Origin: a virus
DNA length: 32,717 nt
IMG/VR virus record: IMGVR_UViG_3300031775_000017
Coordinates: 1 to 32,717 of that record
Reading direction: 5' to 3' (one strand)
Made by a program: the position numbers and the translations under genes. A model generated the notes under the pieces. It was not told the origin of the DNA. It saw only the letters and a list, made by a program, of their open reading frames with translations, and did no database searches. Of this stretch, positions 1 through 32,717 are shown in pieces. Every line of letters starts with the position of its first letter. Positions within the stretch are counted from its first letter, which is position 1.

Positions 1-185
1 ATTTTAAATTTTCTGTTTCAGATGATGGCATTAGTTATACAGAAGTAAAAAATATACCTTTTTTAGCAACACAAGATATACATAATTTAGATGGCACAGG
101 AGGTTGGCCAACTTATACTTTCACAGGGCTTGTAAGGACATTTGCAACAACAAAATATATGAAATTAGAAATATCAGAAATATAA
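1..185 (+). CDS. 3' end of an unidentified gene (probable tail/adhesin C-terminus)
   Basis: Reading codons from base 3, the frame is open from the window edge to the TAA at 183-185, giving about 60 residues. The piece begins FKFSVSDDGISYTEV and ends KYMKLEISEI. This aromatic/beta pattern recalls the end of discoidin- or carbohydrate-binding-like beta sandwiches, but too little is present to name a family. It ends 6 bases before the first complete fibre gene and reads the same way, so it is probably another member of the fibre/adhesin array. The start lies outside the window. Confidence 0.6.
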   Translation, partial: FKFSVSDDGISYTEVKNIPFLATQDIHNLDGTGGWPTYTFTGLVRTFATTKYMKLEISEI

Positions 186-191
186 AAACAC

Positions 192-1754
192 ATGGCAATA
201 ATATATAGTTATCCACTCGAAGGAACACCAACAACTTCAGATTTGTTATTAGGAACTTCAATAGGTAATGATAGTAAACCTACAAAAACATTTACCATTG
301 GTAGTTTAGCAGCTTTAGTTACAGCAGATGCAAATGATGGAACTGTAACTGAGGTTTCAACAGCAAATTCTACTTTTATAGATATGGCGGGCGGTCCTAT
401 TTTGAATTCTGGCACATTAATAGCTTCCTTATCTGCAACAGGTACTCCATCTAGTAGTACATTTTTAAGAGGAGATAATAAATGGATGCCTGCTTCTACA
501 TCTGGAGTAATTACTTTACCTGTATTAGATGAGGGTAGTGTAATAACCAATGAAGTAAGTTCATTTAATTTTACAGGTGCAGGAGTAACAGTAACCAATG
601 ATGGAAGTGATAATATAACAATTCAAATACCAGCAGCTACAGGAGGTGTATCTAGTATTTTAGCAGGAACAGGGATTGGAATTGATGCAACAACAGGTGA
701 TGTAACTGTTTCAAATACTGGCGTAAGATCTTTAGTTGCTGGAACCAATGTAACTTTAGCACCAACAACCGGCGTAGGGAATGTTACAATTAATGCCACA
801 AATAATCCTGGTACTGTACAGAGCATAATTCCAGGTGATGGTTTAGTATTAGATTCTGGAACTTTAACTACTAATCCAGTGATCGGTGTTTCATATAGTG
901 GATCTAATAATTACATTTTAAATTCATCTTCTCTTACTTTAGCTACTTCAGATGATATAATTGCATTTAATAAAATATCATCAAATGATGTAAAAACAAC
1001 TACGCTTGGTGAAATTCCTATAAGCGCGCTGCCTAAAGTACAAAAATATATAGATGATGCGGATGAGCCTGCGCTAAAAAACAATACTGATACTTATACT
1101 ACTACTGCAAAAGTTATGAATGTAGTGAGTTTACAAAATTCTGAATATCTTGCTTTACCTACTCCAGATCCTAATACATTATATATTATAGCAACTGGAC
1201 CAGTTAGTGCTAATGATGTTGTATTAACTACAATTACTAATGGCATTGTAAGTCCAGATGGAACAGGTACAGGTACAGGTTATATTTTAAGTGGAGATAC
1301 ACCAGCACCTAAAACACAAAGTGGTATTGAAGGTGAACCTTATTCATTTGAAGTAATAGCTACTCCTCAAGCGGGATATTATTTTTCTACTCCTGTAAGT
1401 GGAAATGTAACAAGTGGTACAATACCTTCTGCAGCTTCTACAAATGTTACTATGACATTAGCTGGGGAAGTTGTGGCAGTACCAACCCCGGAAATTAAAG
1501 CTACTCTTTTAGTAGTAACAGATATTCAAGGAGGACCAGCTTCAGCATATAATCTAACAGGTGACGTAACAGGTGCAACACAATCAACGCTTGTAGCATC
1601 ATCTTTAACATATAGTTTTACTACAGCAATTTCTATTGTAGATCCAACTGCTTACTCGTGGGCAGCAGGACCTACAATTGTACAAGCAGCAGGAACTATA
1701 AATGGTTCTCAAACAGTAGTAACAACAATAACAGGAACATTACAATTAATATAG
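192..1754 (+). CDS. Tail fibre-like protein with MAIIYSYP N-terminus and Ig-like C-terminus
   Basis: A 520-residue protein, very rich in Thr, Ser, Gly, Ala and Val. The N-terminus MAIIYSYPLEGTPTTSDLLL is nearly the same as that of the next gene, and the first 23 bases of the two genes differ at one position, which suggests a shared virion-attachment segment. Residues about 45-270 carry degenerate fibre repeats (VTEVST, GTLIASLSATGTP, GTGIGIDATTGDVTVSNTG). A short element, LPTPDPNTLYII, near residue 325 resembles one I recall from marine phage fibres. The last 180 residues look like one or two Ig-like beta sandwiches. There is no signal peptide. The role in host binding is inferred from composition and neighbours. 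The ATG follows an A-rich stretch without a Shine-Dalgarno site. Confidence 0.75.
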   Translation: MAIIYSYPLEGTPTTSDLLLGTSIGNDSKPTKTFTIGSLAALVTADANDGTVTEVSTANSTFIDMAGGPILNSGTLIASLSATGTPSSSTFLRGDNKWMPASTSGVITLPVLDEGSVITNEVSSFNFTGAGVTVTNDGSDNITIQIPAATGGVSSILAGTGIGIDATTGDVTVSNTGVRSLVAGTNVTLAPTTGVGNVTINATNNPGTVQSIIPGDGLVLDSGTLTTNPVIGVSYSGSNNYILNSSSLTLATSDDIIAFNKISSNDVKTTTLGEIPISALPKVQKYIDDADEPALKNNTDTYTTTAKVMNVVSLQNSEYLALPTPDPNTLYIIATGPVSANDVVLTTITNGIVSPDGTGTGTGYILSGDTPAPKTQSGIEGEPYSFEVIATPQAGYYFSTPVSGNVTSGTIPSAASTNVTMTLAGEVVAVPTPEIKATLLVVTDIQGGPASAYNLTGDVTGATQSTLVASSLTYSFTTAISIVDPTAYSWAAGPTIVQAAGTINGSQTVVTTITGTLQLI

Positions 1755-1767
1755 TAAAAAATTAACA

Positions 1768-4239
1768 ATGGCAATAATTTATAGTTATCCCAGTGAAACC
1801 AATATACAAGGTACAGATCTTTTAGTAGGAACTTCTACGGTTGAGGTTAATGGCAAAAAGAAAAATACAACTAAAAGCTATTCGATAGATAATCTTATAG
1901 CATATATTAAAAGTGTAGGTGGGATTGGAGTTACATCTATTCAATTTACAGCTCCATTAACTGGTGGCACTATAACTGGGAGCGGTACAGTGGGAATTCC
2001 ACAAGCTGGTTCTACTTCTGATGGTTATTTATCCTCTACTGATTGGACTATTTTTAATAGTAAATTAGGAGGGCTTGCAGGGAGTACTGATAAAATACCT
2101 ATATGGACTAGTACTTCAACTCTTGGTAATTCATCTTTTGAAGAAACTTCAGGAGGTACTACCATAACTTCTGCTAAAACTTTTGCACCATTTGCAGATG
2201 CAACTTATGATTTAGGCGTTACAGGAACAGGTAGATGGAAAGATTTATTTTTATCAGGTACAGCAACTTCTACTAATCTTGTTATAACAGGAACTCTTAG
2301 CGCTAATGGAGGTCCGGGTACAGCTGGTCAAATATTACAATCACAAGGTGCAGCAGCGGTACAATGGGTAAATTCTACTTCAGTTGGAGATACATATGAT
2401 ATTAATGCAAGTGATGCAGGTGGTGGTAATGTAGCGCTTAATTTAACAGCTACTACTGGATCTTCATCATTAGTACAATTAACTGCCGGTACAAATATTG
2501 GTTTAACTAGATTAGGTTCAGGAGAAATAGAAATAGTAGCAAGTTCTCCTACATCAGGAACAGTTACCGATGTAAGTAGTGGTGACGTAAATACTATTAC
2601 TATTACAGGTACTCCAAGCGTAAGTCCAGTAGTTAATGCAATTACTGGTGACCCAACTGCTAATAGTGGAAATAATTTAGCTAAAGGTAGTGATATAACA
2701 GCATACGTTACTGGTCTTGGAATTAATGCTTTATCAGCAGCAAGTGGTTCATATAGTATGGGTAGTAATATAATTGAAAATGTTACTGATCCTACTAACC
2801 CACAAGAAGCTGCAACTAAAAATTATGTAGATACATCTATAACAGGTTCAGGTACTTTAATTTATCAAGGTGGTTATAATGCAAATACTAATGTACCAGA
2901 TTTAACAACTAGTCCTAATAGTATAAAACAAGGATTTACTTATGCTGTTACACACGCGGGTACTGCAACTGGATTTTGGACAATTACTTTAGAACCAGGA
3001 GATTTATTAATTGCTAATACAGATAATCCTACAACAGAGGCAGATTGGACAGAAATTCAAAGAAATGTAGATCTTGCAACAGCTAATACTTCAGCGCTAG
3101 CGGTTATTGGTATTGCAGGATTTGATAATACTTATTTTACAGATAATGGATCTGGTTGGATATCTCTTCCAGCTGGTGGTGTTGCGGGTCAATATTTAGA
3201 TGGAACAGGTTCATGGATTGCAGTTCCAAGTGGTGTTGCACAATATTGGGTATTAGAAGGTGATAATGCAACAACAGTTAATGTAACAAATACATTAAGA
3301 GTAGAATATGAAGGAGGAACTGGTATAGGTACTACTGTAACAGCTGGAACACCAAATAAACTAACAATTGAAAATACAGGGGTAACTCAAGTTGCTGTGG
3401 GTACAGGACTTACAACATCTGCTGGAACAGGTAATATAACAATTAGTCCTGATTTTGCGGGAACTGATAATATTGTTTTAGCACCTGCTACTACTATAAC
3501 TGCAGCAGCCGATGGAGATAGCATGCTTATTAGTGATGCTGATGATAACAATGTTAAAGATATTGCATTATCTGATCTTAAAACTTATTTTCAAACCGGA
3601 GCTGCTGGTACTGTAACATCTGTAGGTATGGATGTAAGTGCTTTTGGAGCATTTTCTATTACAGGTAGTCCAATTACTAGTTCTGGTACTTTAACTTTAG
3701 GTATATCTGGTGGAGTTGCTGGACAATTTTTAAAACAAGATGGAACTTGGGCTAATGTACCAGCTGCTTATGATTGGACATTACAAGCAGATTCTGGCGC
3801 TAATTTAACTGTAGATACAGCAGCTACAGTAGATATTGCCGGTGGTACAGGAATAACAACAACTTTAACAGGTACAACAGCAGCACCAAATGTAGAAGTA
3901 AAATTAGACGATACAGTAGTAACTCCCGGAAGTTATACTACTGCAGATATAACAGTAGATCAACAAGGTAGAATAACAGCTGCTAGTAGTGGAACTGCTG
4001 GTGGAGGTGTGACAAGAGGAGTTGAAGTTAAAACAGGAGATGGTCTAAATAATATTTTTACAGGTGTAACAGGTGCTTTAACTGTAGGTAGTAAAGATAA
4101 TATTGATATTTATATATCCGGTGTATATCAACAAAAATCAACTTACTCTTATACTGCAGCCGCAAGTGGTACCGTAACATTCACAGCAATTCCACCTGTA
4201 ACAGCTGCTAATGGAATAGAATTTGTAACAACAGTATAA
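1768..4239 (+). CDS. Long tail fibre protein with MAIIYSYP N-terminus
   Basis: An 823-residue fibre-like protein built almost wholly of short beta-rich repeats. After the shared N-terminus (MAIIYSYPSETNIQGTDLLV) come units such as APLTGGTITGSGTVGIPQAG, SGTVTDVSSGDVNTITITG, GGVAGQYLDGTGSWIAVP and GGVAGQFLKQDGTWANVP; the last two are clearly copies of one module. The element DLGVTGTGRWKDLFLSGT is typical of phage fibre shafts. The C-terminal 60 residues (DNIDIYISGVYQQKSTYSY) resemble a terminal beta module seen in other fibre proteins. It starts 13 bases after the previous stop and probably forms a trimeric shaft, possibly on the same baseplate site as its neighbour. Function is inferred from composition and layout. 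Confidence 0.78.
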   Translation: MAIIYSYPSETNIQGTDLLVGTSTVEVNGKKKNTTKSYSIDNLIAYIKSVGGIGVTSIQFTAPLTGGTITGSGTVGIPQAGSTSDGYLSSTDWTIFNSKLGGLAGSTDKIPIWTSTSTLGNSSFEETSGGTTITSAKTFAPFADATYDLGVTGTGRWKDLFLSGTATSTNLVITGTLSANGGPGTAGQILQSQGAAAVQWVNSTSVGDTYDINASDAGGGNVALNLTATTGSSSLVQLTAGTNIGLTRLGSGEIEIVASSPTSGTVTDVSSGDVNTITITGTPSVSPVVNAITGDPTANSGNNLAKGSDITAYVTGLGINALSAASGSYSMGSNIIENVTDPTNPQEAATKNYVDTSITGSGTLIYQGGYNANTNVPDLTTSPNSIKQGFTYAVTHAGTATGFWTITLEPGDLLIANTDNPTTEADWTEIQRNVDLATANTSALAVIGIAGFDNTYFTDNGSGWISLPAGGVAGQYLDGTGSWIAVPSGVAQYWVLEGDNATTVNVTNTLRVEYEGGTGIGTTVTAGTPNKLTIENTGVTQVAVGTGLTTSAGTGNITISPDFAGTDNIVLAPATTITAAADGDSMLISDADDNNVKDIALSDLKTYFQTGAAGTVTSVGMDVSAFGAFSITGSPITSSGTLTLGISGGVAGQFLKQDGTWANVPAAYDWTLQADSGANLTVDTAATVDIAGGTGITTTLTGTTAAPNVEVKLDDTVVTPGSYTTADITVDQQGRITAASSGTAGGGVTRGVEVKTGDGLNNIFTGVTGALTVGSKDNIDIYISGVYQQKSTYSYTAAASGTVTFTAIPPVTAANGIEFVTTV

Positions 4240-4245
4240 TATAAA

Positions 4246-6390
4246 ATGGCTTTAACCAAAATATCAACCGATACTATAGATCTTAGCGCGGATACAAATG
4301 CGTTAAAGATGCCTAAAGGTACTACAGCTGAAAGACAAATAGAATATTTAGTTGTTGCTGGTGGTGGCGGAGGTGCTGGTAATTCTTCTGGTGGCGGAGG
4401 TGGTGGTGCCGGTGGTTTACTAAGTGGAACTACAGATATGATTGCCACTACAAATTTAACTATAACTGTAGGAACTGGAGGGGCAGGTACAATTGGTGAA
4501 GGAAGTACCGATGTTGGAGGTAATGGGACTGATTCTGTTTTTGACAATATAACAGCTACAGGAGGTGGGGGTGCTGGAAATACAGGTGCTGGAAATAGTG
4601 CTAATGGTGGATCTGGCGGTGGTGCTTCAGGAGGAACTGCTGTTACCCCTGGAAATGGTATTCCCCCACAAGGAAATAATGGAGGTACAGGTTCTGATCC
4701 AAGTGATATTGGTGGTGGTGGCGGAGGCGCCGGAGGAGTTGGTCAACCAGGTGGTAGTTTAGGATCTATTCCATCAAGTGGAACATTTACTGGAACTGAT
4801 GGTCAAGGTGGCGCTGCTTTATCTAATAGTATAACTGGAACCGCAGTATTATATGCTGGTGGAGGTGGTGGTGGTGTTTGTGATTTTGTTTATAATGTTG
4901 GTACTCCTGCTACTACTGGTCTTGGAGGTGCTGGAGTTGCTGGAACTGGAGGAAATGGTGGTCAAAGTGATGGGTCTACTACAGCTGCTGTTAATGGGGG
5001 TAATGGAACTGCTAACACTGGAGGTGGTGGTGGTGGTGGTTCAAGAAGTGCTAGTGGATCATGTAATGGAGGTGATGGAGGTTCTGGTATAGTTATTTTA
5101 AGATATGCATCTAAGTATACTTTAGTTGCCAGTGCAGGATTAACAACTGGAGTTTTAAATGGAACTGTTGGAGATGATAAATATACAACTTTTACTGCAG
5201 GAACGGGAACAATTAGTGGCCTTAATTTGGATATTGCTATAGGTACTATGAGAGAAAATACTACAACCGGTAACATGGAAATATATACTGGCGCTAAAGG
5301 TTGGAGAGCTTTACAACAAACTGGGCAAGATGCAGGTGTGGTAGCATCAAATGGTTTTGGTACAGCATTATATACTGGAAATGGAGGAGCAGATAATATA
5401 AATTTAAATTTTCAACCCGATTTAATTTGGATAAAAGGTAGAGATACAAACGGAAAATTTAATGCTGTATATGATTCTGTAAGAGGTGCTACAAATATGA
5501 TTTCAACTAACTCAACAGATTATGGTAGTTGGAATCCTTATGGAAGTGTAACGCCTACTGCTAGCGGTTTTGAAATAGGTTCAGCTTCTGCTGGTGATGT
5601 AAATGCTAGTGGAGAAGAATATGTTTCGTGGTCATGGAAAGCTGGTGGAAATTCTAATACTTTTAATATAGATGGTGTAGGTTATGCAACAGCTGCTGCA
5701 GCAGGAATGAATGCAGGTAGTATTTCACCTAATGCATGTTCAGTTAGCACAGAGTATGGGTTTTCTATTACTAAGTATGACTCTGGAATTTGTGGTACAT
5801 CAAATCCTCCCTGTTTTAATTGGTCTCATGGTTTAAATCAAGAACCTGATTTTGTAACAAATAAAATGCTTAATTATAGTTATGGATGGGATAGTATATT
5901 TAAACCAGCAGGTTATAGTGGAGGTTCAAATACCGGTGGTTGGCAATATCTTCAATTAAATACCACCGCAGCAATGGCTTCTAGTCCTCATTACTCCGCA
6001 GATAGTACATTAATATATGAAACTATGAGTTCTGGTGCTAGTTATCCTTTAGTTACATATGCTTGGCATTCAGTTCCAGGTTATTCACTAATAGGAAGTT
6101 ATACTGGAACAGGTAGTGCTACTGACTCACCGAAAATTTATACAGGCTTTGAACCGGCATGGTTAATGACAAAACCGGTTTCTACAACTGGATGGTGGTA
6201 TATATTTGATAATAAAAGAAGTACGAACAATCCAAGAGATATAATATTAGGTGCTAATTCATCTGATTCAGAATATACTAGTTCTAATTATGATGTTAAT
6301 TTTTATAACGATGGTTTTCAATATAGAAATAGTACTATATGTTGTAATGATGCTGGGGTTGAATATTTATTCATGTGTTTTGCATCTTAA
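4246..6390 (+). CDS. Glycine-rich adhesin/fibre protein with a C-terminal marine-phage module
   Basis: A 714-residue protein in three parts. Residues 1-30 (MALTKISTDTIDL...) form an N-terminal segment shared in pattern with the next two genes. Residues about 31-290 are glycine-rich, with many GGGGG and GGAGG blocks. They open with an IEYLVVAGGGG strand and close with IVILRYAS, the usual borders of the phage glycine-rich domain, which may fold as a polyglycine-II helix bundle. A short linker at 333-355 (GTMRENTTTGNMEIYTG) has relatives in the two following proteins. Residues about 364-714 have W-rich motifs (PDLIWIKGR, VPGYSLIGSYTGTG, GFEPAWLMTKP, WYIFDNKRS) that I recognise from a domain common on marine phage spikes, of unknown fold to me. 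A receptor-binding role is inferred. Confidence 0.75.
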   Translation: MALTKISTDTIDLSADTNALKMPKGTTAERQIEYLVVAGGGGGAGNSSGGGGGGAGGLLSGTTDMIATTNLTITVGTGGAGTIGEGSTDVGGNGTDSVFDNITATGGGGAGNTGAGNSANGGSGGGASGGTAVTPGNGIPPQGNNGGTGSDPSDIGGGGGGAGGVGQPGGSLGSIPSSGTFTGTDGQGGAALSNSITGTAVLYAGGGGGGVCDFVYNVGTPATTGLGGAGVAGTGGNGGQSDGSTTAAVNGGNGTANTGGGGGGGSRSASGSCNGGDGGSGIVILRYASKYTLVASAGLTTGVLNGTVGDDKYTTFTAGTGTISGLNLDIAIGTMRENTTTGNMEIYTGAKGWRALQQTGQDAGVVASNGFGTALYTGNGGADNINLNFQPDLIWIKGRDTNGKFNAVYDSVRGATNMISTNSTDYGSWNPYGSVTPTASGFEIGSASAGDVNASGEEYVSWSWKAGGNSNTFNIDGVGYATAAAAGMNAGSISPNACSVSTEYGFSITKYDSGICGTSNPPCFNWSHGLNQEPDFVTNKMLNYSYGWDSIFKPAGYSGGSNTGGWQYLQLNTTAAMASSPHYSADSTLIYETMSSGASYPLVTYAWHSVPGYSLIGSYTGTGSATDSPKIYTGFEPAWLMTKPVSTTGWWYIFDNKRSTNNPRDIILGANSSDSEYTSSNYDVNFYNDGFQYRNSTICCNDAGVEYLFMCFAS

Positions 6391-6400
6391 ATAATAAAAT

Positions 6401-8950
6401 ATGGCGATAACAAAAGTAATTAACGATCTTGCCGATTTAAATCAATTAGGTTCTACCAACGCTTTAAAAGGATGTGCTGGTACAACTGCTCAGCAACCAG
6501 TAGTTTCTTCATCTATTGAATATGTAATCGTTGGAGGAGGCGGTGGAGGTGGTACTAATGGTTCAGCTACCGGTGATGGTCTTGGTGGTGGTGGTGCTGG
6601 GGGTTATGTTACGGGTACAACTACAGTTTATCATGGAACACCTACTGTTCTTACCGTAGGAGATGGTGGTAACGGTGGTACAACAACTAATGGTTATGAT
6701 GGAATAAACGGTGATGATTCCGGGTTTAATGGTATTAGAGCTATCGGTGGCGGTGGCGGTGGTGCTGGAACAGGGTTTGGTATAGATGGAGGTTCTGGTG
6801 GTGGAGGTGGAAGAAATGGCGGTGCTGCAGGAAGTTCTTTAAATAGTCAAGGAAATGCTGGTGGAACTGGCGGAACTGGAAGTACATATTATAATTCTAC
6901 TGGTGCTGGTGGTGGTGGTAGTGGTGAACCATTCTTAGACACTAATGGAACGGGTGGTAACGGAGCAAATAGTCCCTCAGGTAATGGTGGATCTGGAGGT
7001 TCTGGTACAAATATAAATGGATTTATAGATTATACTAATGCAACCACAGCAGGTATAGGGGATATATCGGGAACTGATGTATATATTTCTGGTGGTGGCG
7101 GTGGTGGTGCTTATAGTGGTACTAAAGGAACTGGAGGAGATGGCGGTGGCGGTGCTGGTGGTCAATCAGGAACTACTGCTACAAGTGGAAGTGATAATAC
7201 TGGTGGTGGCGGTGGTGGAGATGGTAATGCTGAATCGCTTGGTGGAGGTGGAGGATCTGGTGTTGTAATTTTACAATATGATAATAACGAAGTAACTGGA
7301 TATACAATTACAGGGTCATTAGTTGGAGGTGTAAATACCGCGGATAATTCTGCTGTCGTAGATTTTCCCGCAGGAGCAGGATGCCAAGCTTTATATCAAT
7401 TTGAGAATAATACAAATGATTCAAGTAGTAATAGCTATAATCCAACTTCTGAGGCTAATACAAGTTTTCCAACATCATCTCCTGCTCCAAAATTTGGTAC
7501 TTATTCTTTATCTCTTAATGGTTCAACTACTTATGTTAATGGCATTCCCTCAGGATTAACGACTAAAATAAGGACAGCTGGACAATTTAGTATTTCTGTC
7601 TGGATAAATCCAAAAACTAGACCATCGGGAAGTGGATATTCTGGAGGAGATAACTTTATTAAGCTTCTAGATGATATTTATCTATCAATTTTTCTTGATA
7701 AAGAGTTAACATTAAATTATTCGGTAATTCCTAGTCCAGGCGTATATATTGAATCTCCACAAACTACGTCTGTAAGAAGAATTAATTTAAATGAATGGTC
7801 TCATATATGTCTTACAGGAAGTGCTACTAATGGTATAAAGTTTTATATAAACGGACAACAAGAAACATATAATCCTTCTTGGCCTGGAACATTTATTACT
7901 TATACTGATAGTAACTATAAAACTAACGGTCTTACGGCTAATTATCCTAGTTTGCCAGGAAATCCTACTAAAGTATTAGATGGTAATTTAGATAATCTTA
8001 GAGTTTATGATAATGAACTAACAGCTTCACAAGTGTTAGAACTTACTAACACTAATTTAACAACTAAATTTGTAGACAGTCCAACTGTTGGTACTGATAC
8101 ATTAGTATTTAAAGGAGGAACAGGAAATATATCCTTTGAAAATAGTGGACCTCCAGGAGGAGAAATAGGTATGTTAAGGTACAATAGTACTTTAGGTCAA
8201 ATGGAACATTTTAATTCCGGTGGTTGGAAAGATTTTACTGATTGCACAACTTCTGTATGTAATTATCCTACTACAGCTCGATGTTTATACACATTTGACG
8301 GAAATATTATAGATTCGTGTGGAAATACAACACCTGATCTTATTCAAAATATTTATTATAATTCCACAGGAAAATTTGATCAACGAGGATGGACTGCACT
8401 TGGAACATCCAGTTCTTTAGGTTATAGTAAACTTGGTTGGTCTTCCGGATTAGGAGTTAATTATAATACTTCAGATTTTAGTATTTCTTTATGGTTAAAA
8501 CAAGATTCTTATGCAAGTTATAGTGCGTGTAGTAGTAATCCTTTATGTTATGGATATATATGGTCAGGATGGTCAAATTCATATTGGACATTAGCTACAG
8601 ATCACCAACTCGCAGGTAATACAATAGCATGGAAAAGTTGGGGACCTGGAGCAGGACAAATTCAAACAGCTGAAAGTGGAATAGTAGATTTAAATACGTG
8701 GTATCATATTGTAGCTACAAGAAGTACAACAGATGGTATCCAATTATGGTTAAATAATCAACTAGTTGCTAGTGTAAGTGGATCATTTACCGCAGGAACA
8801 GCGTCGGTTTATGATATGATGGGAGGGTATGGAGATACAGGTTATACTAGACAAGGATTGAATGGGTCGATTAGTCAATTTAGACTTTTTGAATCTGTAT
8901 TAACTTCAACTCAGATATCACAATTATATAATGAAATTTCATGTCCTTAA
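6401..8950 (+). CDS. Glycine-rich protein with two LamG/concanavalin-like domains
   Basis: An 849-residue modular protein. Residues 1-30 (MAITKVINDLADL...) match the N-terminal pattern of its neighbours. Residues about 39-292 are a glycine-rich domain bordered by IEYVIVGGGG and GVVILQYD, as in the previous gene. Residues about 328-548 and 628-846 look like LamG-type jelly rolls: each starts with a (C/L)YxFxxN strand, has a central FSISxWx strand and a WYHI/WSHI strand, and ends near TxxQ(V/I)xxL. Between them at about 603-627 sits the linker EIGMLRYNSTLGQMEHFNSG, followed by a CNYPT element. LamG folds commonly bind glycans, so adhesion to the host surface is likely. It starts 10 bases after the previous stop. 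Confidence 0.77.
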   Translation: MAITKVINDLADLNQLGSTNALKGCAGTTAQQPVVSSSIEYVIVGGGGGGGTNGSATGDGLGGGGAGGYVTGTTTVYHGTPTVLTVGDGGNGGTTTNGYDGINGDDSGFNGIRAIGGGGGGAGTGFGIDGGSGGGGGRNGGAAGSSLNSQGNAGGTGGTGSTYYNSTGAGGGGSGEPFLDTNGTGGNGANSPSGNGGSGGSGTNINGFIDYTNATTAGIGDISGTDVYISGGGGGGAYSGTKGTGGDGGGGAGGQSGTTATSGSDNTGGGGGGDGNAESLGGGGGSGVVILQYDNNEVTGYTITGSLVGGVNTADNSAVVDFPAGAGCQALYQFENNTNDSSSNSYNPTSEANTSFPTSSPAPKFGTYSLSLNGSTTYVNGIPSGLTTKIRTAGQFSISVWINPKTRPSGSGYSGGDNFIKLLDDIYLSIFLDKELTLNYSVIPSPGVYIESPQTTSVRRINLNEWSHICLTGSATNGIKFYINGQQETYNPSWPGTFITYTDSNYKTNGLTANYPSLPGNPTKVLDGNLDNLRVYDNELTASQVLELTNTNLTTKFVDSPTVGTDTLVFKGGTGNISFENSGPPGGEIGMLRYNSTLGQMEHFNSGGWKDFTDCTTSVCNYPTTARCLYTFDGNIIDSCGNTTPDLIQNIYYNSTGKFDQRGWTALGTSSSLGYSKLGWSSGLGVNYNTSDFSISLWLKQDSYASYSACSSNPLCYGYIWSGWSNSYWTLATDHQLAGNTIAWKSWGPGAGQIQTAESGIVDLNTWYHIVATRSTTDGIQLWLNNQLVASVSGSFTAGTASVYDMMGGYGDTGYTRQGLNGSISQFRLFESVLTSTQISQLYNEISCP

Positions 8951-8960
8951 TTAATATAAT

Positions 8961-10499
8961 ATGTCACTAACAAAGATAACAACACCAGAACTTTTAGATT
9001 TTCCAAATGACACTACAACAAGTATTAATACATCTGGTACTGTAATACCTACAGGCTATATAGCTTCATGTACATTTCCGGATACTGCTAGTAATGTAGC
9101 TTTATATACTATGTTTCTTTCGGGTAATGATTCATGTAGTGGTTCATTAAATTTAACAAATAATAATGGGGTACCATTTGTTGCTAATTCGCCTTTTGGT
9201 GGTGTATCCTTTTCTGCTGATTTTGATCCCGCAGCATCTCCTAGTGAATATTTAAGTATTACATCTGGTTTAGGATCCGTACAAGACAGAACTAGATCTT
9301 TATGGATTTACTTAGACGCTATACCTAGTGTTTTTGCAACAGTTTTATATATTGGTTATGCTGGACTTCCTAATCAAAACTATGAAGTGTTAAGCGTTAG
9401 TTCTGCTACTACAGGACACGTAAGATTTCAATCAAGATATAGTACTAGTACTGATGCTGCTATAGAAAGTTTAAGCGCATTAAGTACAAGTACTTGGTAT
9501 CATGTTGCTTGGGTTTATCAAGGTGCTTCAATTTATTTATATATAGATGGAGTTTTACAAGGTTCTACAACAAACACTGTAACAGATACTAGTAGTTATC
9601 CCGCTTTTTTTGGGGCTTGGCACGACGGAGATACTCAATTTGATGGACAAATAGCTCAAGCGAGGTTTTATAATCAAGCTTTAACTAGCGATCAGATAGT
9701 TGATTTATATAATGAAACTAAAACTATAGATTATAGGCCTACAACTAGTTTAAATGCAGGTGAATTTAGATATAATGAACAATTAGGGTATGTAGAATAC
9801 TATGATGGTAGTATTTGGCGCCAAATAGCAGATGAATATATAACTGGTCAACCTACTACTTGTATATGTAACTATCCTACTCAAGGAGTTTCCTTGTATG
9901 AATTTCAAGATAATGCTAATGATGTTTGCGGATTTTATCCTTTAACAGAAGTTGGAAGTCCTTCATATGTAACTGGTAAATTTGGTAAAGCAATACAGTT
10001 TAATGGAACTTCTCAAGGCGTTACAAGTACATCTGCAGTAATTCCTAATCCAGCAACAACTATTTCCTTGTGGTATAATGGAAACGGTACAGCTTTAACT
10101 GAATTTTATATTATTGGAGCAGGTGTTGGTGGTGGAAGTTATGGGCTTGATATACATTATTATGATTCAGGTTTTTGGGCTGGGGTGGTAGATGGAGGTA
10201 GTTTTGAAGGAGTTGGTGGTGGAGTAACTACAGTTAATACAAGTACTTGGTATCATCTGGCTTTAACATGGGATGGATCAACAACAACAAATTCTCTGAA
10301 ACTTTATTTAAATGGTGCTTTAGAAACTAATATTACTCCTACTGTTGCAGCTTCTAGTCTTACTTATAGTTCTTTTGGAATTGGAAAAACCGCAACAGCA
10401 ACTTATGCCCCCGGAATAGTAGATCAAGTAAGAATATTTGATAGTGTTCTTACGCCTACGCAAATAACAGAATTATATAATGAAGTAATATGTAATTAA
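8961..10499 (+). CDS. Double LamG-domain tail/adhesin protein
   Basis: A 512-residue relative of the previous gene without the glycine-rich block. The N-terminus MSLTKITTPELLDF is the third variant of the MxxTKI segment. LamG-like domain one spans about residues 46-250 (NVALYTMF, TWYHVAWVYQG, LYIDGVLQGS, LTSDQIVDLYNE). Then come the linker GEFRYNEQLGYVEYYDGSIW and the CNYPTQG element. LamG-like domain two spans about 311-510 (SLYEFQDN, TWYHLALTWDG, LYLNGALETN, LTPTQITELYNE). The two halves look like an internal duplication. It is the last gene of the fibre array and is followed by the first sizeable non-coding gap. Glycan binding is inferred from the fold family, and no catalytic residues are apparent. 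Confidence 0.77.
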   Translation: MSLTKITTPELLDFPNDTTTSINTSGTVIPTGYIASCTFPDTASNVALYTMFLSGNDSCSGSLNLTNNNGVPFVANSPFGGVSFSADFDPAASPSEYLSITSGLGSVQDRTRSLWIYLDAIPSVFATVLYIGYAGLPNQNYEVLSVSSATTGHVRFQSRYSTSTDAAIESLSALSTSTWYHVAWVYQGASIYLYIDGVLQGSTTNTVTDTSSYPAFFGAWHDGDTQFDGQIAQARFYNQALTSDQIVDLYNETKTIDYRPTTSLNAGEFRYNEQLGYVEYYDGSIWRQIADEYITGQPTTCICNYPTQGVSLYEFQDNANDVCGFYPLTEVGSPSYVTGKFGKAIQFNGTSQGVTSTSAVIPNPATTISLWYNGNGTALTEFYIIGAGVGGGSYGLDIHYYDSGFWAGVVDGGSFEGVGGGVTTVNTSTWYHLALTWDGSTTTNSLKLYLNGALETNITPTVAASSLTYSSFGIGKTATATYAPGIVDQVRIFDSVLTPTQITELYNEVICN

Positions 10500-10540
10500 A
10501 AATTCACTTAAAAACCAAGAAAAACAAGTAACTATATATT

Positions 10541-10551
10541 TATAAACCTAA
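10541..10551 (+). promoter_or_regulatory. TATAAACCTAA element upstream of the chaperonin operon
   Basis: The 77-base gap between the LamG gene and the next gene contains TATAAACCTAA, 25 bases before the ATG at 10577. A near copy, TATAAATCTAA, sits upstream of the gene at 14985, and both are followed by an A/C-rich leader containing AAAACCAAT or a close variant. This could be a phage promoter core, but no -35 partner or TAnnTTTG Bacteroidetes-type box is evident. Two copies in an AT-rich genome is weak evidence. Confidence 0.25.
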
Positions 10552-10576
10552 TGTCAAACAATTAAAACCAAAACCA

Positions 10577-10864
10577 ATGACACTATTTTACCAGACTCAT
10601 TCGTGGAGTAGTCAACCACAAATTTCAGAAAAAACCCAAAACCTTTGGAAGCATATTGCTCAAAAGAAAAATTGGCGGATAACCCAATTACCTAATGGTT
10701 TTTATCAAACTGAATACCAAGATCCCGAAGCTCAAGAGTGGATGGATGTAACCCGTAGAGAAACACTTGAAGGTGCTGAAGAAGCTGTAATAGCTTCTGT
10801 AAAGCATTACGAGAAAAAAATAGAGTTCTTAAACGGTCCAAAAGTCGTTAAGACCTTTAAATAA
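10577..10864 (+). CDS. Small conserved phage protein of unknown function
   Basis: A 95-residue protein, MTLFYQTHSWSSQPQISEKT... I recall very similar short proteins from uncultured marine phage genomes but know of no function. The sequence is Trp-rich at the front (SWSSQ, LWKHI, KKNWRI) and has a central beta-like stretch (ITQLPNGFYQTEYQ). A C-terminal helix (LEGAEEAVIASVKHYEKKIEF) could mediate dimerisation. There is no membrane segment and no metal site. It lies 27 bases before groEL and is the first gene after the gap, so it probably heads the chaperonin transcript. The ATG follows an A/C-rich leader with no Shine-Dalgarno motif. Confidence 0.7.
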   Translation: MTLFYQTHSWSSQPQISEKTQNLWKHIAQKKNWRITQLPNGFYQTEYQDPEAQEWMDVTRRETLEGAEEAVIASVKHYEKKIEFLNGPKVVKTFK

Positions 10865-10891
10865 AATAAATCAAATCAAATTTAATCTAAT

Positions 10892-12442
10892 ATGTCAGAC
10901 TTAATAGTCAAAAATCTTAATTTTGGGCAAGAAGCCCAAAGTCAAGTATTTAAAGGAATCGATAAACTCACACAAGCTGTTAGCTCTACTTTAGGGGCTA
11001 GTGGCAAGTGTGTTTTACTAGAAGATGATAAAGGAACTCCTGTTATTACTAAAGATGGTGTTACTGTTGCTAATTCAATTGTTTTATTAGATCCTGTAGA
11101 AAATATGGGGGCTACTCTTTTAAAAGAAGCAGCAAGAAAAACAGTTTCCGAAGCAGGTGATGGCACTACAACAGCAACAATACTTGCTCATGCTATATTA
11201 GAAGAAGCTAAAGATATTAATATTAATTCAAGAGAATTAAAAGAAGGTATTCAAAGTGCTGTTAAAAAAGTAATTAAATATTTAGAAAAAATAGCTATTC
11301 CAGTAAAAGGAGATATGATTGATCAAATAGCTACAATTTCAACTAATAATGATGCTAAGCTAGGAAAAATTATCGGGGATGCATTTAGATCTGTTGGTGA
11401 AACAGGCGTAGTAATGATGGAACATTCTTCCTTACCGGAAACAGAAGTTGAATTAGTTGACGGTGTACAATATGAAAAAGGATTGACAAATCCGCATTTT
11501 ATTACTAATAAAGCAAAAAAGACCGCAGAACTAGAAAACCCCGCAGTATTACTTATAGAATCTCCAGTAGAAAATATAAGACAAATTCAATCAGTATTAG
11601 AGTATGTTATAAAGAATAATACACCTTTACTTATAATAGCAGATGTAGAAGCTCCTGTTATGGCTACACTTGCTATGAACAAAACAAAGGGTAATATAAA
11701 AATAAATATTATAAATGCCCCTACATTTGGAGTTAACAAAAGAGAAACTTTAGATGATTTAGCAATGCTTACCGGGGCTACTGTCATAAATGAAGATCTT
11801 GGTGATGATATGGATTTAATACAACCTGAATTATTAGGTAGTTGTTTAAAATCTATAACTGATGAAAAAGATACGATTTTACAAGTTGAAGAGCAGAGTG
11901 AAACGGTTTTAAATACAATAGAAACTGTTAAAGAAGAATTAGCCAATAAACCTAATCCAGCTCATTTAATAAGACTTGAGAAAAGATTAGCTAGATTATC
12001 AGCAAAAATTGCAATAGTAAAAGTTGGGGCAAATTCTGATATAGAACTAAAAGAAAAATCGGATAGAATAGAAGATGCTATTTGTGCGACAAAAGCCGCT
12101 ATAAAAGAAGGAATTGTTCCAGGAGGTGGAATAGCGTTATTAAACGCGGCAACTAATATAAAAGAAAATAATAAAGCAGAAGAAGTATTAACAAAAGCAA
12201 TTTTATCACCGTTTACAACTATTTTAGATAATGCGGGTATTAAAGTTAAACTTCCTACTGAAACAGGAATTGGGATAAATGTAGTAAGCGGTAAAGAAGT
12301 AAATATGCAAAAGGCTGGTATTATTGATCCATTACTGGTTACTAAAAGTGCCCTTATAAACGCCGCTTCAGTAGCTACTACAATATTGTCGACAGATTGT
12401 GTAATCAATAATTTAAGAATTGATGAAAGCAATAGGAAATAA
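10892..12442 (+). CDS. groEL: Phage-encoded GroEL-type chaperonin (60 kDa family)
   Basis: A 516-residue group I chaperonin that folds proteins in an ATP-driven ring in the cytoplasm. Seen directly: TLG at 33-35, ITKDGVTVA at 52-60 (D55), GDGTTTA at 89-95 (D90), the apical IRQ...PLLIIADVE region at 229-253, RIEDAICATKAA at 392-403 (D395), PGGGIAL at 410-416 and IIDP at 477-480 (D479). These match the ATP-site residues D52, D87, D398 and D495 of the E. coli protein, so the ATPase should work. Differences: the GGM-repeat C-terminal tail is absent, LGPKGR is LGASGK, and the hinge pair G374-G375 reads A371-K372. Neighbours are phage genes on both sides, and groES follows and overlaps. Likely clients are virion proteins (inference). 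Confidence 0.95.
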   Translation: MSDLIVKNLNFGQEAQSQVFKGIDKLTQAVSSTLGASGKCVLLEDDKGTPVITKDGVTVANSIVLLDPVENMGATLLKEAARKTVSEAGDGTTTATILAHAILEEAKDININSRELKEGIQSAVKKVIKYLEKIAIPVKGDMIDQIATISTNNDAKLGKIIGDAFRSVGETGVVMMEHSSLPETEVELVDGVQYEKGLTNPHFITNKAKKTAELENPAVLLIESPVENIRQIQSVLEYVIKNNTPLLIIADVEAPVMATLAMNKTKGNIKINIINAPTFGVNKRETLDDLAMLTGATVINEDLGDDMDLIQPELLGSCLKSITDEKDTILQVEEQSETVLNTIETVKEELANKPNPAHLIRLEKRLARLSAKIAIVKVGANSDIELKEKSDRIEDAICATKAAIKEGIVPGGGIALLNAATNIKENNKAEEVLTKAILSPFTTILDNAGIKVKLPTETGIGINVVSGKEVNMQKAGIIDPLLVTKSALINAASVATTILSTDCVINNLRIDESNRK

Positions 12443-12683
12443 TATTATTATAAAACCTGAAAAAGTATCTACACAAAAAACTAAAGGTGGATTGCTTATA
12501 ATAGAAAAAGATAGAGAAGATATTAGATATCAACAAGGAACGATTGTTTCAGTAAGTAATGAAATAAAATTTCTTAAAGAAAAAGACGTAATATTTTACG
12601 ATAAGCATGCTGGGCATGGAATTGAATTTAATAAAGAAAAATTTACTATAATTAAAATACAAGATGTTGTTGTGGTTTTATGA
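12423..12683 (+). CDS. groES: Phage GroES-type co-chaperonin
   Basis: An 86-residue Cpn10 homologue, a little shorter than the usual 95-97. The front MKAIGNNIIIKPEKV matches the IRPLxDRVIVK strand. Residues about 16-27 (STQKTKGGLLII) form the mobile loop, with LLI in the place of the IVL tripeptide that docks on GroEL. The middle has GTIVSVSN (like GEVLAVG) and KEKDVIFYDKHAG (like VGDIVIF), and the end KIQDVVVVL matches the DILAIVE strand. I chose the ATG at 12423 over an upstream in-frame TTG at 12420. The start overlaps the end of groEL by 20 bases, so translation is probably coupled. The groEL-groES order is the reverse of the usual bacterial groES-groEL operon. Confidence 0.88.
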   Translation: MKAIGNNIIIKPEKVSTQKTKGGLLIIEKDREDIRYQQGTIVSVSNEIKFLKEKDVIFYDKHAGHGIEFNKEKFTIIKIQDVVVVL

Positions 12684-13132
12684 GAAAATTAAACGCAGCA
12701 GATATAAAAAAATTAAATTTATTAAAACATTATCGATTAATAAGAAAGTGGGCTTGTAGAAATAATAATTTAAATGATGCCGATTTAGAATTACTTATTT
12801 ATTTTGATTGTATGGAGTTATTTACTAAGCAAGACTTTAAAGTCGGTACTTATGCATATAGTTGGGACAACAGACGCTGGAACAAAATGATAAAAAACAA
12901 CTGGATTGTGGTTTGGAGAAATCGAAACAGAACAAGTCAAAAGTATAATATCTATAAAGTTTCTTTCAAGTGTAAACAACTAATTGCTAGAATGTACCGA
13001 ATTATGCTAGGAGAAGAAGATGTTCCCACAAGTAAAAGAAGAAATTCAATTATGCATGGAAAAACTTATACAGATAAAGTTTTAATAACAGCTATTAAAA
13101 ATGTTAACAAAGATAAAAATAGATATGAATAA
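12680..13132 (+). CDS. Small winged-helix-like protein
   Basis: A 150-residue basic protein that overlaps groES by ATGA at 12680-12683. Helices LLKHYRLIRKWACRNNNL and DADLELLIYFDCM are followed by FTKQDFKV, a helix (SWDNRRWNKMIKNNW), then a beta-wing stretch (IVVWRNRNRTSQKYNIYKVS) and another helix. This is the order expected of a MarR-type winged helix-turn-helix, so a DNA-binding or late-gene regulatory role is plausible. The tail (SKRRNSIMHGKTYTDK) is basic. I recall similar proteins in uncultured marine phages without a tested function. It has no membrane segment. Co-translation with the chaperonins suggests expression at the same time. Confidence 0.6.
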   Translation: MRKLNAADIKKLNLLKHYRLIRKWACRNNNLNDADLELLIYFDCMELFTKQDFKVGTYAYSWDNRRWNKMIKNNWIVVWRNRNRTSQKYNIYKVSFKCKQLIARMYRIMLGEEDVPTSKRRNSIMHGKTYTDKVLITAIKNVNKDKNRYE

Positions 13133-13985
13133 AAGTCCATTAAATCATAACCAACCCAGAGGTAATAATAATCCCAATGCTTTAAACAACGTACGAACTT
13201 TAGCTAAAAAAGGAGGTATACATGGTGCGGCAAGAAGAATTCGAGCTTTACAACAAAGTGGAGGTGATGCTATTAATAATGCAAATGCAATGCAAAATGA
13301 GGCTTTAAATAATGTAGAAAACACTGGTGTAGTTAATCCTATTGATATACAAAAAAATCAAGTAGCTGAAGCAAGTGGTTTAACAGCTTTAACAGAAGGA
13401 CCGGCAAGTGCAGGGTCATCAATTATTCCACAAAAACCAGGCACTTTAGCTGATCAACAATATAATACTATCTTAGGAGGTTTAGGTAGTAATTCAAGTT
13501 TTGCAAATAAAAGTCCATTAAAATTAGCTGAGGTTAATTCTAAAGATTTTAGTGAATATGGAGGTTCTTATAGTCAAGGAGGAGATCAAGGAGTTTTTTC
13601 CCCTGATAGTGATAACGATGGTATTAGTGATGATACAGAAGCTGTTGTAGATACGGCTAATTCTTTATCTCAAAATGCTTATAATATAATATCTAGTGCG
13701 CAAAATAATAAAGGAAAAGAAAAAACCACTAGAAAACAACGTATTCAATCAAAAATAGATTCAACTGATAATCCTGCTAAGAAAGAAAGAATGAAAGGAA
13801 GATTAGAGAGAATTAATATGAGACAAGAAGGAAGAGCTGCTAGGGGTGAGAAAAAAAATGAACTTAAAGGTAAGTTTGTACAAGGTATACAGGATTTTAA
13901 AAATAAACTCTGGGACGTTGAAGTAAATGATGAAACTGAAGAAATACATCAACGTGATTTAAATAAAAGCTTGGGTAAAATATAA
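13125..13985 (+). CDS. Low-complexity protein with two SPL motifs and a DxDxDG calcium-like loop
   Basis: A 286-residue unrecognised protein. I chose the ATG at 13125 (MNKSPLNHNQPRG), which overlaps the previous stop by 8 bases, rather than the in-frame ATG at 13101, because other proteins in this cluster carry the same SPL-type motif near an end. The first 120 residues are Asn/Ala-rich. NKSPL occurs at residues 2-6 and again at about 128-132, and the DNA repeat beneath is exact for 17 bases. Residues 161-170 (DSDNDGISDD) match the acidic loop of thrombospondin type 3/EF-hand-like calcium sites. The last 100 residues are highly charged and helical (KKERMKGRLERINMRQEGRA). A virion-associated or assembly role is only a guess. 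Confidence 0.6.
   Translation: MNKSPLNHNQPRGNNNPNALNNVRTLAKKGGIHGAARRIRALQQSGGDAINNANAMQNEALNNVENTGVVNPIDIQKNQVAEASGLTALTEGPASAGSSIIPQKPGTLADQQYNTILGGLGSNSSFANKSPLKLAEVNSKDFSEYGGSYSQGGDQGVFSPDSDNDGISDDTEAVVDTANSLSQNAYNIISSAQNNKGKEKTTRKQRIQSKIDSTDNPAKKERMKGRLERINMRQEGRAARGEKKNELKGKFVQGIQDFKNKLWDVEVNDETEEIHQRDLNKSLGKI
13128..13522 (+). repeat. 17-base direct repeat encoding NKSPL(N/K)
   Basis: The sequence AATAAAAGTCCATTAAA occurs at 13128-13144 and again at 13506-13522, in the same reading frame of the same gene. Both copies encode N-K-S-P-L followed by Asn or Lys. An exact match at the DNA level is more than amino-acid conservation requires, because Ser, Pro and Leu each have several codons. 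Confidence 0.85.
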
Positions 13986-14002
13986 TATTAAAGAACAATA
14001 AC

Positions 14003-14245
14003 ATGAAAAGTAATTCACCATTTTTAAAAAAGACTATTTCAGAAATAAGGGAAGAACCAGGTATGTCAAATGCTGGTAAATATCCTAATGTAAAAAAATC
14101 AGATTTTTGTGGTCCTAAAGGAACATATCCTGTTAATACAGTAGAAAGAGCAAAATCAGCACTTAAATTAGCTCATAATGCTAAAAATCCTGGAAAAGTT
14201 AAAGCTTGTGTATACAGAAAGTATCCAGAGCTAAAAGATGACTAA
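14003..14245 (+). CDS. Small conserved phage protein with FCGPxGTYPVNT motif
   Basis: An 80-residue basic protein: MKSNSPFLKKTISEI, then KSDFCGPKGTYPVNTVERAK, then ALKLAHNAKNPGKVKACVYR. The central and C-terminal parts resemble a small domain found in many phages (a FCGP..G.FPVN..., alanine-rich helix, K.CV.RK pattern), sometimes fused to capsid-maturation or structural proteins. I know it as a domain of unknown function. The front SNSPFLKK is a variant of the SPL motif shared by neighbours. Two cysteines (in FCGP and KACV) could pair. It starts 18 bases after the previous gene, and its stop overlaps the next tiny gene as TAATG. Confidence 0.7.
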   Translation: MKSNSPFLKKTISEIREEPGMSNAGKYPNVKKSDFCGPKGTYPVNTVERAKSALKLAHNAKNPGKVKACVYRKYPELKDD

Positions 14246-14313
14246 TGAGTAGTTATCTAATTGCTGGTATAATTATATTTTTATTTATAATTATATTAGA
14301 GAATGCACTATAA
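14245..14313 (+). CDS. 22-residue single-span membrane peptide
   Basis: A very short reading frame, MSSYLIAGIIIFLFIIILEN followed by AL, starting at the ATG that overlaps the preceding stop (TAATG at 14243-14247) and ending TAA at 14311-14313. Residues about 5-18 are continuously hydrophobic, enough for one membrane helix. The same TAATG coupling occurs at two other junctions in this cluster, which supports translation. There is no known family. It could be a small membrane factor helping the holin, or a chance frame: in AT-rich DNA a short Ile/Phe/Leu-rich frame is not rare. Confidence 0.4.
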   Translation: MSSYLIAGIIIFLFIIILENAL

Positions 14314-14330
14314 CAATAAAAAAAATCATC

Positions 14331-14555
14331 ATGCACGAAGATAAAGCATATAATAAAGCAAGTAAACAAAAAAAAGTTGGTATTGTTGGAGAATCTCATA
14401 TATGGGATGGTCCTTTAAACCAAGTAGGAAGAATCCATCAAGTTGGATCTAGTTCAGGTATAAAAGGTATGCAAGTATCTAAATACCCAAACTCTAAAGT
14501 GGATATGCAAGTAAAATATCCAATTACCGCTATTGCGCAAGGTAAAAAAATATAA
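14331..14555 (+). CDS. Small hypothetical protein
   Basis: A 74-residue protein, MHEDKAYNKASKQKKVGIVG..., that I do not recognise. It begins with a charged stretch, then the Gly/Ser-rich section GESHIWDGPLNQVGRIHQVG, and ends in a basic tail (AIAQGKKI). It has one Trp and no cysteines or membrane segment. A DGPLN element at about residues 26-30 loosely resembles the SPL motif of its neighbours. It lies inside the cluster of small virion-type genes, 17 bases after the membrane peptide and 31 bases before the next gene. Confidence 0.55.
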   Translation: MHEDKAYNKASKQKKVGIVGESHIWDGPLNQVGRIHQVGSSSGIKGMQVSKYPNSKVDMQVKYPITAIAQGKKI

Positions 14556-14586
14556 AAACAAGTAATAAATCATTATAAGTATTAAT

Positions 14587-14913
14587 ATGGAAAAAGGACA
14601 TTTTGGAGAATATTCTGGCAACGCTAGACATTCTCGTACACCAGTAACTAAACATAATGTACATGCTGCAGAACGAGATGATGCTGCACATATAGATTAT
14701 CTTAAAAGAGATGTTCTTTGGGATGATAAGCATGGACATAGTGATATCGATATGACAGCTGATGAAAAACATATATCTAAATTAGCTGGAGATATGAAAT
14801 ACGACAAAAAACATCATTCACCTTTACATAAGGAAGGAGACTGGAGAAAAGACCTTAAGAAAAAACAAGTAGGGACAAATCCTGATGGTACAAAATATAA
14901 AATTAAGGACTAA
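14587..14913 (+). CDS. Small His/Lys-rich hypothetical protein with SPLH motif
   Basis: A 108-residue hydrophilic protein, MEKGHFGEYSGNARHSRTPV..., with about a dozen histidines, many in acidic or basic surroundings (HNVHAAERDDAAHIDYL, DDKHGHSDIDM). The section KKHHSPLHKEGDW holds the SPLH motif, which also occurs in the protein at 15846. The C-terminus (LKKKQVGTNPDGTKYKIKD) is basic. It has no predicted membrane segment. The histidine content could mean metal binding, but no recognised motif is present. Within the cluster it precedes a 71-base non-coding leader. Confidence 0.55.
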   Translation: MEKGHFGEYSGNARHSRTPVTKHNVHAAERDDAAHIDYLKRDVLWDDKHGHSDIDMTADEKHISKLAGDMKYDKKHHSPLHKEGDWRKDLKKKQVGTNPDGTKYKIKD

Positions 14914-14931
14914 TAAAACAGAATAGAACTG

Positions 14932-14984
14932 TATAAATCTAACCAAAACAAAACCAATAACAACAACAAAAACAATAACAAAAA
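14932..14984 (+). promoter_or_regulatory. TATAAATCTAA element and G-free A/C-rich leader
   Basis: TATAAATCTAA at 14932-14942 nearly repeats the element at 10541. From 14941 to the ATG at 14985 there is no G at all, and the leader is made of CAA/AAC-type repeats (ACCAATAACAACAACAAAAA). Such unstructured A/C-rich leaders favour translation without a Shine-Dalgarno site, and this suggests the small protein that follows is made in quantity. The promoter part is speculative; the leader composition is directly seen. Confidence 0.35.
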
Positions 14985-15335
14985 ATGGCAAAATTTATAA
15001 AATTTAACATTACTGCAACTGATGTTGCAAATGCACCTAAATCTGTACTTATCCCTTTGGATGATATTACAGGAGTAGTTGTACAAGCTAATAATGTATT
15101 AGACATTCACTGTGTTGGAGCTCACGCGGCTACTCAATTATGGAAATGTACTCCTACAACTGATCAAGGAGGTTCTGCTGCACCAACTATTACTGACGGA
15201 GATTCAGTTTATGATGCACTTATATCAGCTATGACAGCTAACCCAGGTGGTGTTGCTTCAAGTGTAATTTTAGGAAAAGATCAAGCAGCTACTCCAGTTC
15301 AAATGTATTGGAGATCTGTAGCATTTACTGCATAA
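14985..15335 (+). CDS. Small beta-rich virion-like protein
   Basis: A 116-residue protein, MAKFIKFNITATDVANAPKS... It is an acidic-to-neutral, Ala/Thr/Val-rich sequence with alternating beta-strand patterns (SVLIPLDDITGVVVQ, VLDIHCVGAHAATQLWKC, VQMYWRSVAFTA). I recall short relatives in other marine phage structural clusters but no assigned function. Composition and the strong-looking leader suggest an abundant structural or decoration protein, which is inference. Two cysteines (residues 45 and 56) lie close together. It has no signal peptide or membrane segment. Confidence 0.6.
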   Translation: MAKFIKFNITATDVANAPKSVLIPLDDITGVVVQANNVLDIHCVGAHAATQLWKCTPTTDQGGSAAPTITDGDSVYDALISAMTANPGGVASSVILGKDQAATPVQMYWRSVAFTA

Positions 15336-15345
15336 TAATTAGTTG

Positions 15346-15507
15346 ATGAAATCACGAGGATTAGGCGATTCTATTGAAAAGTTTACTACTAAAACAGGTA
15401 TTAAGACCATCGTGGATTCGGTCTCCGAAGGTCTTAATATTCCTTGTGGATGTCAACAAAGAAAAGATGCACTAAATAAAATGTTTCCATATTCAACAAA
15501 AAAATAA
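15346..15507 (+). CDS. 53-residue conserved small protein with PCGC motif
   Basis: ATG at 15346, TAA at 15505-15507, and the stop overlaps the next ATG as TAATG. The product starts MKSRGLGDSIEKFTTKTGIK and later reads VSEGLNIPCGCQQRKDALNK before ending near MFPYSTKK. I recall this short sequence type (GLGDxIEKFTxxTGIK ... IPCGCxxRKxxLN) from many phage genomes, where its function is unknown. The CGC pair could bind metal or form a disulfide. The gene contains a strong nested inverted repeat (15399-15439), described separately. No other coding frame in this 171-base interval looks better. Confidence 0.75.
   Translation: MKSRGLGDSIEKFTTKTGIKTIVDSVSEGLNIPCGCQQRKDALNKMFPYSTKK
15399..15439 (+). 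other. Nested inverted repeat inside the PCGC gene (probable RNA hairpin)
   Basis: The outer arms TATTAAGACC (15399-15408) and GGTCTTAATA (15430-15439) are perfect complements over 10 bp. Inside, TTCGG (15417-15421), loop TCT, CCGAA (15425-15429) form a second perfect 5-bp stem that abuts the outer 3' arm directly, so the two helices could stack. Only bases 15409-15416 remain unpaired, on the 5' side. There is no trailing U-run, so it is not a typical terminator. Purpose unknown. Confidence 0.65.
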
Positions 15508-15833
15508 TGGCTTTTAAACTAAATACTCCTCCTTACGTAGCAACAGCTCCAGTTCATGAGATTGATATGGAAGATGGTGTACTTGGTAAAGCTGATAAAA
15601 ATGGAAACATATTAATTAATAATAAAATAACAGATTCTAAACAAAGACAAGAAGTTATTAATCATGAACAAGTTCATATTAATGATATTCAATCTGGTCT
15701 TTTATATTATGATGATGAAAACGTATATAGTCGTAAATCAGTAAATGATAAATGGCAAATTCATTCTCGAGCTAATATGAAAGAAGGTAGTAAGTCTTTG
15801 AGTTGGGAGAAAAAAGCACATAAACATTCATAA
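15507..15833 (+). CDS. Small HExxH protein, possible mini zinc-peptidase
   Basis: A 108-residue protein. Residues 53-57 are HEQVH inside a predicted helix (QRQEVINHEQVHINDIQSG), which fits the HExxH zinc-binding signature of gluzincin-type metallopeptidases. A following acidic stretch (YYDDENVY, residues 67-74) could supply a third ligand. The N-terminus (MAFKLNTPPYVATAPVHEID) and the strand GNILINNKI at about 33-41 precede it. I recall short marine-phage relatives with the same HE..H pattern and no known substrate. The size is minimal for a protease, so it may be a virion-associated peptidase, a peptidoglycan enzyme, or a non-catalytic metal-binding protein. It starts inside the previous stop codon. 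Confidence 0.6.
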   Translation: MAFKLNTPPYVATAPVHEIDMEDGVLGKADKNGNILINNKITDSKQRQEVINHEQVHINDIQSGLLYYDDENVYSRKSVNDKWQIHSRANMKEGSKSLSWEKKAHKHS

Positions 15834-15845
15834 AAAACAAATAAA

Positions 15846-16226
15846 ATGGGAAAAGGTAAAAAAATGGCTGGTGGTTCATTCATGAGTAAACATGCTAAAA
15901 ATCTATTGAACTATATGCCTATTGATGACAGAGCTGGTTCAGGTTCAGATTCAGATTTAAATTATAATGGTAGTCCGTTACATGATAAAGGGCATGGGGG
16001 CGCAGAAGGTCATACACACTCTACTATGTCAAATGTAAAAAATTATATTCAAAATAGTTCATTTAATAATTTTAGAATAAAAGGTGGAGGAGACTTACAA
16101 AGTCAAAGACGCCCTGCAAACACAAAACCTTTTGGAGAAAGTCGACAACAAAAATTCAACAGAGAAGAAACGCGAAAAAAGAATTTAGCTCGTAAAGCTG
16201 AAATAAATGCTTTAAAAAAAGGATAA
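15846..16226 (+). CDS. Basic low-complexity protein with SPLH motif
   Basis: A 126-residue, strongly basic, mostly disordered-looking protein. It starts MGKGKKMAGGSFMSKHAKNL, has an acidic patch (DDRAGSGSDSDLNYN), then NGSPLHDKGHGGAEGHTH, and a long basic C-terminus (SRQQKFNREETRKKNLARKA). The SPLH motif matches the protein at 14587. The tail could bind nucleic acid or the inner capsid face, but that is a guess. I see no known domain. It lies 12 bases after the HExxH gene and 6 bases before the holin-like gene. Confidence 0.55.
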   Translation: MGKGKKMAGGSFMSKHAKNLLNYMPIDDRAGSGSDSDLNYNGSPLHDKGHGGAEGHTHSTMSNVKNYIQNSSFNNFRIKGGGDLQSQRRPANTKPFGESRQQKFNREETRKKNLARKAEINALKKG

Positions 16227-16232
16227 AAATAA

Positions 16233-16652
16233 ATGAGTAAAAAAAAAGCCTTTAAAGATACAGGTGTAGGTAAATTTCTTATTGAAAAAGCACCTAATAT
16301 CTTAGGTATTGTTGGAGATGCAATATTACCAGGTAACGTTATTTCAGAATTAATAACAGGTAATAAAGATTTATCTACTGAAGATAAAGAAGTTGCTTTA
16401 CAAAAACTAACAATAGAAAGGGCTGAAATTGATGGAACAACAAGGCGGTGGGTCGCGGATGCTCGTTCAGGGGCGTGGCTTGCTGCTAATGTTCGTCCAT
16501 TAACTTTAATATTTTTAACAATTAGTTACGTAGTAGGATGGTATTTACACTATCCACTTGACTCTATAACTGGACTTCTTTCTATAGTAATAGGAGGTTA
16601 TTTTGGTTCTCGTGGAGTTGAAAAAGTATTCGGAAACAATAAACATAAATAA
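16233..16652 (+). CDS. Holin-like membrane protein (3TM holin family)
   Basis: A 139-residue protein. The conserved element RRWVADARSGAWLAANVRPL at residues 71-90 is the hallmark I associate with the holin family called 'holin of 3TMs, for gene-transfer release'. It is followed by two hydrophobic segments at about 90-105 and 111-127, split by YLHYPLD. The N-terminal part (GKFLIEKAPNILGIVGDAIL, about 13-32) may be an amphipathic or third helix. The C-terminus is basic. Known holins of this type open the inner membrane at lysis. No endolysin is recognisable nearby; the HExxH protein two genes upstream is an unproven candidate partner. The conserved stretch is unusually GC-rich compared with its surroundings. 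Confidence 0.7.
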   Translation: MSKKKAFKDTGVGKFLIEKAPNILGIVGDAILPGNVISELITGNKDLSTEDKEVALQKLTIERAEIDGTTRRWVADARSGAWLAANVRPLTLIFLTISYVVGWYLHYPLDSITGLLSIVIGGYFGSRGVEKVFGNNKHK

Positions 16653-16658
16653 ATAAAA

Positions 16659-17369
16659 ATGGGATTTTATCAAAAAAATTTAAGCGATGGGTCTACTCAT
16701 GCTGTAGCAATTGAAACGGTTGCTACATTAAGGGCTCCTGGAGCTTCAGCAGATGGTATACCTGTAGGGCAATTTACAGATACTACTGCAAATATAGCTG
16801 CAACCGCTCAAGTTGTTACGGCATATGCTTCTGGAGGTACTTTTTTAGGTTCAGCTGCTAATGTTCAAAATAAACAATGGGGTGCATATTATACTATTGA
16901 AGCAGATGGTACAGGAGCTATAACAAAAGTAAGAGTTGTACAAACACGACCTGATGGATTAAATCAAGGAGCTGCACCAGGTGCACCTGCTAATCCAGGA
17001 GCTGGTCCAAATATGGCGGTTGCTACACAAACAATTATTTTTAGCGCATCAGATTTAAATACAGCTTTTGGCCAAACTAATATAACAGGTACATTAGAAA
17101 TAGCTTTAGCTGGTACTGATCTTCAAGCACCAACAACCGGTGCTGATGCTGGTACAAACGCAATATATGAAGCAGACCCGGGTTATAGTGGTTTTGGATT
17201 ATATGTAGGCGGTACAGGTGATATTAAATTAGAATTTGCTGCTGCTCCACCAAATCAAACAGTAACAATACAAAGTATTCCAGCAGGAACTACTTTAAAT
17301 ATGCTAGTAAGAAAAGTATACACAAATGATGGTACTACAACTGCATCAGAAATGGTTGCATTATATTAA
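16659..17369 (+). CDS. Spike-base/decoration-like virion protein
   Basis: A 236-residue Ala/Thr/Gly-rich beta protein. The C-terminal 60 residues (GFGLYVGGTGDIKLEFA ... VTIQSIPAGTTLNMLVRKVY ... EMVALY) resemble the small 'spike base protein' fold known from gene-transfer agents and many phages, which has the pattern LYVGxxGDxxVxL...VxFxxVPAGxxLPxxVxxV...IxALY. The N-terminus (MGFYQKNLSDGSTHAVAIET) also fits that family. The middle, residues 60-170, is an insertion with a Pro/Ala-rich linker (GAAPGAPANPGAGP). A location on the capsid surface or a vertex is inferred from the family. It lies 6 bases after the holin-like gene. Confidence 0.55.
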   Translation: MGFYQKNLSDGSTHAVAIETVATLRAPGASADGIPVGQFTDTTANIAATAQVVTAYASGGTFLGSAANVQNKQWGAYYTIEADGTGAITKVRVVQTRPDGLNQGAAPGAPANPGAGPNMAVATQTIIFSASDLNTAFGQTNITGTLEIALAGTDLQAPTTGADAGTNAIYEADPGYSGFGLYVGGTGDIKLEFAAAPPNQTVTIQSIPAGTTLNMLVRKVYTNDGTTTASEMVALY

Positions 17370-17370
17370 T

Positions 17371-17390
17371 AATTAAATTAAATTAAATTA
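17371..17390 (+). repeat. Four tandem AATTA units before a small gene
   Basis: The 27-base gap after the spike-like gene holds four perfect copies of AATTA, followed by ACTCTA and the ATG at 17397. It may simply be a spacer grown by slippage. No promoter or hairpin can be supported here. Confidence 0.6.
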
Positions 17391-17396
17391 ACTCTA

Positions 17397-17666
17397 ATGA
17401 AAAAAGAAGAAAAAGAATTAAAAGTTACAGAAGAACAACTATCAAAAATTAAACAATCACAAGAAGATATTGCTACATTATTAAGAGATGTAGGGTTTTT
17501 AGAAACACAAAAACACGCTATATTACATAAATATGCAGGTGTAGTACAGGATTCAGAAAACTACAAAGCAGAATTAGAAAAAGAATATGGTGCAATAAAT
17601 GTTAATCTTGAAGATGGTAGTTATACTATAATAAAGACTGAAGATAAAGATAAAGATAGTGAGTAA
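17397..17666 (+). CDS. Small coiled-coil phage protein
   Basis: An 89-residue acidic protein. Residues 5-62 have a heptad-like pattern (LKVTEEQLSKIKQSQEDIAT ... RDVGFLETQKHAILHKYA) expected of a coiled coil, followed by EYGAINVNLEDGSYTII, a short beta hairpin. I recall this helix-plus-(V/I)N(V/I)NLEDG(S/T)Y ending in many phage small proteins close to terminase genes, with no known role. Its stop overlaps the GTG start of the next gene by 8 bases. A role in head assembly or as a small adaptor is only suggested by position. Confidence 0.68.
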   Translation: MKKEEKELKVTEEQLSKIKQSQEDIATLLRDVGFLETQKHAILHKYAGVVQDSENYKAELEKEYGAINVNLEDGSYTIIKTEDKDKDSE

Positions 17667-17886
17667 CATTATAAGAAAAATCAGTGTTGGACCTGATTAT
17701 AAAAATGATGCTATGCACTATGCCGTAGGGCAACAAGTGTATGGTGGTCATACTATTTCTCATATTTTAAATAATGAAGAAGAACAATCTTATAATATTT
17801 TTATTAAAAAAGATAATGAAGTTTTGCCTTGGAAAAAATTTAATTCTAATATGGCTATTTCAGTAGAATATGATTTAGAATATTAA
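17659..17886 (+). CDS. Small conserved phage protein (GPDYKNDAMHY type), GTG start
   Basis: A 75-residue protein read from GTG at 17659 (written MSNIIRKISVGPDYKNDAMH). The sequences ISVGPDYKNDAMHYAVGQ, IFIKKDNEVLPWKKFN and NMAISVEYDLEY form a conserved pattern I remember from numerous marine and crAss-like phage genomes, always short and of unknown function. It has no membrane segment or cysteine. It overlaps both neighbours (8 bases at the front, TAATG at 17884-17888), so it is probably made by coupled translation. The GTG is preferred because the conserved region begins immediately after it. Confidence 0.72.
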   Translation: MSNIIRKISVGPDYKNDAMHYAVGQQVYGGHTISHILNNEEEQSYNIFIKKDNEVLPWKKFNSNMAISVEYDLEY

Positions 17887-18491
17887 TGAATAGTATTTAT
17901 CAATTTATTATAAAACCTATTGGTGAAAGATATAAAAATAAAATAAACATAGAAGGAAAAGAACTTTTAGTAAATACTAGTATATCTAATCATAAATTTA
18001 TAAATAGAGAAGCTGAAGTAATAAGTATTCCACTTAATTATAAAGGTAATATAATAAAAGGAGATAAAGTTATAGTTCATCATAATTTATTTAGAAGATA
18101 TTATAATGTAAAAGGTAAATCAGTAAATAGTAGTAAGTATTTTAAAGATGAATTATATTTTGCTATACCTTCTCAAATATATTTATATAATAAAAATAAT
18201 GAATGGTGCACACATGAAAATTTTTGTTTTGTTAAACCAATTATAAAAAATAGTAAGTTTAAGAAAGAAAAATTACAAAAGCATAAAGGAATACTAAAAT
18301 TTGGTAATAATACCTTAGAGGCACTTCAAATTACTCCTGGGGATGTAGTAGGGTTTAAACCCAATAGAGAGTTTGAGTTTATTATAAATAATGAACTTTT
18401 ATATTGTATGGAATCTAATGATATTGTAATTAAATATGAACACGAAACAAACCAAGAAGAGTATAATCCAAGCTGGGCAAAAAGCTGTTGA
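17886..18491 (+). CDS. Conserved phage protein, possibly two GroES-like domains in tandem
   Basis: A 201-residue protein starting in the TAATG overlap. Residues about 7-118 run from FIIKPIGERYKNKI through AEVISIPLNYKGNIIKGDKV to CFVKPI, and residues about 132-184 contain GILKFGN, ITPGDVVGFKPNREFEFIIN and LYCMESNDIVIKYE. Both halves echo the Cpn10 strand order (I-K-P-x-x-x-R; a-E-V-I-S; G-D-x-V; and in the second half x-D-I-V). I recall close relatives in uncultured marine phages, placed before terminase, without a tested role. The last 18 codons overlap the next gene by 56 bases. A co-chaperonin-like or assembly role is inferred from fold resemblance and the groEL/groES pair 5 kb upstream. 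Confidence 0.55.
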   Translation: MNSIYQFIIKPIGERYKNKINIEGKELLVNTSISNHKFINREAEVISIPLNYKGNIIKGDKVIVHHNLFRRYYNVKGKSVNSSKYFKDELYFAIPSQIYLYNKNNEWCTHENFCFVKPIIKNSKFKKEKLQKHKGILKFGNNTLEALQITPGDVVGFKPNREFEFIINNELLYCMESNDIVIKYEHETNQEEYNPSWAKSC

Positions 18492-18708
18492 AGAATTAAT
18501 TAAAGTAGCTAAAGAAAAAATAGTTGATTCAGAAGATGATGTTTCAGCTGATAGATTAAAAAATGCTGCAGCTACAAAAAAATTAGCTATTTTTGATGCT
18601 TTTGAGATTTTAACACGTATAGAAGAGGAAGAAAATATGTTAAAAGAAATAAAAGATGAAAACCGCGGAAATAATTTTAAAGGTTTTGCAGAAGGTAGAT
18701 CAAAATGA
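18436..18708 (+). CDS. Small helical protein before terL, candidate small terminase subunit
   Basis: A 90-residue, almost fully helical protein: MNTKQTKKSIIQAGQKAVEE, LIKVAKEKIVDSEDD, NAAATKKLAIFDAFEILTRI, EEEENMLKEIKDENRG. Position directly upstream of the large terminase (ATGA overlap at 18705-18708), small size and helical oligomer-like character fit a small terminase subunit, but no clear DNA-binding helix-turn-helix is visible. It could instead be another small head-assembly factor. It overlaps the 3' end of the previous gene by 56 bases. The ATG at 18436 is kept because the sequence right after it looks conserved. Confidence 0.5.
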   Translation: MNTKQTKKSIIQAGQKAVEELIKVAKEKIVDSEDDVSADRLKNAAATKKLAIFDAFEILTRIEEEENMLKEIKDENRGNNFKGFAEGRSK

Positions 18709-20930
18709 TATATAATCAAACTTTATTTAAAGTATTACCTAACTATATTAGGTCAAGTATAATAAAAAGAAACAATAGATATAAAAAGTGGAAATATGGG
18801 TACGATCAAGAACATGATATCGTGGTTATTAGTAAAACTGGGAAAATTGGTGAAATATATCAAATACAAAATCTCACAATTGCTTTACCATTAGAAGAAA
18901 ATACATACAAAAGATCTAAAAAGAAAGATGAACAATATTGGGAAGTATTTGAATATCCTAAAATATTATCAAAACTAAAAACAGTTTTTGATTGGAATAA
19001 TACTTCTCTAGATTTTAAAAACAAATGGTATGATTATATTGATGAAGAATTTAAAAGACGTGAAGAAGGTTTTTGGTTTTATAACCAAGGCAGTAGCACT
19101 TATCTTACTGGTTCTCATTATATGTACTTGCAGTGGACCAAGATTGATGTTGGGAAACCAGACTTTCGAGAGTCCAATAGACTTTTCTTTATTTTTTGGG
19201 AAGCGTGTAAAGCCGATAACCGGTGTTACGGAATGTGCTACCTTAAGAACCGTAGATCTGGATTTTCTTTCATGGCATCCTCAGAATTGGTACACCAAGC
19301 CACTATATCCTCGGATTCACGATATGGAATATTATCTAAAACTGGAGCTGATGCGAAGAAAATGTTTACTGACAAAGTGGTACCAATATCAGTTAACTAT
19401 CCCTTCTTTTTCAAACCAATCCAGGACGGTATGGATCGCCCCAAGACGGAACTCGCGTATAGAGTCCCTGCCTCGAAACTTACCAGAAAAAAGTTGGACC
19501 AGAATAGTCAAATCGAAGACATCCAGGGGTTGGATACAACCATCGATTGGAAGAACACGGGGGACAACTCCTACGATGGGGAGAAGTTACAAGTCCTTGC
19601 CCACGACGAATCAGGGAAATGGGAGAGGCCGGATAATATCCTCAACAACTGGAGAGTCACGAAAACGACGTTAAGATTAGGAAGTAGAATAGTAGGAAAA
19701 TGTATGATGGGTTCTACTTCAAACGCTTTAGATAAAGGAGGAGATAATTTTAAAAAATTATATGAAGCTTCAGACGTTACAAAACGAAACCGCAACGGAC
19801 AGACTAATTCAGGACTTTATAATTTGTTCATTCCTATGGAATGGAACTACGAAGGATACATTGATTCTTATGGCGTACCTGTCTTCGAAACTCCAAAAAA
19901 AGCGGTTAAAAGTATTGATGGATCCCAAATTAACATCGGAGTTATCTCACATTGGGAAAATGAAGTAGAAGGTTTAAAAACTGATCAAGATAGTTTAAAT
20001 GAATTTTATAGACAATTTCCCAGAACTGAAAAACATGCCTTTAGAGATGAGGCTAAACAGTCTCTTTTTAATCTTACTAAAATATACGAGCAGATAGATT
20101 ATAATGAAGATTTAAAACACTCTAATGTTTTAACACGTGGAGGTTTTCAATGGGAAAATGCAATAAAAGATACTAGAGTTGTTTTTGTACCTCATAAAAC
20201 TGGGAGATTTTTAGTTAGTTGGGTTCCTCCTGCCCGTTTACAAAATAGATATATAATAAAAAATGGAATACGGTTTCCTGGTAATCCGGACTGTGGGGCT
20301 TTTGGTTGTGATCCATACGATATTTCAGGAACAGTAGATGGAAGAGGTTCAAAAGGATCTTTGCATGGTTTAAGTAAATTTACTATGGAAGACATTCCTC
20401 CTAATATGTTTTTTTTAGAATACATTGCACGACCTCAAACTGCAGAAATATTTTTTGAAGATGTGTTAATGGCTTTAGTTTTTTATGGAATGCCATTACT
20501 TGCAGAAAATAATAAACCAAGATTATTATATTATTTAAAACGTAGAGGATATCGGGGATATTCTATGAATAGACCAGATAGAATTTATAATAAATTATCT
20601 GTTGCGGAAAGAGAAATAGGTGGTATACCTAATTCAAGTGAAGATATAAAACAAGCTCACGCCGCTGCTATAGAAGATTATATAGAAAATTATATAGGAT
20701 ATACAGAAGATAGATATGGTGATATGTATTTTCAGAAAACTTTAGAAGATTGGGCAAGTTTTAATATTAATAACAGAACTAAGCATGATGCGGCAATAAG
20801 TTCAGGTTTAGCAATTATGGCTTGTAATAAAAACAGATATACACCAGTAGTGAATAGAACAATAACACAAGTTCCTTTAGGTTTTAAAAAATACGATAAT
20901 AAAGGGGTAAATTCAAAAATTCTAAAATAG
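18705..20930 (+). CDS. terL: Large terminase subunit (packaging ATPase/nuclease)
   Basis: A 741-residue motor that pumps DNA into the prohead and cuts concatemers. Residues 181-188 (KNRRSGFS) are the atypical Walker A region used by this type. Residues 295-302 (LQVLAHDE, with D301 and E302) are Walker B plus the catalytic carboxylate, and GSTS at 336-339 is the coupling motif. Nuclease-domain acids are D536 in FGCDPYDIS, E601 or D586 in the DVLMALVFYGMPLLAEN section, and D695 in KHDAAISSG. Length and motifs match crAss-like phage terminases. The start overlaps the previous gene by ATGA, and the portal follows with no gap. Bases about 19130-19670 have unusual composition. I see no intein or intron: the ATPase motifs are continuous. 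Confidence 0.93.
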   Translation: MIYNQTLFKVLPNYIRSSIIKRNNRYKKWKYGYDQEHDIVVISKTGKIGEIYQIQNLTIALPLEENTYKRSKKKDEQYWEVFEYPKILSKLKTVFDWNNTSLDFKNKWYDYIDEEFKRREEGFWFYNQGSSTYLTGSHYMYLQWTKIDVGKPDFRESNRLFFIFWEACKADNRCYGMCYLKNRRSGFSFMASSELVHQATISSDSRYGILSKTGADAKKMFTDKVVPISVNYPFFFKPIQDGMDRPKTELAYRVPASKLTRKKLDQNSQIEDIQGLDTTIDWKNTGDNSYDGEKLQVLAHDESGKWERPDNILNNWRVTKTTLRLGSRIVGKCMMGSTSNALDKGGDNFKKLYEASDVTKRNRNGQTNSGLYNLFIPMEWNYEGYIDSYGVPVFETPKKAVKSIDGSQINIGVISHWENEVEGLKTDQDSLNEFYRQFPRTEKHAFRDEAKQSLFNLTKIYEQIDYNEDLKHSNVLTRGGFQWENAIKDTRVVFVPHKTGRFLVSWVPPARLQNRYIIKNGIRFPGNPDCGAFGCDPYDISGTVDGRGSKGSLHGLSKFTMEDIPPNMFFLEYIARPQTAEIFFEDVLMALVFYGMPLLAENNKPRLLYYLKRRGYRGYSMNRPDRIYNKLSVAEREIGGIPNSSEDIKQAHAAAIEDYIENYIGYTEDRYGDMYFQKTLEDWASFNINNRTKHDAAISSGLAIMACNKNRYTPVVNRTITQVPLGFKKYDNKGVNSKILK
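19130..19670 (+). other. GC-rich, codon-atypical island inside terL
   Basis: Hand counts of 60-base lines give GC fractions of 28/60 at 19201, 21/60 at 19321, 25/60 at 19381, 30/60 at 19441, 27/60 at 19501, 31/60 at 19561 and 28/60 at 19621. Flanking terL lines at 18721, 20521 and 20641 give 12/60, 17/60 and 18/60. Codons such as CTC, GTC, CCC, CGC, GGG and AGG, rare elsewhere here, are frequent. The island runs from before Walker A to just after Walker B, and the reading frame stays intact. Confidence 0.85.
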
Positions 20931-23324
20931 ATGGTTAAGATTAACTACAATAGTGCTTTCCCAGATCAGGTGGTACCTGAAGAAGAGAAAAAATCTAAAG
21001 AATATGGTTTACAAGTAGCACAAGCCATTGAAGGAGAGTGGTTTAAAAATTCAAGTGGCAGAAATAGATTTATTAATAATTTTCAAAATTTTAATAGATT
21101 AAGATTATATGCTCGTGGAGAACAACCTGTTCAAAAATACAAAGATGAATTAGCTATAAATGGTGATTTATCATATTTAAATTTAGATTGGAAACCCGTA
21201 CCTATTCTTTCTAAATTTGTAGATATAGTAGTTAATGGTATGACTGATAAAGGTTATAAAGTTAACTCCTTTGCAACAGACCCTTTTGCAATGAAACAAA
21301 GAACACATTACGCATCAACTGCATTAAGAGATATTCAAAGTAAAGCTGAAATAGATGCCTTAGCTCAAGCCACTGGTCGTAATTTTTATTCTTCTCCAAA
21401 TCCACAGTCATTACCAGACAACCCAGAGGAATTAGATCTTTATATGCAATTAGATTATAAACAGAGTGTAGAAATTGCAGAAGAAGAGGTTATAAATAAT
21501 GTATTAGATTTTAATAAATACGAAGAAACAAAAAAAAGAATAGCCTACGATTTAACTGTTTTAGGTATTGGATGTGTAAAAACTAATTTTAATTTAGCAG
21601 AAGGAATTACAGTAGATTATGTAGATCCAGCTAATATAGTTTATTCATATACAGATGATCCAAACTTTGAAGATATTTATTATGTAGGGGAAGTAAAAAA
21701 TATGTCATTATCCGAAGTTAAAAGACAGTTTCCTTACTTAACAGATAGTGATTTAGAAGAAATACAAAAATATCCAGGAAGAAATTCATATGTAAATAAC
21801 ACTTGGTGGGGACAAGAAGCACAAGATCAAGTTCAAGTTTTGTTTTTTGAATATAAAACATATCAAAATCAAGTATTTAAAATAAAAGAAACTGATCAAG
21901 GATTACAAAAAACTTTAGAAAAACCCGATACTTTCAATCCTCCTGAAAATGATAATTTTGAAAGAGTAAGTAGAGCAATAGAAGTATTATATAGTGGGGC
22001 TAAAGTTTTAGGATTGGGAGGAAATTTATTGCAATGGGAATTAAGTGCTAATATGACTAGGCCGTTTAGCGATACTACAAAAGTTAATATGAATTATGCA
22101 ATAAGTTCTCCTAGAATGTATCAAGGAAGAATTGAATCTATTGTAAGTAAGTGTGTTGGATTTGCTGATATGATACAATTAACACATTTAAAATTACAAC
22201 AAGTACTTGCTAGATTAGTACCAGATGGAGTTTATTTAGATGTAGATGGTTTAGCAGAAGTAGATCTTGGAAATGGAACTAATTATAATCCAGCTGAAGC
22301 ATTAAACATGTATTTTCAAACTGGTAGTATAGTAGGAAGATCTTTAACACAAGATGGGGAATTAAACAGAGGTAAAGTACCTGTACAAGAGCTACAAAGT
22401 TCATCTGGAATTTCTAAGATACAATCGATGATCCAAACATATCAATATTATCTACAAATGATTAGAGATGTTACGGGACTAAACGAAGCTAGAGATGGTA
22501 GCACTCCGGCAAAAGACTCTTTGGTAGGTCTTCAAAAACTTGCTGCCGCTAATTCAAATACAGCAACAAAACACGTTCTTCAGTCTCTTATGTATCTAAC
22601 TGTTCGTGCGTGTGAGAATATAGCATTAAGAGTATCTGATATGTTGCAGTTTCCTTTAACAAAGAATAGTTTATTAAACAGCATTAACACATTTAATGTT
22701 AACACTTTAAAGGAACTAGAACATTTGCACTTGCATGATTTTGGTATATTTTTAGAATTAGAACCAGAAGAAGAAGAAAAAGCTGAATTAGAAAAAACAA
22801 TTCAAATAGCTTTACAAGCAGGTAATATAGGATTAGAAGATGCAATAGATATAAGAGAAATTCAAAACATCAAACTTGCTAATCAACTTTTAAAAAATAG
22901 ACAAAAGAAAAAACAAGAAGCAGAAAGAGCTGCTCAACTAGAGAATATTGAAGCACAAGCCGCTGCAAATGCAGAGGCCGCTGAAAAGGCAGCTTTATCT
23001 GACGTACAAAAACAACAAGCAATTGCACAAACTGAAGTACAAATAGAACAAGCAAAGTCGCAATTTGAAATTGAAAGGATGGAGCAAGAGGCAATTATAA
23101 AGAAACAATTAATGGCAGAAGAATTTAATTATGATATGCAATTAGCTCAAATTCAGGCTCAATCACAACAACAAAAAGAAGCTGCTATAGAAGATCGTAA
23201 AGATAAACGAATAAAAATACAAGGTACACAACAAAGTGAACTTATAGATCAACGTCAAAATGATTTATTACCTAAAGATTTTGAATCTACTGGTAGTGAT
23301 AGTTTAGTGGGTTTTGGATTATAA
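20931..23324 (+). CDS. Portal protein, crAss-like type
   Basis: A 797-residue portal, the dodecameric ring through which DNA enters and leaves the head. The region WKPVPILSKFVDIVVNGMTD at residues 87-106 and the following KGYKVNSFATDP are motifs I associate with crAss-like portals. YDLTVLGIGCVKTNFN, VDYVDPANIVYSYTDDP and RDVTGLNEARDGS are further portal-like elements. From about residue 650 to 770 the sequence is an Ala/Gln/Glu/Lys-rich coiled coil (EIERMEQEAIIKKQLMAEEF), a common portal C-terminal tail reaching into the capsid. It begins on the base after the terL stop (TAGATG), so the two genes are surely co-transcribed. The length suits the crAss-like group. Confidence 0.9.
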   Translation: MVKINYNSAFPDQVVPEEEKKSKEYGLQVAQAIEGEWFKNSSGRNRFINNFQNFNRLRLYARGEQPVQKYKDELAINGDLSYLNLDWKPVPILSKFVDIVVNGMTDKGYKVNSFATDPFAMKQRTHYASTALRDIQSKAEIDALAQATGRNFYSSPNPQSLPDNPEELDLYMQLDYKQSVEIAEEEVINNVLDFNKYEETKKRIAYDLTVLGIGCVKTNFNLAEGITVDYVDPANIVYSYTDDPNFEDIYYVGEVKNMSLSEVKRQFPYLTDSDLEEIQKYPGRNSYVNNTWWGQEAQDQVQVLFFEYKTYQNQVFKIKETDQGLQKTLEKPDTFNPPENDNFERVSRAIEVLYSGAKVLGLGGNLLQWELSANMTRPFSDTTKVNMNYAISSPRMYQGRIESIVSKCVGFADMIQLTHLKLQQVLARLVPDGVYLDVDGLAEVDLGNGTNYNPAEALNMYFQTGSIVGRSLTQDGELNRGKVPVQELQSSSGISKIQSMIQTYQYYLQMIRDVTGLNEARDGSTPAKDSLVGLQKLAAANSNTATKHVLQSLMYLTVRACENIALRVSDMLQFPLTKNSLLNSINTFNVNTLKELEHLHLHDFGIFLELEPEEEEKAELEKTIQIALQAGNIGLEDAIDIREIQNIKLANQLLKNRQKKKQEAERAAQLENIEAQAAANAEAAEKAALSDVQKQQAIAQTEVQIEQAKSQFEIERMEQEAIIKKQLMAEEFNYDMQLAQIQAQSQQQKEAAIEDRKDKRIKIQGTQQSELIDQRQNDLLPKDFESTGSDSLVGFGL

Positions 23325-23372
23325 AACAAAATTCCTAGCTAATATTTATTATTAATTTTATATTATTTTATT

Positions 23373-24668
23373 ATGTCAAAAAAAGAAGAAGAAACAATAA
23401 AAGAAAAAGTATTGGAAACAGTACAAAAATCTAAAACCGCTGCAGAAACTAATAGCAATGAACCAGCTAAGGAAGAAGGTAGTTTTAAAATAAAAAAGGT
23501 TACTAAACCAAAACAACTAGGGGATAATAAAGTTCCTAATCTTATAAAGGTAGATTTATCAAAACCTGCCTCACAAACTAAAAACAAAGAAAAAGATGCC
23601 GTTCCTACACAAGAGACAAATGTGGGCGATGCTACTCTCGAAGAGCAAAAAGACAGTGGCGACAGCGAAAAAGTGGTTAGCGAAGTACGGTCCACCGACG
23701 AAGAAGTAAAAGAAGAATCAGATTCACCAATAGAAGAAATTAAAAATGAAGACGATAATACTGACACGCCAGGAGTGGCAGGAAGCGATGAAACTACCAC
23801 TACCACACAAAAACAAGAAGAAATATTACAGGAAGACAAAACACAAGAGCTTCCGGAAAATGTAGAAAATTTAGTAAAATTCATGAAAGAGACGGGAGGA
23901 ACCGTTGAAGATTATGCTCGTTTAAACGCTGATTATAGCGGAATTAGTAATGATGCATTATTACATGAATATTATAAACAAGCTAAACCTCATTTGAATG
24001 CTGAAGAAAGAAACTTTATTATTGAAGATTCATTTCAGTATGATGAAGAGGTGGACGAGGAGCGAGATATAAAAAAGAAAAAACTCGCTTACAAAGAAGA
24101 GATAGCTAAAGCCAAAAACTTTTTAGATGATCTTAAAGACAAGTATTATGCCGAAATCAAGTTGAGACCCGGTGTTACTCAAGAACAACAAAAAGCAATG
24201 GACTTTTTCAATCGCTATAACGAAAATCAAGAAGTAAATAAAGCTAAGCACGAAAGATTTATATCTGCTACAAAATCTATTCTTAACGAAGATTTCAAAG
24301 GTTTTGATTTTAAATTAGGAGACAAAAAATTCAGATATGGAGTAAAAGATCCTTCAAGCTTAGGTGAAAGTCAAAGTGATATATCTAACTTTATTAAGAC
24401 GTTCTTAAATAAAGAAGGTGAGGTAGAAAATCCTAAAACTTATCATAAAGCTTTATATGCTGCACGAAATGTAGATACTATAGCTAATCATTTTTACGAG
24501 CAAGGTAAAACCGACGCAATTAAAGAACAGATAGCAAAATCTAAAAATATTAGTACTGAACCCAGAAAAACAGGTTCAGGAGAAGTATTTGTAGGTGGAT
24601 TAAAGGTAAAAGCAATTAGTGGCCTTGATTCTTCAAAACTGAGAATAAAAAAGAAAACGTTTAATTAA
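23373..24668 (+). CDS. Probable head scaffolding protein
   Basis: A 431-residue charged protein between portal and capsid genes, the usual site of the scaffold. Residues 1-160 are low complexity and rich in Glu, Lys, Thr and Ser. Residues about 165-345 are more regular and helical (NLVKFMKETGGTVEDYARLN, EERDIKKKKLAYKEEIAKAK, KDKYYAEIKLRPGVTQEQQK). The C-terminus GLDSSKLRIKKKTFN is basic, as in scaffolds that hold capsid protein through a basic tail. No protease motif is seen. Function is inferred from position and composition; the sequence itself is not a family I can name. The 48-base gap before it is pure A/T-rich filler, and the ATG lacks a Shine-Dalgarno site. Confidence 0.65.
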   Translation: MSKKEEETIKEKVLETVQKSKTAAETNSNEPAKEEGSFKIKKVTKPKQLGDNKVPNLIKVDLSKPASQTKNKEKDAVPTQETNVGDATLEEQKDSGDSEKVVSEVRSTDEEVKEESDSPIEEIKNEDDNTDTPGVAGSDETTTTTQKQEEILQEDKTQELPENVENLVKFMKETGGTVEDYARLNADYSGISNDALLHEYYKQAKPHLNAEERNFIIEDSFQYDEEVDEERDIKKKKLAYKEEIAKAKNFLDDLKDKYYAEIKLRPGVTQEQQKAMDFFNRYNENQEVNKAKHERFISATKSILNEDFKGFDFKLGDKKFRYGVKDPSSLGESQSDISNFIKTFLNKEGEVENPKTYHKALYAARNVDTIANHFYEQGKTDAIKEQIAKSKNISTEPRKTGSGEVFVGGLKVKAISGLDSSKLRIKKKTFN

Positions 24669-24685
24669 AAATTAATAAATAAATT

Positions 24686-26140
24686 ATGGGAATTTTAACT
24701 CCACAATTTGGTTCAATAGTTCCTGCTCCTAATCAGCAGCTATTAGCCAGTAACTACCTATCTTTTACAGATGGTACAAGTGATTTTGCTCAGCAATATC
24801 TACCTGAAATATATGAACAAGAAGTAGAGAGATATGGAAATAGAACTCTATCTGGTTTCTTACGTATGGTAGGTGCTGAAATGCCTTTAACTTCAGATCA
24901 AGTTGTTTGGTCAGAACAAAATAGATTACATATTTCTTATGACGGCGTAGCTAATGGTTGCCCTGGTAATTGTGATACTCTTACAATACCTGCTCCAACA
25001 GCTCCAGGCGTTACTAGAAATGTAATTTCACCGGGTCAAACTATTGTTGCAATGGATGATGTTGGTAATGAATTAAAATGTGTTGTCTTAACTTCACAAA
25101 CAGCTACAGGTGTACTTACTGTTGCTCCTTATACAGCTCAAACATTAGCTACTTTAGGTGCGACTGTAAAAATATTTGTATTTGGTTCAGAATTTCAAAA
25201 AGGCGCTGCAACAAGTAATGCAGTTGCTGGTTTACAAACAGGGAATTTAGCTAACCAACCACAAATTACTATTACTCCAGCTTTTCAACAATATAACAAC
25301 TCACCAGTTATTATCAGAAATGTTTATACAATAAACGGATCAGATATGGCTCAAATAGGTTGGGTTGAAGTTGCTACGGAAGATGGAACTACTGGTTATC
25401 TATGGTACTTAAAAGCAGAATCTGAAACTAGATTACGATTTGAAGATTATCTTGAAATGGTATGTGTTGAAGGAGAACTTGCTGCAAATATTGGAGCTGG
25501 TGATGCATTCGCTGCTGGTTACAAAGGTACTGAAGGTCTTTTTGCTGCTATCTCTTCAAGAGGTAATGTAGAAGTTGGATTTGCTGGCGCTGCTGGTATT
25601 GATGATTTTGACGAAATACTTAAAAACCTAGATACTCAAGGTGCTATTGAAGAAAATATGTTGTTCTTACAAAGATCAACTGCATTAGAATTTGATAACA
25701 TGCTTGCTAATGTATCTTATGGTGCAAACGGTGGTACTGCTTATGGGTTATTTGAAAACTCAGAAGAAATGGCTTTAAATCTTGGATTTAGCGGTTTCAG
25801 AAGAGGATCTTATGACTTTTATAAAACTGATTGGAAATACTTAAATGATGCTTCTACAAGAGGTGCTATTTCAGGTACACAATCAATTGAAGGTGTTTTA
25901 ATACCAGCAGGTACTTCAACAGTTTACGATCAAATTTTAGGTACTAACATCAGACGACCATTCTTACACGTTAGATATAGAGCTTCTCAAACAGAAGACA
26001 GACGTATGAAGTCTTGGTTAACTGGATCAGCTGGAGGTGCTTACACTTCTAATCTTGATGCAATGGAAGTCAACTTCCTTTCAGAAAGATGTCTTGTAAC
26101 TCAAGCTGCTAATAACTTTGTGTTATTTAAAGGTATTTAA
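24686..26140 (+). CDS. Major capsid protein (HK97 fold, crAss-like)
   Basis: A 484-residue protein that forms the capsid shell. The start MGILTPQFGSIVPAPNQQLL and the elements LPEIYEQEVERYGNRTLSGF, VVWSEQNRLH, NLDTQGAIEENMLFLQRSTA, EFDNMLANVSYG and EVNFLSERCLVTQAANNFV match the crAss-like major capsid pattern and length. The first 40 residues may be an N-terminal arm; no cleavage site can be proven here. Codons are more often C-ended than in nearby genes, as expected of a highly expressed gene. A hairpin terminator follows at 26170. It lies downstream of scaffold and upstream of a capsid-associated gene. Confidence 0.9.
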   Translation: MGILTPQFGSIVPAPNQQLLASNYLSFTDGTSDFAQQYLPEIYEQEVERYGNRTLSGFLRMVGAEMPLTSDQVVWSEQNRLHISYDGVANGCPGNCDTLTIPAPTAPGVTRNVISPGQTIVAMDDVGNELKCVVLTSQTATGVLTVAPYTAQTLATLGATVKIFVFGSEFQKGAATSNAVAGLQTGNLANQPQITITPAFQQYNNSPVIIRNVYTINGSDMAQIGWVEVATEDGTTGYLWYLKAESETRLRFEDYLEMVCVEGELAANIGAGDAFAAGYKGTEGLFAAISSRGNVEVGFAGAAGIDDFDEILKNLDTQGAIEENMLFLQRSTALEFDNMLANVSYGANGGTAYGLFENSEEMALNLGFSGFRRGSYDFYKTDWKYLNDASTRGAISGTQSIEGVLIPAGTSTVYDQILGTNIRRPFLHVRYRASQTEDRRMKSWLTGSAGGAYTSNLDAMEVNFLSERCLVTQAANNFVLFKGI

Positions 26141-26169
26141 TCCTGTGAAACCAAAAGGGATTTAATATC

Positions 26170-26210
26170 AGTAAAGACGGGGCATCTTTATGGTGCTCCG
26201 ACTCTTTACT
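26170..26210 (+). terminator. Hairpin terminator after the capsid gene
   Basis: AGTAAAGA and CGGGGC pair with GCTCCG and TCTTTACT: 8 bp plus 6 bp (one G-U), separated by a 2-base bulge, around an 11-base loop. A U-rich stretch (TTAACTATTTAATT) follows. It lies 29 bases after the capsid stop and 24 before the next ATG. It is probably a partial terminator that raises capsid mRNA relative to downstream genes. Confidence 0.65.
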
Positions 26211-26234
26211 TTAACTATTTAATTATATTATATC

Positions 26235-27059
26235 ATGGCAAAAAAAATAAAAAATGAAGAGGTTGTTTTAGAAGAATCTATACAAGTTGAACAACCAAAA
26301 AAACCAACAAATACTCCTAATAATACTTGGGAAGCAAAAGATAGAACTTATATATTAGCTGGAAATAAAACTCCATTAACTTATAAAATTCCATCAAGAC
26401 ATACTACTAGACACGCTCTTTTGTGGTATGATCCAAAATCACGAGAGCAAAGAGAAATTAGATATGCTACTAATCAAAACTCTCCTTTCAAAGATGAACA
26501 AAAAGGCGAAGCAACTCTAGGACATATAGTGTTTAGAGATGGAGCGTTGCTTGTAAAAAAAGAAGAAGAAGTATTACAAAAAATATTATCTTTATATCAT
26601 CCTTTAAAAGGTAAAAGATATAGAGAAGTAGATGAAGTTGTACAAGCTCAAGATGAGTTACAAGATTTAGAACTTGAAATAGATGCTTTAAATGCTGCTA
26701 GAATTATAGAAATAGATCAAGGTGAAGCAATTTTAAGGGTTGAATCCGGTTCTAAAGTATCGGAGATGAGTTCTAAAGAGATTAAAAGAGATTTATTAGT
26801 ATTTGCTAAGAAAAACCCTAAACTCTTTTTAGATTTAGCTAATGATGAAAATGTACAACTACGGAACTTTGCTATTAAAGCTGTAGAGGCTGGAATAATA
26901 AAACTTAGTTCTGACCAAAAAACATTTTTATGGGCATCTAATAAAAAGAAACTAATGACAGTTCCTTTTGATGAACATCCATATTCTGCTATGGCTCAAT
27001 TTTTTAAAACCGATGAGGGATTAGAAATATTTAAATCAATAGAGAAAAAACTTTCTTAA
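26235..27059 (+). CDS. Capsid-associated structural protein (crAss-like gene after the capsid gene)
   Basis: A 274-residue protein. After a charged 30-residue lead come DRTYILAGNKTPLTYKIPSR, HALLWYDPKSREQREIRYAT and QNSPFKDEQKGEATLGHIVF, a pattern I recall directly downstream of the major capsid gene in crAss-like and marine phages. Next is a helical part (LYHPLKGKRYREVDEVVQAQ, LEIDALNAARIIEIDQGEAI) and the section MSSKEIKRDLLVFAKKNPKL, which looks like a small helical bundle. It is probably a head-completion, decoration or auxiliary capsid protein; I cannot say which. It is bracketed by two hairpin terminators, which suggests its expression is set separately from both neighbours. Confidence 0.65.
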   Translation: MAKKIKNEEVVLEESIQVEQPKKPTNTPNNTWEAKDRTYILAGNKTPLTYKIPSRHTTRHALLWYDPKSREQREIRYATNQNSPFKDEQKGEATLGHIVFRDGALLVKKEEEVLQKILSLYHPLKGKRYREVDEVVQAQDELQDLELEIDALNAARIIEIDQGEAILRVESGSKVSEMSSKEIKRDLLVFAKKNPKLFLDLANDENVQLRNFAIKAVEAGIIKLSSDQKTFLWASNKKKLMTVPFDEHPYSAMAQFFKTDEGLEIFKSIEKKLS

Positions 27060-27067
27060 TATAAATT

Positions 27068-27096
27068 AATAAGGGAGGCTCTACGCCTCCTTTATT
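27068..27096 (+). terminator. Rho-independent-type terminator
   Basis: AATAAGGGAGGC (27068-27079), loop TCTAC, GCCTCCTTTATT (27085-27096) form a 12-bp stem with one G-U pair, and the right arm ends in a U-rich run followed by ATAATAA. It lies 8 bases after the stop of the preceding gene and 17 bases before the next ATG. Arm symmetry means it could also act on the opposite strand. Confidence 0.8.
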
Positions 27097-27113
27097 ATAA
27101 TAACACAATACAA

Positions 27114-27845
27114 ATGGCTATAAACGTAAATACGGTATATCAAACTGTTTTACTTATCTTAAACAAAGAGCAAAGAGGATATATTACTCCAACTGAATTT
27201 AACAGTTTAGGAACACAAGTACAACGAGAAGTTTTTGAAAAATATTTTGATGATATAAACCAACAACTTCGTATTCCTCAAACTAACACAGACTACGCAG
27301 ACAGGGTTGAAAATTTAGACGAAAAAATAGCTATTTTTAAAACATTTGGTAACGCTAGTTATGTTACTTTTAATAACCTTTCTTACTGGGTACTTCCTAA
27401 TGCAACCGCTTATGGCGATGGGGCAACGTTTTATCGTTTAGGTACAGTACTTTATAATAATGAAACTGAGGTCCAACGTCTTGACCGTAAAGATTTTTAT
27501 CAAATAGATAAATCATTATTAACAAAACCCTCAACTACTTTTCCTGTATATTTATATGAGAATGAAAAACTGTTTATTAAACCTACCACTATTACTACAG
27601 CGGGAGATATACAGATAGATTATTTACGTACACCGGTTAACCCAGTGTGGGGATTTACTACAGGTAGTTTAGGTCAATATATATATGAAACCTCAAGTTC
27701 TACTGATTTTGAACTTCATATTTCTGAACAAACAAATGTAATTTTACAAGTATTAAAATATGCTGGGGTAATAATAAAAGATCCTGAAATTATACAAGTA
27801 GCTGCTCAAGAAGTTGCTATGAATGAACAAAACGAAAAAATATAA
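27114..27845 (+). CDS. Ring/head-tail connector protein 1 (crAss-like)
   Basis: A 243-residue protein. The start VNTVYQTVLLILNKEQRGYI, then TPTEFNSLGTQVQREVFEKY and FDDINQQLR at residues 24-55 is a signature I know from crAss-like and related marine phages, where it is a small connector under the portal. KLFIKPTTITTAGDIQIDYLR and a C-terminal helical stretch (NVILQVLKYAGVIIKDPEII) follow. It is analogous in position and size to the gp4/gp6-type adaptors of other podoviruses. It starts 17 bases after a terminator, so it may have its own weak promoter or rely on readthrough. No promoter is visible. Confidence 0.78.
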   Translation: MAINVNTVYQTVLLILNKEQRGYITPTEFNSLGTQVQREVFEKYFDDINQQLRIPQTNTDYADRVENLDEKIAIFKTFGNASYVTFNNLSYWVLPNATAYGDGATFYRLGTVLYNNETEVQRLDRKDFYQIDKSLLTKPSTTFPVYLYENEKLFIKPTTITTAGDIQIDYLRTPVNPVWGFTTGSLGQYIYETSSSTDFELHISEQTNVILQVLKYAGVIIKDPEIIQVAAQEVAMNEQNEKI

Positions 27846-27851
27846 TAAATC

Positions 27852-29075
27852 ATGCCACAACCCGACGGAGGACTATTAACCGAAACAAATTCGCAATATT
27901 ACGCAGGATCTCAAGTGTTTATCGCAACGGCTGATCAAACTACCTTTACAGCTACATTTAATACAGATATAAGTTTTGGTAGTTATGATCCTACAGAATC
28001 TGAATATAATAATAATAACTTTAGATTATATACTAGTGCTACAGGTGCTCCTGCTTCTTTTACAGAATATATAACTAGCTATACGGTTGTAAATAATGTA
28101 TTTACTTTACCAGCACAGGCAGATGGTACATATGTAGTAATTCAGCTTTTAAATCAGTATGGAGGAGAATATGGTAATCGCGATGCTTTTGGTAAAGTAG
28201 TAGAAAAAAATTACAATAGTTATTCTTATATAAAAGTACAAGATTTGGTTAATAATTTTCTTGTAGCTTATGTAGGAGCAGGTAAGTTAATTCCTAGTGT
28301 AAAACGTACAGATGTAATTTTTCACACTAAACGAGCATTACAAGAGTTTAGTTATGATACTCTTAAAAGTATAAAATCACAAGAGTTAAATATCCCTCCT
28401 AGTTTAAGTGTTCCTATTCCACAAGATTATGTAAATTATGTTAACGTGTCTTGGGTAGATGAATCTGGGCAAACACATATTATATTCCCTAATCGGTTAA
28501 CAACTAATCCATATACTAAACCCGTACAAGACGCTCAAGGAATTCCAACTCAAGATAATCAAGGAAGTGATATTACAGGCACATCCTTAACAGAAGAAAG
28601 ATATAGAGATCAAAATAATGCTATTTTAAAAGAACTAAGAGACGAAACAACAGGAAGATTAATTTCAGATGGGTTATATGGTTTTTGGGGAAATTACTTA
28701 TGGGGTTATGGTCAGAGATATGGAATGCAACCAGAGTTTGCTCAAATGAATGGATGGTTTACTATAAATGAAAGAGATGGTAAGTTTTCTTTTTCAAGCG
28801 ATCTTAAAGATAAGTTAATAGTATTAGAATATATTTCAGATGGATTATCTTATGATCAAGATATGAAGGTACCTAAACTAGCTGAAGACGCTGTGTATTC
28901 TTATATTAGTCACGCTATATTAGCTAGTAGAATAAATCAACCTGAGTATGTAGTTCAACGTTTACGTAGAGAAAAAAGTGCAAAATTAAGAAACGCAAAA
29001 ATAAGATTATCAAATATAAAGTCTGATGAATTTATTCAGGTGATGAGAGGTAAATCTAAATGGATTAAATTTTAA
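27852..29075 (+). CDS. Ring/head-tail connector protein 2 (crAss-like)
   Basis: A 407-residue protein. The first 125 residues are a beta-rich domain (GSQVFIATADQTTFTATFNT, NNVFTLPAQADGTYVVIQLL). Residues about 126-205 contain SYIKVQDLVNNFLVAYVGAG, KRTDVIFHTKRALQEFSYDT and LKSIKSQELNIPPSLSVPIP, typical of the second connector ring in crAss-like phages. QDYVNYVNVSWVDESG and the C-terminal LVVLEY-type strand with a basic helix (RLRREKSAKLRNAKIRL) follow. It sits 6 bases after ring protein 1. It probably seals the portal and joins it to the tail hub. The exact ring number cannot be assigned from sequence alone. Confidence 0.75.
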   Translation: MPQPDGGLLTETNSQYYAGSQVFIATADQTTFTATFNTDISFGSYDPTESEYNNNNFRLYTSATGAPASFTEYITSYTVVNNVFTLPAQADGTYVVIQLLNQYGGEYGNRDAFGKVVEKNYNSYSYIKVQDLVNNFLVAYVGAGKLIPSVKRTDVIFHTKRALQEFSYDTLKSIKSQELNIPPSLSVPIPQDYVNYVNVSWVDESGQTHIIFPNRLTTNPYTKPVQDAQGIPTQDNQGSDITGTSLTEERYRDQNNAILKELRDETTGRLISDGLYGFWGNYLWGYGQRYGMQPEFAQMNGWFTINERDGKFSFSSDLKDKLIVLEYISDGLSYDQDMKVPKLAEDAVYSYISHAILASRINQPEYVVQRLRREKSAKLRNAKIRLSNIKSDEFIQVMRGKSKWIKF

Positions 29076-29079
29076 ATAA

Positions 29080-32000
29080 ATGGCGGAAGTTAAAAATGCT
29101 TTTATTAAGTCTAAAATGAATAAAGACCTGGATGCCAGGTTGTTACCCAATGGGGAATATCGTGAAGGAGTTAATATACAAGTAAGTAAGTCAGAAGGTG
29201 CCGACGTTGGAGCGTTAGAAAATGTATTAGGAAACAACAAACTGGTTGATTTTACAGCGTTAACTGGTGTCAATGATTTATATACTGTTGGTCTTTATAC
29301 TGATGAGGTAAACAATAATATTTATGTATTTTTAACTGATTATGACGACACTAAGTTAACTGACTCTAGTGGTAACAATATATATAACAGTCAACTTTTA
29401 AATTATTCTCCTACAGCTAACAACTTTGTATATGTATATAACATTGCAACACAAGAACCGATCCAACTACTACAAGGATCGTTTTTAAACTTTTCCATTA
29501 ATTTTCCTATCCATTCTATTAATTTAGTAGAAAATATATTATTTTGGACAGACAATCGTAATCAACCTAGAAGAATAGAAGTTGACAAAGCTGTTGAAGT
29601 TTCCAATTATTACACTACAGAAGATCAAATTTCAGTAGCGTCGTATTCTCCGTTTCAACCTATTGAATTATATTATAAATTTGAAGGATTTTATAAAAAT
29701 GCTGATGGAACCGTTATTCCAGTTAATGCAAATGGAGGAAAAGGTATAACAAGCGGTATAACAACAGCTGGAGCAACTACTATTTTATTAACATCAAATG
29801 GGTTTGCAGGAATAGATATTAGTGGGGCAGGTAATAAAAATTTAGTTGGATCTACCATTATAGCTGCGGATGCTAGTACAGGATTACCTATAGATCCATC
29901 ACCAATCCCTGTTAATACAGTATTATTAAGTTATACTCCTACTACTATTGAACTAGGAGATGCTTCTGGGGCTACAGTTGCAACAACAATTGATATTCCT
30001 GATGGTTCTATAATATATTTTAATTATAATAGTTTAATAGGTAACGATGAATATGTTACAAGCATGCTAGACGTTAGTAGCAAAATGAATCCTGGGGGTA
30101 CATATGATGTAGCTAAACCCGGAATGACTACTAATACTAATTTTAATCCAAATTATAGTGGAGATCCTGATTTTTTAGAAGATAAATTTGTACGTTTTAG
30201 TTATAGGTTTAAATATGAAGATGGTACGAATTCTATTATGGCCCCTTTCACGCAAGCCGCATTTATTCCACAGCAAGATGGATATTTTATGGGTCAAGGA
30301 ACATTAACAGGAATATCCTTAGATGAAGAAGCAACGTACCGTAGTACAGTTGTTGGGTTTATGGAAAATAAAGTTAATAATATTTTATTACAAATTCCAT
30401 TACCTTTAGATAGTGCTAATAATGGGATAAATGCAAGTAGTTTGTTTAGTAAACTTAAAGTAGATGAGATTGAAATTTTATATAAAGAATCTGATAGTTT
30501 AGCAGTTCAAGTAGTAGATTCTATACCGAGAACTGGAAACACTGGTTATGAAAGATTTGGAAGTGATACGGTAATAGAATATAATTACCAAGGTACTAAA
30601 CCATATAAAACTTTACCAGAAAATGAAATAGTTAGAGTATATGACAAAGTACCAGTAAGAGCTCATGGTCAAGAAATTATAAGTAATCGAGTGGTATATA
30701 GTAACTTTCAAAATAAACATACTCCCCCTGAGTCTTTAGATTATAATGTAACAATATCAGATAAATATACAAACTTTGTAGTAGATGAACCTGGAAATCC
30801 TATATTACCACCATTGGAAAAAACAGTTTCTCGAGAATACCCAATGCACACGGTAAAGCAGAATAGAAACTATCAAGTAGGAATTGTATTGTCTGATAGA
30901 TTTGGTAGAAGTTCTACTACCCTTTTATCTTCTTCTAAAACACAGAGTACTAATGCCGACGATTTAATATTAGATGGTGATACTATATATTTTCCATATA
31001 ACGATGTTACTCAAGATAGTAGTAATAGCATACATTCATGGCCTGGTGACTCAATTAAAATATTATTTAATAGTCCGGTACCAGAAAACATAGCGGCTAA
31101 CGTTAGTACAGGTTGGCCAGGACTATACAATGGAAATCCTGCATTAAGTAGCTACAACCCTTTGGGTTGGTATTCTTATAAAGTTGTTGTAAAACAAACA
31201 GAACAAGAATATTATAATGTATATTTACCTGGTTTAATGAATTTTTATCCTAATATTCCAGTTACCCCACCAGACCCAACCGGAACTACTTCTTTTATTA
31301 CTTTGTTAAATGATAACATTAATAAAGTGCCTAGAGATTTAAGTGAAGTTGGTCCAGAACAAAAACAATTTAGAAGTTCAGTGGTATTATATGGTAGAGT
31401 AGCACCAGAAAATGATGCGGTCACTCCTAATCCTACTTTTAATTATCAATTTAACCCCACTCCGTCCGCTGTAAATATTGCTATTCCAGATACAGTATCT
31501 ACTATTTCAACACAAAATGATATGTTTAATAATCCTGCTGCTGATCCAGGAGGTGCCAGTCAAACAGTTGAGTATAGTTCTATTTATCAAACTTTATCTA
31601 ATCCTTTATTAGCTAGAGTAAGTATTGGAGGAAATACTATTGGATCTTATATTCCTGCCGCTGTAACCACAGCTTATAATACGTGGTTAAGTGTTTATGA
31701 AACTGCTCCGGTAGAATCTCGATTAGATATTTATTGGGAAACTACTTCTAGTGGGACTATTTCACAATTAAATGAAGCTATAAAAGAAGGAACTTCTAAT
31801 ATCAAAGGCTTTACAACAGAAGATTCACCAACAGCGCCAGAAACATGGACATTTAACCTTTACGAAGATATAACTCCTGGAGCATCACCCACTGCTTCTT
31901 ATAACACCGGCACATATACAGAAGTTAGATTCTTTCCTTATGTTGAAGATAGCAGTGGAACTATTTCAGCCGTTAAAAGAAGCAATATTGAAACAAGTGG

Positions 32001-32717
32001 ATTTAGTGTAAGAAATGGAAATAATACAGTTGTAACAGATAAATTTATTTTAAATAAATATCCGGCCCCTAGTACTTCTAGTGATCCAGATAAATATTCT
32101 ATTACAATAGCAGCTAATACCTTCTTTTATTTTAACGAAAAATCTGATGTAGAAGGTTCTTATACTTTTACTTTTGAAGTAGAAAATTTAGATGGAACTC
32201 CTGGAGCTGTAGGCTCACAATATGGGCAAAAAACTAAAGTTGCTTTAACTGAAAAATTAAGTAATATAAAACCATCTATAGATAATTGTGAAACAAATAT
32301 AGTAGTATTACCCGGGGCAACTTCTGTTTATACATTTACTGGGGTAAACGGTAGTGCTGATACTAGTAGAAACACCGATGATTTAACCTGGTCAATGACT
32401 CAAAGTCCAGCTGCTGATGGTGGTACTATTCCTCAATTATCAATAAACGCTCAAACAGGGGAAGTAACTGTTGATGAAGACGCGTTGATTGATCAGTCAA
32501 TAACTATGACGGTTGTTTTAAGAGATGCTGGCAATGACTCAAACACTTATAATGCTCCTAATAGTTATGCACAGTGTATAACTGCTATAACTGGAAAATT
32601 AGGTTATGAAACTTTTGATTTAAATGAAGATTTTTACAGTGTTAAAAATATGTGTATTAACCAAGGGCCGGAAAGTTCTGGATTTTATTGGGCAACAGTT
32701 GATAATAGCAGTACACA
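29080..32717 (+). CDS. Large crAss-like tail protein ('stabilization'/muzzle type), 5' part
   Basis: ATG at 29080, open through the last base (1212 codons seen), stop outside the window. Motifs in order: MNKDLDARLLPNGEYREGVN at 13-32, ENILFWTDNRNQPRRIEV at 151-168, DKFVRFSYRFKYEDGTNSIM near 368-387, VYSNFQNKHTPP near 541, VGIVLSDRFGRSS near 600-612, GWYSYKVVVKQTEQEYYNVY in the middle third, and DLSEVGPEQKQFRSSVVLYG. This set is a hallmark of the very large tail protein annotated in crAss-like phages as stabilization or muzzle protein. The last 150 residues visible have an Ig-like repeat character (TGEVTVDEDALIDQSITMTV). It begins 4 bases after the ring protein stop. Confidence 0.85.
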   Translation, partial: MAEVKNAFIKSKMNKDLDARLLPNGEYREGVNIQVSKSEGADVGALENVLGNNKLVDFTALTGVNDLYTVGLYTDEVNNNIYVFLTDYDDTKLTDSSGNNIYNSQLLNYSPTANNFVYVYNIATQEPIQLLQGSFLNFSINFPIHSINLVENILFWTDNRNQPRRIEVDKAVEVSNYYTTEDQISVASYSPFQPIELYYKFEGFYKNADGTVIPVNANGGKGITSGITTAGATTILLTSNGFAGIDISGAGNKNLVGSTIIAADASTGLPIDPSPIPVNTVLLSYTPTTIELGDASGATVATTIDIPDGSIIYFNYNSLIGNDEYVTSMLDVSSKMNPGGTYDVAKPGMTTNTNFNPNYSGDPDFLEDKFVRFSYRFKYEDGTNSIMAPFTQAAFIPQQDGYFMGQGTLTGISLDEEATYRSTVVGFMENKVNNILLQIPLPLDSANNGINASSLFSKLKVDEIEILYKESDSLAVQVVDSIPRTGNTGYERFGSDTVIEYNYQGTKPYKTLPENEIVRVYDKVPVRAHGQEIISNRVVYSNFQNKHTPPESLDYNVTISDKYTNFVVDEPGNPILPPLEKTVSREYPMHTVKQNRNYQVGIVLSDRFGRSSTTLLSSSKTQSTNADDLILDGDTIYFPYNDVTQDSSNSIHSWPGDSIKILFNSPVPENIAANVSTGWPGLYNGNPALSSYNPLGWYSYKVVVKQTEQEYYNVYLPGLMNFYPNIPVTPPDPTGTTSFITLLNDNINKVPRDLSEVGPEQKQFRSSVVLYGRVAPENDAVTPNPTFNYQFNPTPSAVNIAIPDTVSTISTQNDMFNNPAADPGGASQTVEYSSIYQTLSNPLLARVSIGGNTIGSYIPAAVTTAYNTWLSVYETAPVESRLDIYWETTSSGTISQLNEAIKEGTSNIKGFTTEDSPTAPETWTFNLYEDITPGASPTASYNTGTYTEVRFFPYVEDSSGTISAVKRSNIETSGFSVRNGNNTVVTDKFILNKYPAPSTSSDPDKYSITIAANTFFYFNEKSDVEGSYTFTFEVENLDGTPGAVGSQYGQKTKVALTEKLSNIKPSIDNCETNIVVLPGATSVYTFTGVNGSADTSRNTDDLTWSMTQSPAADGGTIPQLSINAQTGEVTVDEDALIDQSITMTVVLRDAGNDSNTYNAPNSYAQCITAITGKLGYETFDLNEDFYSVKNMCINQGPESSGFYWATVDNSST

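Follow-up and report, generated by a model that had tools for sequence, protein, structure and literature searches.

A groEL-groES pair and a tandem GroES-like gene preceding the terminase in a probable phage of Bacteroidota

The locus and its groEL-groES pair

We analysed a stretch of 32,717 bases (hereafter the window) of the virus record IMGVR_UViG_3300031775_000017. The window is probably a fragment, since its last ORF runs past the window end, and, judging by the host and tail of cultured relatives, it probably derives from a short-tailed phage of Bacteroidota. A groEL-groES pair lies between fibre-like genes upstream and terminase and portal genes downstream, as a preliminary description of this DNA had placed it. 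Both genes of that two-gene account are real, but it was incomplete, having missed a third chaperonin-type gene at 17886-18491. The main features are:

4246-10499: three fibre-like genes, with glycine-rich, DUF7483, laminin-G-type and pentraxin-like domains (Pfam)
10892-12442, plus strand: groEL, 516 aa, with an intact ATP site, an apical groove that differs from that of E. coli and no GGM-type tail
12423-12442, plus strand: groEL/groES overlap, 20 bases
12423-12683, plus strand: groES, 86 aa counted from the ATG, with the mobile-loop motif retained and a roof hairpin about nine residues shorter
17886-18491, plus strand: tandem GroES-like gene, 201 aa, phrog_13932, immediately before the terminase
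17886-18203, plus strand: N-terminal GroES-like half (residues 1-106), less strongly supported than the C-terminal half and mainly by predicted fold
18204-18440, plus strand: C-terminal GroES-like half (about residues 107-185), with a shortened mobile loop
18705-20930, plus strand: terminase large subunit, phrog_6681, the constant neighbour of the tandem gene
20931-23324, plus strand: portal protein, phrog_6547

The groES ATG had been described as lying 20 bases inside groEL, and the coordinates agree; a TTG stands one codon ahead of it. Among 16 related IMG/VR loci the spacing between both genes was -20 in nine, -17 in six and -4 in one. The pair is flanked by ORFs of 95 aa (10577-10864) and 150 aa (12680-13132), the latter overlapping the groES stop and matching phrog_17028, to which PHROGs assigns no function; one relative (L073) has ORFs of 95 and 148 aa at places that correspond by position and length. 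A 90-aa ORF (18436-18708), which shares bases with the 3' end of the tandem gene and bridges the gap to the terminase, matched nothing in PHROGs or Pfam.

The window GroEL matched Pfam Cpn60_TCP1 (PF00118) with 203.3 bits (cut-off 34.3), covering profile positions 1-487 of 490, as well as phrog_5725 (449.5 bits), and is 38% identical to E. coli GroEL. The aspartates D55, D90, D395 and D479, which the preliminary description listed as kept at the ATP site, correspond to E. coli D52, D87, D398 and D495 and do not vary among the 14 sequences aligned. Over the 19 ATP-region positions checked, these four and the glycine, threonine and lysine positions are identical in the 14 sequences; P33 is replaced by A in the window, and 479-481 is variable. 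The full-length Cpn60 domain and the ATP-site residues are those of a group I chaperonin (GroEL/Cpn60). The apical residues Y199, Y203, L234, V263 and V264 of E. coli GroEL, which we take to be substrate- and GroES-binding positions, are replaced by L, H, Q, A and M in 10/10 family members; these common changes suggest a GroEL ring tuned to its own lid. The inter-ring positions 452, 461, 463 and 464 are not retained and the segment is shortened, which makes a single ring, rather than a seven-fold double ring, possible.

The GroES protein carries a Cpn10 domain (PF00166, 45.5 bits, cut-off 21.1) and was placed in the expected family by PHROGs as well. The claim that a mobile-loop LLI is kept holds in the alignment, where GGLLI faces GGIVL of E. 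coli GroES and thus provides a hydrophobic tripeptide opposite IVL, presumably the mobile-loop motif of the E. coli protein. Its roof hairpin falls about nine residues below the E. coli GroES length. According to the available portion of PMC6318259, T4 gp31, which serves the capsid protein gp23, has no roof loops either, so that a short roof is no bar to co-chaperonin status; the two would be alike as phage lids with reduced roofs, although T4, in the same portion of that source, relies on host GroEL whereas the window phage carries its own.

Between the window and a related locus (L024), dN/dS was ~0.08 for groEL, ~0.18 for groES and ~0.21 for the tandem gene, and two other close pairs gave 0.07 to 0.09 for the genes compared. 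All three thus look like working genes and not chance ORFs, and, as judged from these ratios, groEL and groES are under purifying selection. Together with the Pfam and PHROGs families and the complete ATP site of GroEL, this bears out the preliminary claim that a complete groEL and groES are both present.

Distribution and origin of the genes

Relatives of the tandem protein were found in 62 IMG/VR loci and 77 phage records (68 Flavobacterium, 7 Cellulophaga, Panino and ctfjg026). A terminase match follows the tandem gene in 62/62 loci, with an unusual start offset in four; several loci are near-copies, so the 62 do not represent 62 independent cases. All 16 loci with at least 7.5 kb upstream of the tandem gene carry groEL followed by groES, groEL being split across two frames in one of them (L040). 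The remaining tandem loci comprise five with contig-cut remnants of the pair and 41 with less than 4.4 kb upstream, which show neither gene. A search of 30 whole records (27 IMG/VR contigs of 10 kb or more and three named records) recovered groEL in 19, with a Cpn10 match above cut-off just downstream in 19/19. The tandem profile matched five of the 15 named records searched, and 5/5 also had groEL and groES. An assembly artefact was rejected, since named phages and 16 viral loci, several of the latter near-copies, show the same arrangement. A groEL match was found in 274 phage records; the phages collection also contained two records of ~501 kb (H32 and H124) titled as Salmonella enterica contigs, with bacterial groEL matches.

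The preliminary description had presented a phage carrying both genes as uncommon. This is not supported: both are annotated in elemoB, ctfjg026, immuto, phi38:1 and Calle_2, and the accessible part of the Panino paper (PMC11590407) reports GroEL and GroES. The phage pair is thus already known, and so is the groEL-first order (elemoB, Panino and ctfjg026). The Flavobacterium elemovirus elemoB_14-3B (NC_062741) resembles the window in having groEL then groES, an order taken from its annotation, and a 180-aa 'co-chaperonin GroES' of the tandem family adjoining the terminase; unlike in the window, its head genes are on one strand and its groEL and groES on the other, and its GroEL is 37% identical to that of the window. 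Maribacter phage Panino (PP540027) and ctfjg026 (MW202828) likewise have groEL ahead of groES and a tandem-family gene near the terminase, but in Panino a 44-aa ORF separates groEL from groES; their GroELs are 39% and 37% identical to the window protein, respectively. The tandem gene directly precedes the annotated terminase in elemoB and Panino, while in ctfjg026 a small ORF lies in between. The Pervagoviridae phages Cellulophaga phi38:1 and Calle_2 share groEL, Cpn10 and a tandem-family gene with the window but have Cpn10 before groEL with one ORF between them; in phi38:1, an 879-aa hypothetical protein occupies the terminase position after the tandem gene and is probably the terminase. The part of PMC8776804 available lists cpn10 as a core protein of Pervagoviridae. 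In Flavobacterium phage immuto, groEL and groES are annotated but groES comes first. Phage EL gp146 is also a phage-encoded GroEL but, unlike that of the window, sits on a very long tree branch with no groES annotated within 2.5 kb.

A different double GroES occurs in Flavobacterium phage MaF61 (PQ858689, positions 1912-2472). It has two Cpn10 stretches (E 3.2e-16), lies directly upstream of a very divergent groEL and looks unrelated to the tandem family; the tandem profile did not match it, and no other phage relative was found at E 1e-3.

Among the bacterial GroEL matches listed, the closest has 42% identity to the window protein and Flavobacteriaceae are among the top ones. The gene order had been described as the reverse of the bacterial one, and indeed in the best 80 bacterial loci listed groES lies upstream in 75, downstream in none, and was not found in five, one of which has less than 600 bases upstream. 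The preliminary description had proposed phylogeny as a check, and a GroEL tree of 71 rows, including 45 of those best 80 bacterial loci and E. coli, does not show the result named there as adverse, a position of the window protein inside a host genus. In this tree, which has many long branches, a stop-containing row (L094) and an unsettled bootstrap, the ten family GroELs form one long-stemmed clade (100/99) that excludes every bacterial row used. By comparison, the GroELs of DAC16 and LR756501 fall among Bacteroidales and those of three Vibrio phages beside E. coli. A clade of its own outside the sampled bacteria, with a best identity of 42% among the matches listed, indicates that this is not a recent host gene. 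As a side observation, the GroEL of a Candidatus Rokubacteria contig (OMJU01000080) groups with Polaribacter inside Flavobacteriaceae, which suggests that this contig is mis-binned.

The tandem GroES-like protein

The protein encoded before the terminase matched the PHROGs family phrog_13932, 'co-chaperonin GroES', with 91.8 bits, and some records use the same label. Its AlphaFold2 model (50 sequences, pLDDT 78.7, pTM 0.76) had as best PDB match, across both halves, the Chlamydomonas chloroplast Cpn20 (7ekq_R), the sole Foldseek match under 0.001 (E 6.6e-4; by VIA, Z 9.1 and rmsd 4.4 over 152 aligned residues). The second BFVD match of the model was a 200-aa 'Chaperonin cpn10' of Cellulophaga phage phi18:3.

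The C-terminal half superposes on GroES by VIA with Z 8.0 and rmsd 2.1 over 78 residues. Against a profile of 75 bacterial GroES and the E. coli protein, the profile of this half scored P 6e-8 (probability 95%), whereas the best of six reversed or shuffled controls reached P 0.0043; this signal appeared only with five more proteins, the narrow tandem alignment being weak (hhalign). The N-terminal half, folded alone (36 sequences, pLDDT 77.7), gave co-chaperonins in all 15 top VIA rows at Z 4.8-6.6 (next row 4.5), although Z values under 8 may reflect a common arrangement, and no significant Foldseek match (best E 0.26). Its profile aligned with GroES across 28 columns at P 3e-4 and 39% probability, the best of the N-half controls reaching P 0.064. 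Comparison of the two halves as profiles was not significant with narrow or broader alignments, so that an internal duplication is not supported by sequence. The single-domain profile phrog_3188 matched the N-terminal half of the elemoB tandem protein weakly (E 3e-4) and the C-terminal half of those of Calle_2 and phi38:1 at E about 1e-6.

The Pfam search with the window tandem protein gave no match. Among 50 tandem-family members, 26 matched Pfam Cpn10 only when E values up to 1 were allowed (the lowest being 0.0022), a threshold at which other unrelated families also appeared with up to nine members each. The tandem-family profile returned four weak unrelated matches and no co-chaperonin among PDB sequences; 7ekq_R, present in that set, was not returned at E up to 1, and thus no sequence kinship with Cpn20 was detected. 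Taken together, the model, the GroES profile alignments and the phrog_3188 matches support a double-domain GroES, the N-terminal half being the less certain part. As in Cpn20, there would be two tandem GroES-like domains, the first recognized mainly by its predicted fold, but a mobile loop is not kept in both: that of the C-terminal half is shortened in the window family, so that at most one loop per tandem protein may be usable. We therefore class the protein as Cpn20-like in architecture, not as Cpn20.

We found no paper describing a double GroES architecture in phages in the open-access literature of one library. The parts available of PMC3542282 and PMC5780408 describe the double-domain co-chaperonin as specific to the plant lineage or to chloroplasts, and the main text of PMC7077304, in the part available, contains no chaperonin term.

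Possible roles in late protein folding

The reading we prefer, to which we give about an even chance, is that the phage folds its late proteins with a machine of its own, comprising a GroES with a reduced roof and, tied to head assembly, a Cpn20-like double lid. The phage would make its own group I machine, in which GroEL, from its fold signature and ATP site, may form the ATP-driven ring and the overlapping groES would provide a lid whose roof, like that of T4 gp31, is reduced relative to E. coli GroES; a smaller roof might give a more open or roomier cage. The tandem protein, with its GroES-like halves, would be a further lid subunit. Combined with the small GroES, it may make up a set of seven GroES domains in the manner of chloroplast Cpn10 and Cpn20, or alternatively it may form its own lid for particular clients. 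We infer that these clients would most likely be late head or fibre proteins, since the putative double-lid gene precedes terminase and portal. Counting for the double lid are the Cpn20 match of the model, the C-half profile signal, the co-chaperonins in the top VIA rows of the N-half, the pair in 16/16 loci, the terminase in 62/62 and the pair in 5/5 named tandem records; counting against it are the kilobases separating pair and tandem gene, their opposite strands in elemoB, the weak N-half evidence, the shortened C-half loop and the lack of any co-chaperonin in the tandem-profile search of PDB sequences.

A rival is a different division of labour, in which GroEL and GroES are a working pair and the tandem protein, built on a reused GroES fold, is an accessory of packaging or head assembly that makes no contact with GroEL. 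We consider this a real possibility, though we would not bet on it. It fits the terminase found behind the tandem gene in every one of the 62 loci, its place before TerL in elemoB and Panino, and the location of groEL and groES elsewhere (on the opposite strand in elemoB and near DNA polymerase genes in phi38:1), as well as the shortened C-half loop and the divergence from Pfam Cpn10 seen in the weak matches of 26/50 members. It sits less easily with the five named tandem records, all of which also have groEL and groES, and with MaF61, where another double GroES directly precedes groEL. A more general service, with phage GroEL mainly standing in for a host chaperonin in short supply, blocked or under surveillance by host defence, and having no special client, seems improbable to us: the position of the groEL/groES module relative to the head genes does differ among relatives (elemoB, phi38:1), but the linkage of a GroES-type gene to the terminase points to assembly. 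That the pair is a recently acquired host groE operon, perhaps keeping the host alive under heat or stress, we give almost no credence. Flavobacteriaceae do figure among the top bacterial matches listed, yet recent host capture was rejected because identity is at most 42% among the matches listed, the family forms its own long-stemmed clade, and the gene order is opposite to that of 75 of the best 80 bacterial loci listed.

The preferred folding machine has a close parallel in chloroplast and apicoplast Cpn60, Cpn10 and Cpn20, where single- and double-domain lid-type proteins also stand beside one ring kind. A bolder and rather doubtful version is that Bacteroidota phages independently reached the plastid solution, with one ring and single- and double-domain lids, the double lid being locked to terminase and portal and reserved for head assembly; lids of mixed composition, such as one GroES with three double subunits (seven domains), would then tune the cage for viral proteins. 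If a widespread phage double lid with its own ring and single lid is true, elemoviruses and Callevirus would offer cultured systems for mixed-lid tests, and these would let one ask what a phage gains from having its own cage.
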